Origin: Chryseobacterium nakagawai
GTDB taxonomy: Bacteria > Bacteroidota > Bacteroidia > Flavobacteriales > Weeksellaceae
Assembly (NCBI RefSeq): GCF_900637665.1
Contig: NZ_LR134386.1
Span: 5,324,501 to 5,388,500 of the forward strand
Length of the DNA stretch: 64,000 nt
Reading direction: 5' to 3'
The notes below the pieces were generated by a model, which saw only the letters and a program-made list of their open reading frames with translations, did no database searches and was not told where the DNA came from. Shown in pieces: positions 1 to 64,000 of the stretch; the stretch's first letter is position 1, and each line of letters begins with the position of its first letter. Both the position numbers and the translations under genes were made by a program.

Positions 1-453
1 AATCCTTCAAAATGGAATCTTGGAACTACGATTCCTACTCTTGGAGAGGTAAGAGGAAAAATCAGACTACTCAGAAGATTTTCAGCCAACACCGCTAAAG
101 GTATTAATGCTACTTCATGGGCAGATAACACAACCTTTGAAATCAATAATCCGGGAGCTCAGTTGAAAGTTCAGGATTACTATAAGGTTACCAATAATGA
201 TGATAAATGGAACGGAATTTCCAATCTCTTCAATGAAGCTAAAAACAGCAGTAGCGACAAGCTTTTCATCAATTTCACTAGTGGTTATAAACCAGGGATA
301 TTCGGAATTCCTAGTATTCCTACGGTTTCCAACGCCATCAATCCAAAACTTAAAACGTTCTTCCAAAGCAATACAAAAGGATCGTATGGGATAATGCCTA
401 TGGATTTTGTGAATGCTGAACTGGCAGAACTGATTGTAAAAACGAATTTTTAG
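1..453 (+). CDS. PI-PLC-like phosphodiesterase, C-terminal part (5' truncated)
   Basis: The reading frame is open from the first base, so the gene starts outside the window; 150 C-terminal residues are visible, ending at TAG. Seen: GKIRLLRRFS (visible residues 19-28), GINATSWADN (34-43) and VQDYYKV (57-63), followed by an A-rich helix and an INFTSG strand (about residue 92). This order matches the C-terminal half of the X-domain barrel of secreted bacterial phosphatidylinositol-specific phospholipase C, which cleaves phosphatidylinositol to diacylglycerol and a cyclic inositol phosphate. The catalytic histidines of this family lie in the missing N-terminal half and cannot be checked. It converges on a phosphatase gene, which fits a phosphate or lipid scavenging role. 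Family assignment is from recalled pattern, moderately sure. Confidence 0.7.
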   Translation, partial: NPSKWNLGTTIPTLGEVRGKIRLLRRFSANTAKGINATSWADNTTFEINNPGAQLKVQDYYKVTNNDDKWNGISNLFNEAKNSSSDKLFINFTSGYKPGIFGIPSIPTVSNAINPKLKTFFQSNTKGSYGIMPMDFVNAELAELIVKTNF

Positions 454-480
454 TATCGTTAAATATAAATTGTAGTCTTG

Positions 481-510
481 AAGCTGTCTCTTTGTTGAGG
501 CAGCTTTTTT
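481..510 (+). terminator. Rho-independent terminator after the PI-PLC-like gene
   Basis: AAGCTGTCTC and GAGGCAGCTT can pair (one mismatch) around a 6-nt TTTGTT loop and run into a T tract, 28 nt after the stop codon. Confidence 0.8.
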
Positions 511-512
511 AC

Positions 513-619
513 TCTCGCAGATTGAGCAGATAATGCAGATTATTTGTTGGCCATAATAATCAATACTATAATTTTCTTATCCGTAAGTCTCTGCGTAAAT
601 CCGTGCAATCTATGGGAAA
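513..619. repeat. GCAGAT-type extragenic repeat with imperfect inverted ends
   Basis: Most of the 310-nt gap 454-763 is this element. The left arm (513-540) contains three GCAGAT-like units spaced about ten nucleotides apart. The right arm (585-619) holds CTGCGTAAATCCGTGCAATC and is roughly the reverse complement of the left arm. I recall similar sequences scattered between genes in Chryseobacterium and Flavobacterium genomes; that is memory, not a search. It lies between two terminators, so it is probably not part of a coding message. Confidence 0.55.
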
Positions 620-699
620 TAAAATAAGTACACTAAAGTCTTGAAAATCTGGCGGTTTTCATTGGATGTCTTTTTAATGCCGTGATATTGACAACAAAT

Positions 700-735
700 A
701 AAAAGTAGTCTTTATCAGATAGAGACTACTTTTTT
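700..735. terminator. Terminator after the alkaline phosphatase gene
   Basis: Strong hairpin AAAAAGTAGTCT...AGACTACTTTTT with a short loop, with A/T tracts on both sides. It lies 29 nt past the minus-strand stop of the phosphatase gene and can work in both directions between convergent genes. Confidence 0.8.
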
Positions 736-763
736 ATTAAGAATAGAAGTTGATTGGATTCAG

Positions 764-2590
764 CTATTTTTCAATGCCATAAGCGGCCATGATTTTGTTG
801 AAAATTTCCGTATTTTCAAATAATCCTGTGAACTCTTTGGAATTCGGGCCATAGGCAAAAACACTTGACGGAATAGAAGTATGGTCGTTGGTACTAAAAT
901 TTCCGAATACCCAACCCTCTTTCAGGCTTCCATCTAAAAGTGTTAAACCACCGGTTTCATGATCTCCCACTACGACTACTAAAGTTTCTTTATTCTCATC
1001 AGCAAATTTCATTGCTTTTCCTACCACATGATCGAAGTCCAGTAACTCCGTAACCAATTGTTCAATATTGTTGCTGTGTCCGCCGCCATCAGTTTGGGAA
1101 GCTTCCACCATCATAAAGAATCCTTTTTTATTATTCTTCAGGTCATTTAAGGTAAGATCAAAAGCATCTGCTAACCAGTTTCCTCTTCCGCTTGTTACTC
1201 GTTGTGAGGCCAAAGGATCAATAATCAGTGTTCTGTTGTTTATTTTTTCAGCTGATGTAAGACTATGGTATAAATCTACTTTTGCTTCTTTCAATTTCTT
1301 TTCTGTTTCCGGTGTCAATCCGCTCGTAGGGCCACCAATCAGAATTTTTGTTTTGGAGGTTGCAAAATCTTTTAGAATAGGTTCAGAACTATTTCTGTTA
1401 TCAGAATGAGCATAGAAATCCGCTGGTGTTGCATCGGTTACATCGCCGGTAGAGATCAATCCGGAGACTAACCCTTTTGCAGCAATAATATCTGGAATTT
1501 GGGCCAGGGATTTACCTGTTCCATCTACCCCAACAAATGTATTTTTTGTTTTTACTCCTGTAGAAAAGGCGGTAGAACCTGGTGCTGAATCAGTAATATA
1601 GGCGTTCGATGAATTGGTCTTGGATAAACCTGTAGATCTCATATTGAAAACATTCAGCTTTCCTTTATTAGCTGTAAAAGCTGCATAATATTGAGGTAAG
1701 GAAGTTCCATCCGGAATTAAAAGAATTACATTTTTTACTTTTTTACTGATTCCATCTGTTTTATAAGTTGGTGCATAAGTAGCATATTCTTTGGTATTTT
1801 TATAGAAATTCCTTGGAATGGTATTCATGAACTTTTTTAAATCCGGAATATGATCGGTATTGATATAATCTACTCCCATATCCATCAGATTTACCCAGGC
1901 ATTAGGAAAATCAGGAGCTCCATAGAAACGCATCGGTTTCTGTTGAGCATGGGCCTTATCTACAGCCTTTTTGATTTTCTCCGTTTCTTCGTCTCTCGGA
2001 ATTCCTTTTCCGTTCCATTTTACCAGTTCTGGCAAATCTGCACTGAACATTCCCACTCTTTTTAACTGGTCGGTAGAATAATCTTTATTCAGATCTCCAT
2101 CAAAATAAAGATAATTGGGATAGTTTTTAAAATCACCTGGCTGAGGTCTTCCGCCTGTAATCACTATTTTCACTCCAGAATTACCCGTAATTTCAGGATA
2201 TTTTTTCAATGTATTGACCAAAGCGCTCAGGGTTGTCTTATAATCCTGTTTAATATCGATCAACAATTGTAGCTTTTTAGTGGTATCCTTATAGATATTT
2301 CCTTTGTTCAGTTTGATCTGCTTTGAAATATTGTCCAGATAAAGATTCTCCAACGTTCTGTCTGCAGAAAGTTCTTTTTCCGTATGGGCCGCCCAAAGCT
2401 TTCCTTTCACCAGAAAAACATCTGCTTCAATAGACCCGAAATTGGCATAATACGCTTGCCAAAAAGGGATTTCCTGCATATAATCATTATGAGAATGGGC
2501 ATTTCCTACATTATAATTCAAATAATTCTGCGCCTGGTTTTCAGAGAAAACAGCAATAGCAAGTAAACCCAATATTTTTGATAGTTTCAT
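764..2590 (-). CDS. Two-domain GDPD/PI-PLC-like phosphodiesterase fused to alkaline phosphatase
   Basis: A 608-residue exported protein with signal peptide 1-20 (ending NQA-Q). The first domain (about 28-265) has the pattern of GDPD/PLC-like TIM barrels: H32, H34 and D36 in AHSHNDY, E55 and D57 in SIEADVFL, H69. The second domain (about 285-608) is alkaline phosphatase: metal-binding D294 in LLIPDGT, nucleophile S335 in ITDSAPGSTA, GDVTDATPADF near 382-392, D543/H544 in GDHETGG, and H570. The likely joint activity is cleavage of a phosphodiester to a monoester and then release of phosphate in the periplasm or outside. It is the last gene of a SusC-SusD-enzyme operon, 116 nt after susD. Alkaline phosphatase is clear; the substrate of the first domain is inferred. 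Confidence 0.88.
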   Translation of the reverse strand: MKLSKILGLLAIAVFSENQAQNYLNYNVGNAHSHNDYMQEIPFWQAYYANFGSIEADVFLVKGKLWAAHTEKELSADRTLENLYLDNISKQIKLNKGNIYKDTTKKLQLLIDIKQDYKTTLSALVNTLKKYPEITGNSGVKIVITGGRPQPGDFKNYPNYLYFDGDLNKDYSTDQLKRVGMFSADLPELVKWNGKGIPRDEETEKIKKAVDKAHAQQKPMRFYGAPDFPNAWVNLMDMGVDYINTDHIPDLKKFMNTIPRNFYKNTKEYATYAPTYKTDGISKKVKNVILLIPDGTSLPQYYAAFTANKGKLNVFNMRSTGLSKTNSSNAYITDSAPGSTAFSTGVKTKNTFVGVDGTGKSLAQIPDIIAAKGLVSGLISTGDVTDATPADFYAHSDNRNSSEPILKDFATSKTKILIGGPTSGLTPETEKKLKEAKVDLYHSLTSAEKINNRTLIIDPLASQRVTSGRGNWLADAFDLTLNDLKNNKKGFFMMVEASQTDGGGHSNNIEQLVTELLDFDHVVGKAMKFADENKETLVVVVGDHETGGLTLLDGSLKEGWVFGNFSTNDHTSIPSSVFAYGPNSKEFTGLFENTEIFNKIMAAYGIEK

Positions 2591-2649
2591 TCGTTTATTG
2601 TATTGTTTTTATACGTCATATGTAATCTTTCACCTTCCTTTTTAAAAAG

Positions 2650-2684
2650 ACTATATCATCACAGAATTTCTGCAATGATATAGT
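2650..2684 (-). terminator. Attenuator-like hairpin between susD and the phosphatase gene
   Basis: On the minus strand ACTATATCAT and ATGATATAGT pair perfectly, and inside them CAGAA pairs with TTCTG. The stem is followed by CTTTTTAAA. It can stop part of the SusCD transcript before the enzyme gene, lowering enzyme expression relative to the transporter. Confidence 0.6.
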
Positions 2685-2706
2685 GATAATATATATGACT
2701 AAAATT

Positions 2707-4215
2707 TTACCAACCTTCGTTTTGCTTAATAACGCCGTGGCTGTTTACAATCTCAACCTGAGGCACCGCCCAAACATTATGGATTGCCGGATTAAAGTTT
2801 CTTGCAGCCCAAGCTTCTTTTCCGTCCATTCCATGAAGGGGTTTAGCATACGTTGCCTGTGCATCTCCCCAACGGACAAGGTCTCTGTGTCTGTCAGCCC
2901 ATTCACCGGCAAGCTCGCAGCGTCTTTCATGTTTCAGGTCTGCCATTGTACAACCGCTTTTAGAAGTAAGATCAGCGCGTTTTCTGATCATATTGATTTC
3001 CTGATCTGCAGGTTTATTTTGCATAAGCAATGCTTCCGCTTTAATAAGAATTACCTCAGCATAACGCATAATAGGAACTGCAAGGTCTGTACAAGGATAA
3101 TCTCCATTAGCATTTACGTGCCCTTCTTTAAATGGATATTTGAAAGCATCCATATATTTGTTAAACTGGGCTTTTGTAAGGGAGTTTGAGGTAGCATACG
3201 TTCTTACCGCTCCATCAAAAGTAAACTGATCTCCTTCTTTAAGGATGGTTACACTTCGTCTAAGGTCTCCGGTTTCATATTCATCATACAACTCTTTTGT
3301 GGGCTGGAAATATCCCCAGCCATTATATTTTCCCCAACCTTTGTTTTCTAACATTACCCCCGGAAGGATACTTCCTACGCCATTAAATTTAGTAGTACTT
3401 GGGACTGACCAAATATATTCTGAACTATAATTGTTTTCAGCTTTAAAAACATCACCAAAATTATTCAGTAGATTTCTGTTTCCTTTAGTCATTACTTCAT
3501 TCGCCCAATATTCTGCATTCTTCCAATCTTTCATAAACAGATATACTTTTGCCAGCAATGCCCAAGCTGCGGCTTTATGGGGTCTTCCATAATCTTTGGT
3601 TGGAAGTTCTTCCTGGCTAGGCAGTAATTCTGCTGCTTTTTTCAGATCATTTACAATATAATTGTAGTTTTCCATGACATTGGCTGCTCTTGGAATTGGG
3701 TTAGGATCCGGTTCTTTCGTACGGTCTATGATTGGAATACCAGCTTTTTCATTTCCATAACTGTAAGCCATTTCAAAATACATTCTGCTGCTCATAAACA
3801 ACGCTTCTCCCAGATACTTATTTTTGATAGCTTGTGAAGTCTGAATATTATCAATATTACGGATAACACGATTCGCAACACCAATTACTGTATATCTTTT
3901 GTTCCATTGGGTTTCCAGATCTCCGGCAGCAATATAATTACTGCTAAAATTCTTCACATTGTCTGCCTCACTTTTTGATCTTCCTGTTACCATATCATCA
4001 CTGGCATTAATAAACCAGAAAAAGCCTCTTCCATAAAATTCGCTGTCAGAAAGCGGTTTATACATTGCATTAGCTCCGGTAATCAGGTCATTTTCGCTTT
4101 TCCAGAAGTTAGCTTCAGTTGGAGTACCTTCCGGCTCTATATTCAGTTCATTGGTACATGATAATACTGATGCAGACAGCCCTGTTATTAAAATTATTGT
4201 ATTGAAAATCTTCAT
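2707..4215 (-). CDS. SusD/RagB-family outer-membrane lipoprotein
   Basis: A 502-residue lipoprotein with lipobox VLSC (C20). NELNIEPEGTPTEANFWKSE after the lipobox, the helical TPR-like core (about 60-330) and the C-terminal MRYAEVILIKAEALL motif (about 385) are typical of SusD_RagB. These proteins form the lid over a SusC barrel and capture substrate at the cell surface. It starts 27 nt after the susC stop, so it belongs to the same operon. The downstream gene is a phosphodiesterase/phosphatase rather than a glycoside hydrolase, so the ligand is possibly a phosphorylated compound (inference). Confidence 0.92.
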   Translation of the reverse strand: MKIFNTIILITGLSASVLSCTNELNIEPEGTPTEANFWKSENDLITGANAMYKPLSDSEFYGRGFFWFINASDDMVTGRSKSEADNVKNFSSNYIAAGDLETQWNKRYTVIGVANRVIRNIDNIQTSQAIKNKYLGEALFMSSRMYFEMAYSYGNEKAGIPIIDRTKEPDPNPIPRAANVMENYNYIVNDLKKAAELLPSQEELPTKDYGRPHKAAAWALLAKVYLFMKDWKNAEYWANEVMTKGNRNLLNNFGDVFKAENNYSSEYIWSVPSTTKFNGVGSILPGVMLENKGWGKYNGWGYFQPTKELYDEYETGDLRRSVTILKEGDQFTFDGAVRTYATSNSLTKAQFNKYMDAFKYPFKEGHVNANGDYPCTDLAVPIMRYAEVILIKAEALLMQNKPADQEINMIRKRADLTSKSGCTMADLKHERRCELAGEWADRHRDLVRWGDAQATYAKPLHGMDGKEAWAARNFNPAIHNVWAVPQVEIVNSHGVIKQNEGW

Positions 4216-4242
4216 CTTTTTACTTTTAAATTTGTTTTTAGA

Positions 4243-7131
4243 TTAAAACCCGACTTCCAGTCCGAAAATAAATGAACGGGCCTGAGGATATCTTCCGGTA
4301 TCTACACCATAGCTCTCCATTCCTACTTCAGGATCAAAGCCTGTATATTTAGTAATGGTGAACAGGTTATTGCTGGTCACATACACTCTGATTTTATTCA
4401 CGTCAAGTTTTTTGTAAAGCTCTCTTGGTAGCGAGTATCCAACCGTAAGGTTTTTAAGCCTCAAATAAGAACCGTCTTCCACATAGAAATCAGATACTTT
4501 AGAGTAATTACCACTCGGATCGCCCTGTACCACTCTTGGAATATTGGTATTGGTGTTCTGAGGAGTCCATGCATTCAGAATATCTCTGTCCATATTATAA
4601 TTCTGTCCTGTTCCCCCTGGATTTAAAGAAATAAATTTCAATCCGTTGAATATTTTGTTTCCATAAACACCCTGGAAGAATAAGTTAAGGTCAAAGTTCT
4701 TCCAGGTCATATTATAAGACAATCCGTAAGAGAACTTTGGATATGGATTCCCAAGGTTTACAAAATCATTGTTATTCAATACTCCGGTATTGCCTTCTTT
4801 TTTCAGGAATTTAATATCTCCCGGTTTAGCATTAGGCTGAATAAGATTACCATTGGCATCTTTATAATTGTTAATTTCTGCCTGGCTCTGAAAAATCCCA
4901 TCGGTTTTATATCCATAATAAGAATAAAGAGATTCTCCCACCTTTACACGGGTAGGCTTCAAGACTCCACGTATGTTATTACTGTTGATAAAGATCTCAT
5001 CTACATCAGCTAATTGCTTCACCGTGTTTTTTAGTTGACTCAATGTTGCTCCAATGGAATAGGTAAAATCTCCGGTATTTTTACCGTTAAAATTAATTCC
5101 TACTTCATATCCTTTATCCTCGAATAGTCCTGCATTTACATAACGATCTATATAGGTTGCTGTACTTTGAAGGGTGACATTGAAGATTTGATCGGTTGAC
5201 TTCTTCACAAAGTAATCAAATTGCATAGAAAGCCTGTTACGGAAGAAAGAAGCATCCACCCCAAAGTTAGTCTGTTCCGATTTTCCCCATGTCAAAGTAT
5301 TGTTAGCCATTGTCTTTACATAATAAGCAATATTCTGCGATGGATCCTGGCCAAAAATAATATTATTATCACGGATCATCTGCGGATTCACTGCCTGATA
5401 AGAAACCCCACCAAGGTTTCCTAAAATACCATGACTTCCTCTTAATTTCAGGCTGGAGAGCCATACAATATCTTTCATGAAATTTTCTTTGGATACCATC
5501 CATGCTCCTGAAATGGAATAATAATCAGAAAAATGTTTTTCTTTAGAAACTAAAGATGTTCCATCTCTCCTTCCCAATAAACTAATCATATATTTTCCTG
5601 CATAGTCATAGTTTACTCTTGCCAGATAAGAGGTTAAAGCACTTTTGTATTTATAACTATCTGCTTCTCTATAAGTATCAGCTGCATTTTGAAGATATCT
5701 GAAAACTTCGGCTTCATTCCTGAAATCAAAAGTTTTTGCACGGAACCCATCTTCAGTGGTTTTCTGGAATGTTAACCCTGCAAGGAAGTCAAAACTATGT
5801 TTACCTGTTGTGAATTTATAAGTAAGGAGCTGCTCTGCCAGAGAAGTGGATATATTGTTATTCTGATATTCCAAACTGTTGGTATCAAAAATCTTTCCCA
5901 CTTCCAACACTCTGGAAGTAAATTCTTTAACATTTCCAATTTTAAATGTTTGAGCAAAATTGGATTTGAATTTCAAATCTTTAGCTAGAGCAATTTCGAT
6001 ATAAGGATTGATCAAAATCTCATGGGTAGGATTCTGAATGCTGATTCTTTTCAAATAAGCAACAGGGTTAATCATATCTCCATATCCTCCTGCCACATCA
6101 ATTGGCAATCCTGAAAAGGCTCCTGATGGTGTATATACCGGAACGTTGGGTGGATAGTACATTGCCGCAACCAAAGCTCCTGTATATCCGTTCCTTGTGT
6201 TGGCTGTATTTCCGTCAGAATAATTATAATACATATTCTCTCCGATGGTCAACCAGTCTTTCACTTTATGTTCAGAATTTACTCTGAAATTGTATCGTTT
6301 TGCCTGCGTATTTAATAAAATTCCCTCAAGACTTCTATGGTTCATTCCTACGAAGAATTTGGATTTATCACCTCCTCCGCTAAGATTTACATTATATTCC
6401 TGGATAGTCCCTGTACGGAAGATCTCTTTCATCCAGTCGGTTCGGGTAATTCTTCCGTCAGCATATTGATCTGCATTGAATGCCAATGGAAGGTTGCTCA
6501 GTTTTCCCGCATTCTCATACGCTTGCCTCATTACATCCTGGAACTCTGCAGCATTTAAAGATTTTTTTAACCTCCACGCCTGATTAATTCCATATTTAAC
6601 ATCAAAATCTACTGTCAAGGTTCCTTTTTTACCTCTTTTGGTAGTAATCAGGATCACTCCTCCGGAAGATCTTGCTCCATAAATAGCTGCTGAAGCATCC
6701 TTAAGCACAGAAATATCCTGAATATCGTTAGGGTTAATAGCAGGAGTTCCGTTAAAAACAACGCCATCCACAACATAAAGAGGAGATTCTCCATTCACCC
6801 CGCCCAGACCACGGATATTTACTTTAGGAGAGCCATTAGGATCTCCACCTTCGTTCACAACAGTTACTCCGGGAGCTTTTCCCTGGAGAACTTCCCCTAC
6901 TCCAGACAGAGATCTGGAAGTAAGTTTATCCAATGAAGCCTCCGAAACAGCACCGGAAACCTTACTCTTCTTTTGCGTTCCGTATCCAACAACAACAATC
7001 TCATCGATGGATTTTTCTTTTAAACTATCTTTTTTTTGAGAGAGGAACATCGGTGAAGCTGAAATTGCACCAATAAGTAATACCCTACCCGTTAAGTATG
7101 TTACTGAGACAGGGATTTTAAATACATTCAT
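4243..7131 (-). CDS. SusC/RagA-family TonB-dependent outer-membrane transporter
   Basis: A 962-residue TonB-dependent barrel. I start it at the ATG at 7131 (MNVFKIPVSV), giving a signal-like N-terminus; a TTG further upstream would add eight unlikely residues. The TonB-box-like DEIVVVGYG is at 43-51; the plug runs to about 170 and contains NIRGLGGVNGESPLYVVDGV and the SusC-typical SAAIYGARSSGGVILITTK. The barrel ends in SFIFGLEVGF with terminal Phe. There is no N-terminal carboxypeptidase-regulatory-like domain, unlike the SusC at 10343. It heads the operon SusC-SusD-phosphatase fusion and would import the ligand captured by SusD, powered by TonB. Confidence 0.95.
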   Translation of the reverse strand: MNVFKIPVSVTYLTGRVLLIGAISASPMFLSQKKDSLKEKSIDEIVVVGYGTQKKSKVSGAVSEASLDKLTSRSLSGVGEVLQGKAPGVTVVNEGGDPNGSPKVNIRGLGGVNGESPLYVVDGVVFNGTPAINPNDIQDISVLKDASAAIYGARSSGGVILITTKRGKKGTLTVDFDVKYGINQAWRLKKSLNAAEFQDVMRQAYENAGKLSNLPLAFNADQYADGRITRTDWMKEIFRTGTIQEYNVNLSGGGDKSKFFVGMNHRSLEGILLNTQAKRYNFRVNSEHKVKDWLTIGENMYYNYSDGNTANTRNGYTGALVAAMYYPPNVPVYTPSGAFSGLPIDVAGGYGDMINPVAYLKRISIQNPTHEILINPYIEIALAKDLKFKSNFAQTFKIGNVKEFTSRVLEVGKIFDTNSLEYQNNNISTSLAEQLLTYKFTTGKHSFDFLAGLTFQKTTEDGFRAKTFDFRNEAEVFRYLQNAADTYREADSYKYKSALTSYLARVNYDYAGKYMISLLGRRDGTSLVSKEKHFSDYYSISGAWMVSKENFMKDIVWLSSLKLRGSHGILGNLGGVSYQAVNPQMIRDNNIIFGQDPSQNIAYYVKTMANNTLTWGKSEQTNFGVDASFFRNRLSMQFDYFVKKSTDQIFNVTLQSTATYIDRYVNAGLFEDKGYEVGINFNGKNTGDFTYSIGATLSQLKNTVKQLADVDEIFINSNNIRGVLKPTRVKVGESLYSYYGYKTDGIFQSQAEINNYKDANGNLIQPNAKPGDIKFLKKEGNTGVLNNNDFVNLGNPYPKFSYGLSYNMTWKNFDLNLFFQGVYGNKIFNGLKFISLNPGGTGQNYNMDRDILNAWTPQNTNTNIPRVVQGDPSGNYSKVSDFYVEDGSYLRLKNLTVGYSLPRELYKKLDVNKIRVYVTSNNLFTITKYTGFDPEVGMESYGVDTGRYPQARSFIFGLEVGF

Positions 7132-7152
7132 GACATCCTTTTTAATTAGATG

Positions 7153-7160
7153 CAAAATTA
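7153..7160 (-). promoter_or_regulatory. Candidate -7 element for the susC operon
   Basis: On the minus strand TAATTTTG matches the Bacteroidota -7 consensus TAnnTTTG, 21 nt before the chosen ATG. No TTG is seen 17-23 nt upstream; TGTAAC lies there instead, so an alternative sigma factor or activator is possible. Confidence 0.35.
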
Positions 7161-7446
7161 GAACAGCCCCACCTCCTGTTACATTAAGATTTCCTTATGT
7201 TTTTATTAAGAAATTTTAGTTTTTCAACAAGCCTCGATTTCTCACCCAAAAACTAATACTCTTATTTTCAATACAATAAATTAATAAAATAATTATTCCT
7301 GAAATATTCTATGCATAACTGAGATTAACTTTATTTTAAGTTTGTCATCCATCAGGGGGTAATAAATAATAATGGAATAACAGATTTCACATCTTTCTGC
7401 TGAAGTATTCCAGAGTAATAAATGACAGACTTCCCTTTTCTTTTTT
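7161..7446. other. Divergent intergenic region without a gene
   Basis: The 414 nt between the susC start and the dehydrogenase start hold only the two candidate promoter elements listed separately. The rest is AT-rich with no convincing reading frame, RNA or repeat. Confidence 0.5.
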
Positions 7447-7454
7447 TACATTTG
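7447..7454 (+). promoter_or_regulatory. Candidate -7 element for the dehydrogenase gene
   Basis: TACATTTG matches TAnnTTTG and would give a leader of about 85 nt before the ATG at 7546. No good -33 TTG is visible at the usual distance. Confidence 0.3.
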
Positions 7455-7545
7455 CTGAAAATAGATTTTCCTGCTCACCGAGCATCAAAAAAACGGATTA
7501 GTAATGACCAGGAAAAATGAAACTCATAAAAACAGTACGAATTAA

Positions 7546-8334
7546 ATGACCATTATCATCACAGGAACCTCCTCCGGAATTGGATTTGCTTTGGCCGAAT
7601 ACTTCGGTAAAAAAGGACACAAAGTATTTGGTTTAAGCCGAAAATATACGGAAAGTCAGTATTTTAAATCTATCCCGACAGATGTTACTGATAACACCGC
7701 TGTTCAGAATGCTATTGCTGAGGTCCTGAAAATAGAAACCAAAATTGATGTCCTTATCAACAATGCCGGAATGGGAATGGTAGGTGCTGTGGAAGATTCT
7801 AACAAAGAAGATATCCTTAAACTTTTCAGCCTTAATCTTGCCGGGCCTGTTCAGATGATGAGCGCGGTTCTTCCTACAATGAGAGCACATAAATTCGGAA
7901 AAATCATTAATGTATCCAGTATCGGAAGTGAAATGGGATTACCTTTCCGCGGGTTCTATTCTGCCTCAAAATCTGCTTTGGATAAAGTAACGGAAGCGAT
8001 GAGGTATGAAGTGTATCCTTGGAATATCGATGTGTGCTCTTTACATTTGGGTGATATTAAAACCAATATTGCAGACAATAGAGTGATTGCCCAGGTTTCC
8101 CAGCCTTATAAAAATGTTTTCGATAAAGTGTATGCTTTGATGAATGCTCATGTAGACGAGGGAACTGAACCACTGGAGGTAGCAGAATACATTGAAAAAC
8201 TTTTAGGAAAGAATAAATGGAAAGCTCATTATTATTTTGGTAAATTCGGGCAGAAAATCGGAGTTCCGTTGAAATGGATTCTTCCACAAGGAATTTATGA
8301 GAATTTAATGAAGAAATATAATAAACTGGATTAA
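7546..8334 (+). CDS. Short-chain dehydrogenase/reductase (SDR)
   Basis: A 262-residue cytosolic oxidoreductase of the classical SDR type. The NAD(P)-binding motif TGTSSGIG is at 6-13, NNAG at 72-75, and the catalytic set S125 (NVSSIGS), Y138 and K142 (YSASK). The length is normal for the family. The substrate cannot be told from sequence; the overall pattern is close to the broad group that acts on lipid or sugar alcohols and ketones. It stands alone between the susC operon and the Omp85-like gene, 105 nt upstream of the latter, with a repeat element between them. Confidence 0.9.
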   Translation: MTIIITGTSSGIGFALAEYFGKKGHKVFGLSRKYTESQYFKSIPTDVTDNTAVQNAIAEVLKIETKIDVLINNAGMGMVGAVEDSNKEDILKLFSLNLAGPVQMMSAVLPTMRAHKFGKIINVSSIGSEMGLPFRGFYSASKSALDKVTEAMRYEVYPWNIDVCSLHLGDIKTNIADNRVIAQVSQPYKNVFDKVYALMNAHVDEGTEPLEVAEYIEKLLGKNKWKAHYYFGKFGQKIGVPLKWILPQGIYENLMKKYNKLD

Positions 8335-8357
8335 AATTAGTTGATTGATAAAACGCA

Positions 8358-8400
8358 TTGTCATTTTGAACGGAATGAAATGCAGTGAAGAATCTTTGTA
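8358..8400. repeat. GTCATTTTGAACG-type extragenic repeat
   Basis: The stretch beginning GTCATTTTGAACGGAATGAA and ending GTGAAGAATCT resembles a short repeat I recall between genes in many Flavobacteriales genomes (GTCATTCTGAACGAAGTGAAGAATC type). Only one copy is seen in this window, so the assignment rests on memory. Confidence 0.5.
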
Positions 8401-8439
8401 TTTTTCCACAAGCCTTCAACTTATATTCGGAATGGTCAA

Positions 8440-10044
8440 TTGAAGTTATTTTTAAAAATATTTTTTGTTCTGTTCTGCGTTTTTACACAAGCGCAGAAGA
8501 AACAGTATTGGCTTATTGATACTGAAACAAAGGTCAGAAAAAAAGTAAAAGATTCAACTTCTGCTGTAAAGTTTCTGGATTCTCTAACTCAGAACAATTA
8601 TTTTTTCACTCAGCTGAAGGAGGTAAAAGTAAAAGGTGACAGTACAGAGATTTTTTTCGACAAAGGAAAAAACTTTAATGAAACCTATGTGAATCTTTCT
8701 GATTCCATTGTTCAGAAATTGAAAGTTCAGAAAGATTTCTTCACTAAAAATTTAGATTCCACCAAAAAAAGTATTAATAAAAGTTATATTGATGAGGGGT
8801 ATTCATTCAGCAGAATCAAATCAAAATACAAAGGTCAGAAAAACGGATATCCTATTGTAGAGCTGGATATCAACAAGAATGATAAAAGAACGATCAATGG
8901 TTTTGTTGTAAAAGGGTATGATAAAGTTCCAAAAAGGTTCATTAAAAATCTTGAAAAGGAATTCAAAGGAAAAAACTATGATGACAAGAACCTCTTAGCT
9001 GTCAACAAAAGTTTTCAAAGCCATCCTTTTGTGATGCTGGATCGGCAGCCACAGACTTTATTCACCAAGGATTCCACCAATATTTATTTGTTTTTGCAAA
9101 AGAAAAAGACCAACACCTTTGATGGAGTCATTGGTTTCGGAAATGATAAGACTGATAAGTTTACCTTAAATGGTACCATGAATGTAAATTTCAGAAATAT
9201 GTTCAATGGCTTCGAAGCCGTGAGTCTGTATTGGCAAAGAAACCCTGACAAAGGCCAGACCTTTGATCTTCAGGTAGACATTCCTTATCTTTTTAAATCC
9301 AATGTCGGGATGAATACAAAGGTGAATATTTACAGACAAGATTCTACATTTGCTAATGTAAAATTCCTTCCTGCTTTCTATTACCATATCAATAATCGTA
9401 ACAAAATTGGTCTGCGAGCAACCTTGGAAACCTCAACAGTGATAGATTCTTTGTATGCTATTGGAAAAGATTACAACAAAAAAGGGATCGGGATCTGGTT
9501 TGAAATGACCGAGCCTACTGATATTGATCTTTTTCTTTACAAAACAAGAATCAATGCCGGATACGATTATTTAACAACTACTTATACCAAAGGAAATATA
9601 AAAGCTGCCCAAAACCAGTTTTATTTCTCTGGGGAACATAATTATCATATTTCAGGAAACCACTTCCTCAATATCAAAGGAGAAGGTGCTATGATGGATT
9701 CTAAAATTGAGTTTTCGGCTAATGAACTTTACCGTTTTGGTGGATGGAATTCCATGCGGGGCTTTAATGAGAACTCCCTCGCCGCCGACTTTTATTATTA
9801 CGGTAGTTTGGAATATCGCTATCTCATAGGTAACCAAGCCTTCTTTGACCTCTTTGGCCAGTATGGGCAGCTCAATAATAAATCACTGAATGTAAAGCCC
9901 AAACTTTACAGCGTTGGACTTGGTTTCAATTTCTTCATTCCAATAGGATTAATGAGTTTCCAGCTGTCGAATGGTAACGAGTTTGGAAATCCATTTAAAT
10001 TCAATGACATAAAGATCCACTGGGGAATTCTGAGCAGGTTCTAA
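8440..10044 (+). CDS. Omp85-like outer-membrane protein (POTRA plus BamA-type barrel)
   Basis: A 534-residue protein starting at TTG; no in-frame ATG gives the signal peptide MKLFLKIFF...TQAQ (1-19). Residues about 20-210 form a periplasmic part; the segment INGFVVKGYDKVPKRFIKNL followed by LNKSFQ-like helices resembles a POTRA domain. The rest is a beta-barrel with GGWNSMRGF at about 434-442, the RGF motif of the Omp85 L6 loop, and a C-terminal strand ending ILSRF. It is shorter than BamA (this window has a separate BamA at 37472), so it is probably an accessory member such as a TamA-like, FhaC-like or patatin-linked type without partner. The function is unknown. The TTG overlaps the stop of a three-codon ATG frame (8432-8443). 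Confidence 0.75.
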   Translation: MKLFLKIFFVLFCVFTQAQKKQYWLIDTETKVRKKVKDSTSAVKFLDSLTQNNYFFTQLKEVKVKGDSTEIFFDKGKNFNETYVNLSDSIVQKLKVQKDFFTKNLDSTKKSINKSYIDEGYSFSRIKSKYKGQKNGYPIVELDINKNDKRTINGFVVKGYDKVPKRFIKNLEKEFKGKNYDDKNLLAVNKSFQSHPFVMLDRQPQTLFTKDSTNIYLFLQKKKTNTFDGVIGFGNDKTDKFTLNGTMNVNFRNMFNGFEAVSLYWQRNPDKGQTFDLQVDIPYLFKSNVGMNTKVNIYRQDSTFANVKFLPAFYYHINNRNKIGLRATLETSTVIDSLYAIGKDYNKKGIGIWFEMTEPTDIDLFLYKTRINAGYDYLTTTYTKGNIKAAQNQFYFSGEHNYHISGNHFLNIKGEGAMMDSKIEFSANELYRFGGWNSMRGFNENSLAADFYYYGSLEYRYLIGNQAFFDLFGQYGQLNNKSLNVKPKLYSVGLGFNFFIPIGLMSFQLSNGNEFGNPFKFNDIKIHWGILSRF

Positions 10045-10295
10045 GAGAGAAAGTAAACTGGGACCTAAAGTTACTATGAGGTTATTATTTTTAATCGTTA
10101 TTTTATTATTAAATAATTAATAGAATATGTTTCAACTATTTTCAAAATTTCTTAAACTTCCAATCTCTGAATTCTAGCATCCAGCCTTGTATAATAAAGT
10201 AAAAATCACTTATACAGCAACACTTTTCCACTTTACCATTTCATTAATTATTTCTGTTAAAAAATATATAAATTGTATTTTTATCTTAATATGAT

Positions 10296-10330
10296 CGTAA
10301 AATTTACGTAATAGTACTCGGCTAAATTTG
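10296..10330 (+). promoter_or_regulatory. Palindrome and -7 element upstream of the second susC
   Basis: CGTAAAATTTACG (10296-10308) is a perfect palindrome around a central base, and TAAATTTG (10323-10330) matches the -7 consensus, with the palindrome about where the -33 box should be. That arrangement suggests a regulator site at the promoter. The leader to the ATG at 10343 would be very short. The rest of the 298-nt gap 10045-10342 is AT-rich and shows nothing else. Confidence 0.35.
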
Positions 10331-10342
10331 CATTCAAAAAGA

Positions 10343-13300
10343 ATGAAGAAAACTTTAGCTACGTTTGCCGTTTTTTTACTTCCGTTATATATTACAGCTC
10401 AGGAGATTGCCGTTTCCGGAAATGTAAAATCTGAAAATGGAACCAGCGTTTCAGGAGTAAATATTACCGATAAAAACACAGGAAAAACAACGATAACAGA
10501 TGAAAATGGGAATTTTACCATTTCAGCCAACCCGAAAGATATCCTGGAATTCTTTTCTCCCGATTTTTCCGTTTACACGGTCGAGGTTTCTTCAAAAAAA
10601 CAATACGCTATTGTTCTAAGAAAGACCAATGAGAAGCAGATTGAAGGTGTTGTTATTACCGCTTTGGGAATTGCTAAGAAAAAGGAAAAGATTGGATATT
10701 CTACCCAGGAAGTAGGAACCAAACAGTTTGAAACCATTACCACGCCAAGTATTGGAAATTTATTTTCAGGACAGGTAGCCGGTTTGAATGTTTCCAATCC
10801 AACCGGAATGCAGCAGGCTCCACAATTTACCTTAAGGGGAAATTCTAATCTGGTATTTGTTATTGATGGAGTGATTGTAGAAAAAGAAGTTTTTCAAAAT
10901 TTAGATCCTAACAATATAGAAAACATCAACGTCTTGAAAGGAGCTACCGCTTCTGCGCTTTATGGTTCAAGAGGTCGATATGGAGCAATTCTGATTACCA
11001 CAAAAAGCGCAAAGAAGAAAGGCTTCTCTGTAGAGTTTTCTCAAAACACAATGATTACAGGAGGGTTCACCAATCTTCCAAAAACTCAGACCGAATATGG
11101 TAATGGTTCTCAGGGAAAGTATGAATTCTGGGATGGAGCTGATGGCGGCGTAAATGACGGCGATATGATCTGGGGACCCAAATTTGTTCCAGGACTAAAG
11201 CTTGCTCAATGGAACAGCCCGATCAGAGATAAAGTAACCGGACAGGTCGTTCCTTGGTATGGAGCTGTAACCGGTACTCAGTATAATGATAAAGCAAGAT
11301 ATGAAAGGGTTCCCATCGACTGGAAATACCATGATAATTTAAATACTTTCTTAAAGCCTGCTATTATCAACAATAATAATTTTGCGATCAGCTATCGAAA
11401 TAACAAAGATATCTACAGGTTCTCGGGGAACTTCATGAATTATGATGACAGGGTTCCCAACTCTTATCTACAGAAGTACGGAGTTAATTTCTCTTCTGAA
11501 AATCACCTTGGAGACAAGTTCATCTTTGATACAAAATTTAATTTCAATCAGGCTTTTACTCCTAACGTTCCTAATTACGAGTACAACCCTAGTGGACACA
11601 TGTATACCATCTTGATCTGGATGGGGGCTGATGTGGATGGAAATGCCCTAAAAAACCACATGTGGATTCCAGGAAAAGAAGGCAGAGCTCAGGCTAATTG
11701 GAATTATGCATGGTACAATAACCCATGGTTCGGAGCTGAATACTATAAAAATCAAAACAGGACCAATATTATTAATGCCCAAACCGGATTAGAATATAAG
11801 GCAACAAAAGACCTTTCCGTAAAAGGAAAAATTTCCCTTGTTGAAAATCATAGCAAATCGGAAACATTCAGTCCCTATTCTTATTTCAATTACAGCGCTC
11901 CAAGAAGTGGTGGATATATTGTAAAAGATCTGAAAACCTGGAACCTCAACTACGATGTTTTGGCTACTTATAAAAAGAAAATCTCTGAGAATTTTGATTT
12001 TACGATCAATGCCGGAGGTTCAGCATTTTACTTTAAAAATAATAGGAATGAAATGTCTACCGACGGTTTAAAGATCCCGGAAATATATTCATTTGACAAT
12101 TCCATCGGAGCTCTCAAAAATTACACTTATCTGAAAGAAAAGCTAATTTACAGTGCCTATTCTACGATTGATATCGGGTTATACAATGCGTTCTTCATCA
12201 ATATTTCCGGACGTAATGACTGGTCTTCTACTTTACCCAAAGCCAATAGATCTTACTTCTACCCTTCTGCATCCATCAGTGCTGTAATTTCCAATCTGGT
12301 AAAAATGCCTGAGGCTGTCAATATGCTTAAACTTTCTGCTTCATGGGCAAAAGTAGCTTATGATTTCCAACCTTACTCTATCAGAAATTATTATTCAAAT
12401 AATAAAGGAATTAGTTTTAATGGTAATCCAACCTATTTGTATCCTACCATCCTAAATGTAGAAAATACATTGAAACCTGAACAGACCAAATCTTATGAAT
12501 TGGGATTAAGTGCCGGTCTTTTCAATAACAGAATTACTTTAGATGCTACTTATTTCAGAACTCTTGATTACAACAATATTCTGGAGTTCCCAAGTGCTGA
12601 GTCATCAGGTTTTGTCTCTCAGTATGTGAATGGTAATGAATATACTACAAAAGGATTCGAAATTTCCCTCGGAATGGTCCCAATAAAGACTACTGATTTC
12701 ACCTGGAAAACATTAATCAACTGGAGTACGTATGAACAAAAGCTAACTTCTATTTATGATAACATGCCTAACTACAACAATATCAAGTTAGGAGAAAGAA
12801 TGGATAGCTACTATGATTACACATGGCAAAAATCTCCGGATGGAAAGGTAATTCTGGATGCCAAATCAGGAATGCCAACAAAAGCTAATGCTCCAAGTAA
12901 TCTGGGGCACTTCAATCCGGACTGGACTTTTGGTTTCAACAATACCTTCAAGTATAAAAAAATATCCTTAAATATCGGAATTGATGGAAGCATCGGTGGA
13001 ATCATGAGATCTCAGGTCGTTGAAAAAATGTGGTGGGGCGGAAAACACCCGAATTCTGTTGCCTACAGAGATCTTGAATATGCCAATCCTGGAAAGTATT
13101 ATTTTGTACCGGATGGAGTGAATTACAATCCTGCAACAGGGCTTTATACTCAGCATACCAATCCTATCAACTTCCAAGATTGGGCACAGAATTATCCATA
13201 CCAGGCCAGAGTCACTCAGGATGAAAGTGAAGAATTTGCTAATGTTTTCGACAGAACCTTTATCAAGTTAAGATCTGTAGTATTAGAATATGACTTCTCT

Positions 13301-13501
13301 TCCCTATTGAATCCAAAAGGAATGGTTAAAGGGTTCACTGCCAATATCTCGGCTTACAATCTGGCTATGTGGAAAAAGTCTAAAAACCTTTATTCAGATC
13401 CGGACTTCCAGATCAGATCGGGAAGAACAGGCGATATCGCTAATGATATTCAGGATCCTTCAAGCAGATGGTTCGGAATCGGATTTAATCTTAAGTTTTA
13501 A
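10343..13501 (+). CDS. SusC/RagA-family TonB-dependent transporter with carboxypeptidase-like N-domain
   Basis: A 1052-residue protein when started at the ATG at 10343 (MKKTLATFAVFLLPLYITAQ, a good signal peptide); a TTG 15 nt upstream overlaps the -7 element and is unlikely. Residues about 20-95 form a CarboxypepD_reg-like domain (VSGNVKSENGTSVSGVNITD). The TonB-box-like EGVVITALG comes next, the plug contains FTLRGNSNLVFVIDGV and SALYGSRGRYGAILITTK, and the barrel ends GIGFNLKF. It heads an operon with susD (18 nt after) and phospholipase C. The likely role is TonB-driven uptake of an organophosphate or lipid-derived product (inference from neighbours). Confidence 0.94.
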   Translation: MKKTLATFAVFLLPLYITAQEIAVSGNVKSENGTSVSGVNITDKNTGKTTITDENGNFTISANPKDILEFFSPDFSVYTVEVSSKKQYAIVLRKTNEKQIEGVVITALGIAKKKEKIGYSTQEVGTKQFETITTPSIGNLFSGQVAGLNVSNPTGMQQAPQFTLRGNSNLVFVIDGVIVEKEVFQNLDPNNIENINVLKGATASALYGSRGRYGAILITTKSAKKKGFSVEFSQNTMITGGFTNLPKTQTEYGNGSQGKYEFWDGADGGVNDGDMIWGPKFVPGLKLAQWNSPIRDKVTGQVVPWYGAVTGTQYNDKARYERVPIDWKYHDNLNTFLKPAIINNNNFAISYRNNKDIYRFSGNFMNYDDRVPNSYLQKYGVNFSSENHLGDKFIFDTKFNFNQAFTPNVPNYEYNPSGHMYTILIWMGADVDGNALKNHMWIPGKEGRAQANWNYAWYNNPWFGAEYYKNQNRTNIINAQTGLEYKATKDLSVKGKISLVENHSKSETFSPYSYFNYSAPRSGGYIVKDLKTWNLNYDVLATYKKKISENFDFTINAGGSAFYFKNNRNEMSTDGLKIPEIYSFDNSIGALKNYTYLKEKLIYSAYSTIDIGLYNAFFINISGRNDWSSTLPKANRSYFYPSASISAVISNLVKMPEAVNMLKLSASWAKVAYDFQPYSIRNYYSNNKGISFNGNPTYLYPTILNVENTLKPEQTKSYELGLSAGLFNNRITLDATYFRTLDYNNILEFPSAESSGFVSQYVNGNEYTTKGFEISLGMVPIKTTDFTWKTLINWSTYEQKLTSIYDNMPNYNNIKLGERMDSYYDYTWQKSPDGKVILDAKSGMPTKANAPSNLGHFNPDWTFGFNNTFKYKKISLNIGIDGSIGGIMRSQVVEKMWWGGKHPNSVAYRDLEYANPGKYYFVPDGVNYNPATGLYTQHTNPINFQDWAQNYPYQARVTQDESEEFANVFDRTFIKLRSVVLEYDFSSLLNPKGMVKGFTANISAYNLAMWKKSKNLYSDPDFQIRSGRTGDIANDIQDPSSRWFGIGFNLKF

Positions 13502-13519
13502 TTTAAAGGCGACATTACA

Positions 13520-15040
13520 ATGAAAAATAATATATTCAAAACGAAAGACTTAAAAAGTAAAAAAGCAAAAAGACTGATCACATCTGTATTGACAGCAGGA
13601 GTATTGGCATTGACATCATGTGAATCCAATCTTGATAAAATCAATGAAAACCCGAATGATCAGGCAAGTATTGATCCTAAATATCTTCTCACCTATGTTG
13701 CTAAAGATGCCTTTTGGGTGAATGGAGACAATATGTATGCTTCAAGAATGATGATTGGTACTGATGGTGAAAATCCTTTTCAGTACATGAAATGGAATGA
13801 CGCCTCTTTTGAAGTCTATTCAAAAGGACTTCTTAATACGGTAAAAATGATGCAGGAGTCTGAAAAAAGAAATAATAAAAACTATGTTGCCGTAGGCAAA
13901 TTTCTAAGGGCTTTTTATTTCTTTAATACAAGTCTAAAAGTGGGAAGTATTCCCTATTCTGAAGCTGTAAAAGGTGAATCAGGGATTACCCAACCTAAAT
14001 ACGACAGTCAGGATATTGTGATGGCCGGAGTTTTATCAGAATTAAAAGAAGCCAATGATCTTATTAATACCAATGATAAAATTGAAGGAGATATTATTTT
14101 CAATGGAGATGCTAACAAATGGAAAAAACTCATCAATTCATTCCGTTTGAAAATCTTAATCACTCTATCTAAAAAAACAACCGTTGGAAGTTACAATATT
14201 GCAACAGAGTTTGCTTCTATTGCAGGAAGCCAGCCTTTGATGACCTCTATTTCAGATAATGGGGAACTTAAGTTTGCTGACGCAGCAGACAGTAGATATT
14301 CTATGTTCAACAATAGTGGATATGGATCCAGTTTATACATGGCAGATTATTTCATCAACTTATTTAAAGACAGAAAAGATCCACGTTTATTTACATTTGC
14401 CTCTCAAACTACAGGAGCTAAAGAAGCAGGAAAAACCATCACAGATTTTAGCGGATATAATGGAGGAAATCCTACTTCTCCATATTCTGACAACGCTGCC
14501 TTAATTACTGCTAAAAACATTTCTAAGGTGAATGACCGTTTCTACAAAGATCCAACTAACGAACCTTCATCAATTTTAAGCTACTCTGAACTGGAGTTTA
14601 TCCTGGCAGAAGCAACAGCCAGAGGCTGGATATCCGGATCAGCAAAAACACATTATGACAATGGAATCAAAGCCAGTTTCAGTTTTTATCAGACTTACGT
14701 AAAAAATTCAGGACAATATTTTACAGGATTTGATGTCAACCAATACCTGGCTACTCCTTTGGTTGTTTATGATAATTCCGCTTCCCTACAGGTACAATTG
14801 GAAAAAATTATGACTCAAAAGTACATGATTATGTTCCACCAGTCACAATGGACTTCTTATTATGATTACCTGAGAACAGGATATCCTAATTATCCTTTAA
14901 AACCTGGTGTAGCAGCACCATTCAGATTCAGATATCCTCAGTCTGAGTACAATTATAACAGCACCAATTTAAAGGCAGCTCTTACCACTCAATATGGTGG
15001 AAATGACAATATCAACTCTAAACCTTGGTGGTTACAGTAA
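13520..15040 (+). CDS. SusD-like outer-membrane lipoprotein (SusD-like_2 type)
   Basis: A 506-residue lipoprotein with a long positively charged N-region and lipobox LTSC (C34). The start NLDKINENPNDQASIDPKYLLTY and the later YSELEFILAEATARGW match the SusD-like_2 group rather than the RagB type found at 2707. It is predicted to sit on the outer leaflet as the lid of the SusC encoded 18 nt upstream. The gene ends 82 nt before the phospholipase C gene, with a hairpin in between. Confidence 0.9.
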   Translation: MKNNIFKTKDLKSKKAKRLITSVLTAGVLALTSCESNLDKINENPNDQASIDPKYLLTYVAKDAFWVNGDNMYASRMMIGTDGENPFQYMKWNDASFEVYSKGLLNTVKMMQESEKRNNKNYVAVGKFLRAFYFFNTSLKVGSIPYSEAVKGESGITQPKYDSQDIVMAGVLSELKEANDLINTNDKIEGDIIFNGDANKWKKLINSFRLKILITLSKKTTVGSYNIATEFASIAGSQPLMTSISDNGELKFADAADSRYSMFNNSGYGSSLYMADYFINLFKDRKDPRLFTFASQTTGAKEAGKTITDFSGYNGGNPTSPYSDNAALITAKNISKVNDRFYKDPTNEPSSILSYSELEFILAEATARGWISGSAKTHYDNGIKASFSFYQTYVKNSGQYFTGFDVNQYLATPLVVYDNSASLQVQLEKIMTQKYMIMFHQSQWTSYYDYLRTGYPNYPLKPGVAAPFRFRYPQSEYNYNSTNLKAALTTQYGGNDNINSKPWWLQ

Positions 15041-15065
15041 GAATCTGATTTTTTTTACACAAAAC

Positions 15066-15106
15066 AAAGAAATCGCAGGAAAATCCTATTAACTTGCGGT
15101 TTCTTT
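15066..15106 (+). terminator. Attenuator-like hairpin between susD and phospholipase C
   Basis: AAAGAAATCGCA (15066-15077) pairs with TGCGGTTTCTTT (15095-15106) with one G-U pair and a 17-nt loop, followed by CTTATTA. It could act as a partial terminator or stabilise the upstream mRNA end. There is no long T tract, so it is weaker than the terminator at 17490. Confidence 0.45.
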
Positions 15107-15122
15107 CTTATTACGATAGATC

Positions 15123-17465
15123 ATGGACAGAAGAGAATTTTTAGAAAAATCAAGTATTTTATTAGCTGGACTAGGAACTTCAAATGTTTTACACCCTGCT
15201 ATTCTAAAGGCTTTAGCGATAGAACCTGCTGCACAGTCTACTTTTTATGATGCAGAACATGTAGTTATTTTGATGCAGGAGAACCGTTCATTCGATCATG
15301 CTTTTGGAGCTCTCAAAGGAGTTCGTGGGTTCCTGGATAAAAGGACTTTTATTAAGCAGGATGGGCATTCCGCTTTTTTTCAAAAGGAGAAAACAGGAAA
15401 ATATGCAGCTCCGGCCCGTCTGGATTTGAGAAATACTAAATCAACATGGATGAGTTCCCTTCCCCATTCGTGGGAAAACCAGCAACAGGCATTCAATAAA
15501 GGAAAATATGACCAATGGCTTCAAGCTAAGGCTTCGGGTAACGAAAACTATAAAAATATTCCGCTTACCTTGGGCTACTACAACCGTGAAGATCTTCCAT
15601 TCTACTATCAGCTTGCGGATGCCTTTACCATATTTGACCAATATTTCTGTTCTTCAATGACTGGAACCACTCCCAACAGACTTTTTCATTGGTCGGGAAC
15701 GCTTAGAGAACAGCAAAATGGTAAATCAAAAGCTAATGTGGTGAATGATGATATTGATTATGATAAAGCAAGACAGGCAAAATGGAAAAGCTTCCCCGAA
15801 ATTTTAGAGGAGCAAAATGTTTCATGGCGTATTTATCAAAATGAGATCAGCCTTCCAAAAGGTTTATCAGGGGAACAAGAAGCATGGCTAAGTAATTTTA
15901 CAGATAATCCGATTGAATGGTTTTCAAAATTTAATGTTAAGTTTTCAAAAGGATACTATGAGCATATTCCCAATATCATTGCGTCACTGAATCAGGAGGT
16001 CCTGAAAAAACCTAACCAGAAAGAAAGACTGGAGGCCATCATTACTGAACTTCAGGAAGATCTGGTAAAATATCATCCGGATAATTATTCAAAACTTTCC
16101 CAGCAGGAGAAAAACCTCCACGAAAAAGCCTTTACAACGAATTCAAAAGATCCTGATTATCACAATCTGGAAATTGGAAAAGATGAACATGGAGAAAGAC
16201 TGGTTGTTCCCAAAGGAGATGTACTCTTCCAGTTTCGTAAGGATGTGGAAGAGAAAAAATTGCCCTCGGTTTCCTGGCTGGTAGCTCCTGAACACTTCTC
16301 AGATCATCCCGGATCACCATGGTATGGAGCATGGTATATTTCTGAGGTTTTAAATATTCTGACCAAAGATCCTGAAATGTGGAAAAAAACAATTTTCATT
16401 ATCAATTATGATGAAAATGATGGGTATTTTGACCACGTGATCCCTTTTGCACCCCCTCTAAATCCAAGCCAACCGGTTGATATCAATGGAAAAAGCGGTG
16501 TGGAATATGTAGATAAAGCTCAGGAGTATATGTCTGATCCATCATTAAAGGATTATGAAAAAGCAGAAGGAACAGTAGGATTGGGTTATAGAGTACCTAT
16601 GATTATCGCTTCCCCATGGACGAAAGGCGGTTTTGTTAATTCTGAAGTTTCAGATCATACTTCTGTTTTGCAGTTCCTGGAGAAATTTATCCTGAAGAAA
16701 TTCAATAAAAATGTTCATGTAGACAATATCAGCGAATGGAGAAGAGCTATTTGTGGAGACCTTACTTCAGCTTTTAATGCTCCCAATATCAAAGCTCCTA
16801 AAATGGACTATCTTGATCAAAAGGATTATGCTAAAACCATTAACGCAGCCAAAAATAAACCTGTTCCACAGCTAAAATGGTATTCTGAGAATGAACTGAA
16901 GAATAATTTACTTGAAATCCAGGAAAGAGGAATGAAACCTTCCCATCCTCTTCCTTATAATTTTCATGTGAATCTGGAAGCAGGTAAGATTAGAATGACT
17001 AATGCAAAAGAAAATGGAGTTCCTCTTCATCTTTATGACAGAACCCAATTGAACAATCATCATTATTATTTTTCTTATGCATTATATTCCGGGCAAGAAC
17101 TATCTCATCCCGCAAGACAATCAGGAAGTTATGATTATGAAATTTTCGGTCCTAATGGTTTCTTCCGAAAATTCAAAGGAAACAATATTCCGGAATCCGA
17201 AATTAGCTTAATCAATAATACTTCAAAAAGCCAAGTTGAACTAGTTGTTAAAAACGGACAAAAAGAAAGCATTACCTTGGAAAATATGTATGAAAAAACT
17301 AAAAAAGCAATCTCTATCCACAAACCGGAGGAGAAAATAGTGATTGACCTTATCCCATTTAAAGGCTGGTATGACTTAAAAGTAACATTGGGTGAGCATA
17401 TCTGGCATTTTGCAGGAAGACAGGAAACAGGAAAAGTTTCTGTTTCAGACCCACACTGGGCATAA
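15123..17465 (+). CDS. Secreted phospholipase C, phosphocholine-type (Tat exported)
   Basis: A 780-residue enzyme of the bacterial phosphatidylcholine-hydrolysing PLC/acid phosphatase family. The N-terminus MDRREFLEKSSILLAGLG is a Tat signal with the RR pair. Family motifs are QENRSFDHAFGAL (52-64, metal-binding E53 and N54), TPNRLFHWSGTLRE (about 182-195), INYDENDGYFDHV (about 426-438) and SDHTSVLQFLEKF (about 511-523). The C-terminal 160 residues look like the usual pair of small beta domains (DUF756). The length agrees with the family (about 700-850). It releases diacylglycerol and a phosphorylated head group outside the cytoplasm; the SusCD pair encoded just upstream could take up a product. 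A strong terminator follows. Confidence 0.93.
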   Translation: MDRREFLEKSSILLAGLGTSNVLHPAILKALAIEPAAQSTFYDAEHVVILMQENRSFDHAFGALKGVRGFLDKRTFIKQDGHSAFFQKEKTGKYAAPARLDLRNTKSTWMSSLPHSWENQQQAFNKGKYDQWLQAKASGNENYKNIPLTLGYYNREDLPFYYQLADAFTIFDQYFCSSMTGTTPNRLFHWSGTLREQQNGKSKANVVNDDIDYDKARQAKWKSFPEILEEQNVSWRIYQNEISLPKGLSGEQEAWLSNFTDNPIEWFSKFNVKFSKGYYEHIPNIIASLNQEVLKKPNQKERLEAIITELQEDLVKYHPDNYSKLSQQEKNLHEKAFTTNSKDPDYHNLEIGKDEHGERLVVPKGDVLFQFRKDVEEKKLPSVSWLVAPEHFSDHPGSPWYGAWYISEVLNILTKDPEMWKKTIFIINYDENDGYFDHVIPFAPPLNPSQPVDINGKSGVEYVDKAQEYMSDPSLKDYEKAEGTVGLGYRVPMIIASPWTKGGFVNSEVSDHTSVLQFLEKFILKKFNKNVHVDNISEWRRAICGDLTSAFNAPNIKAPKMDYLDQKDYAKTINAAKNKPVPQLKWYSENELKNNLLEIQERGMKPSHPLPYNFHVNLEAGKIRMTNAKENGVPLHLYDRTQLNNHHYYFSYALYSGQELSHPARQSGSYDYEIFGPNGFFRKFKGNNIPESEISLINNTSKSQVELVVKNGQKESITLENMYEKTKKAISIHKPEEKIVIDLIPFKGWYDLKVTLGEHIWHFAGRQETGKVSVSDPHWA

Positions 17466-17489
17466 AATTATATTCTTATAAAACATCAT

Positions 17490-17518
17490 AAATCCTGTAC
17501 AAACGTACAGGATTTTTC
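17490..17518 (+). terminator. Terminator of the SusCD-phospholipase operon
   Basis: A perfect 11-bp stem AAATCCTGTAC/GTACAGGATTT with loop AAAC, followed by TT and C/A. It closes the operon 10343-17465. Confidence 0.85.
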
Positions 17519-17652
17519 ATACGCAGAAAGTGAAATATTATTCAATAATATTGCATTACGATAGAAAAATCATCAATAATATAAAAATTATCATATATTT
17601 ATTTCATAATCTATTGATTTTTATTATTTTCACTTAACTAATAATTAAGATC

Positions 17653-18231
17653 ATGAATAAATTAAAACTAACCGTTGCAATGTCTTTATTTGCAGCAGCC
17701 ATATCCGGAAACCTGAGTGCTCAGGACACTAATACAGATAATCATACTATAACGATTTCTATCCCAGAAGTTGCACTGGTAGACATTGAACCTGCCGCTA
17801 CCAAAAACATTACATTAGGATTCACAGCTCCTACAGAAGCTGGTAACCCTGTTATAGCAAGCGCAGCCAATACTACTTTATGGCTTAATTATTCCTCTAT
17901 CAAATCCGTTGCAGACCCTACCCGCAATGTGAGTGTAAAGGTTAATGCTATCATTCCGGGAGTAGATATCCACGTAACAGCAGCCGCTGCTACAGGCTCA
18001 GGAGCTGGTACTTTGGGAACATCTGCAGGACTACTAACATTAAGTGCTGCTGACCAGACTATTCTTTCCGGAATCGGAAGTGCCTATACTGGAAATGGTG
18101 CTAATAATGGCCATAACCTTACGTATGCTCTTGCTGCAGGAAGTGGGCCTGGTGGTGTGGCAGCCTATGCAGACCTGCAGGCAACAGCCACTACTGTAGC
18201 TACTGTTACTTATACCATATCAGATAACTAG
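17653..18231 (+). CDS. Putative major subunit of a chaperone/usher-like surface fibre
   Basis: A 192-residue secreted protein with signal peptide 1-23 (LSA-QDT) and no cysteine in the mature part. The mature N-terminus alternates hydrophobic residues (TITISIPEVALVDIEP), as donor strands of fimbrial subunits do. Then come ITLGFTAPTEAGNP, WLNYSS, a Gly/Ala-rich AAAATGSGAGTLGT and SGIGSAYTGNGANNGHNLTY; the C-terminus ends VATVTYTISDN. All of these recur in the subunit at 21877. It is Thr/Ala/Gly rich and predicted all-beta. It is the first gene of the operon and is followed by a hairpin, which fits a major subunit made in excess. I do not recognise a named family; a distant likeness to spore-coat-U/archaic fimbrial subunits is inferred. 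Confidence 0.6.
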   Translation: MNKLKLTVAMSLFAAAISGNLSAQDTNTDNHTITISIPEVALVDIEPAATKNITLGFTAPTEAGNPVIASAANTTLWLNYSSIKSVADPTRNVSVKVNAIIPGVDIHVTAAAATGSGAGTLGTSAGLLTLSAADQTILSGIGSAYTGNGANNGHNLTYALAAGSGPGGVAAYADLQATATTVATVTYTISDN

Positions 18232-18268
18232 AATTTAAATAAAATTAGATTCTGTACTTCAAAACCAA

Positions 18269-18300
18269 GAAGAAATTGGATTCCAGTTTCTTCCTGTTTT
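18269..18300 (+). terminator. Partial terminator/processing hairpin after the first subunit gene
   Basis: GAAGAAATTGG (18269-18279) pairs with CCAGTTTCTTC (18283-18293), an 11-bp stem with one G-U pair and an ATT loop, followed by CTGTTTTTG. It lies between the first subunit and chaperone genes, a place where fimbrial operons often limit read-through. Confidence 0.7.
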
Positions 18301-18336
18301 TGTATTATCAATAATAAAAATTCCAAATTTGACATA

Positions 18337-19137
18337 ATGATAAAGCGTATTCTTTTTCTAATCACTCTGATTTTGCAGTTTAGCTTTTTACATGCCGGCA
18401 TTGTGGTTCTTAACGGGCTTACGCATTCCTATAAAATAGAAAACGGAAAAGTTTACAAAGGAAAAGTTGCCATTGAGAATACAAGTAATAATCCTCAAAG
18501 TGTAAAATTGTTTTTGCAGGACTTTACGTATCATGCTGACGGAACGATTAATTATACCGCTCTACATACTCAAAAAAGGACTAACGGAGATTGGATAAAA
18601 CTTAATACAAATTTAGTAACCCTTAAAGGGAAAGAAAAAACAGAAGTGTTTTATGAAATAACTGTTCCTAATCAGGCAATAGATCCCGGCAGTTATTGGA
18701 GTGTTATCATCGTAGAACCTGTAGATGATATCAAACCCAGCGATAAACAACCTGGAGTAAGCATTACCTCTGTAATACGGTATGCTATTCAGGTCATTAC
18801 AGATTACGACACAGAAAAGGCCAAACCGGACCTTACATTTGACAATATCAAAGTAGAAAAAGAAGAAGGAAAAAAAACTGTAAAAATTGCTATAGCTAAT
18901 AATGGAAATCTCTATTGCAAACCTACAGCATCTATTGAAATCTATAACCGCAAAACAGGCGAAAAAATAGGAACTTTTTCAAGCCTGACAATGGGGTTAC
19001 TCCCTTCTACTTCTAAAACATTTTACATTGATATCAGCAAAGTACCACCTGCACAGTATAAGGCTACTGTTATAGCAACGGACGAAGATGAGAATGCTTT
19101 CGCACTCAATGTGGAACTAGAAGTAAAAAATGATTAA
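18337..19137 (+). CDS. Two-Ig-domain periplasmic chaperone-like protein
   Basis: A 266-residue protein with signal peptide 1-20. Domain 1 (about 21-145) has the beta pattern of PapD-type or DUF916-type Ig folds: KGKVAIENTSNNPQSVKL, then GDWIKL with a strand that ends in a basic residue, and VPNQAIDPGSYWSVIIVEP. Domain 2 (about 155-262) is a second Ig-like sandwich (VKIAIANNGNLYCKPTASIE). It has one mature cysteine. The stop overlaps the usher-like gene by 8 nt, so the two are translationally coupled. The likely role is to hold secreted subunits in the periplasm and hand them to the outer-membrane protein. A Gram-positive WxL-interacting fold is the alternative likeness; the two are hard to separate by eye. 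Confidence 0.6.
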   Translation: MIKRILFLITLILQFSFLHAGIVVLNGLTHSYKIENGKVYKGKVAIENTSNNPQSVKLFLQDFTYHADGTINYTALHTQKRTNGDWIKLNTNLVTLKGKEKTEVFYEITVPNQAIDPGSYWSVIIVEPVDDIKPSDKQPGVSITSVIRYAIQVITDYDTEKAKPDLTFDNIKVEKEEGKKTVKIAIANNGNLYCKPTASIEIYNRKTGEKIGTFSSLTMGLLPSTSKTFYIDISKVPPAQYKATVIATDEDENAFALNVELEVKND

Positions 19138-21880
19138 AACCTGGACGTTATTAATTTTTATATTATTCCCGTTATTTACTTTTTCTCAACAGTCATCTGA
19201 CCGATTGGCGAGTAAAAAAGATAGTTTAATGCCGGGAACGTCTACCTCTATTCCTTTCAGACTGGAAAACAATTCGCTTGAAAATAAGGTGTATGATATT
19301 TCTGTCACTACTTCAAGTCCGCTTATCACTCCCATCCTTGCAAAAGGAGAATTTCAGATTCAGGCCCATGAAACCTCTGTATATCTTGTTCCTCTACGTA
19401 TCTCAACAGAAGCTGTTCAGGGCGACTACTCTATTGTATTACATATTACGGATCGATCTACGGGACTCATTTTTACAAAGTCCTCACAAATAACGGTTTC
19501 CGTCAACAGGAAGCTTTCCCTTACTGCATTGGATTCACCGGAGTTTACCCGGGCAGGAGAAACCATCCGGGCTTCCTTCCTTTTAAAAAACAATGGAAAT
19601 ATTACTGAAAACATTACTCTGGAAAGTAAAAATGCTGTTATCGATCATGACGCATCAATTACGCTCAGTCCAAATGAATCCAAAGTGATTATCATATATA
19701 AGAAGACCAATCCGGAGCTTGAGCAAAATGAATTTCAAAATCTAAACCTTTCAGTATACTCTAAAGATGATCCTAAGGAAAATCAAAGCGTTTATATCAG
19801 TACTCACGTGATATCCGTACAACCTGCCAGCATGGATATCTATCATCGGCTTCCTGTGGTTGCTTCATTATCCTTCATCGGAATGAAAAATATGGGAGTC
19901 TATCATGACGGTTTTCAAGGCGAAATCTATGGCAAAGGAACACTGGATAAAGAAAATAAAAACCAGATTGAGTTTCATGCCGCCACCCACAATCCTATTG
20001 AGTTCAATACTTTTACTCAGTATGAAGAATATTTTGTGAACTATAAAAGGGATAAATTATTTGTTCATCTGGGTGATAAAACATACTCTTCCTCCTATTT
20101 AACTGAATTTGCCAGATATGGCCGTGGGGCAGAAATCCGATATGATTTTAATAAAATAAGTTTAGGGGGTTTTTACAACCATCCCCGATTTTTCAGAGAT
20201 ATTAAGGATGAATTTAATATCTACTCAGCATTTAAAATTCGTAAAGAATCTGAAATTTCCGTTGGATATCTTTACAAAATACCGATGAAGGAAAATTCTG
20301 ATTTTAGGAATATCCAATTAGATTCTGAAGCTCATCTTCCTTATACCAAAGGAAAATTCAAAGTTTCGAAAAACATTAACCTTTCGGGAGAATTTGCTTA
20401 TAGCACCACAAAGAAAAATGAAGGAACAGCCTATATGGCGCAGGCTGAAGTGAATTTTGAAAAGTTGAATGGAAATCTGATGTATATGAAAGCAAGCCCA
20501 CAATTTGCAGGCTACTTTACCAATACCAGTACTTTCAGCGGATATCTTCAGTACAGAGTATCGAAAAAAATCAATGTTTTTGCCAATTATATGCAGGATG
20601 CTAAAAACTTTCAGAGAGATACCTTATTTCTGGCCGCTCCCTACAGAAAATATTTTCAATATGGAATACAGTATAAGTACCTTTCCAATGGCTTTATAAT
20701 GCTTAATAATGGCTATCAAAAATACCAGGATCGTTTAGAGCCTAAACAGTTTGATTATTATGAGCGTTTCATTAGAGTCTCTGTAGACCAGCATATCGGA
20801 GTATTTCAGATTAACCTTGAAGGGCAATTTGGAAAAACAGATAATTATCTGACAGGATTTAATGGAAATTCAACGTTATATTCCGCAAATCTCTCATTTG
20901 AAAAATTTAAAACATCATTCAACGTCTTTGGAAGCTATGCCATGACTTCCAGATATCAATTACAAAACCAAAAACAGTTGTATTATGGAGCAAGAGTGTT
21001 TAGCAGGTTCTCAGATAAAACAAGCTTAAGCATTTTTTACCAAAACAACTACATGCCTGAGGAATACTTTAAAGACAGAAATTTATTTGAGTTATTATTC
21101 CACCAGCAATTATTTCCAGGAAACGACCTGGATCTTTCAGGAAGATACTCACTACAAAGGGGACAAATAGGAGATAAGGATTTTATATTTTCAATGCGCT
21201 ATACCTGGCGGCCAAATATTCCTGTGCAAAGAACTGCCGAATATGTTTCGTTATCCGGTAATATCAATACCCTTGGAATCAAAAAAAAGGAAGGCATAAG
21301 ATTAATGCTGGGAAGCTATCTATCTGTTACAGACAAAGAAGGTAATTATTTATTTAAAAATGTGATTCCAGGTAATTATTTCCTGGAAATAGATCGTTCC
21401 ACCATAGAAATCAATGATATCCCAACCCTCTCAATTCCAGCAGCATTATCCCTTAATAACAAGGAAAACATTTTTAATTTCGGACTCACTACAGCCGCAA
21501 ATATACAAGGCTATATCCAACTTTCGGAAACGGAAGAAAAAAATCAAACGGATATTGAAACATTACAAACTAAAAAAGGAAAAAATAAGAGAGAAAGCAT
21601 CATTGTAGAAGCCATTGGCAACGATCAGACTTTTCGTAAAATATGTTTTATAGGAGAAGCATTCGATTTTACCTATCTCCGGCCGGGAGACTGGACAGTT
21701 AAACTGTATAGAAATGGTCTTGATAAACGATATAAAATTTCAACAGATAAATTTCAAATTACTTTAAAACCTTCAGAAATAAAAAAACTCAACATCCAGA
21801 TTGTTAAACAACAGATAGAAATTAAATATCAGCAGGAATCCTTAAAAGTAGGATATAATCAAATAAAAAATAAGAAATGA
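19130..21880 (+). CDS. Usher-like outer-membrane protein (Ig domains, beta-barrel, carboxypeptidase-fold C-domains)
   Basis: A 916-residue protein with signal peptide 1-19. Two Ig/NPCBM-like sandwiches occupy about 20-125 and 130-225. A long stretch of aromatic, alternating strands (about 235-695: for example FNTFTQYEEYFVNYKRDKLF, FMLNNGYQKYQDR-like turns) is predicted to be an outer-membrane beta-barrel. Then comes a carboxypeptidase-regulatory-like domain (about 703-770, SLSGNINTLG...VTDKEGNYLFKNVIPGNYFLEI) and a second small beta domain (about 785-895). Classical fimbrial ushers also have N-terminal and C-terminal soluble domains around a large barrel, but I see no usher signature residues, so homology is unproven. 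Overlap of 8 nt with the chaperone-like gene and 4 nt (ATGA) with the next subunit gene ties it to the system. It probably exports and anchors the subunits. Confidence 0.6.
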   Translation: MIKTWTLLIFILFPLFTFSQQSSDRLASKKDSLMPGTSTSIPFRLENNSLENKVYDISVTTSSPLITPILAKGEFQIQAHETSVYLVPLRISTEAVQGDYSIVLHITDRSTGLIFTKSSQITVSVNRKLSLTALDSPEFTRAGETIRASFLLKNNGNITENITLESKNAVIDHDASITLSPNESKVIIIYKKTNPELEQNEFQNLNLSVYSKDDPKENQSVYISTHVISVQPASMDIYHRLPVVASLSFIGMKNMGVYHDGFQGEIYGKGTLDKENKNQIEFHAATHNPIEFNTFTQYEEYFVNYKRDKLFVHLGDKTYSSSYLTEFARYGRGAEIRYDFNKISLGGFYNHPRFFRDIKDEFNIYSAFKIRKESEISVGYLYKIPMKENSDFRNIQLDSEAHLPYTKGKFKVSKNINLSGEFAYSTTKKNEGTAYMAQAEVNFEKLNGNLMYMKASPQFAGYFTNTSTFSGYLQYRVSKKINVFANYMQDAKNFQRDTLFLAAPYRKYFQYGIQYKYLSNGFIMLNNGYQKYQDRLEPKQFDYYERFIRVSVDQHIGVFQINLEGQFGKTDNYLTGFNGNSTLYSANLSFEKFKTSFNVFGSYAMTSRYQLQNQKQLYYGARVFSRFSDKTSLSIFYQNNYMPEEYFKDRNLFELLFHQQLFPGNDLDLSGRYSLQRGQIGDKDFIFSMRYTWRPNIPVQRTAEYVSLSGNINTLGIKKKEGIRLMLGSYLSVTDKEGNYLFKNVIPGNYFLEIDRSTIEINDIPTLSIPAALSLNNKENIFNFGLTTAANIQGYIQLSETEEKNQTDIETLQTKKGKNKRESIIVEAIGNDQTFRKICFIGEAFDFTYLRPGDWTVKLYRNGLDKRYKISTDKFQITLKPSEIKKLNIQIVKQQIEIKYQQESLKVGYNQIKNKK

Positions 21881-22404
21881 TTTTGAAACACTCCCTAATA
21901 CTAGCATCTTTTATTTTTTCGGGTGTATTATATTCTCAGGCAAACATTACTCTAACTTTACCTGTTGTGACCTTAATGGATATAGAACCAACAGGAAATA
22001 TTACTTTAAAATTTACAGCACCTACTGAAGCCGGAAATCCTCTTGCCAACCCAACACCTGATACTTCAAAGTGGATCAATTATACTTCTGCAATTACTTC
22101 CGGAGGACTTACCAGGAGAATTACAGCAGCTATTAGCGGTACTACCCTCATTCCGGGAGTGAATATCAGGCTACAGGCAGCAGCAGCATCCGGAGCAGGA
22201 GGCGGGACCTTAGGAACTCCTTCTGCACAAGTAACCCTCACCAATACTCCTATTACCATCATAAGTGGTATTGGAGGAGCTTACACAGGCAATGGGGTTA
22301 ATAATGGACACCGCCTTACGATATCCCTCGTTCCAAGCACGTATGCAAATTTATCTGCACAAACCAATACCGTTCTTACCATTGTCTATACTATTACAGA
22401 ATAA
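21877..22404 (+). CDS. Second fibre subunit, paralogue of the first
   Basis: A 175-residue secreted protein; signal peptide 1-20 (LYS-QAN). It repeats the layout of the subunit at 17653: alternating N-terminal strand ITLTLPVVTLMDIEP, ITLKFTAPTEAGNP, WINYTS, IPGVNIRLQAAAASGAGGGT, SGIGGAYTGNGVNNGHRLT and C-terminal strand VLTIVYTITE. Its ATG overlaps the usher-like stop (ATGA). It has no cysteine in the mature part. A minor or adaptor subunit is a reasonable reading, because it lies after the usher-like gene while its paralogue lies before the chaperone. Function is inferred from operon logic only. Confidence 0.6.
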   Translation: MILKHSLILASFIFSGVLYSQANITLTLPVVTLMDIEPTGNITLKFTAPTEAGNPLANPTPDTSKWINYTSAITSGGLTRRITAAISGTTLIPGVNIRLQAAAASGAGGGTLGTPSAQVTLTNTPITIISGIGGAYTGNGVNNGHRLTISLVPSTYANLSAQTNTVLTIVYTITE

Positions 22405-22413
22405 AACGGAAAT

Positions 22414-22995
22414 ATGAAAATGAATGGACTCTTCTTCGGAAACACACTTATAAAAAGGTATTTATTTACTTTTATTTTATTTGTAAGCAGCAGCTATATG
22501 GAGGCACAGGTAGTAAATGTCTCCGGAAGCTGGACCGCCAGTATACCTTCTATTACTGAAGCGGGAAATAATTATTCCGGAACTTATGATAACACTGGCA
22601 ACACCGGTACTAATCAGATCATACTCTCCGGAACATTACCAGGATCTTTTCTCAACCTCCTTTCAAGTACGGGAGCAAAAATGACCATGCATTACACCTC
22701 CAACCCCTGGAATACTTCTATGACGCTTTCTGCAAGAAGAACCGGAGGAACAACAGCAATACATGGGGTCTGTCTTCTGTGTACGGCAACAATCAATGGA
22801 GGAACAACCTATATTCCAATACCACAATCACCTGATGTAACATTTCTAACGTTTACTTTTGGTGGGGTTTTAGGACTGGGGAATAGTGTTACTTTCTCAG
22901 ATATTGTTTTACTCCTACAGGTATCTGGTGTTTCTGTCACCATTCCTGCAAGCACTTATGGCGCGCGGGTAGTTTTCACCATCGTTGCCAATTGA
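22414..22995 (+). CDS. Third fibre subunit, possible tip or cap protein
   Basis: A 193-residue secreted protein with a long N-region and a signal peptide to about residue 31 (MEA-QVV). The mature protein is Thr/Ser/Gly rich and predicted all-beta. It lacks the DIEP...APTEAG core of the other two subunits but ends similarly: IPASTYGARVVFTIVAN, with the (Y/F)TI strand at the very C-terminus. C120 and C123 form a CxxC (GVCLLCT), unique among the three subunits. As the last gene of the operon with a divergent body, it could be the tip, adhesin or base subunit. I do not recognise its family. Confidence 0.5.
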   Translation: MKMNGLFFGNTLIKRYLFTFILFVSSSYMEAQVVNVSGSWTASIPSITEAGNNYSGTYDNTGNTGTNQIILSGTLPGSFLNLLSSTGAKMTMHYTSNPWNTSMTLSARRTGGTTAIHGVCLLCTATINGGTTYIPIPQSPDVTFLTFTFGGVLGLGNSVTFSDIVLLLQVSGVSVTIPASTYGARVVFTIVAN

Positions 22996-23056
22996 TGCCA
23001 GGGAAGATTATTGAAAATGATAACCAAAAAAATAAAATCGTATCTTCTATGATATA

Positions 23057-23095
23057 AAAAAGAACCCTTTCCAAAATTTGGAAAGGGTTCTTTTT
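23057..23095. terminator. Bidirectional terminator between convergent operons
   Basis: AAAAAGAACCCTTTCCAAA is followed, after a single base, by its exact reverse complement, a 19-bp inverted repeat with A and T tracts on the outsides. It can end both the fibre operon (plus) and the SusCD pair (minus). Confidence 0.9.
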
Positions 23096-23109
23096 CAAGC
23101 ATATTAAAT

Positions 23110-25005
23110 TTAGTGCTTTGCCCACCAAAGAGGGGTAAGAACTGCATCTTGTCCGCCCAGTAACTGCACTGCTTTTGTGTACCCATCCTGATCTGTATTC
23201 CTGAAAGTACTTGGATATCTTAGCCTCTGAGGGAAATTCTGAATAGAGTTTGTCATATAATTTCCTGAATTCAAACTAGGTAAATTAACCAACGGTGTTT
23301 CTATTGCAGGGTTTTCAAAGAAAGGTAATCCCAGTCTTCGTTGATCGCTCCAGGATTCTAAAGGAAGCCATGGCATATTCGCAATGTATTTTTGGGTAAT
23401 GATTTTTGTAAGCTTATCATTTTTCACTGAGCCATTTTTGTAGATGGTATTCACCGGGTATTTAATTTCAACAGAAACCATATTTCCAGTAGAAGGATCT
23501 TTATAATTCATGGTATGACTGGCTCCAGGCTCTGCCACATGGCTATAAGCTACAGAAGTTCCGTCACGGTTATAATCCGTTGAGGTAATATACTGAATAT
23601 AAAATTGTGAAACTCCATTATACGCAAAGCTATCCTGAATTCCTTTATTATAGGCCGCATCATCACTCATTGGAACTGCCCATCCTTTCAGGGCTGCTTC
23701 AGCCATCAGGAAATAAGTTTCCCAACTTGCAAAAAAGATTCGAAAGTTCTTACCTTCTCTATATTGTTTTCCTAACGCCGGCATGCATCCAATAACTCCT
23801 CTTAACCCGTTTCTTTGGCCTTTTACACCCCAGTTCCCTATAGTAGTCGTATTCCAGGTATTTACCGTATTGATAGTAACTTTAGAACCGTTGGCAAAAG
23901 TAAGATCTCCACTATTAGTAGACGCTTGGTTGGTATTAATAGGATAAAGGGAATAAATTGGATTGTTGAAATCTCCGGGAATATAAAATGTTTTATAAGC
24001 CCTTGGATCGATTTTATTTGGAAGCCCATCCAGCCAATATCCTGCAGTTGGGTCATTGGTCATTGTTGAGAACTGTTCATCATATTTTATGCCGATATAA
24101 TCAGCATCTTTCACAGCTGTATGCTGAGCAGCAGGCAATTGATCTGTAGAATTAACTCCTCCCAAACCAATATACATATTATTAAGGGTAGCTGATAAAA
24201 TCTGTGAATTCCATTCCCTAGACATTACTCCTGATAAAGGATTCCAACCGGTATCTTCTTTAACTCTAAAATTATCATCGCTTGTACTGATGAACATATT
24301 AGAATTAGCTGCGGCCTCAAACTCTGTTTTTGCTTTGGCAGGATCCACTTCTGAAATTCTCATCGCCACTCTCATTCTCATGGAGTTGGCATATTTTACC
24401 CATTGACTCCATTTAAAGCTATAGACCATATCATAAGCATTAGGATTGGAAGGAATAGGTTGGTTCACATCCATTTTAGTAACTGCATCCTTTAACTCAT
24501 CTAAAATAAAATAATACACCTCTTTTTCAGAATTAAAACCAGGATTTACTCCTTTAAATGCCTGAATTGGCTGTGGACCAAAATTATCAGAAAACTCGCT
24601 CATCAGATAAGCTCTCCAAATCCTGGCTACCTGGATAAGATTATCATAATGAGGTTTGCCCTGACCTATTGCTTTCTTTTCATTGGCAATTTCAATAGTT
24701 GCATTGGCATTATTCAGCCATTCTGAAATTCCTTTCCAATATTCTACAGTCCAGGAATCATCATATGATCCACCTGCAATTCCTGTCGACAAATGCTGTC
24801 TTGCAGCAGTTTTCCAATACAAAACAAAAGTACGTTCAGCAATATTGGGATCTTGCTGTGCTCCTAAAATAGAATTATTTAAAAAATACTCCGGTTCTGC
24901 TTTATTAATATCTACAGAAAACGGATCGTTATTGATGTCTTCAAAATCATTACATGATGTACAAACGACAGCCAACGCAATGAGGGATAAAATATATTTT
25001 TTCAT
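23110..25005 (-). CDS. SusD-like outer-membrane lipoprotein (SusD-like_2 type)
   Basis: A 631-residue lipoprotein with lipobox CTSC (C18) followed by NDFEDINNDPFSVD. The core includes WKGISEWLNNANATIEIA and WETYFLMAEAALKGW, typical of the SusD-like_2 group, and it is longer than the copy at 13520. It starts 16 nt after the susC stop, so it is co-transcribed with it, and the pair ends at the shared terminator. No degradative enzyme is encoded in this operon, so the ligand cannot be guessed from context. Confidence 0.9.
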   Translation of the reverse strand: MKKYILSLIALAVVCTSCNDFEDINNDPFSVDINKAEPEYFLNNSILGAQQDPNIAERTFVLYWKTAARQHLSTGIAGGSYDDSWTVEYWKGISEWLNNANATIEIANEKKAIGQGKPHYDNLIQVARIWRAYLMSEFSDNFGPQPIQAFKGVNPGFNSEKEVYYFILDELKDAVTKMDVNQPIPSNPNAYDMVYSFKWSQWVKYANSMRMRVAMRISEVDPAKAKTEFEAAANSNMFISTSDDNFRVKEDTGWNPLSGVMSREWNSQILSATLNNMYIGLGGVNSTDQLPAAQHTAVKDADYIGIKYDEQFSTMTNDPTAGYWLDGLPNKIDPRAYKTFYIPGDFNNPIYSLYPINTNQASTNSGDLTFANGSKVTINTVNTWNTTTIGNWGVKGQRNGLRGVIGCMPALGKQYREGKNFRIFFASWETYFLMAEAALKGWAVPMSDDAAYNKGIQDSFAYNGVSQFYIQYITSTDYNRDGTSVAYSHVAEPGASHTMNYKDPSTGNMVSVEIKYPVNTIYKNGSVKNDKLTKIITQKYIANMPWLPLESWSDQRRLGLPFFENPAIETPLVNLPSLNSGNYMTNSIQNFPQRLRYPSTFRNTDQDGYTKAVQLLGGQDAVLTPLWWAKH

Positions 25006-25021
25006 GATGTCAGTATTAATA

Positions 25022-27925
25022 TTAAAAGCCTAATGTAATTGAGAATAAATAAGATCTTGTGGTTGGAAATGAAAGATTTTCAAATCCTACAGCATTAGAA
25101 TTGATAGCAAATACAGACTCAGGATCTATTCCCTTTGCTTTACTGTAGATCATCCATACATTATTGGCTGTGAAAGAAACCTTAGCACTCTGAAGTGCAA
25201 ATTTTTGAAATAAACTTTTAGGAAAATTATATGATACCTGAATATTTCTTAGCCTGATATTGGTTGCATCGTAAATGTTCTGTTCTGTAATTCCTAAGTT
25301 TCCAGCTGTTACAGCGGCCCAATAATCCTGTTGTGTTATCTCTTTTGTATTGCTTATATAACCCCCATTTTGTTGTACTACTGCATCAAGCACAATATTA
25401 TCTCTTCTTCCTCCGGGAGCTGTATCAGAAGCAAGACCTACTTTCTGTAAAGCAGATTGAGTGGATGAATAGAATTTTCCTCCAATTCTCCCGTCAATAA
25501 GTAATGAAAGTCCAAAACTTTTATATACAAAGCTATTGGTTATTCCAAACAAAGCCCTCGGTGTCTGATCACCTAAATAATATTGTTCAGCAGTCGCCTG
25601 AGGCAAACCATTCAGCCCAACAATAAGTTTTCCATATTGAGGACTGTTAGGATCCTCTACTCTTAAAAATTTTGTTCCATAAATAGATCCATAGGGCTTA
25701 CCTACTTCTGCAAAAAAGCCTACATTATCAAAACCAGCCAAAGGATATTTTAAAACTTCTCCATCAATCCGGTCAATCACACTCTTTAGTTTAGAAAAAT
25801 TCGCATTTACATTCCATGTAAAATTCTGCTTTTTAAAAATATCTGTATTTACAACTATTTCAATTCCGCTATTACTAAGACCTCCTGAACTTATCTTTTT
25901 ATACTCATATCCGGAAAGTGGATTCATTGGTAAATCTATTAACTGATCTGTTGCAGTATTCCTGAAATAACTTACATCTAAGGAAACTCTGTTAAAGAAT
26001 TTAAGATCTGCACCAACTTCAAAAGTTTTAAGTTTCTCAGCATGTAAATTAGGATCATAAAGAATTTTCTTTCTGCCAAGAATGGCATGACCACCTGGAT
26101 CTGCACCTAGTTTATAAGTATTATACAGTTCGTAAGGATTTAAAGAATTTCCGGTTACCGCATAAGCAGCACGAAGCTTAGCAAAAGTTAATACTTTAGA
26201 ATTTGTTCCGTTTAATTTATTCAACATCTCTGTTAAAACTAAAGAAGTACTGATAGAAGGATAGAAATAAGATCTATTTTCAAGAATGAGGGTGGAAGAC
26301 CAGTCATTTCTTGCCGTTGCGTTAATAAACCAATACCCGTCATAATTAATCTCAGCAGAAGCAAATACAGAATTAATCTTCTTCCAGAAATCAATTTCAT
26401 TATTAGCAATACCAGCAATATCACTAGTATTATTAACACTAAATACATTAGGAACAATCAAGTTTTGAGTACTGAAATAAATTGCTTTGGTTCTGCTCTC
26501 CATCATTTGTCCATATACAGAAAGTGATCCACCCCATTTTCCAAATAAGTTATCTTTTTTTGCAGTAAGACTTGCTATATAGTTATTCTCATAAAACTTC
26601 TCCTCACTAGTTGCATATGAGTTTCTGCGTGAAGAACCAGTCCAGACTCTCGCATCCGCATTTAAAGCATAAAAATCTGTCCCCACTCTTACATCTCCAC
26701 TTAACCAATCGTTAAATTGATATTTAAGATATCCATTTAAAAGGAAGCGATCTTTCTTATCAGCATTAAGGCTATTATAAGCAGACCAATAAGGATTTAT
26801 CCCATTAGGAGTAATCCAGCGTGATTTTATATCATTTTGAGTTTGTCCCTGTTCGTAATCTCTTATATCAATGTTTTGAGGCATGAGAAGAATATTAGGA
26901 TAATAATTACCATCTCCTCTTCCTCCTGAAGGTCTATTTTTAGCTTTTGTACTTATATATTGTACCTTTACCTCAGAAGTCCATCTTTTATTGGCTCCAA
27001 AATTTGAGTTCATCTTCGCCATAAAATTAAATCTCTCAAATTTAGAATTAGGGATCTGGCTATTATCGTTCAGATAATTCGCTGAGGTGTATAAGCTGGT
27101 ACCTTCTCCTAAATTTTCTTGAAAACTCAAAGTGTGCTGCGAATTGATTCCCGTCTTAAAAAAGTTTTTCAGATTATCATATCTCTTCATATTGGATCCT
27201 TCAAAAGCGGGACCCCAAGAACTAGAATTATCACTATTTGCTGAATTAGCAACCCCATTTAGTCCTAGACCAAAACTCTTCTGCATATCCGGCTTCATAA
27301 AAAGAGTTTCAAAACCTAAACTTGTAGAATATGTAATTCCTAAACCTCCTTTCTTCTTCCCTGTTTTGGTAGTAATTAGAATAACTCCGTTTCCCCCTCT
27401 GGATCCATATAAAGCAGAAGCTGCTCCTCCTTTAAGAACTGAGATACTTTCTATATCATCTGCATTAATATCAGCTAATCCATTTCCCATGTCTAAGTCC
27501 GGATTCCAGAAATCATTATTAAAGTAACCATCATTTTGTTTTGCTTTTGAACCTGCACTATTACTCAATGGTACACCATCCACTACAATAAGAGGTTGAT
27601 TATCTCCTTTAAGCGAACTAAACCCTCTAAGATTTATCTTGGATGAAGAAGCAGGTCCAAAGCCTCCTTTTACAACTTGAAGCCCCGCAACTTTACCTGC
27701 TAAAGCATTGGTCACATTAGTCTCTTTGGCATCAACTAATGTCTGGCCTTTTACATCCTGGAAAGAATAGCCCAAACTCTTTTTTTCTTTTTTAACTCCG
27801 TAGGCCGTTACAACAACTTCATCAATTCTTCCAACTTTAGTAGAATCTGTTCGCTGTGCAGATAATTCAGTAAAGCAAAAAAATAAAGATGAGAGAAGTC
27901 CCGCCTTAATTATTGTTTTATTCAT
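25022..27925 (-). CDS. SusC/RagA-family TonB-dependent outer-membrane transporter
   Basis: A 967-residue protein with signal peptide 1-23 (LSA-QRT) and TonB-box-like DEVVVTAYG at 35-43, directly after the signal, so it lacks the carboxypeptidase-like N-domain. The plug has INLRGFSSLKGDNQPLIVVD and SALYGSRGGNGVILITTKTG; the barrel ends SYLFSITLGF. It forms a two-gene operon with the SusD-like gene at 23110. Substrate unknown. Confidence 0.94.
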   Translation of the reverse strand: MNKTIIKAGLLSSLFFCFTELSAQRTDSTKVGRIDEVVVTAYGVKKEKKSLGYSFQDVKGQTLVDAKETNVTNALAGKVAGLQVVKGGFGPASSSKINLRGFSSLKGDNQPLIVVDGVPLSNSAGSKAKQNDGYFNNDFWNPDLDMGNGLADINADDIESISVLKGGAASALYGSRGGNGVILITTKTGKKKGGLGITYSTSLGFETLFMKPDMQKSFGLGLNGVANSANSDNSSSWGPAFEGSNMKRYDNLKNFFKTGINSQHTLSFQENLGEGTSLYTSANYLNDNSQIPNSKFERFNFMAKMNSNFGANKRWTSEVKVQYISTKAKNRPSGGRGDGNYYPNILLMPQNIDIRDYEQGQTQNDIKSRWITPNGINPYWSAYNSLNADKKDRFLLNGYLKYQFNDWLSGDVRVGTDFYALNADARVWTGSSRRNSYATSEEKFYENNYIASLTAKKDNLFGKWGGSLSVYGQMMESRTKAIYFSTQNLIVPNVFSVNNTSDIAGIANNEIDFWKKINSVFASAEINYDGYWFINATARNDWSSTLILENRSYFYPSISTSLVLTEMLNKLNGTNSKVLTFAKLRAAYAVTGNSLNPYELYNTYKLGADPGGHAILGRKKILYDPNLHAEKLKTFEVGADLKFFNRVSLDVSYFRNTATDQLIDLPMNPLSGYEYKKISSGGLSNSGIEIVVNTDIFKKQNFTWNVNANFSKLKSVIDRIDGEVLKYPLAGFDNVGFFAEVGKPYGSIYGTKFLRVEDPNSPQYGKLIVGLNGLPQATAEQYYLGDQTPRALFGITNSFVYKSFGLSLLIDGRIGGKFYSSTQSALQKVGLASDTAPGGRRDNIVLDAVVQQNGGYISNTKEITQQDYWAAVTAGNLGITEQNIYDATNIRLRNIQVSYNFPKSLFQKFALQSAKVSFTANNVWMIYSKAKGIDPESVFAINSNAVGFENLSFPTTRSYLFSITLGF

Positions 27926-27948
27926 AATAATATTTGATATTTCGCAAT

Positions 27949-27956
27949 CAAATATA
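27949..27956 (-). promoter_or_regulatory. Candidate -7 element for the third susC operon
   Basis: On the minus strand TATATTTG matches TAnnTTTG and lies 23 nt before the ATG. As with the other two susC genes no TTG is visible at -33. Confidence 0.4.
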
Positions 27957-28370
27957 ACATTTTAGCAGTATTTAATAACATACTAATAAAAAACAAGCAT
28001 GAAATTCAAAAATACTATTGAAACAATGAAAGTTATGATTCAGAATTAAAGAAAGTATCTTCAATTTTAACAGAAATAGAAAAAATAAAGAATACAAAAA
28101 AGCTTAGTGACGGATGATAAGACATACATAACAGGTGATAGTAATGAGTTATTATTGGGTAATGCCTTACACCTCATTTTTATATGTGGAGATCCTTACC
28201 AGATGACAAAATTAGTAAACATATCATAAGTAATGATAACTGGTATATATCAAATAGAGAATATATGAAAGAGTAAAATACAGCATAAAGAATGAATACT
28301 TTTAAGAGTCATTCTTTAAGAATGATTACACATTACTTATCATTGACTGTTTTACTGCGGAGTATAGAGC
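27957..28370. other. Gene-free AT-rich spacer between susC and the rRNA operon
   Basis: No convincing reading frame, tRNA or repeat family is seen. A small inverted repeat TCATTCTT...AAGAATGA lies near 28310-28327. The region separates the divergent susC promoter from the rRNA terminator. Confidence 0.5.
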
Positions 28371-28406
28371 AAAAAAAAGTCTCATACATTACTGTATGAG
28401 ACTTTT
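28371..28406 (-). terminator. rRNA operon terminator
   Basis: AAAGTCTCATACA/TGTATGAGACTTT is a perfect 13-bp stem with a 4-nt loop; on the minus strand it is followed by a run of T. It lies 16 nt past the 5S 3' end. Confidence 0.9.
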
Positions 28407-28421
28407 AAAAATAAAATAAAA

Positions 28422-28530
<109 letters not shown>

Positions 28531-28540
28531 GGCTTTATAT

Positions 28541-28612
28541 AAGATATCAGAGGATAGATTTCAGATCTCAGACTTAAAGTCTGTTATCTGATGTCTTATA
28601 TCTGACATCTGT
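28541..28612. repeat. TCTGA-type repeat in the 23S-5S spacer
   Basis: Clustered TCAGAT/ATCTGA units form an imperfect hairpin (CAGATCTCAGACTT opposite AAGTCTGTTATCTG). An 18-nt string, ATCTGATGTCTTATATCT (28586-28603), recurs exactly in the tRNA spacer at 31764-31781. Confidence 0.75.
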
Positions 28613-28631
28613 TTTAATCGATAAAAACTTT

Positions 28632-28646
28632 CACAAAGAGCTAACC
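28632..28646 (-). other. 23S processing stem, 3' arm
   Basis: On the transcript GGTTAGCTCTTTGTG is complementary (14 of 15) to CACAAAGAGATAACC at 31517-31531, upstream of 23S. The pair encloses 23S as an RNase III-type processing stem would. Confidence 0.75.
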
Positions 28647-28669
28647 TTGCTGCACTTTCGTGCGCCATA

Positions 28670-31436
<2,767 letters not shown>

Positions 31437-31516
31437 CCTAATATTAAATTAGTTCAGTATTTTTTGATAAATTAAATTTATCGATATTTTTATAAACTCG
31501 GCACTCGAAAGTGCTC

Positions 31517-31531
31517 GGTTATCTCTTTGTG
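31517..31531 (-). other. 23S processing stem, 5' arm
   Basis: CACAAAGAGATAACC on the transcript pairs with the arm at 28632-28646. A local hairpin (GAGCACTTTCGAGTGC) lies just inside it. Confidence 0.75.
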
Positions 31532-31547
31532 ATGTCTTTACCGTTAA

Positions 31548-31560
31548 TGTCAATGATCTT
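31548..31560 (-). promoter_or_regulatory. boxA-like antitermination motif before 23S
   Basis: The transcript reads AAGATCATTGACA, identical over 13 nt to the copy before 16S (33666-33678) and similar to boxA of other bacteria (TGCTCTTTAACA in E. coli). The same order, one boxA before each large rRNA, is known from rRNA operons. Confidence 0.65.
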
Positions 31561-31638
31561 AAATTCTTCTTGTCCAACTGATGAACGAATATTGTTTTTG
31601 GCTCTATCCGTAACTTTTAAATCAGTCTTCCAAAACTG

Positions 31639-31712
31639 TGGAGAATAAGGGAGTCGAACCCTTGACCTCCTGCGTGCAAGGCAGGCGCTCTAGCCAGCTG
31701 AGCTAATTCCCC
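31639..31712 (-). tRNA. tRNA-Ala (TGC anticodon)
   Basis: A 74-nt cloverleaf: acceptor GGGGAAT with ATTCTCC (one G-U pair), D-arm AGCTCAGCTGGCTAGAGC, anticodon loop CTTGCAC giving TGC, T-arm GGGTTCGACTCCC. The CCA is not encoded beyond the discriminator A. Confidence 0.95.
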
Positions 31713-31723
31713 TCTAGTAGACT

Positions 31724-31782
31724 TCAGATTTTAGATCTCAGATTACAGACTTTATTGTCTGACATCTGATGTCTTATATCTT
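31724..31782. repeat. TCTGA-type repeat in the tRNA spacer
   Basis: Same family as 28541-28612: CAGATTACAGAC opposite GTCTGACATCTG forms an imperfect hairpin, and the 18-nt string at 31764-31781 is exact between copies. Confidence 0.75.
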
Positions 31783-31799
31783 CCCGTCTTTTTAATTAG

Positions 31800-31873
31800 T
31801 AGTCTCGGGCAGGCTCGAACTGCCGACCTCTACATTATCAGTGTAGCGCTCTAACCAGCTGAGCTACGAGACT
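31800..31873 (-). tRNA. tRNA-Ile (GAT anticodon)
   Basis: A 74-nt cloverleaf: acceptor AGTCTCG/CGAGACT, D-arm AGCTCAGCTGGTTAGAGC, anticodon loop CTGATAA giving GAT, T-arm GCAGTTCGAGCCTGC. The Ile-Ala pair between 16S and 23S is the usual rRNA spacer set. Confidence 0.95.
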
Positions 31874-31880
31874 GTCTGTT

Positions 31881-31916
31881 AGACTAACAGATTTCAGATA
31901 ACAGATATCAGATTTA
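31881..31916. repeat. TCTGA-type repeat in the 16S-tRNA spacer
   Basis: A shorter, opposite-facing copy with CAGATTTCAGATAACAGATA; same TCAGAT units as the other two copies. Confidence 0.6.
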
Positions 31917-31986
31917 ACTGACCATCCTATCTTCATCCTTGTCTCTCTCAATCCCTTTACTAATTTCTAGTGGGTTTTGTATTTTT

Positions 31987-32018
31987 AATATAATCAACCA
32001 AACAAAAAACTAAAGCTT
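31987..32018 (-). other. 16S processing stem, 3' arm
   Basis: On the transcript AAGCTTTAGTTTTTTGTTTG, followed by GTTGATTATATT, pairs over about 30 bases with the leader segment at 33628-33662, with a few mismatches. Confidence 0.75.
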
Positions 32019-32079
32019 TACTTTGAATAAGTACTTGTATCCGAAGATACTAATTTTGTTTATCGTCTAAAAGACGCTC

Positions 32080-33597
<1,518 letters not shown>

Positions 33598-33627
33598 TAT
33601 GTTTGTCTGACTCACTCAAAGTTTTTT

Positions 33628-33662
33628 AACGCTTTAGTTTTTCCTTACTTGGTTGTTATATT
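33628..33662 (-). other. 16S processing stem, 5' arm
   Basis: The leader segment complementary to 31987-32018; together they enclose the whole 16S. Confidence 0.75.
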
Positions 33663-33665
33663 GTA

Positions 33666-33678
33666 TGTCAATGATCTT
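33666..33678 (-). promoter_or_regulatory. boxA-like antitermination motif in the 16S leader
   Basis: The transcript reads AAGATCATTGACA, the exact 13-nt copy of the motif before 23S. Confidence 0.65.
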
Positions 33679-33739
33679 TATATCTTTCGCTTTTTAACGA
33701 AGCAATCTCTCTGTCAGTGTCGCTCCGTATTTGCGAGTG

Positions 33740-33771
33740 CAAAAGTAAAACTTTATTTCCATTTGACCAAA
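33740..33771 (-). promoter_or_regulatory. rRNA promoter, proximal
   Basis: On the minus strand TTTG (33771-33768), 20 nt, then TACTTTTG (33747-33740), matching the Bacteroidota TTG/TAnnTTTG pattern. Confidence 0.7.
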
Positions 33772-33865
33772 TGTTTCGAAAGAAAATTTTAAAGTTTTTT
33801 AAGTAACCTTAATCTCTTTCCAAACCCTCAATCTCTCTACTCCTGCGCTCCCTTAATTGGGACTG

Positions 33866-33895
33866 CAAAGATACAAACTTTATTTTAACTCGCAA
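33866..33895 (-). promoter_or_regulatory. rRNA promoter, middle
   Basis: TTG (33895-33893), 19 nt, TATCTTTG (33873-33866): ideal spacing and -7 box. Confidence 0.8.
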
Positions 33896-34014
33896 CTTTT
33901 AAATCCTAAAAATTAAAAGTTTTTTTTTCGCCTGTCTCTCTCGTAGAATATAATGTTTATGCTTATCTAAAAGCTCCTCTGCGCTTACCGAATCTCTTTC
34001 GTTTTTCAGTGGGG

Positions 34015-34045
34015 CAAAGATAGAAACTTCATCCATTCCCCGCAA
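34015..34045 (-). promoter_or_regulatory. rRNA promoter, distal
   Basis: TTG (34045-34043), 20 nt, TATCTTTG (34022-34015). The whole gap 33598-34186 has no gene; it holds these three promoters, the leader elements and an AT-rich remainder. Confidence 0.8.
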
Positions 34046-34186
34046 GTTTATTTAACATAAAATTCATATTCAGGTAATATTTTACTCTTAAAGCACTGGT
34101 ACTATGAGAGAAAAATTTTAATCAAAATTCAATCAATTAGTCTTCTTATATAAGTAAAAGATAAATTAAGGCTTTTGACCGTGCTT

Positions 34187-34867
34187 CTAAGGTGTCATTT
34201 CTGTATAAATAGCGCTCAAAAATTCTGCATATGATTTTTCTAAGCCGATAACATCTCCTGATTTAAGGTTTAAGCCTCCAACTCCTGAAGTGTCCGGCTT
34301 AATTTTTAATGATGATACCTGAAAGTATAAGTTTTCATCATTTGTCTTTGGCTGGACTTGTACTGTTGAACCTAAAAGTTTCTTAGTTGAGATGGTATAC
34401 ACTTCTCCCGGAACAATTTTTAATTTAAAAAATGACCTTGGCTTTATTGTATAATCTTTTCTATTAATATTAATCTTCTGATTTTTTTCAGAAGAGGCGA
34501 ATATATACATTGATCCTTCCTGAACTTTGAGTTTTTCTTTTGGAGTGTAATATAACGCGATCTTATAATTAGAAGCATTAAAGGCTTGAGCTGATCCGTC
34601 AATGTTTTCAAAAGGTTTTATTACAAAAGTATTCGCTCCAATCTCTTTTGCTTTTTTGTATACTAATGAAAATACCATTGCATCATCTTTTGAGAATCCC
34701 TGGACTTCAGCTTCTCCTAAATAGATGGATTCTGTTTCTGCTTCATTTTTTTTATAAAGAAACTTATCTGAATGGTCAATGGTTTTCTCCACCTTGCTCA
34801 GATAAACATTTTGGGCACTCCAAAGCTGAGCACATACTAAGGAAAAGATGATGGCTATATTTTTCAT
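34187..34867 (-). CDS. Secreted protein of unknown function
   Basis: 226 residues from the ATG at 34867 (MKNIAIIFSLVCAQLWSAQ, signal peptide 1-18); a longer frame would run into rmlD. After the signal come NVYLSKVEKTIDHSDKF, a Gly/Asn-containing ANTFVIKPFENIDGS stretch and a C-terminal beta-rich part. The start of the mature protein vaguely resembles small envelope proteins with an alpha/beta heavy-metal-like fold, but I recognise no family. It starts 4 nt after the rmlD stop, so it is probably co-transcribed with rmlD. Confidence 0.65.
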   Translation of the reverse strand: MKNIAIIFSLVCAQLWSAQNVYLSKVEKTIDHSDKFLYKKNEAETESIYLGEAEVQGFSKDDAMVFSLVYKKAKEIGANTFVIKPFENIDGSAQAFNASNYKIALYYTPKEKLKVQEGSMYIFASSEKNQKININRKDYTIKPRSFFKLKIVPGEVYTISTKKLLGSTVQVQPKTNDENLYFQVSSLKIKPDTSGVGGLNLKSGDVIGLEKSYAEFLSAIYTEMTP

Positions 34868-34871
34868 ATTC

Positions 34872-35735
34872 TTATTGTTGAGTAAGGATGTCAACACATT
34901 CTTCAAGACTGTGTTCCCAGTGTTTAGGTTCAATTTTATAAATTTCTTCTATTTTATCCAGAGACATGGTACTTCTTACAGGTCTTTTGGCTGGAGTTGG
35001 ATACTGCTCGGTTGTTAATGCATTTAATTGTATTGAGGATTTTGAAAATTCAGCAATTTTCTTCGCAAAATCAAACCATGTGGTTTCCGGGTAATTTGAA
35101 AAGTGGAAAATCCCAAAGGTTTTATTGGGGCTTTCAATAATTTCCATGATAGCTGCTGCAAGATCATTAGCATTTGTAGGCTGACCAAACTGGTCTGCTA
35201 CAATTCCCAACTCGGTTTTCTGAGAGAACAGGTTCAACATTGTTTTCACAAAATTTTTGTTAAACTCAGAATATAACCAGGAAGTTCTTAGAATAATAGT
35301 ATTAGGATTAATTTCCAATGCTAATTCTTCTCCTTTTCTTTTTGATGCTCCGTATACTCCTATCGGATCAGTAAAATCCTCTTCTGAATAAGGAAGGTTT
35401 GTATTTCCATCAAAAACATAGTCTGTAGAAACATGAATCAGAATGGTTTTATGATCTGTACAAGCCTGAGCAAGGTTAGCTACACCGTCAGCATTTACTG
35501 CAAAAGCCTTTTCTTCTTCTTTCTCTGCTAAGTCTACCGCTGTATATGCAGAAGCATTGATACAAAAATCTGGTTTGTTATCATAAAAGAAGTCATTTAC
35601 CTGTTCCGCATTAGTAACATCTAAGATTGTGGAATCTGTAAAAAGAAATTCATATTGATTTTCAAAATCCGGAGCAATTTTTCTGATACAATTACCTAAC
35701 TGTCCGTTGCTGCCTATTACTACTATTTTTTTCAT
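34872..35735 (-). CDS. rmlD: dTDP-4-dehydrorhamnose reductase
   Basis: A 287-residue extended SDR enzyme that reduces dTDP-4-dehydro-L-rhamnose to dTDP-L-rhamnose. GSNGQLG (8-14) is the Rossmann nucleotide-binding loop; NASAYTAVD (60-68) and HVSTDYVFDG (about 101-110) are RmlD hallmarks; YGASKRKGE holds the catalytic Tyr and Lys. The length is typical. Other rhamnose genes (rmlA, B, C) are not in the window, but a polysaccharide locus lies nearby. Confidence 0.9.
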   Translation of the reverse strand: MKKIVVIGSNGQLGNCIRKIAPDFENQYEFLFTDSTILDVTNAEQVNDFFYDNKPDFCINASAYTAVDLAEKEEEKAFAVNADGVANLAQACTDHKTILIHVSTDYVFDGNTNLPYSEEDFTDPIGVYGASKRKGEELALEINPNTIILRTSWLYSEFNKNFVKTMLNLFSQKTELGIVADQFGQPTNANDLAAAIMEIIESPNKTFGIFHFSNYPETTWFDFAKKIAEFSKSSIQLNALTTEQYPTPAKRPVRSTMSLDKIEEIYKIEPKHWEHSLEECVDILTQQ

Positions 35736-35782
35736 ATATTATTGATTTAAACCTATCAAAAAATTCTCAATAGAAATACCTA

Positions 35783-36268
35783 TTAAGAGTTTTTTGCATT
35801 TTGGGATCTTAAAAACTTAACTCTCGACTGGAAATCTTTTTGTACCAGATCTACATAAAACTTATTAAATGTTTCTTTGATATCGTCAGGGTGTACTTCT
35901 GATTTTCTTGTTTTCATATTGAAATAAATAACGGTAACCCAAAGTACTGCATGAACTGTCTTCTCATCTAAGCTTTTCATCAAGATTTCAACCTTAGCTG
36001 TTCTGTCCTGTACCTCAATAGTTTTACTGCTGATGACTACCTGCGTATTATATCTTACTTCTTTCAGATAAGCTATTTCATTCTGAATGGCAATCCAGGT
36101 GCAGCCTGTTTGTTTGGTATATTCTTCATAAGTAAATCCGTAAAATGTCTCTACGTGATCTTCTCTGGCATTGAACATATAATCTAGATATTTTACATTA
36201 TTCAAATGACCAATAGGATCACAATCGCTAAACCTAACTTTTACTATAGTTGATACTTCTTTTTCCAT
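35783..36268 (-). CDS. 4HBT hot-dog acyl-CoA thioesterase
   Basis: A 161-residue hot-dog protein. VRFSDCDPIGHLNNVKYLDY (11-30) is the 4-hydroxybenzoyl-CoA thioesterase-type motif with the catalytic Asp, and the rest follows the single-domain pattern of YbgC/FadM-like enzymes. It hydrolyses an acyl-CoA; the chain is unknown. It lies 47 nt upstream of rmlD and starts close to the terminator that ends the bamA operon. Confidence 0.85.
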   Translation of the reverse strand: MEKEVSTIVKVRFSDCDPIGHLNNVKYLDYMFNAREDHVETFYGFTYEEYTKQTGCTWIAIQNEIAYLKEVRYNTQVVISSKTIEVQDRTAKVEILMKSLDEKTVHAVLWVTVIYFNMKTRKSEVHPDDIKETFNKFYVDLVQKDFQSRVKFLRSQNAKNS

Positions 36269-36283
36269 TTCGCAAAAATAAAC

Positions 36284-36312
36284 AAACCGCCTCTTTTGGA
36301 GGCGGTTTGTCT
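36284..36312 (-). terminator. Terminator of the BamA-Skp operon
   Basis: ACAAACCGCCTC and GAGGCGGTTTGT form a perfect 12-bp stem with a 5-nt loop; on the minus strand it is followed by TTTATTTTTG. The latter overlaps a possible -7 element (TATTTTTG) for the thioesterase gene. Confidence 0.88.
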
Positions 36313-36338
36313 TATAAATCTTTGTTAATTTGCCGAAA

Positions 36339-36842
36339 TTATTGAATTCCTAATTCTTTTTTTACAGCTGCAGTAGCATCAGCACCTGCTTTGTAAAGGA
36401 ATGCAGGTGAATTTGCATCCATTACATACTCATATCCGTTAGATTTAGCAACTTTGTCTACAGCATCGTTCAATTTTTTCTCAATTGGTCCGAAAGCTAC
36501 TTCTTGCTTAGACTGAAGATCTTTTTGAGCTTTATCCTGCATTTGAGCTATTTCTTCCTGAATTTTTTGTAATTCAGCTTCTCTAGCTTTGTTTTCGTCT
36601 GCAGATTTCTTAGGAGCTTCTTCGCTATATTGCTTTAATTTAGCTTGCCCAGCATCGTATTTTTTCTTGATCTCAGCTTGTTTAGTATCGTAGAATGTTT
36701 TAAGGTCAGCATCTGCTTTTTTCTTTTCAGGCATTGCATTAAGAACTCCCAATACATCTAAAGTAGCCATTTTTTGAGCTTTTGCCATACCTACAGAAAC
36801 AACCATCATTACTGCTGCAAATAATACACTTAATTTTTTCAT
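36339..36842 (-). CDS. Skp/OmpH-family periplasmic chaperone (second copy)
   Basis: A 167-residue protein with signal peptide to about 22 (AKA-QKM). KMATLDVLGVLNAMPEKKKA begins the mature part, as in OmpH (VDxxxVLxxMPE). A long charged coiled coil (about 45-120) follows, then GYEYVMDANSPAFLYK near the C-terminus, the conserved closing segment. It holds unfolded outer-membrane proteins on the way to BamA. It lies 66 nt after the other Skp copy and ends the operon. Confidence 0.88.
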   Translation of the reverse strand: MKKLSVLFAAVMMVVSVGMAKAQKMATLDVLGVLNAMPEKKKADADLKTFYDTKQAEIKKKYDAGQAKLKQYSEEAPKKSADENKAREAELQKIQEEIAQMQDKAQKDLQSKQEVAFGPIEKKLNDAVDKVAKSNGYEYVMDANSPAFLYKAGADATAAVKKELGIQ

Positions 36843-36879
36843 AATTGGTAAATAAATAATTTAATTTGTTTTTAGATTT

Positions 36880-36906
36880 CAAATTTACGTAAAAGTTAAC
36901 TAACAA
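36880..36906 (-). promoter_or_regulatory. Candidate internal promoter for the second skp gene
   Basis: TTG (36906-36904), 16 nt, TAAATTTG (36887-36880), in the 66-nt gap between the two skp genes. Spacing is a little short. Confidence 0.35.
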
Positions 36907-36908
36907 TT

Positions 36909-37463
36909 TTACTTTTTACTTTTACTTGTAGTTTTCTCTTTTTTATCTGTTCCCTTCAGCAAAATAGTTAATACTTTTTCTGTATAGTCATATTTTCCCT
37001 GAAGAAAAATAACACTAATGTTATTGCTTTTATCAAGAACTATGCCCAACCCATTTTTTTCGGACATTGTTTTGATGGCTTCCCAGATCTGATCCTGGAA
37101 TGGTAAAACAAGATTCGTTCTCAGTTTTGCTATTTCACCATTAGCTCCGAAACGTAAGCTGGTAGTGGTTTTGACATTTTTATCAAGATCTACTACTTCT
37201 TTTTCTCTAAGTTTCAGCTGGTCACCAATCAATAACACTTTTTCACTTTCAAAAGCCGCTTTTTTCCTTTCATATTCTGACTGCATATTCTGAAGTTCAG
37301 ACTGCCAGGTATCGATCTGAGAGTTTAGTCTCGCTTCGGCTTCTTTATACTGAGGTAATTTATTTAAAATTTCATTAGTATCTACTACTCCTATTTTCTG
37401 AGCATTTCCAAACCCGAAAATTAAGAGTAATACAAAAGTGATGGTTATTTTAAAGTTCTTCAT
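36909..37463 (-). CDS. Skp/OmpH-family periplasmic chaperone (first copy)
   Basis: 184 residues from the ATG at 37463 (MKNFKITITF...GNA-QKIG signal peptide); a longer frame starting inside bamA is rejected. KIGVVDTNEILNKLPQYKEA is the family N-terminus, a coiled coil covers about 45-115, and GLGIVLDKSNNISVIFLQGK is the C-terminal conserved part. The C-terminus is Lys/Thr/Ser rich. It follows bamA by 8 nt, so it is co-transcribed with the machine it serves. Confidence 0.88.
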   Translation of the reverse strand: MKNFKITITFVLLLIFGFGNAQKIGVVDTNEILNKLPQYKEAEARLNSQIDTWQSELQNMQSEYERKKAAFESEKVLLIGDQLKLREKEVVDLDKNVKTTTSLRFGANGEIAKLRTNLVLPFQDQIWEAIKTMSEKNGLGIVLDKSNNISVIFLQGKYDYTEKVLTILLKGTDKKEKTTSKSKK

Positions 37464-37471
37464 ATTTATAA

Positions 37472-40006
37472 TTATAATGATTGGTTCATCAAGAAGTGGT
37501 TTCTCCATCCTGATGGAACTCCTGACATTGTCTTATCAAATCCGTAAGCAAAGTCGAACCCGATCAATCCAAATGCTCCCATATAGACTCTAACCCCAAC
37601 ACCTACTGATCTTTTCAACTGGAATGGATTATAATTACTCCATGAGTTCCAAACATTACCTCCTTCAGCAAATGTTAATGCATAAATTTTAGCGGTTTGG
37701 TTCATTGAAATCGGATATCTTAATTCTAAGGTAAATCTGTTATAGATTGTTCCTCCACCTCTTTGAGTAATATCTTCACCTTCTCCTCCATAAGTACTTG
37801 CATTTTCATAACCTCTTAAAGGAATCAATTCTCTACCATCATATCTACCTCCAAATAATCCTGTACCCCCAACATAGAATCTTTCAAATGGCGGTGCTCC
37901 AAGATTTTTGTTATACCCATCCATGAATCCCATTTCAGCAGAAGATCTCAATACCAATTTACCGGCAATTTCGTTATAGATATCAGTCTTAAATTTGATC
38001 TTGTAGAATTCCATCCAATTGTATTTATCAATCGGCTTCATTGTATCATAGTTTTTATTACTGAACAATGAATATGGCGGTGTTAATTTAGCAGAAAGTT
38101 CAATATTCGAACCCATTGTCGGGAAGATAGGATCTATCCCGGCAGAGTTTCTGCTTAATCCTAAATTGATACTGAAGTTATTAGCTGATCCGTTATATTC
38201 TGTAGTCTCTCCAAACTGGAATGGATAGTTATTAAAGTCATACTTCTGGAACTGAATTCCCGTATATAGAGAGAAATAGTCATCCGGCCAGTTTAATAGT
38301 CTATTCAAACCTACTGATGCCGAGAATATATTTAGCTTCTGCGCATTTCCATATTGATCACTATATTTTACTCTTGAGTTATTTAAACTCACAGAAAGGG
38401 CTGTTGGTCTTGTACCAAATAACCAAGGCTCTACGAATGACACTCCATAGTTCTGGAAATACTGACCCGCCTGTACCTGAATGGAAAAAGTCTGTCCGTC
38501 CCCTTGTGGCACTGGTTTAAAGTCTTTGAACTTAAGGAAGTTTCTCAATGAGAAGTTATTAAACGTTAATCCTAAAGTACCGATAAAACTGTTACCACCA
38601 TATCCTGCTTGTAGCTGAACCTGAGAAGATCCTTTTTCAACCAGCTTCCAGTTGACATCTACAGTATTATCTACCTGGTTAGGCTGGATATCCTGTCCGA
38701 TCTGTTGTGGATCGAAGAATGACATCCCTGCCAAATCAAAATAAGTTCTCTTAATTTCGGTTTTTTTGAATAACTCTCCTGGTTTTGTTCTTAATGCTCT
38801 AAGAATTACATGGTCATGGGTTGTTGTATTCCCCTGCCATGTTACTTTGTTCCAGGTAGCCTGTTCTCCTTCATTGATTCTAACCTCCAGATTTACGGCA
38901 TCTCCGTTCACTGATTTTTCAACCGGTGTAACGTTGGAGAAAAGGTATCCGTTGTTCATATAAACGGATTTGATATCAGAATCATCTTCTTTACCTCCGT
39001 CTTCACCCACTTTTTTGTTGAATCCTACGGCATCGTAAATGTCTCCCTTTTTATATCCTAGTAATCTTTGTAAGTATTCCGTAGCGTAAACTGTATTCCC
39101 TGTGAACGTAATATCACCGATATAATACTTTTTACCTTCGTTAAGCTTTACGTTGATTTCGTAGTTGTTTTTCTTATTTCTCCATACAGAATCTGAAACA
39201 ATTTTTGCATCTCTGTATCCTAAGGAGTTGTAATAATTAATCAGGTTTTGTTTGTCTTCCTGATATTTATCTTCAATAAATTTGGAAGGCTTCAAAATAC
39301 CACCGATGCTGAAACGTTTTTGTTTTATTTCTTTAAAAGCTTTATTTCTAAGCTTTCTATCGGTTACACTCTGATTTCCTTCAAATTCAATATGGTCGAT
39401 TTTAATTTTTCTCCCTTTATCTACATTAATCGTCCAGTCTACCAAAGCAGGATCTCCGGCATTTACTTTATCCTCGATTGTGATTTTTGCATCAGCAAAA
39501 CCTTTTTTGATATAGTCTTTCGGGATGTTTGTCTTAAGACTTGACACCAAGTTCTGGGTAATCTTTGTACCGGGCTTCAGGTTGTTGTCTTTAGCCAGTT
39601 TTTCACTTTTTGATTTTCCAATCCCTTTACCCTTAAATTTCACTTCTCCAAGTTCTTTCAGATCCTGAAGATAGAATTTAAGAACTACAGTCTGTCCTTC
39701 AATACTTTGAACGTATACTTCCACTTCAGAAAAAGATTGGGTATCCCAAAGCTTTTTAACAGCATTACTGATTTTCTGTCCTGGGATATCTACGCTTTCT
39801 CCTTTGGATAAGCCAGTAAATCTCAGGATCTGAGCTGGTGTATATTTTTTTACCCCATCTACAACAATGTCTTTAAGCGTATAAGTACCTACCTCATTGT
39901 CTGCATGTACAGCATTGCTTACTTTCGTGCTGTCTTGTGGAGTTACTTGTCCATAAAAATGCGCAGAAGCAGCAAACATAATGATGGGTAATAGTCTAAA
40001 CTTCAT
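37472..40006 (-). CDS. bamA: Outer-membrane protein assembly factor BamA
   Basis: An 844-residue Omp85 protein with signal peptide to about 19 (FYG-QVT). Periplasmic POTRA repeats cover about 40-440 (for example KIDHIEFEGNQSVTDRKLRN, YIGDITFTGNTVYATEYL, TWNKVTWQGNTTTHDHVIL). The barrel then runs to the end with VGGTGLFGGRYDGRELIPLRGY, the Omp85 signature region. The usual length for Bacteroidota BamA is 800-870. The C-terminus is NHFLMNQSL, ending in Leu rather than the common Phe. It lies 28 nt after uppS and 8 nt before a Skp chaperone gene. Confidence 0.95.
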   Translation of the reverse strand: MKFRLLPIIMFAASAHFYGQVTPQDSTKVSNAVHADNEVGTYTLKDIVVDGVKKYTPAQILRFTGLSKGESVDIPGQKISNAVKKLWDTQSFSEVEVYVQSIEGQTVVLKFYLQDLKELGEVKFKGKGIGKSKSEKLAKDNNLKPGTKITQNLVSSLKTNIPKDYIKKGFADAKITIEDKVNAGDPALVDWTINVDKGRKIKIDHIEFEGNQSVTDRKLRNKAFKEIKQKRFSIGGILKPSKFIEDKYQEDKQNLINYYNSLGYRDAKIVSDSVWRNKKNNYEINVKLNEGKKYYIGDITFTGNTVYATEYLQRLLGYKKGDIYDAVGFNKKVGEDGGKEDDSDIKSVYMNNGYLFSNVTPVEKSVNGDAVNLEVRINEGEQATWNKVTWQGNTTTHDHVILRALRTKPGELFKKTEIKRTYFDLAGMSFFDPQQIGQDIQPNQVDNTVDVNWKLVEKGSSQVQLQAGYGGNSFIGTLGLTFNNFSLRNFLKFKDFKPVPQGDGQTFSIQVQAGQYFQNYGVSFVEPWLFGTRPTALSVSLNNSRVKYSDQYGNAQKLNIFSASVGLNRLLNWPDDYFSLYTGIQFQKYDFNNYPFQFGETTEYNGSANNFSINLGLSRNSAGIDPIFPTMGSNIELSAKLTPPYSLFSNKNYDTMKPIDKYNWMEFYKIKFKTDIYNEIAGKLVLRSSAEMGFMDGYNKNLGAPPFERFYVGGTGLFGGRYDGRELIPLRGYENASTYGGEGEDITQRGGGTIYNRFTLELRYPISMNQTAKIYALTFAEGGNVWNSWSNYNPFQLKRSVGVGVRVYMGAFGLIGFDFAYGFDKTMSGVPSGWRNHFLMNQSL

Positions 40007-40034
40007 TTTATCGAGTCTTTCTTTTCTTAAAAAT

Positions 40035-40784
40035 TTATTGGCCTTGTATCTGCTCTCCGGTTAACCCGTATCTTCTTTCTTTGTTTTGATAATCAACAAT
40101 ACATTGGAAGAAAATATCTTTGGTAAAATCCGGCCATAGAACATTTAAAAACTGTAATTCAGCATAAGCAATCTGCCAAAGGAGGAAGTTGCTTATTCTT
40201 ATTTCGCCGCTGGTTCTTATCAATAGATCTACAGGAGGAAAATCTTTGGTATAGAGATAGTTTTCGAATAATTTTTCATCTATATTCTCTACATCCACTT
40301 TCCCTTCTTTGACATCTGAACTGATATTTTTAACGGCTTCCAGTATTTCGTTTTGTGAGCCATAGCTTATCGCCAGTACAAGGTTTCCTTTTGTGTTTTC
40401 TTTTGTAAGTTCTACCACACGTTGCAACTGCTCTCTTACTAAAGTAGGCAGCTTGTCAAGATTTCCTATCACATGCATTCTCAATCCTTTGCTGAAAATT
40501 TCTTCTGCTTCTAACAGCAATGTTTCTACAAGCAAGTTCATGAGAGTGTGTACTTCTTCAGAAGGACGATTCCAGTTTTCTGAAGAAAATGTGTACAGTG
40601 TTAAATAAGGAATATTGACCTCATTACATGCATTAATCGCATTTCTTACAGCATTAATGGCATTTTTGTGACCGAAGCTTCTTTCTTCGCCACGAGATTT
40701 AGCCCATCTCCCATTACCATCCATAATGATGGCTACGTGTTTTGGTAAATTCTCAGAATTTATTTTATCTTTAATCAACGACAT
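40035..40784 (-). CDS. uppS: Undecaprenyl diphosphate synthase
   Basis: A 249-residue cis-prenyltransferase. IIMDGNGRWAKSRGEERSFG (19-38) is the family motif with catalytic Asp22; SSENWNRP (about 73-80) and the RTSGEIRISNFLLWQIAYAE segment (about 190-209) complete the active site. It makes the C55 lipid carrier for peptidoglycan and polysaccharides. It sits between the DUF6089-type gene (5 nt) and bamA (28 nt), an order I recall as common in Flavobacteriales. Confidence 0.95.
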   Translation of the reverse strand: MSLIKDKINSENLPKHVAIIMDGNGRWAKSRGEERSFGHKNAINAVRNAINACNEVNIPYLTLYTFSSENWNRPSEEVHTLMNLLVETLLLEAEEIFSKGLRMHVIGNLDKLPTLVREQLQRVVELTKENTKGNLVLAISYGSQNEILEAVKNISSDVKEGKVDVENIDEKLFENYLYTKDFPPVDLLIRTSGEIRISNFLLWQIAYAELQFLNVLWPDFTKDIFFQCIVDYQNKERRYGLTGEQIQGQ

Positions 40785-40789
40785 ATTAA

Positions 40790-41680
40790 TTAATCACAAT
40801 AACATGGAGGTCTTCCGAACGAAAACGTCAATCCTAAACTGAATGTATTTAACCAGTCTTTGGACCTATCATCTCCAATATTTCTCTTTTTAATAAACTC
40901 TTCTTCTCTTTCCTTAGCAACAGCATAATAGTTTCCAGATTGTAATAAAGAACCCCCTGAAGCCGGATCTAAAATATCGGCATTAAAGGAATTTTTTACA
41001 TCCTCAGGAAGGATTTTACTATGATCAAGCTGATCGGTCAAAGTATATCTAAATGTTGCTTCTGCAAATATAGCCCAAGTATGGTTAAATTTATACTTTA
41101 AACCTACACCAAAAGGGATATGCATAGTAACTTTTTTTCCTAATGAATATTCGGTAGTTGTTTTAAAATCCATTTCATTAATTGGAGCCAAGGCTACACC
41201 GTCCGGATCTCTTCTGAAATCGTGGGCGAGATTAGCTTTAGGTGCATCAAACATCAAAGCTCCGATACCTCCAAAAATATATGGGCTTACCATACCTGTT
41301 TGTTCATTATTAACGGGGAAAAAATTATATTCAAACATTAAACTTGCTTCATATACGTTATTTTTCCCGTATGCATTTCTATTTCTTCTATATTCTTCTT
41401 TTGCAGCTTTATCGCTAAACTGAACCTGGTTATACCCTAAATCCAATCTAACAGTTTGGTGCGGGTTAAAATTAAATCTATATAAAATACCACCATAAAA
41501 CGGGATCCCCCAATCCGACATTCTATTTAAATCCAACGGCTTTTGTAAAATATAACTTGTGCTCCCTACATCACCCACTAGGTTACTCATACCTAGACGA
41601 ACCCCCAATTCGTTTCTTTGTGCTTTAACACTCACCACTCCAAGGAAGGCAAGGAAGCTAAACAATAATTTTTTATTCAT
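40790..41680 (-). CDS. DUF6089-type outer-membrane beta-barrel protein
   Basis: 296 residues from the ATG at 41680 (MNKKLLFSFLAFLGVVSVKA-QRN signal peptide). The mature start NELGVRLGMSNLVGDVG and the strand/turn pattern YGGILYRFNFNPHQTVRLDL are those of the small barrel protein that precedes uppS/bamA in many Flavobacteriia. A CYC near the C-terminus (PPCYCD) is unusual for a barrel end. The function is unknown; its place suggests a part in outer-membrane assembly. Confidence 0.75.
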   Translation of the reverse strand: MNKKLLFSFLAFLGVVSVKAQRNELGVRLGMSNLVGDVGSTSYILQKPLDLNRMSDWGIPFYGGILYRFNFNPHQTVRLDLGYNQVQFSDKAAKEEYRRNRNAYGKNNVYEASLMFEYNFFPVNNEQTGMVSPYIFGGIGALMFDAPKANLAHDFRRDPDGVALAPINEMDFKTTTEYSLGKKVTMHIPFGVGLKYKFNHTWAIFAEATFRYTLTDQLDHSKILPEDVKNSFNADILDPASGGSLLQSGNYYAVAKEREEEFIKKRNIGDDRSKDWLNTFSLGLTFSFGRPPCYCD

Positions 41681-41722
41681 AAAAGAATATGGATTTATGG
41701 TTATTTTAAAATTTAATTTTTG

Positions 41723-41730
41723 CAAATATA
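41723..41730 (-). promoter_or_regulatory. Candidate -7 element for the DUF6089-uppS-bamA operon
   Basis: TATATTTG on the minus strand, 42 nt before the ATG. No clear TTG at -33. Confidence 0.45.
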
Positions 41731-41860
41731 AAACATTTTTATATTAATGATAATCTTAATGTTTAGTTAAAAATAAACAAAAAAACATAATTTGTTATAA
41801 AGTAAACGGCAAAGTGGCAAAAATATTCTTTTTTTCATAGAATGAAAATACATAAAGTAT

Positions 41861-41887
41861 AAAAAAACCCCCATCGAATGAGGGTTT
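41861..41887 (-). terminator. Terminator after the Wzc gene
   Basis: On the minus strand AAACCCTC and GGGGGTTT pair (G-U included) and are followed by a T run, 7 nt past the stop. Confidence 0.75.
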
Positions 41888-41893
41888 AAGGCT

Positions 41894-44386
41894 CTATTTT
41901 TTATTAAACATTCTCTGCATCCTATTCCGTATTCTAATTAATAACGGTTCTTTATAATTTTTATCCTCATCAAAATAGCCATAACCATAGCCATATCCGT
42001 AACCATAGCCATACCCGTATCCCTGCTTGATATTATAGTCATTATAAATAAGTCCTAAATGTTCAATTTCATTATTCTGATACTTCTCTGTAATGAGCTT
42101 CATCATATATTTCTCTGTATACTCGTGACGCACCACATAGATATTGGCATCAGAATATTTCATGAGTTCATAAGAATCGGCTACCAAACCTACTGGCGGT
42201 GAATCTATAATAATGAAATCATATTTCTCCTTCAGCTCTTGTAAAAACTTAACGTTTCTCTGACTCATCAGCAATTCTGAAGGGTTTGGAGGAATAGGTC
42301 CTGAGGTAGCAACATCCAGATTAGGGATTTTGGTATGATTAATAATCTGATCAATTCCTACTTCCCCTGTAAGATAGTTTGAAATACCATATTTATTATC
42401 AATTTTAAAGTCTCCAAAGATTTTCGGCTTTCTAAGGTCCATCCCTAAAAGAATTGTTTTTTTATCACTTAACCCTAATACGGAAGCCAAGTTAATGGAA
42501 ATATAGGTTTTCCCTTCTCCTCCTACTGAAGATGTTATCAAGATCACTTTGCCTTTATCATCTTCATTATTCATCAGGAATCTCATATTAGCTCGAATTC
42601 CTCTAAAAGCCTCTGATACAGATGATTTTGGCTGTTCCAATACAGTAAGCATGTTTTCACTACTGTTATTTCCAATGACACCAAGAAGTGGAATTTTTGT
42701 TGCGGCCAATAATTCTTTAATATTTCTGATCTTATTATCAAGTAATTCCCCAATCAGAATAAACAGTATCGGCAAGAACAGCATTCCTCCTATTATTCCG
42801 GCTTTTGCCATTTTAATATTAGGGCTTACAGGTCCCTGACCAATATTTTTAGCCGGGTCAATTACACTAATATCAGACTGATTGGTTGCAACATTCATCT
42901 GAGCTTCATTCTGTCTGTTCAAAAGACTATTATAAGTAGCTTCAATCATATTATACCCTCTTTCGGCATCCAGATATTTTCTTTCTTTCTCAGGATAAGA
43001 GGTTAAATCAGAATTAGCATTTGCTACCTGACGATCAATTTTATTGATCTCATCATAATATTTGTTATAGTAGTTGTTCAAGCTATTAAAAGATCCGGTT
43101 TTCGCTTCATTAATTAACCTGTTTACTTCCTTCATTGGTTCGGAAGAAGGCTTATAAATCTGAGCTAATTCTGATCTTTTTGTATACAAAGCCTTAAGTT
43201 CACTCACGGAAGCGGAGAAAAACCCATCTTCAAAACCGGCCGCATTTGTAGCGATCATTTTATCAAAATTCTGTGACTGAAGGGTACTTTTAATATTATT
43301 CAGAGAAGTAATTTTACTTACAAAATCTGCTTTTTTGGCTTCAAGGTCTTTTATTTCTTCAAGAGATTTTTCGTCTCTATCCTTAATATTATAAAGTTTT
43401 TCTGAAGTTTTCAAATAATTCAGAACAATGGCTGCAGAATCCAGTTTTTTACGTATTCCATTTAGACTTCCTTGCAGATAAGCAGTTGTGTTTTTATTAA
43501 CGGTATTTTTATCTTCGAGTCTTTTTTTCTGAAGCTCAGCGACTGATTTATTTAAGAAGTTTACTGTACTGTTAAGATTATATCCTTTTTTATTGATGAT
43601 CATAATTGTATTGATCTCCTTATCAAAGCTTACCCCTATAGTAGATACAATATCATTAACACTCTGGTTCACTGTTGCCAAATTGACAATAATATTATCT
43701 AATTTGATACTAGGGGTAACCGGGTTTTGGACTAATTTAAATCTCAAATTCGGAGAATTATACCATTCATTAATCCTAATAATCTTATTTGCAGGTCTAT
43801 TATAGGTATTTATATTATGAAAGCTTTCTGTAACATAGCTATACAATCCTGTAGTCTGCCCTTCTTCCGGTAATACCACCTCATAAGTTCCGTTTCCTTT
43901 TGGTCGTAAAGTAATTGGATAACTTACCTGCTGAAGATGCTGTTTATCGATTTCAAGAAAAACCGGGGAATCATCTTTATCCAAATAAGTAGATTTGATA
44001 AGCCCTTTGGTAGAATAATTTACAAAAAGATTCAGTTCTTTAACCAAGTACTCATTGTGAGATCTTGAAAAAAGCATCTTCTTTAAGTAAACACCATCCT
44101 GATTTCCTCCCTGACCCCAAATGAAATTAATAGACTGATTAGGGCTAAAATAACTTGAAGTATTATTCGAAATACTTAAGGATAAATCTGAAGCATATAC
44201 ATTCTGTGCATAATATTTACTATATACCCAAGAAATGGCATAACCAATAAGGAACATAAATGCAAACCAATACCAGTTTTTGAGTAATCTTCTTAAAAAA
44301 TGCTCAATATCAAATAGTGCAAAACTTCCATACTTTTCTTTTGGAGTTTCGCTTTTTCCTACTGCAGTATCTTTTCCTGGAATCAT
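41894..44386 (-). CDS. wzc: Wzc-like polysaccharide co-polymerase and tyrosine kinase
   Basis: An 830-residue inner-membrane BY-kinase. A first membrane segment (about 36-54), a long periplasmic Wzz-type part with coiled coil (about 290-500), a second membrane segment (about 528-548), then the cytoplasmic kinase: Walker A SSVGGEGKT (about 618-626), Walker A' LLGMDLRKPKI (about 645), Walker B FIIIDSPPVGLVADS (about 724-738). The tail has eight Gly-Tyr pairs (about 788-803), the autophosphorylation cluster. It controls chain length and export of a surface polysaccharide together with Wza, encoded 4 nt upstream in the same operon. Confidence 0.93.
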   Translation of the reverse strand: MIPGKDTAVGKSETPKEKYGSFALFDIEHFLRRLLKNWYWFAFMFLIGYAISWVYSKYYAQNVYASDLSLSISNNTSSYFSPNQSINFIWGQGGNQDGVYLKKMLFSRSHNEYLVKELNLFVNYSTKGLIKSTYLDKDDSPVFLEIDKQHLQQVSYPITLRPKGNGTYEVVLPEEGQTTGLYSYVTESFHNINTYNRPANKIIRINEWYNSPNLRFKLVQNPVTPSIKLDNIIVNLATVNQSVNDIVSTIGVSFDKEINTIMIINKKGYNLNSTVNFLNKSVAELQKKRLEDKNTVNKNTTAYLQGSLNGIRKKLDSAAIVLNYLKTSEKLYNIKDRDEKSLEEIKDLEAKKADFVSKITSLNNIKSTLQSQNFDKMIATNAAGFEDGFFSASVSELKALYTKRSELAQIYKPSSEPMKEVNRLINEAKTGSFNSLNNYYNKYYDEINKIDRQVANANSDLTSYPEKERKYLDAERGYNMIEATYNSLLNRQNEAQMNVATNQSDISVIDPAKNIGQGPVSPNIKMAKAGIIGGMLFLPILFILIGELLDNKIRNIKELLAATKIPLLGVIGNNSSENMLTVLEQPKSSVSEAFRGIRANMRFLMNNEDDKGKVILITSSVGGEGKTYISINLASVLGLSDKKTILLGMDLRKPKIFGDFKIDNKYGISNYLTGEVGIDQIINHTKIPNLDVATSGPIPPNPSELLMSQRNVKFLQELKEKYDFIIIDSPPVGLVADSYELMKYSDANIYVVRHEYTEKYMMKLITEKYQNNEIEHLGLIYNDYNIKQGYGYGYGYGYGYGYGYFDEDKNYKEPLLIRIRNRMQRMFNKK
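41976..42023 (-). repeat. 48-nt Gly-Tyr coding repeat in wzc
   Basis: Sixteen codons encode eight Gly-Tyr pairs, with a near-perfect 12-nt period (TATGGCTATGGT). Both codons of each amino acid vary a little, so slippage should be limited but possible. Confidence 0.85.
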
Positions 44387-44390
44387 GGGA

Positions 44391-45260
44391 TTAAAGTCTT
44401 TGTAGGATTGTATATAGAGTTAATGCAGTTGTAATCGCCGTTACACCAGTAAGTAGCGTCTGGATAGGATCTTTTCCGAATCCGTTTAAGCTTTTTCTTC
44501 TGGTATTAAGATAAATTTCGTCACCATTCTGTACATAATAGTAAGGAGAATTCATAAGGTCTTCACGGGTAAGATCTATTTTAGCAATTTTGATTCCTTC
44601 CGGAAGCTTTCTGTGGATAACAATTTCTCTTTTATCAATTGTTCTATTGAGTCCACCGTTGATTGCTAATGCTTCAGTAATTGTAAGCGTATTTTTATGA
44701 GCTACTTTTTCTCCGGAAAGACCTGTAGTTTCCACATCACCAAGTATATAATAGGTGATTCCATCTGTATTTAATCTTACTTCAGATTTTCCTTCCTGAA
44801 AGTTTTCATTTACCTTAGTCTGTATTTCTTTTCCAACATCATCGAGGGTTCTTCCTTCTGCTTTAATGTAACCTATCCCAAAGACATTAATATCTCCGTT
44901 GATATCCACTTTTAATCCATTAAAATAAAAATTGACATTTCCTCCGATAGTTGAACCTACACCGCCAGCTCTTCCACCTGCTGTAGCTGCGCTATTTATG
45001 GCACCACCACCAGTTCCGCCTGAAGTATTGTAAGCGGAGTAAAATTGTGCTGCATCTCCTTTAGGAGTGGTCACAATATTAAGGTTAAGCATATCATTTT
45101 TGGTAATCCTGTAGACGGGAATATTGTAGGGAACAAGACCTTCTTCATTAATTACGAGGCTTTCACTTGGCTGCAAATATCTCACATCCTTTGTGGTGAT
45201 ACACGAGGTAAGTAAAAAAGGGAATAATATTAAAAATAAATACTTAAAATTCTTCATCAT
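44391..45260 (-). CDS. wza: Wza-like polysaccharide export lipoprotein
   Basis: A 289-residue outer-membrane lipoprotein with lipobox LTSC (C20). VPYNIPVYRITKNDMLNLNI (43-62) begins the polysaccharide-export domain, followed by a Gly/Ala-rich insert (about 82-110). YILGDVETTGLSG starts a SLBB-like domain, and TLLTGVTAITTALTLYTIL (about 268-286) could be the C-terminal membrane helix. It forms the outer-membrane exit for the polymer. The two ATGs at 45260 and 45257 are adjacent. Confidence 0.9.
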   Translation of the reverse strand: MMKNFKYLFLILFPFLLTSCITTKDVRYLQPSESLVINEEGLVPYNIPVYRITKNDMLNLNIVTTPKGDAAQFYSAYNTSGGTGGGAINSAATAGGRAGGVGSTIGGNVNFYFNGLKVDINGDINVFGIGYIKAEGRTLDDVGKEIQTKVNENFQEGKSEVRLNTDGITYYILGDVETTGLSGEKVAHKNTLTITEALAINGGLNRTIDKREIVIHRKLPEGIKIAKIDLTREDLMNSPYYYVQNGDEIYLNTRRKSLNGFGKDPIQTLLTGVTAITTALTLYTILQRL

Positions 45261-45295
45261 ATTTGAATATTGTTTACAAAAGTAATATTTAATTG

Positions 45296-46414
45296 TTAAT
45301 TTTTGTTATTTCTTAACCGATATATCAAATCCGGCAAATACGCTCCCATAAAGCCTAATAAAATAATTACCAACAACAACAGATTCACATTGGTATGTCT
45401 CAGATAATAGGCTATTGCCACAATCATTAAATAATATAGAATAATATAAAAAGTAGATCTTCTATGGGTAAGATTTAATTTTAAAAGTTTGTGATGAATA
45501 TGGTTCTTATCAGCATCAAAAGGTGACTTTTTATTGTAAAGCCTTACAAAGATGACGTTTAGCGTATCCACAATAGGTAAAATCAGAATTGCCACTGCCA
45601 CTACCGGGGCAGACTGCAGGTGATACCTCGGTACATCTGCCAGCTTTTTATCTATAAAAATATCTATAAAACATATGGAGGTAAAGGCTAATAGAAAACC
45701 TAACAGCATAGACCCTGTATCTCCCATAAATACCTTGTTAGTCCTATAATTTGACAGATTATAATATAAAAATGCTAAAACAGTTCCTATAATTACCACC
45801 GACAAAACAACCAAAGGGTAGTTATACTCTCCCAATCTATAATAACTTATTCCAAACAGTGCGCTACAGATCACGGAATATCCGCCTGCAAGACCATCAA
45901 TCCCATCAATCAGGTTGAAAGCATTGATCAGAATAATAAATGTAACAATACTGAACAGCACACTCACAAAATATCCCAGTTCATACACTCCAAATATTCC
46001 AAATAAACTTCTGATTCTAATATCTGAACCAATAACAATTAATGAGGAGACTAAGATCTGCGCCACAAGTTTTTTGTACGCTCTCATCACTACAATATCA
46101 TCCATCACTCCAATATAGAGAAGGATAATCAGTGAAGCAAACAGAAATTTATAGAGATCAAACAGTTCGTATGCAAAAATAGAAGCACAGATTCCGATAG
46201 AATAAAAAATGGCAATTCCCCCAAGGTTTGGGATTTTCCTTAGGTGTGAGCTTCTGATACCTGGTTCATCCATAAGGTTCTTCCTTCTGGAGATCTTTAC
46301 AATAGTAGGTATAGAAAAATAAGTAATTAAAAAAGAGAACACGAAACCTAATCCTATTTTTATATAGAAAATAGGTATTCCCGATCCGCTTAAGAACAAT
46401 TCAAAGTTTTTCAT
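45296..46414 (-). CDS. WecA/MraY-family UDP-sugar:undecaprenyl-phosphate sugar-1-phosphate transferase
   Basis: 372 residues from the ATG at 46414; a TTG 33 nt upstream is less likely. It is an integral membrane protein with about ten helices. The family motifs are KNLMDEPGIRSSH (N-terminal), NAFNLIDGIDGLAGG (about 162-176, catalytic Asp), FMGDTGSMLLG (about 227-237) and DKNHIHHKLL (about 305-314; the HIHH box points to WecA-type rather than MraY). It starts a lipid-linked repeat unit for surface polysaccharide. It is 35 nt before wza. Confidence 0.92.
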   Translation of the reverse strand: MKNFELFLSGSGIPIFYIKIGLGFVFSFLITYFSIPTIVKISRRKNLMDEPGIRSSHLRKIPNLGGIAIFYSIGICASIFAYELFDLYKFLFASLIILLYIGVMDDIVVMRAYKKLVAQILVSSLIVIGSDIRIRSLFGIFGVYELGYFVSVLFSIVTFIILINAFNLIDGIDGLAGGYSVICSALFGISYYRLGEYNYPLVVLSVVIIGTVLAFLYYNLSNYRTNKVFMGDTGSMLLGFLLAFTSICFIDIFIDKKLADVPRYHLQSAPVVAVAILILPIVDTLNVIFVRLYNKKSPFDADKNHIHHKLLKLNLTHRRSTFYIILYYLMIVAIAYYLRHTNVNLLLLVIILLGFMGAYLPDLIYRLRNNKN

Positions 46415-46515
46415 TCTTTTCTTATCCAGTACACATTCCCTCTCCAATTAAACTGATGATGTACGTATGCCTTCATCATGTTCTACTGTCCGAAACAATA
46501 GTACTTCATTTGTGT

Positions 46516-47517
46516 TTATATCAATTTTCTTATCAATTTTTTCTGTCCGGCAAAAAATAACAGATAAAAAATCTTTTTTTTCACCGGCAAAGATAGAAGA
46601 TAATTTGTACCAAAACGACTATAGTTCAATATATCTTGAATTTTTATTTGTCTTTCTCTTATAAAAACAGACAGCTTATCAGCCATACTGTAAAATGTCT
46701 TTTCATCTTTTACAAAAGCCAGATAGGCCAAAAAAGAATATACTCCTTCAAAAATCTGGAAGTTTTTCAGTTCTTTTCTTTTATGAGCATATCCGGACTT
46801 CCCAAATACATTTTCTACATCTTGCACCGCCTTTAATATATCAAGTCCTTTTTCCGTATGGGTTTTAGTGATAGAATCCGTACGCTCAAGATATTGATAG
46901 TGAAAACCTTGCGTCTGCGCAATCGTTTCACATTCCAGTAACAATTGTGGAATCAACTGAATATCTTCAAAATGAACTCCTTTTTTAAATCTTTTCTGAT
47001 CAAAAAGCTCTTTTTTGAATAATTTATTGCAGGCAAAATAACTGATATCCGAAAAAACAGAGAAATGCTCTTCCAGTTTTATTTTTTCCGGCATATTGGG
47101 AATTTGTGTCAGCTTTTGGGTTACCTTTCCATTTTCATCAACTTTCTGAATATTACAGATTACCATTTCTGCCTGATGTTTTTCAGCCAGATGAAGCATT
47201 TCTTCAAACATGGTTGTCGTAACATAGTCATCACTGTCTACAAAACCAATATATTCTCCTGTTGCTTTTTCCAACCCAAAGTTTCTGGCATCACTTAATC
47301 CACCATTTTCTTTGGTAAAGGTTTTTATTTTGTCTGAATATTTATCCCCATAACCTTTAATGATTTCCCCTGAACGATCTTTACTTCCATCATCTACTAC
47401 AAGAATCTCAATATTCTGATGGGTTTGATTCACCAGGGAATCAAGGCATTTTGCCAAATAATTTTCGACATTATAAACGGGAACAATAATTGAAATTCTT
47501 GAAGGAACATTCACCAT
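46516..47517 (-). CDS. Family 2 glycosyltransferase
   Basis: A 333-residue GT-A enzyme: ISIIVPVYNVENYLAKCLDS (9-28), VDDGSKDRSGE (about 42-52), ENGGLSDARNFGL (about 72-84) and VDSDDYV with the metal-binding DSD (about 95-101). The C-terminal half is helical with no obvious membrane segment. It adds a sugar to the growing repeat unit. It overlaps no gene but begins 3 nt after the arginase-like stop, so the two are probably co-transcribed. Confidence 0.9.
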   Translation of the reverse strand: MVNVPSRISIIVPVYNVENYLAKCLDSLVNQTHQNIEILVVDDGSKDRSGEIIKGYGDKYSDKIKTFTKENGGLSDARNFGLEKATGEYIGFVDSDDYVTTTMFEEMLHLAEKHQAEMVICNIQKVDENGKVTQKLTQIPNMPEKIKLEEHFSVFSDISYFACNKLFKKELFDQKRFKKGVHFEDIQLIPQLLLECETIAQTQGFHYQYLERTDSITKTHTEKGLDILKAVQDVENVFGKSGYAHKRKELKNFQIFEGVYSFLAYLAFVKDEKTFYSMADKLSVFIRERQIKIQDILNYSRFGTNYLLSLPVKKKIFYLLFFAGQKKLIRKLI

Positions 47518-47520
47518 ACA

Positions 47521-48591
47521 TTAAAATTTCGTCAGTCTTGCATTTAACCAGCCTTTTTTAGCATCATCAAAATCTTTTCTTGAACAAGGAGTGCAATTTT
47601 CTATATTTTCGTCGTCACCAAAATACCACAAATTACTGAAAGTATCACGCTTAAATGCAAATTGCCTGTCATCAATTAAAACGTAAAACAATTCATATTG
47701 TCTTTCTTTGGGATGGGACTGCTGGATATTAAACCCTTCAATCAGATACCATAGCATTTGTGCTAACAGCTGATGATTCAGTTGATTTTCCGAATAGATA
47801 TTATAATTAAAGATCCCTACCGTTTTCAGGTTTTCGCTCAGCCCGATCTCTTTCATGTAGGCGCAAATTTCTCTTCTGTTCAGTCCATTGACCTGTGGAT
47901 TCATAGAAAATGGCTCACTGAAACTTTCTACGGCATCACAATTTACAGTAACCAGGTCTGCTTTTCTGAAGAAAGGTTCTGTTTTTTCTGTAGAATTCAT
48001 CATTTCAGCTAAGCGGATGATGTCAAATTCCACTTCTTTAATCAACCGTACAGAATCCATTTCATTTAAATGTTTCTGATAACCCAGATGGTGATAATTT
48101 TTAATGGAAAAATTCTTAGCTCCAAAAATTTTCCCTAAAAAAGTATATTCGTTAATTTCTTCTCCTTGTTTAAGAGAAATAATGTTACTGATTTGGGTAT
48201 AATTGATGCTTTTCTGATGAAAATTCAATGCTGAGAATAGTGAAAAAGCAAAATCATTGGAACCTCCGATAATCACCGGAAGTGCTCTTTTATAATGGCA
48301 GGCTGACAAAACTTCCTGCAAAATATAATGGGTATCCTGAACAGATTTCCCTGACACTAAATCACCGAGATCCACAATCGGAATCTCAAAATCCAACTGT
48401 GAAAGTTTGTAAAATTCTTTTCTGACTGCTGTAAAATCCTGTACTTCTGCATCGCCGCCTGCTCCTCTATAATCCGAAACAAATAAAAGAACAATACTAT
48501 CTTCTTTTATATCTTTTGTTATCCGATTTCCGATCTGCCAGCTTTCTGTTTTAAAATTTCTTGGTGAAATGATAAAGTCTTCAAAATCCAT
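47521..48591 (-). CDS. Arginase/formimidoylglutamase-fold protein lacking metal ligands
   Basis: A 356-residue protein with the arginase fold order: FVSDYRGAGGDAEV (about 33-46), ALPVIIGGSNDFAFSLFSAL (about 98-117), YTQISNIISL (about 125-134) and LVTVNCDAVESFSEP (about 213-227). In true ureohydrolases these are GGDHS, DAHxD and SxDxDxxDP, which bind two manganese ions. Here the His of the first is Asn, the DAHxD motif is gone, and the last is partly lost. It is therefore unlikely to hydrolyse guanidino compounds as drawn from the family. I recall orthologues in Flavobacteriia next to topA, so the loss is probably old. Role unknown. Confidence 0.75.
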   Translation of the reverse strand: MDFEDFIISPRNFKTESWQIGNRITKDIKEDSIVLLFVSDYRGAGGDAEVQDFTAVRKEFYKLSQLDFEIPIVDLGDLVSGKSVQDTHYILQEVLSACHYKRALPVIIGGSNDFAFSLFSALNFHQKSINYTQISNIISLKQGEEINEYTFLGKIFGAKNFSIKNYHHLGYQKHLNEMDSVRLIKEVEFDIIRLAEMMNSTEKTEPFFRKADLVTVNCDAVESFSEPFSMNPQVNGLNRREICAYMKEIGLSENLKTVGIFNYNIYSENQLNHQLLAQMLWYLIEGFNIQQSHPKERQYELFYVLIDDRQFAFKRDTFSNLWYFGDDENIENCTPCSRKDFDDAKKGWLNARLTKF

Positions 48592-48690
48592 ATTTTAACC
48601 TAAAAATATAATCGTTTAATAATTTCTTGATCTAACAAACATACAAAAAAACGCAGCAACTGAAAATCCCGTGGGGACTTTTATTCACAA

Positions 48691-48723
48691 AAAAAGCCGT
48701 TAACACTTTTGTTAACGGCTTTG
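48691..48723 (-). terminator. Terminator after topA
   Basis: AAAGCCGTTAAC and GTTAACGGCTTT pair perfectly around ACTTTT; on the minus strand a T run follows. Confidence 0.9.
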
Positions 48724-48740
48724 TATTATATAATTAATTA

Positions 48741-51302
48741 TTATTTCTTCTTAGCAGCTGGTTTTTTAGCAGCTGTAGTTTTCTTAGCAGTTGTTGCTTT
48801 TTTTGCTGCAGGTTTTTTCTTTTCTGCAAAAGCATTTTTATCCTGATCTGTGATCCATTTTTTTACTTCATCCAGAGAAATTTCTTTCAATTCTTCTGCA
48901 TCATATTTGGTATCATCACTTTTCTTCGGAATTTTGAACATGGCTTTTCCAAATTTAATGAAAGGTCCCCATCTTCCATTTTCAAGGGAAATTTTTTCTT
49001 TTTCCCATTGCTGAATGTATCGGTTAGCTTCTTTTTCCAGTTTAGCATCAATCAGCTCATTGATATCGTCCTGAGAAAGATTATCGAAGTTGTATTTCTT
49101 TGGCACATTGATAAAAATGTCTTTGTACTTGATAAATGGTCCGAATCTTCCTGATCCCTTGGTTACAGGCTCTCCTTTATAAGTGGCAATCGGAGCATCT
49201 GCTTTTTTCTTCTCATTGATGATCTCCTCTGCACGGTTTTGATCTATGGAAAGCGGATCTTCACCTTTTGGAATACTGATAAACGTTTCTCCCCATTTCA
49301 CATAAGGTCCGAATCTTCCTACACCCACAGAAACTGCATTTCCTTCAAACTCATTCAGTTCAAAAGGCAATTTAAATAGTTCTAATGCCTCTTCAAAGGT
49401 AATGGTTGCAATATTTTGTCCTGACATTAATGATGCAAAGATTGGTTTTTCTTCATCATCTGTTTCTCCGATCTGGATCATCGCCCCAAATCTTCCGATT
49501 CTGGCATGAACATTTTTACCGGTCTTCGGATCAACTCCTAAAAGTCTGTCTCCTGTTGCACGGTCTGCATTTTCTTCTACATCTTCAATTCTCGGGTGGA
49601 ATTTTGAGTAGAAATTCGTCATCATTTCCTTCCATTTTTGATCTCCGCTTGCAATTTCGTCGAAGCTTTCTTCTACTCTTGCCGTGAAACCATAATCCAG
49701 GATTTCTTTAAAGTTATCTGTCAAGAAGTCATTTACAACTTCTCCTATATCTGTAGGAATGAATTTATTTTTATCGCCACCAAATTTTTCATCCAGAACT
49801 ACTTTCTTGATTGTGTCTTTTACTAAAGACATTTTGATGACTTCACGGGTATTCGGTTCTATTTCTCTTTTATCTACATATTCTCTGTTCTGAATCGTCT
49901 GAATCGTTGGAGCATAAGTAGAGGGTCTACCAATCCCTAATTCTTCGAGCTTTCTAACTAATCCTGCTTCCGTATATCTTGCACTTGGTCTTGTAAATTT
50001 TTCTGTAGCTGTAATAGATTTATAACTTAATACTTCACCAACTTTTACTTTTGGTAATAGTTTTTCATTATTTTCTTCATCCTCATCTTCAGTTTTTACA
50101 ATTCCGTAGGCTTTCAGGAAACCATCGAAAATGATCACTTCTCCCTGTGCTTCAAAATGGTGTGGCAATGAAGTGTTTCCGATCTCGATTACTGTTTTTT
50201 CAATTTTAGCATTCGACATCTGAGAAGCTAATGTTCTTCTGTATATCAATTGGTACAGTTTATTCAACTGGGCATCACCAATGCTCTTCACTCCGAAATC
50301 TGTAGGACGTATAGCTTCGTGAGCCTCCTGTGCAGAAGCTGATTTTGTAGTATAATTTCTTGGAGAAGAATATTCTGCTCCGTATTCTGAGGTAATCTGT
50401 TTTTTTGCGCCTTCAATTGCTTCCTGAGAAAGGTTTACCGAGTCTGTTCTCATATAGGTAATGAACCCTTCTTCATATAATCTCTGAGCCAGACGCATTG
50501 TATTGGTCACATTGTATCCTAATCTGGATGAAGCTTCCTGCTGTAGTGTGGAAGTGGTAAAAGGAGCGGATGCAGAACGTGTTCCTGGTTTTGTTTCAAC
50601 ATTCAGAACTTTAAATTCTGTAGTTTTTGCCTGCTCCAGAAATTTTTCCGCCTCAACTTCTTTTTCGAAGTCTTTTTTCAGTTTAGCAGCAATTTCCTGC
50701 TCTGTATTGTTTAAGAAAATTCCGTCAAGTTTAAAACTTGCTTTGGGTACAAATTCACGGATTTCTTTTTCTCTTTCAACGATTAATCTTACGGCTACCG
50801 ACTGCACTCTTCCTGCTGATAGTCCTGGTTTTACTTTTTTCCATAAAACCGGAGACATTTCAAAACCTACAATTCTGTCCAGAACTCTTCTTGCCTGCTG
50901 GGCATTTACTAAGTTCTGATCAATATCCCTTGGATTTTCAATTGCTTTTAGAATGGCATTTTTAGTAATCTCGTGGAAAACAATTCTTTTTCTGTTTTCG
51001 GGTTTCAGTTTCAATTCATCTGCTAAATGCCACGCAATAGCTTCTCCTTCACGGTCCTCATCGGAAGCCAACCAAACCATTTCTGCTTTCTTTACTGCGG
51101 CTTTTAATTCTGTTACCAATTTCTTCTTGTCTGCTGAAACTTCGTAATCAGGACTAAAGGTGGCAAGATCTATTCCCATTCCTTTTTTAGGTAAGTCCCG
51201 GATATGACCGAAACTGGATTTCACTTCAAAATCCTTACCTAAATATTTCTGAATAGTTTTTGCCTTTGCCGGGGACTCTACGATTACTAAATTTTTTGAC
51301 AT
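48741..51302 (-). CDS. topA: DNA topoisomerase I
   Basis: 853 residues from the ATG at 51302 (MSKNLVIVESPAKAK). The Toprim domain opens with VIVESPAKAKTIQKYLG and FGHIRDLP; SDEDREGEAIAWH is the Toprim metal site; RVQSVAVRL and GFITYMRTDS hold the active-site Tyr (about residue 305). The C-terminal third carries repeats of the type GRFGPYVKWG and GRWGPFIKFG instead of cysteine zinc ribbons, and the end is a Lys/Ala-rich tail of about 25 residues that may bind DNA. It relaxes negative supercoils. It stands as its own unit between two terminators or promoters. Confidence 0.95.
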   Translation of the reverse strand: MSKNLVIVESPAKAKTIQKYLGKDFEVKSSFGHIRDLPKKGMGIDLATFSPDYEVSADKKKLVTELKAAVKKAEMVWLASDEDREGEAIAWHLADELKLKPENRKRIVFHEITKNAILKAIENPRDIDQNLVNAQQARRVLDRIVGFEMSPVLWKKVKPGLSAGRVQSVAVRLIVEREKEIREFVPKASFKLDGIFLNNTEQEIAAKLKKDFEKEVEAEKFLEQAKTTEFKVLNVETKPGTRSASAPFTTSTLQQEASSRLGYNVTNTMRLAQRLYEEGFITYMRTDSVNLSQEAIEGAKKQITSEYGAEYSSPRNYTTKSASAQEAHEAIRPTDFGVKSIGDAQLNKLYQLIYRRTLASQMSNAKIEKTVIEIGNTSLPHHFEAQGEVIIFDGFLKAYGIVKTEDEDEENNEKLLPKVKVGEVLSYKSITATEKFTRPSARYTEAGLVRKLEELGIGRPSTYAPTIQTIQNREYVDKREIEPNTREVIKMSLVKDTIKKVVLDEKFGGDKNKFIPTDIGEVVNDFLTDNFKEILDYGFTARVEESFDEIASGDQKWKEMMTNFYSKFHPRIEDVEENADRATGDRLLGVDPKTGKNVHARIGRFGAMIQIGETDDEEKPIFASLMSGQNIATITFEEALELFKLPFELNEFEGNAVSVGVGRFGPYVKWGETFISIPKGEDPLSIDQNRAEEIINEKKKADAPIATYKGEPVTKGSGRFGPFIKYKDIFINVPKKYNFDNLSQDDINELIDAKLEKEANRYIQQWEKEKISLENGRWGPFIKFGKAMFKIPKKSDDTKYDAEELKEISLDEVKKWITDQDKNAFAEKKKPAAKKATTAKKTTAAKKPAAKKK

Positions 51303-51320
51303 TCTAAAAAAAATTTTTTG

Positions 51321-51328
51321 CAAAAGTA
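51321..51328 (-). promoter_or_regulatory. Candidate -7 element for topA
   Basis: TACTTTTG on the minus strand, 18 nt before the ATG. Confidence 0.45.
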
Positions 51329-51356
51329 AAGCTTTTTTATTATATACTTTTTGAAA

Positions 51357-52505
51357 TCACATTTTATTTAATAATTCCAAAGGGGCAACAAACAGTCTGT
51401 AAAATACTCCTTCGAAGGTAAAGCCCTTGCCGGACATTTCTACTCTATATAATAGCGAGAGCAGTATTATCGCCATTGTAATATAGAATTTACGATCAAT
51501 AATTATTGGTTCGTAAGCATACATATTGCTACTTTTTTTCAACATCAGGGCAAAAAGAATAATGATCAACATCATATGAATATACATCCACCTTCCCCAG
51601 TCTATAGCCAGATAAAACAGTGGAAATGAAAAGACAAAGGCTCCGATTAATAAAATATATAAAATCTTTCGCCCTTTTAGATATTTTAAATAATAGCCAA
51701 TATGAAATACACTTATCCCTAAGCTGATAAAGTAAAGAAGATATTCATTAAGATGTTCTTTAATATATTGTCTTTCATCAATATCCCAATAGAAAATCCC
51801 ATACGTTGGATGCACTCCTCTTCTGTTCAGTATTTCCAGAGACATTCCCTCATTCACGTTTTTTCCAAATAGAACAATCGCTGCAGCAGGAATAATTACC
51901 GCCATAAAGAACTTGATATATCTTTTAATTTCCAGCTTTCCATTTTTCACATAGAGCGCGATTGCAAAATAAGGGACATAAAATAGGGTAACCTCGTGCA
52001 AAAGTGTACTTATAAAAAGCAGTATGCAGAAGAGATATTCTTTATATTTTGAAAGCTTATCATTATCTAAAAGGTATACAAAGTAAGTAAACAAAAGAAA
52101 TACAATAAATTCTTTTTTTCCTACATAGGTTACAGTATTCAGCAGCCCTACAAAACCAATGGACGACAATAAAAGGGAGAGATACAACAGATCTGCTATT
52201 TTATATTTAATGAGCTTTGTATAACACCAAAAGAACAGCGAAATAATAATAAATTGAAAAAAGTAAACAATATAATTAAGACTAAGCCCTGTCATATCCT
52301 GTAGAATAAAAAAGAAACTTCCAGATAAACCTCTTCTTTTAAATCCGCCGTCTTCATAATTTATAAGCCAATCTGCCAGAATATAGCCGTCATCTTTAAG
52401 ATTAAATACAAGGGTAAATGCGAGGGTATAAATTGCCGTAATGGCAATAAGAAAATAAATAAAGATCTTACTATTAAAATGTTGTACAAACTTTTCTAAC
52501 CTCAT
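51357..52505 (-). CDS. Polytopic membrane protein of unknown function
   Basis: A 382-residue protein with about ten hydrophobic helices and short loops. The first loop DGYILADWLINYEDGGFKRR and the later FISTLLHEVTLFYVPYFAI resemble membrane proteins of GT-C or oligosaccharide-polymerase type; the truncated gene at 63508 has a comparable FISTLTRETSCLN stretch. I cannot name a family. It ends 54 nt before topA. The gap upstream (52506-52735) has only a terminator. Confidence 0.6.
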   Translation of the reverse strand: MRLEKFVQHFNSKIFIYFLIAITAIYTLAFTLVFNLKDDGYILADWLINYEDGGFKRRGLSGSFFFILQDMTGLSLNYIVYFFQFIIISLFFWCYTKLIKYKIADLLYLSLLLSSIGFVGLLNTVTYVGKKEFIVFLLFTYFVYLLDNDKLSKYKEYLFCILLFISTLLHEVTLFYVPYFAIALYVKNGKLEIKRYIKFFMAVIIPAAAIVLFGKNVNEGMSLEILNRRGVHPTYGIFYWDIDERQYIKEHLNEYLLYFISLGISVFHIGYYLKYLKGRKILYILLIGAFVFSFPLFYLAIDWGRWMYIHMMLIIILFALMLKKSSNMYAYEPIIIDRKFYITMAIILLSLLYRVEMSGKGFTFEGVFYRLFVAPLELLNKM

Positions 52506-52683
52506 AGTGTATTTTTAAAACCTGTAAAAAATAAGAGCAGGGAACGGTCTCATTTTTCACAATTTTACAAGTGCTAAAATTATGAATTTACAGTTATCTA
52601 CAGATATATATTTCGTTTTTTTAACATGATTACCTGGTCACTTGAAAATAAATTTCTTTTTTGCCTCAGATAAGTAAACAATA

Positions 52684-52710
52684 AAGCCGGTCCTATCATG
52701 AACCGGCATG
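52684..52710 (-). terminator. Terminator after the 1092-residue surface protein gene
   Basis: GCCGGT/ACCGGC stem with a 10-nt loop, followed by TTTATT on the minus strand. Confidence 0.7.
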
Positions 52711-52735
52711 CTTTTTTAGGATTTCTCCATAAATT

Positions 52736-55700
52736 TTATTTTTTCACCTCAACAGGTTCTTCATTGAAAGTAATTAGCTCTTTGGGGACCTGGTCCTTTG
52801 CTGCAGGTAAAGTCGTCACTTGATCTTTAGGAATAGGTCCTAATTCGTTCCCATTGGTATCAAATTTCATTTTTACACACCTGCAATTCATCCCGAAATA
52901 TGGATCATTGTTATCATGGAAGGCTAGCATACGATTCGCTGTAGAAGCAGCATCCCAAAGAATATTGATCGGTCTTCCTATATAATTTGACAACAAAGCT
53001 CCCGTCCAGATTCCCGGATATTGAAAATTAATCACATTGAAACTTCCTGCTGCACTTTGATTGCCAATGACACTTCGGAAGCCTCTGGATCCTGAATTCG
53101 GATAACTTCCCACGCTGTATGAGGGGTCGTTAAAAGCATATCCGATGGTAGAAGTGGTACTTGGGTTTCTAACTCTTGTCCCTAAATAATCGTTAAGCAC
53201 GCTCAATGCTGTTGCTACATTTTTATCTTTTTTATACCAGGGTGAAATCCCAAAATCCTGATTCGTTGTGATAGAAGTTCCGGTAAGATCAGGGATACGC
53301 CATCCTTCCGGACATGGATCAAAAGGTGATTTTTTTGTTCCTCGTCCCCATCTGTCTGGCGCTAAATTAGGCTCATCTGCCAACCAATCTGTTCCATTGG
53401 TAAAGTTTGGGGTTGCACTGTTATAAGCAGCGAAAGTACTTGGTATCATATAAACCAAAGGATTTCTAACTGAATAGGTTAAAACTTTTGAAACTTTATC
53501 TGCTACTTTATCTTTGGGTAATACATTTGCATTAGCAGCATTTGTATAAGTATTGAATGGTACAATATAATTTCCACCTAAATTATTATAGGCTGCTCCG
53601 GCTAAGGAAGTATAAGTCACTGTTCCATCTGCACCTACAGTGCCCAAAAATATATTAAATGACGCCCTGTTGTCTGCATATTGAAATGTCGGAATAGGGT
53701 CTTTTCTTCCCCACTGATAATGCATTCCTGTGGAAGCGCGGATCTTTGACAGTTCAACTGCAGTAGGTGTTAACGGATTGACAACTGCTGGAAAAGAATC
53801 GGTAGCCCCTAAATTTCTATCCATAAATTCTGTCTGCAATGGAGAGGAACTTTTATCCACATAATTTACATAATTAGTGACCGCTGTATTGGGCAATTCT
53901 GTAGTATAAGGAACAGATATAACAGGCGTATCTGTTACCCAAACATGCCAACTCCAATAGACAGGATTTGTAATGCTTCCATTATGCAGCGTAATCACCG
54001 CATTTCCACTTTGATTGGGATTAATTGTAACTAAAATTTTAGTATTTGAAATTCCATCCAATGAGCTTGGTGATCCTCCTGGAATTATTACTTTACTGAT
54101 TAAGCCTGCATTGGTACTCCAAAGAACGTTTGCTTTTAAATTATTGAAACTTGATAAAGAAAGAATATCTTTATTATTCAAAATTTCACTTTGAACAGAA
54201 AATGCTTTACTCACAGGTATTTCAAGGAGAGTTGGCGTTGTATTCTTTACAAGCTGATAGGTATTTGGATTGTTAATTCCTTCTTTAAATTCAACAATAG
54301 CAGGTAAATATTCCGTTGGAAAATCATAACTATCCACTCTATACAATGGGTCTTTTATACATCTGCATGCATTCGCTCCTGAAGTTTCACCTGCTGCCAG
54401 CGGCATATACCAATACCTTCCTTTCACATTCGGGAAAGCAGCATCCGGAACATCGGGCTGCCCTTTATCCGGCACCATAAACAGCGCCCGTGCTCCCACA
54501 GCAGGAGTATTATCAAAATGTTTAGCCATAGTTGCTGTCCACAAACCGGTATGATGCTGATCTGTATATTGCCCTTGATGAACAGTGAGCCCTAATTGGC
54601 CTGTCCCAGGAAAAAGCCCCATATTAAAGCCATTTACATTAGATAAATCAAAGCCCGTATTAGCGTATAATTTAAAGCCCTTCATATAGCTTGGAGTGTT
54701 TGCGTCCGTTGGTTTTATCACCTGATATTTATTGGCTTCAAAAGTATTTTTCCCCATATTTGTTCTTACTCCAAATGGTGAAAAGTCTATTCTCACATCA
54801 TCTATGTAGGTTTGAGAGGCTAAATTAGCAACCAACATAGAAGGAATTCGCCATCCATTCGGACATGGATCATAGGAAGATTTATCCTGATATGGTTTTG
54901 CGCTGCTGTCATCGTTATAATTTGCACTCACCTTTCCCAGGGAATTGTCTGACCATAAATTCAGTTCTGAAAGCTGCGCATCCGGAATAGAGGTTGATTT
55001 CCCAAACCAGTTTACCATTAAAGCTGTGTTATTATTGTAGTAAGCCGGCCCTGAATTATCATCTTTATTAACGTAAATAAGACTTATCGGATTTTTAATG
55101 GAAAGCTTTACATTATTGCTTACCTCAGCATTGGAAAGCAAAACAAATTTTCTAAGATCGTCAATTTTAACAGCTCCTGCAAAATTCTTAGCTGCTCTAT
55201 GACGCACCCGCCCTATTGACCCTGAAACTTCATAGAAATCATCTCCTTTTAAAGCCAAAGGCGGAATGGGATCTTTTCTTCCCCATTGATATAACAATCC
55301 TCCATTTTTATTCCACTCTGTTGCCGTAATGGAACTTCCAACTGCTCCCAAGTTTCGATCCATCCATCCCCATTCTGAGTCGGGAATCAATTCTACTATT
55401 CCATTGTTCCTTTGTCTTGAGACTCCTGTAAAACTCTTATAAGTAGATCCATTTTCAGGGGTATCCGTAACCCAAATATGCCATGACCAAAAAATTTCTC
55501 CATTGATCTTTAAGGCGACCACTGCATTTCCTTCTTTAGATTTATTAATCGGAACTTTTATTTTAGCATTTTCTCCTGAACCTACTATTTCCAGAAGATA
55601 CTCTGCCCCTGATTTTACCAATCCGGGATTATCTTCCCAAAGAACATCTGCCGTAGCTTGTCCTGTAGGAACTCCTGAACCTCCAAGAATTTTATCCTGT

Positions 55701-56014
55701 TGCCACATTGCGTAGGCTTTTTTTACAGGAACATATAGGCCTTCGTTATTTTGAGCAGGATCAAAGAAATAGCTATTAGGAGCTTTCGTCCAATCTCTTT
55801 CGTCATTATAAGTTTTTTTGCCGGTATTTGAATTTTTGATTTTAGGCTGAAGCTCTTTTTCAGCTGAAGGTTTATGTATTGTATCCTGATTAGCTATTTT
55901 AGGTTTTTCTATTGGAACTGTTTGTCTTTTCAACTCCATACCACCTATAGAGCAGATACACACCAATACTAGGCAAATGCTTACCCTTATTTTTTTTAAT
56001 ACTGATTTTTTCAT
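52736..56014 (-). CDS. Giant exported protein with two FISUMP-like modules, no sorting domain
   Basis: A 1092-residue protein. A hydrophobic N-terminus (9-26) and a Lys/Pro linker precede two related modules (about 73-565 and 578-1060). Each module has an Ig/BACON-like part (IPVNKS...WSWHIWVTDTP), then WMDRNLGA, LYQWGRKDPIP and DPCPNGWRIP, then a C-terminal box CRCIKDP/NCRCVKM. WGRKDPIP plus DPCP-GWR-P is the pattern of the Fibrobacter major paralogous (FISUMP-like) domain. It parallels the 1570-residue protein upstream almost end to end but lacks both the long N-terminal domain and a T9SS sorting domain; it ends EEPVEVKK. It is probably in the periplasm or cell surface; ligand unknown. Confidence 0.75.
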   Translation of the reverse strand: MKKSVLKKIRVSICLVLVCICSIGGMELKRQTVPIEKPKIANQDTIHKPSAEKELQPKIKNSNTGKKTYNDERDWTKAPNSYFFDPAQNNEGLYVPVKKAYAMWQQDKILGGSGVPTGQATADVLWEDNPGLVKSGAEYLLEIVGSGENAKIKVPINKSKEGNAVVALKINGEIFWSWHIWVTDTPENGSTYKSFTGVSRQRNNGIVELIPDSEWGWMDRNLGAVGSSITATEWNKNGGLLYQWGRKDPIPPLALKGDDFYEVSGSIGRVRHRAAKNFAGAVKIDDLRKFVLLSNAEVSNNVKLSIKNPISLIYVNKDDNSGPAYYNNNTALMVNWFGKSTSIPDAQLSELNLWSDNSLGKVSANYNDDSSAKPYQDKSSYDPCPNGWRIPSMLVANLASQTYIDDVRIDFSPFGVRTNMGKNTFEANKYQVIKPTDANTPSYMKGFKLYANTGFDLSNVNGFNMGLFPGTGQLGLTVHQGQYTDQHHTGLWTATMAKHFDNTPAVGARALFMVPDKGQPDVPDAAFPNVKGRYWYMPLAAGETSGANACRCIKDPLYRVDSYDFPTEYLPAIVEFKEGINNPNTYQLVKNTTPTLLEIPVSKAFSVQSEILNNKDILSLSSFNNLKANVLWSTNAGLISKVIIPGGSPSSLDGISNTKILVTINPNQSGNAVITLHNGSITNPVYWSWHVWVTDTPVISVPYTTELPNTAVTNYVNYVDKSSSPLQTEFMDRNLGATDSFPAVVNPLTPTAVELSKIRASTGMHYQWGRKDPIPTFQYADNRASFNIFLGTVGADGTVTYTSLAGAAYNNLGGNYIVPFNTYTNAANANVLPKDKVADKVSKVLTYSVRNPLVYMIPSTFAAYNSATPNFTNGTDWLADEPNLAPDRWGRGTKKSPFDPCPEGWRIPDLTGTSITTNQDFGISPWYKKDKNVATALSVLNDYLGTRVRNPSTTSTIGYAFNDPSYSVGSYPNSGSRGFRSVIGNQSAAGSFNVINFQYPGIWTGALLSNYIGRPINILWDAASTANRMLAFHDNNDPYFGMNCRCVKMKFDTNGNELGPIPKDQVTTLPAAKDQVPKELITFNEEPVEVKK

Positions 56015-56261
56015 GTCAATGATTTTTATATAAACACAAGTACACCCCTATACTTTTGATATAAAAAAGTCACATAATACACCAATTACAATCAACCAAA
56101 TCAATTATAAAGCAAATAATTCAACATAATTAAATTATTAATAAATATTAAACAATACAAAACCAAAGAATCAAAAAATACACCAAAAGAATAAAAATAG
56201 AATCTTTACCATTTTAACAATCAGTAGAATATTGTCCCGTAATACCCTGAAATAAGGATAA

Positions 56262-56289
56262 AAAAAACCGGAAGAAAAATCTCCCGGTT
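56262..56289 (-). terminator. Terminator after the 1570-residue surface protein gene
   Basis: AACCGGGAGA and TCTTCCGGTT pair with one mismatch; a T run follows on the minus strand. The rest of the 297-nt gap 56015-56311 is AT-rich and shows no gene. Confidence 0.78.
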
Positions 56290-56311
56290 AAAGCCTTATA
56301 GAATAATCTAC

Positions 56312-59300
56312 TTATTCCTTAATGATCTTCACTATATTTTCAGAGCTATTGATCCTTATAAGATAAACTCCTGCTGTTAAAGCAGAAAGGTCTGTTTTTT
56401 CGTTTTCAAATTTTCCTGATTTTACGACCTGTCCAGACATATTATAAATCTGATAATAATATTCTTTTACAATATCATTTCCTTTAATATACAATATACT
56501 CTTTACCGGATTAGGGAATACTTCAAGCTTATTCTGAACGATCTTTTCTTCAACAGTCTTTTTCGCCAAAGTGTTTGTTGCTCTGGCTGTAGAAACTGTA
56601 ATTACCTGCAGTCTTGGTATTGGTCCGGCTTCATTTGTTCCATCAGTTTTTACTTTTACACAACGGCAACTTGCTCCAAAGTAAGGATCATTATTATCAT
56701 GAAATGCCTGAATAAAGTTTTGAGGAACTCCACTATCATACTTTTTGAGAAGCAAGTTAATGGGTCTACCATTGAAATTGGAACTCAAGCCTGATGTCCA
56801 AAAACCAGTATAAAGGCTTCCATTACTATCTCCTTCAGAAGAGTTAAAATTAGGTGTTGTATTTGTGGTAACACTTCTGTACCCTCTCATTCCTGTAAAT
56901 ATGGCATAGTTACCAATCGTGTAATCATTATTTGGGAACATAAACCCTGCAATTCTTCTCTTTCCAACTCTCACTTGAATTCCAAAATTGTCTGTAATGA
57001 TTCTATATGAACTTGCAGCTCTATATCCTTTTCTATACCAAGGGCTAAGACCAAAATCTTCCTGTGCTACAGGATTTGAAGGGACTGCAATTACCGAAAC
57101 GGTTGTTACATCCGGGATTCTCCATCCTTCCGGACAAGGATCAAAAAGAGATTTTTTATCACCTCTTCCCCAACGGTCGGCAGCTAAATTAGGCTCTGAA
57201 GCCAGCCAGTCTGAACCTTTTCCGGTAGCATCTAAAGTACTTGGTACCATAAAGGCCAATGGATTTTTCACTGAGTATGATAGCACTTTTGCTATTTTTT
57301 CAGAAGGTTTATCTGTAGCTACAACATTCGCATTGGCAGAATTACTATAAGTAGCATAGGGTCTAATATAATTGGTATTATAATTAGATTCAATTAAAGG
57401 GGCATAAGTAATGGTCCCGTTTGCAGCAGTAGTTCCTGTCCAGTATTTTACAGCATCTGTTTTATAACGATATTGACCATAATCAATATCTGATGCCGTT
57501 CTATAGGTTGGAATAGGGTCTTTTCTTCCCCATTGATAATGAAGTCCGCCAGATAGCATAATTTGTTCCGGAGAGCCTGGCAATGCTGTCTCAGGGTTTA
57601 AGTTATCTCCATTAATGGTCGGAAATACTTCTACCGCCCCTAAATTTCTATCCATGATTTCAGTATCCAGAACTTCACTTCTTTTGGCAAAGTTGATATA
57701 ATTCACGGCGTTAGCATCCGGCTGATCTGTTATATAGCGATTAGATGTAATAGCTGTATTGGTCACCCAGATATGCCAGCTCCAATATACCGGGTTGGTG
57801 ATACTTCCGTTGTGTAGAGTAACGACAGCATTCCCGCTTTTGTTTGGATTAATGGTTACTTTTATCTTTGAGCTGCTGATTGCAGATATAGAACCCGGCT
57901 GATCTACGGAAACCTGCTTAATGAGACCTGTATCCGTTGTCCATAGAACATTTGTTTTTAAATTATCAAAGCTTGTTGCATTTAAAATATCCGGATTATT
58001 CAGCAATTGACTCTGAGCTGAAAAAGCTTTACTGATTGGAATTTCAAGAGTAGATTCAGCAGTAGATTTTACTATTGTATAGGTGTTCGGATTATCTAAT
58101 CCTTCCATATATTGTCCTTCTGCAAAGAAATCTGTAGGGAAATCATAATCGTTCACTACATATAAAGGATCCTTGATACATCTGCAACCATTAGCACCTG
58201 AAGTCTCTCCCATAGATAAGGGCTGATAGAAATATCTTCCGTTAATATTAGGATAATTTGAATCCGGAATATCGGGTTGCTCTTTGTCAGGAACCATAAA
58301 TAATGCTCTGGCTACTATGGATGGGGAGGCATCGAAATGTCTGGTCATAGTTGCTGTCCATAAAGCGGTATGATGCTGATCTGTATACTGACCTTCATGT
58401 CTGTTGATAAGCAATTGTCCGGTACCTGGAAATTTACCCATATTAAATCCGCCCACATTGGAAAGATCATATCCTACGTTGGTGTACAGTTTAAATCCTT
58501 TCATAAAGTTAGGTGCTCCTGCATCTGTAGGTTTGATGATCTGATACGTATTGGCCTCGAAAGTATTCTTACCCATATTGGTTTTTACCCCTAAAGGAGA
58601 AAAGTCAATTCTTATATCATCAATATAAGTCTTTGATCCTGCATTGGCCACTAACACAGAAGGAACCCGCCAACCATTAGGACATGGATCATAAGAAGAT
58701 TTATTTTTGTAGGGCTGTGCATCATTATCATCCAGATAATTATCTCTATACTTCCCTTCTGAATTATCAGACCATAAATTCAATTCAGAAAGACGATTGC
58801 TTCCAAAATCAGGTGATTTCCCAAACCAGTTTAGCATGAGTGTCTTTCCACTGTCATAATAAGCAATATCAGCACTGTTATTCCCGACATAGATAAGGCT
58901 TAAAGGATTTTTAACAGCAAGAGAAAGATTATTTCTCACATTTGCATTCGCCAATGGAACAAATTTTCTAAGGGCATCAATTTTAACTGAATTTGTCGTA
59001 TACTGAGCATTTCTATGTCTTACTCTTCCTATAGAACCTGATACTTCATAAGAGTCATTTCCTTTAGCTGTCAAAGGAGGAATAGGATCTTTTCTTCCCC
59101 ATTGATAAAGCAATCCTCCATTTTTATTCCAGTTTCCTGAAGTTAAAGAATTACTCATCGCTCCTAAGTTTCTATCCATCCAGCCCCAATCCGAATCCGG
59201 AATCAATTCCACCGTTCCATCTTTCTTTTGTCTTTTGAGCCCGGCAAAGCTTTTATAAGTGGAACCATTCGTAGGATCATCTGTCACCCAGATATGCCAT

Positions 59301-61024
59301 GACCAATACACTTCCCCGCCCACTTTTAATGCAATAACGGCATTTCCTTTTTTAGCTTTGTTAACAGGAACTTTTATCTTGGCATCTTCTCCTGAACCTA
59401 TCATTTCAAGGCTATAATTAGTTCCTGATTTAATCAATCCATGAGCATCTTCCCATAAAACATCTGCAGTTAATGTTCCTGCAGGAATATTAGATCCACC
59501 TATATATTTATCCTTCTGCCACATGGCGAAAGCTTTTTTAATAGGAATATAAAGACCGTCCACAGCATTTCCTGTTTTATCTTTTCCTGTAAAAATATAA
59601 CTATTGGGAGCTTTGGTCCAGTCTGCCACACTATAATCTGAGACAGCATCCGCATTAACCGTAAAACATCCTTGCGAACATTCTGAAGTATCATCATAAG
59701 CGGTAGTTGAACCAAAAACGCCAGTATATTTAATGAATTTGAATACTTCTTTTTCAACATCCTGCATAGACCTTTTGGGCTGGTATGAAGTATTAACATC
59801 ATTCCTTAGCGCACCCACACCATATAAAGTCATTTCTGAGGTATTGGAAATAATAAGGTTTTCAGATCCAGGACCTCTTCTCGCTACATTGTTTGTATAT
59901 CCGAAATAAGGAGCTCCATAATTGCTTGTACTGCTTGGAGTAAGGTCAATATAGGTTCCATCATTTTTATAGATTCTTAATCCTGTCGTAAGACTTGATA
60001 CAATCACAACGGGTTCCTGATCCGGAATAAATTCAGATAAACTTTTCCATGTCTTGTTATACATATTAAAGTATCTGCTTTCTATAAAGTTTGGATTCTT
60101 CCAATTAAAATACCCCGGGCCATTAGGCTCTCCCGGCCATTGGCTGAATTTCACAAAGAACCCGTTCGCCGAAAATTTACCGGCAAACATATATACAGGG
60201 TCATCATAGCTATACAGGTAAGGAATGGGGTGCCCTGCTGCTTCATTGTAAATAAATTCGGAAGTAGCTCCTAAGGTATCACTGACAGCTCCTGTATTAA
60301 CCAATTTCACAGATTTGCTCCCATTTGCATCTGTTATCAGATCCGATGGCTGAGTTGGCGCAAACACGACATCGTCTTTTTTATTATCCATCAAAACATT
60401 GCTCAGCTTATTCCAGGAATAAGCGGAAGTCACCCTGTCTTTTACTCCAATCACTTTTCCACTGCTGTTGGTAAGCAATGATCCTTCTTTTTTAGGAGTT
60501 AAAAGCATGGTATATTCATTCTCATCCAGGTCACAGTTGGCAGCAACATAATCATTAAGTTTATAATGATTTATACTCTTATCCCATACCACACTATTAA
60601 AATTGCTGAGATTCGTATCTGAACTCAATTCCACTTTTACATGATAAGAACTTTGAGCAGAAGCAGGAAGTTCAAAACGAACCGTAAGAATTTCATTGTA
60701 CTGGTTATACGAATATAGGGTTTTACACCATCCGGTAACCCAATTACCTTGTGCATCCTTATACTTTACCGAGAGTTTTACATGATCGCTAGTAAAGGGC
60801 TTTGTAAGCTTTCCGCTCATTACAACCAATCCTTTCTGATTCACATTCTGATTGATCATAATAAGCGGATCCAGATCATAAGTAAATGGAGCGACAAGAG
60901 AGCTAAGCCTGCAGACATCAGGTTTCTCATGAGCTTCCGGAGGCGAAAATTCCCGCGAAAAAGCATGAGTTGACACCACGCAGAATGCTGTTGCCAAAAT
61001 TTTAGAAATAAATTTTGCTTTCAT
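56312..61024 (-). CDS. Giant T9SS-secreted surface protein with two FISUMP-like modules
   Basis: A 1570-residue protein. Signal peptide 1-22 (THA-FSR), an unrecognised N-terminal domain (about 25-460), module A (about 465-960) and module B (about 973-1485), each with WMDRNLGA, LLYQWGRKDPIP or LHYQWGRKDPIP, DPCP-GWR-P and a closing CRC box. The last 80 residues (about 1490-1570: LEVFPNPVKSILYIKG, QIYNMSGQVVKSGK, LSALTAGVYLIRI) are a type A C-terminal sorting domain, so the protein is exported by the type IX system and attached to the surface or released. The size and repeats suggest an adhesin or matrix protein. The smaller paralogue follows it by 297 nt. Confidence 0.85.
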   Translation of the reverse strand: MKAKFISKILATAFCVVSTHAFSREFSPPEAHEKPDVCRLSSLVAPFTYDLDPLIMINQNVNQKGLVVMSGKLTKPFTSDHVKLSVKYKDAQGNWVTGWCKTLYSYNQYNEILTVRFELPASAQSSYHVKVELSSDTNLSNFNSVVWDKSINHYKLNDYVAANCDLDENEYTMLLTPKKEGSLLTNSSGKVIGVKDRVTSAYSWNKLSNVLMDNKKDDVVFAPTQPSDLITDANGSKSVKLVNTGAVSDTLGATSEFIYNEAAGHPIPYLYSYDDPVYMFAGKFSANGFFVKFSQWPGEPNGPGYFNWKNPNFIESRYFNMYNKTWKSLSEFIPDQEPVVIVSSLTTGLRIYKNDGTYIDLTPSSTSNYGAPYFGYTNNVARRGPGSENLIISNTSEMTLYGVGALRNDVNTSYQPKRSMQDVEKEVFKFIKYTGVFGSTTAYDDTSECSQGCFTVNADAVSDYSVADWTKAPNSYIFTGKDKTGNAVDGLYIPIKKAFAMWQKDKYIGGSNIPAGTLTADVLWEDAHGLIKSGTNYSLEMIGSGEDAKIKVPVNKAKKGNAVIALKVGGEVYWSWHIWVTDDPTNGSTYKSFAGLKRQKKDGTVELIPDSDWGWMDRNLGAMSNSLTSGNWNKNGGLLYQWGRKDPIPPLTAKGNDSYEVSGSIGRVRHRNAQYTTNSVKIDALRKFVPLANANVRNNLSLAVKNPLSLIYVGNNSADIAYYDSGKTLMLNWFGKSPDFGSNRLSELNLWSDNSEGKYRDNYLDDNDAQPYKNKSSYDPCPNGWRVPSVLVANAGSKTYIDDIRIDFSPLGVKTNMGKNTFEANTYQIIKPTDAGAPNFMKGFKLYTNVGYDLSNVGGFNMGKFPGTGQLLINRHEGQYTDQHHTALWTATMTRHFDASPSIVARALFMVPDKEQPDIPDSNYPNINGRYFYQPLSMGETSGANGCRCIKDPLYVVNDYDFPTDFFAEGQYMEGLDNPNTYTIVKSTAESTLEIPISKAFSAQSQLLNNPDILNATSFDNLKTNVLWTTDTGLIKQVSVDQPGSISAISSSKIKVTINPNKSGNAVVTLHNGSITNPVYWSWHIWVTNTAITSNRYITDQPDANAVNYINFAKRSEVLDTEIMDRNLGAVEVFPTINGDNLNPETALPGSPEQIMLSGGLHYQWGRKDPIPTYRTASDIDYGQYRYKTDAVKYWTGTTAANGTITYAPLIESNYNTNYIRPYATYSNSANANVVATDKPSEKIAKVLSYSVKNPLAFMVPSTLDATGKGSDWLASEPNLAADRWGRGDKKSLFDPCPEGWRIPDVTTVSVIAVPSNPVAQEDFGLSPWYRKGYRAASSYRIITDNFGIQVRVGKRRIAGFMFPNNDYTIGNYAIFTGMRGYRSVTTNTTPNFNSSEGDSNGSLYTGFWTSGLSSNFNGRPINLLLKKYDSGVPQNFIQAFHDNNDPYFGASCRCVKVKTDGTNEAGPIPRLQVITVSTARATNTLAKKTVEEKIVQNKLEVFPNPVKSILYIKGNDIVKEYYYQIYNMSGQVVKSGKFENEKTDLSALTAGVYLIRINSSENIVKIIKE

Positions 61025-61193
61025 AAACGTTGTTGTTTGAAAAAATGTGTTAAAACTTGATTATTGTATCCCGAAAAGATGACATCGGGTATAAGAAGAA
61101 AGGAAGATGTGAGTGATTTCACTCCTATTTTTGTTCATCATGGTGTATTTGTTTTTTAGTTCAAACCTTGTACAGGTTGGGAATTAATTATCA

Positions 61194-61228
61194 CAAATAT
61201 ATGAAAAACAATACTAGATCATAACAAA
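61194..61228 (-). promoter_or_regulatory. Candidate promoter of the 1570-residue surface protein gene
   Basis: TTTG (61228-61225), 23-nt spacer, TATATTTG (61201-61194) on the minus strand. This would give a leader of about 165 nt, which contains a small hairpin (TATCCCGA at 61067 opposite TCGGGTATA at 61085). Confidence 0.45.
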
Positions 61229-61265
61229 TTTAACAACAACACATTATAGATATATTTCTATAAAA

Positions 61266-61287
61266 AAAACGGTAGTAATACCGTTTT
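61266..61287 (-). terminator. Terminator after the acyltransferase gene
   Basis: AAAACGGTA/TACCGTTTT, a 9-bp stem with loop of four, followed by T on the minus strand, directly at the stop codon. Confidence 0.8.
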
Positions 61288-62346
61288 TTATTTTATATTT
61301 TTAAGCCATATTTTTAATTTTTTCTGAATCGGGGGTTCAAGATATTCTGCCACAAGATAGGCTACAGGAATAACAAGCGAAAAAGAAATAATGGGCAGAA
61401 GCCAATAGGGAACAGGAATATGCTTATCTATCTTTACCATCCATGAGATCATCATATTTTCATGCAATAGATAAACAGGATAACTTACGAAACCAACAAA
61501 CGTGAATAGTCTCATAGAAAAGAAACGTTCCATTTTATCCCAGAATAATGCCCCTATAAAAATAAGAACCAGTATCATAAGATATAAATTTCTCGTCATA
61601 TCCTGAAGCCTGTACATATAAAACATAGCGCATATTGTGGCTACAACAAATGCATACAGATATCGTTTATCTCTTTCTTTATAGTAAATATAGATTAATG
61701 CACCTGAAACAAACCATCCAAAATATACAAAATTCCCAATGTAAGCCTTAAACTTCAACAATTCCAAAGGAAGCAAATGATGGAATTCCAGGATCTGATA
61801 GAATACAGCTACCAAATAAATAATAAAGATTCCCAGCAATGCCAGATTTCTTTTAAACAGATAATAAAGCGCTCCAAAAATCACATAAAATTTCACTTCA
61901 ATATATAAAGACCAGAACGATGATTCCAAAACGGGAAAATCTGTTTTAAAAATACGTTCAAGCAGCCCCTCATCTACGAATAGAATTCCCGGAAGTAGAG
62001 ATTTAAGCTCCGGAATTCCCAAAGGCCTCTCAGAAAAGAATCCGGCAGTTATATAGATAATTAAAGAACATAGCAACATACTTGGAAAAAGTCTCACCCA
62101 TCTGTTTTTAATAAACTGGATAAAGCCTGGTGTCTTTTCCATTGACATCAGAATGACAAACCCTGATATCAAAAAAAACAGCTGTACTCCAAGATCTCCA
62201 TATTTTACCAGGATATTGTCTTTATACAAGCCACCAAAAGGGTAATTTTTCTCCCAAATATAGTATCCGTGGAAAAGAAAAACCAACAATATAGCAAGCC
62301 CTCTTAAACCATCTAAAACTAATATTCTATTTTTCTGTTCAGCCAT
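61288..62346 (-). CDS. Acyltransferase-3 family membrane protein (OafA/NodX type)
   Basis: A 352-residue protein with about ten membrane helices. RILVLDGLRGLAILLVFLFH (7-26) is the family N-terminus with the catalytic His; DLGVQLFFLISGFVI (51-65) is the second conserved part; the C-terminal helix ends AEYLEPPIQKKLKIWLKN. It moves acetyl (or other acyl) groups onto a surface glycan. There is no extra SGNH domain. It is 22 nt after the EpsG-like gene, in one operon. Confidence 0.9.
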   Translation of the reverse strand: MAEQKNRILVLDGLRGLAILLVFLFHGYYIWEKNYPFGGLYKDNILVKYGDLGVQLFFLISGFVILMSMEKTPGFIQFIKNRWVRLFPSMLLCSLIIYITAGFFSERPLGIPELKSLLPGILFVDEGLLERIFKTDFPVLESSFWSLYIEVKFYVIFGALYYLFKRNLALLGIFIIYLVAVFYQILEFHHLLPLELLKFKAYIGNFVYFGWFVSGALIYIYYKERDKRYLYAFVVATICAMFYMYRLQDMTRNLYLMILVLIFIGALFWDKMERFFSMRLFTFVGFVSYPVYLLHENMMISWMVKIDKHIPVPYWLLPIISFSLVIPVAYLVAEYLEPPIQKKLKIWLKNIK

Positions 62347-62368
62347 ATATAATAAAATAAAAAGTACC

Positions 62369-63508
62369 TTACGGAAGAATATGGTTATGATAAAGATCTA
62401 TTGTAAATCTTCCTGCCGTAATATTTTTAAATATGGAGAATACCACAAAGTTAAAAATCACCAAAAATATTATGAAACTGTGTATTGCAGCTCTCATCCC
62501 TTTAGAAACCACAAACATTGTATTCGGAATTAAAATATAGGAAAATGCTAGGAAAGTACCTGTTAATCTGGATGAAAAGATAGGGTTATTTCTAAAGATA
62601 AAGTAAAAACATATTCCTATTACGGTATAATTCCGGTGGTATTCGTAATAAGGATATTTTTCTTTCATTTTCGTATCAAAAATAAAGAGGAAGGCTGTAC
62701 AAATCGCTAACATGACTTCCGGAATCCCAAACCCTCCGTTCAGCCTCTCTACGGATTCATTAACATAACCGTTGAAACCATCTACCAATGTGTTTTCAGA
62801 TGCTATACTTCCCAATAAATCCCCAAAGTAGCGATAAACCTCAAATGGAGAAAGGAATACGGATATCAGAATAAAAATAAGCATCCACATTTTATTCAGT
62901 GGAATTCTAGCTACCCAATACATCGGAAGCATCAGATAACAAACATTATGAATTCCTGCTGCGAGATAGATCCACAGAAGATACATCCACAAATTCCGCT
63001 CTTTGATATACCGAATGGCCCAATACGCCATAAAACATCCTAAATTTTGTCTGATCTGCCCACTCTCCCCAATGAAGAACCCTGGAATAAAGACAAAAAG
63101 TAAAAAGGTAAAAGGATAGTGTGTATTCTCTTCAACAAATTTTGTTTTAAAAAACGTTACAAGTGCCGCAACTACAAAGGTAAGCATGTAAAAGGGCGCA
63201 TCAAAAATATTGAGAAGAATCTTATTAATCAACACATAGAGCCACTCCTGCTCTACAACCTGAGGCCCTTTTATTGAAAGTGCCGAAAGAAAAATACTCA
63301 AATAATCTTTTGTATCTGAATATACATAGATACCTACATAACTTCCATAATCCGGTCCTACATCATCACGAAATCCCGCAATAATAACAAGATATACCGC
63401 CAAAACATACAATGCCCCTTTATTCGATTTCCCGGAATACACTTCGTGAAAACTGAAAATCAACATATAGATGATTGCAATGATATAATATGGGTGCAAT
63501 AAACTCAT
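62369..63508 (-). CDS. EpsG/Wzy-like polysaccharide polymerase
   Basis: A 379-residue polytopic membrane protein. The first 45 residues carry helices and then AGFRDDVGPDYGSYVGIY (44-61), the EpsG hallmark (GxRxxVGxDYxxY). A long loop near 220-260 and about ten helices follow. It probably polymerises repeat units of exopolysaccharide. Its ATG overlaps the TAA of the upstream gene by one base (TAATG). Confidence 0.85.
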   Translation of the reverse strand: MSLLHPYYIIAIIYMLIFSFHEVYSGKSNKGALYVLAVYLVIIAGFRDDVGPDYGSYVGIYVYSDTKDYLSIFLSALSIKGPQVVEQEWLYVLINKILLNIFDAPFYMLTFVVAALVTFFKTKFVEENTHYPFTFLLFVFIPGFFIGESGQIRQNLGCFMAYWAIRYIKERNLWMYLLWIYLAAGIHNVCYLMLPMYWVARIPLNKMWMLIFILISVFLSPFEVYRYFGDLLGSIASENTLVDGFNGYVNESVERLNGGFGIPEVMLAICTAFLFIFDTKMKEKYPYYEYHRNYTVIGICFYFIFRNNPIFSSRLTGTFLAFSYILIPNTMFVVSKGMRAAIHSFIIFLVIFNFVVFSIFKNITAGRFTIDLYHNHILP

Positions 63509-64000
63509 TAGACGGATAGGGTGTTTTTAAATTGATACGAAGTAAAAATAAATCCCGTAAGAATTAAAGGGATAAATAATCTGACTTCCCAGAAAAGTCC
63601 TACCATAGCAATCATTACCAGGTAAGGAATGGCAAAGAACAGATATTTTCTGATCAATATTTTCCCTTCATTATTACACAACAGGTAGCTAAAATATAAA
63701 CTTAATGCTCCAAACAGAAGACCGCTTATATTAAAAGGACTGCTGAAATTATCCAGGAAATAAATTCCTTCCACAAGAGATACATCCTGATGAATTATCA
63801 TTCTAAGTCCTACATAAGGAATCATAAAAGCAACCACTAAAAATATAAGCTCTTTAATGAAAGTATAGTCCTTCTTTTTCAATTTTTCAAAATCAATACA
63901 CACTGCAGCAAAAAAAGAAATATTAAGGCATGAAGTTTCTCTGGTCAACGTAGAAATAAATATTACTGCACATAAAAGAATAAAATCTATATTTTTTCGG
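63508..64000 (-). CDS. Polytopic membrane protein, 5' truncated by the window end
   Basis: The minus-strand frame stays open to the last base, so the start lies outside; about 163 residues are visible. At least four hydrophobic helices, with FISTLTRETSCLNISFF early in the visible part and short basic loops. That RET-containing stretch after a helix is like GT-C or DUF2029-type glycan membrane proteins. It is directly upstream of EpsG-like and acyltransferase genes, so a role in surface-glycan synthesis is inferred. Confidence 0.6.
   Translation of the reverse strand, partial: RKNIDFILLCAVIFISTLTRETSCLNISFFAAVCIDFEKLKKKDYTFIKELIFLVVAFMIPYVGLRMIIHQDVSLVEGIYFLDNFSSPFNISGLLFGALSLYFSYLLCNNEGKILIRKYLFFAIPYLVMIAMVGLFWEVRLFIPLILTGFIFTSYQFKNTLSV

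Follow-up and report, generated by a model that had tools for sequence, protein, structure and literature searches.

A conserved five-gene operon of Chryseobacterium with a WxLIP-type chaperone and an usher-like barrel protein, a candidate pilus assembly system

Five adjacent genes of Chryseobacterium nakagawai, found within a stretch of 64,000 nucleotides (the window), probably encode a chaperone-usher-like pilus assembly system that forms a Bacteroidota branch. The gene set is conserved, its chaperone candidate is of the WxLIP type, and the predicted architecture of its large barrel protein is usher-like; donor-strand chaperoning, translocation and a resulting fibre are what we infer. The initial annotation had proposed a separate branch or a convergent system that assembles a surface fibre, and this reading is borne out in part. 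No account of the five-gene system is found among the matches listed in open-licence literature. The features of the operon are as follows.

17653..18231, plus strand: subunit 1, candidate major pilin, 192 aa (open reading frame, present in 42 of 42 loci)
18269..18293, plus strand: terminator-like hairpin with T tract, possible attenuator (terminator scan)
18337..19137, plus strand: candidate periplasmic chaperone of the WxLIP type, 266 aa (Pfam PF06030 and PF11797; profile against the PDB)
19130..21880, plus strand: usher-like outer-membrane barrel protein, 916 aa (AlphaFold2, Foldseek), with predicted domains Ig1 (about 38-123), Ig2 (about 129-228), barrel (243-693), CTD1 (about 704-775), CTD2 (about 784-893) and a basic tail
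21877..22404, plus strand: subunit 2, pilin-like, 175 aa (open reading frame)
22414..22995, plus strand: subunit 3, candidate tip or terminal subunit with a CxxC pair, 193 aa (open reading frame)

In the open reading frame listing of the window, all five frames lie where the initial annotation had placed them, and the operon it described is exact in order and in its overlaps, which measure 8 nt between chaperone and barrel genes and 4 nt between the barrel gene and that of subunit 2. By eye, each of the five proteins starts with a hydrophobic Sec-like signal. Among 42 loci fetched with the barrel protein as query, the order subunit 1, chaperone, barrel, subunit 2, subunit 3 is kept in every one. 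Because the gene order is kept in this way, the coding of the five frames is far beyond chance. The frames are separate in 39 of the loci; in L002 the chaperone consists of two frames (L002 6275-7008), and a fusion of subunits 2 and 3 is found in L027 and L038. The sole locus outside Chryseobacterium is that of Arundinibacter roseus (L038), whose barrel protein has an identity of 46%. In 20 further stretches (L120 apparently being a duplicate of L037), all five genes are matched in 19, and L133 has no match to subunit 1.

Upstream of the operon lies a gene for a phospholipase C type phosphoesterase (15123-17465, by Pfam) and downstream, on the opposite strand, one for a SusD-like protein (23110-25005, by eye); neither shows a sign of operon membership. 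A complete rRNA operon (5S, 23S, two tRNAs, 16S) is found at 28421-33598 of the window on the minus strand. Half of the loci (21/42) stop within about 1 kb past the five-gene operon, possibly where assemblies broke at the rRNA operon; the contig of L006 stops inside a 5S gene, and L010 has no rRNA match.

The gap between subunit 1 and the chaperone holds a terminator-like hairpin in 27 of 43 loci, the window included, as compared to 4 of 860 mononucleotide shuffles, with the proviso that the 43 loci are related to one another and hence not independent. In L019 and L030, which are counted among the 27, the hairpin is another, short one, and by the rule applied 16 loci have none in the gap. A terminator scan of the region gave 4 sites versus 3.7 expected. 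Subunit 1, being followed by the hairpin, is likely the major subunit, and an attenuator after its gene would yield more subunit 1 than assembly proteins.

The protein encoded next had been described as a two-Ig chaperone-like protein. Pfam does find two Ig-like domains, but by sequence these are of the WxLIP type and not of the PapD type: PF06030 (29.1 bits, cut-off 27.3) and PF11797 (36 bits, cut-off 28.9) are both over their cut-offs, the WxLIP domains PGBD and HBD are thus both present, and the PapD family is not among the protein's five Pfam matches. The single sequence found EfmWxLIP1 at only E 0.011, whereas a profile of 18 chaperone rows found it in the PDB (9i25, 9i1y) at E 6.3e-8 over positions 46-264; PapD or FimC chains were not found with this profile up to E 10, and an hhalign comparison with FimC gave 0.3%, i.e., no detectable homology. 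The protein ends in LNVELEVKND and, by eye, has no C-terminal membrane helix. Of the related chaperones inspected, L107 passes a WxLIP cut-off (HBD), whereas L108, L109, L146, L172 and L176 pass none. Across the phylum, 15 of 395 genomes have a PF06030 match with E no higher than 0.001, and in 7 the match is over cut-off; Thermotoga maritima and Lactococcus lactis, which served as controls, have matches as well. Same-order proteins with open frames of 779-826 aa (L045, L048, L049, L054) match the WxLIP PGBD profile.

For the barrel protein, an Ig-Ig-barrel-carboxypeptidase-like order had been claimed, and an AlphaFold2 model (pLDDT 83.9, pTM 0.59) supports it, while Pfam alone stays sub-threshold: all eight matches at E up to 10 fall under their cut-offs, and PF00577 (Usher) is not among them. 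An N-terminal domain, a barrel and two C-terminal domains, the architecture of ushers, are present in this predicted model, and FimD and PapC chains occupy rows 1-12 of the Foldseek ranking for the whole model, with a TM of about 0.3. In one further comparison PapC ranks level with porins, which lowers our confidence that the protein works in a chaperone-usher-like manner. Profile comparison detects no homology to FimD, and direct FimD/FimC homology was rejected as a reading. In the FimD and PapC ushers, the barrel has 24 strands and a plug domain inserted in it. A barrel of about 24 strands had been expected here as well, and 26 were counted in the DSSP assignment of the AlphaFold2 model, a predicted number; a plug insert was not seen, as none of the 46 aligned sequences has an insertion of at least 25 aa inside the barrel. 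The best named homologues of the barrel protein are Chryseobacterium proteins, and some of its relatives carry the database name "COG1470 family protein".

Subunit 1 has alternating hydrophobic residues at its mature N-terminus, ends in VTYTISDN and aligns with subunit 2. A profile of the two matches distant subunits with an hhalign probability of 98.6% (E 5.3e-16; controls at most 2.8%). Subunit 3 shows weak profile similarity to subunits 1 and 2; its CxxC is present in 19 of 20 aligned rows. The L038 fusion as query gave 23 protein clusters, and in 15 of these subunit 3 follows subunit 2 within one fused protein. Pfam sequence searches at E up to 10 gave no match for any of the three, a WxL domain included. 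Their modelled folds appear weakly pilin-like: among the folds listed, in which WxL domains are not contained, the best matches are polymerising pilins and the TLP-1a/TLP-1b fibrils (PDB 9ikj, 9ikk), TLP-1 lying within 1 Z of CfaB (7.3) and FimH (6.9) and thus being tied with them, with no sequence match to the subunits. TLP-1 was reportedly obtained from pond water in a CryoSeek study and is said to show donor-strand packing. Foldseek with the model of the fusion of subunits 2 and 3 returned nothing at E 0.001, and the linker strands of the fusion (181-186 and 189-194) are modelled as beta. Some subunits are named "DUF4402 domain-containing" or "CS1 type fimbria" in the source databases.

With the chaperone-usher pili (FimC/FimD, PapD/PapC, CfaA/CfaC) the system shares a two-Ig chaperone, pilin-like subunit fold matches and, in the predicted model, an N-terminal domain, a large barrel and C-terminal domains; the order subunit-chaperone-usher-subunits is like that of fimA-I-C-D-F-G-H in K-12. 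It differs from these pili in the WxLIP type of its chaperone by sequence, in two N-terminal Ig domains on the barrel protein, in about 26 model strands with no inserted plug, and in having no detectable profile similarity to FimD/FimC. We do not file it under the known chaperone-usher families, given that neither Usher nor PapD was detected by sequence and that a plug was not found. PapD-type chaperones donate a strand in parallel. The Firmicute WxL/WxLIP system, for which PMC10599100 reports AlphaFold2 models with a WxLIP strand completing WxL in parallel, has in common with the present one both WxLIP Pfam domains over cut-off and the clustering with small beta proteins, whereas here there is no C-terminal membrane helix and no WxL domain was detected, an outer-membrane barrel is added, and the host is diderm.

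Three other explanations have to be weighed against a pilus assembly system. The operon might encode a surface complex like that of the Firmicute WxL proteins, forming no fibre, in which the role of the WxLIP-type protein is to keep small Ig proteins stable at the envelope and the barrel is a mere outer-membrane anchor or exporter for them. The chaperone being a WxLIP homologue fits this, as does the commonest WxL cluster, which consists of one WxLIP and two WxL proteins (98 of 179 clusters in PMC10599100). However, the missing membrane helix, the lack of a WxL-domain match in the subunits, and polymerising pilins and TLP-1 as top subunit fold matches render it unlikely, and the barrel is present in all 42 loci, though it served as the query for fetching them. 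We consider it quite improbable that the barrel is a convergent outer-membrane export pore, akin to MtrB or a porin but carrying Ig domains, through which small beta proteins leave the cell one at a time. Chain B of 6r2q, which we take to be the MtrB barrel of the Mtr complex, an electron-transfer conduit, matches the barrel model over 238-695 only. It is the 12 usher chains that head the ranking for the whole model; the K-12-like gene order also argues against a simple pore, and the dedicated two-Ig chaperone next to it would need another reason.

A type V (FimA/Mfa) fimbria has hardly any probability left. Such fimbriae have lipoprotein subunits, and we know of no dedicated Ig chaperone-usher pair in them. 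In favour of this reading, they are the fimbriae described for Porphyromonas gingivalis of the Bacteroidota, among the literature matches listed, but the sequences contradict this: inspection found no Cys in residues 1-40 of any of the five proteins, and the subunits match no Pfam family. T9SS cargo was dropped as a reading as well, with no sorting-tail family among the Pfam matches of the subunits.

Within Chryseobacterium, a genus that is common in the environment and opportunistic, the candidate pilus system is near-core: the barrel protein has a match in 130 of 148 genomes, near full length in 124. Matches are partial in G411 and G489, weak in G431 and reduced to an 80-residue remnant in G095, and in G450 and G454 the gene is fragmented with several stops. 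A second match in the window's own genome (L145) has the look of a TonB-type receptor by eye and was rejected as a paralogue. A second system, of the L061 type, is found over 1700 bits in 26 of 60 Chryseobacterium genomes, though the genome of the window has no match to it, and a third type is represented by one locus:

L061 3414-12100: paralogous system of another Chryseobacterium, in which a WxLIP-type chaperone and a barrel protein of 934 aa are accompanied by five subunit-like genes and a possible tip protein of 477 aa
L146 4053-9953: third Chryseobacterium system type with a chaperone, a 341-aa possible tip protein and a 932-aa barrel

The L061 system is followed by an apparent pair of histidine kinase and response regulator.

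Comparison of window-family and distant profiles gave E 8.5e-43 for the chaperones and E 1.8e-68 for the barrels; in these family comparisons (chaperone, barrel, subunit), reversed and shuffled controls reached at most 3.0% probability. By profile, the chaperone directly adjoins the barrel in all 14 of the loci L064, L065, L107-L114 and L174-L177, of which only L174-L177 are outside both profile training sets. A profile search of 24 loci located the chaperone in 23 of them and the barrel in 21. In L115 neither was matched, and the barrel was also missed in L061/L137, which are the same locus obtained twice; barrel scores were weak for L138 and L146. In the inspected loci, the chaperone-barrel pair has small beta proteins in its vicinity whose starts are signal-like, though not clearly in L177. 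Of 296 genomes of the phylum, 15 have a full-scale relative of the barrel (>200 bits). Profile A8 matches 208 of the 296, with mostly short carboxypeptidase-like matches in the rows inspected, which were left uncounted, and the 27 of 395 genomes in another phylum survey likewise include many short matches.

A further lineage (L062, L063, L171-L173, i.e., family f24 plus L063) has chaperones that match the window's at 95.9% and the distant set at 98.0% by hhalign (controls 0.2% or less). Its barrels are inseparable from controls, with 16% in one comparison and 5.2% versus 2.0% for reversed sequences in another, and could not be linked by profile. In family f24 (L062, L171, L172, L173) the large usher-like protein is a different one that matches PF00577 or TcfC weakly, possibly a bridge to classical ushers. 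PF00577 is over cut-off in none of 296 Bacteroidota genomes, the E. coli control being positive; the three genomes with a match under cut-off (E up to 0.001) all belong to f24.

Judging from their signal-like sequences, subunits 1-3 would be exported by Sec. Once in the periplasm, each unfinished Ig-like subunit may receive a beta strand from the two-Ig WxLIP-type chaperone, as suggested by the published WxLIP-WxL model together with the pilin-like folds. The barrel protein would then bind chaperone-subunit pairs through its Ig or C-terminal domains, the wide plug-less pore would pass the subunits outward, and the chaperone strand would give way to the N-terminal strand of the subunit that follows, subunits 2 and 3 presumably being minor or tip parts. 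A bolder reading, which we put forward tentatively and hold to be doubtful, is that of a distinct plug-less, WxLIP-driven chaperone-usher class across Bacteroidota and neighbouring lineages, building pili like the TLP-1 ones of pond water, with the Firmicute WxL system as a relative of the same chaperone-subunit pair without an outer membrane.

If the operon does encode a chaperone-usher-like system, there would be a candidate gene system for the pond-water filaments, whose source, according to PMC12967142, was not conclusively identified. WxL complexes would be linked to pilus chaperones, and a natural test would be at hand of whether an usher needs a plug. The Bacteroidota would own a chaperone-usher-like pathway that annotation has missed, since its barrel and subunits fall under every Pfam cut-off and its chaperone is named after a Gram-positive system.
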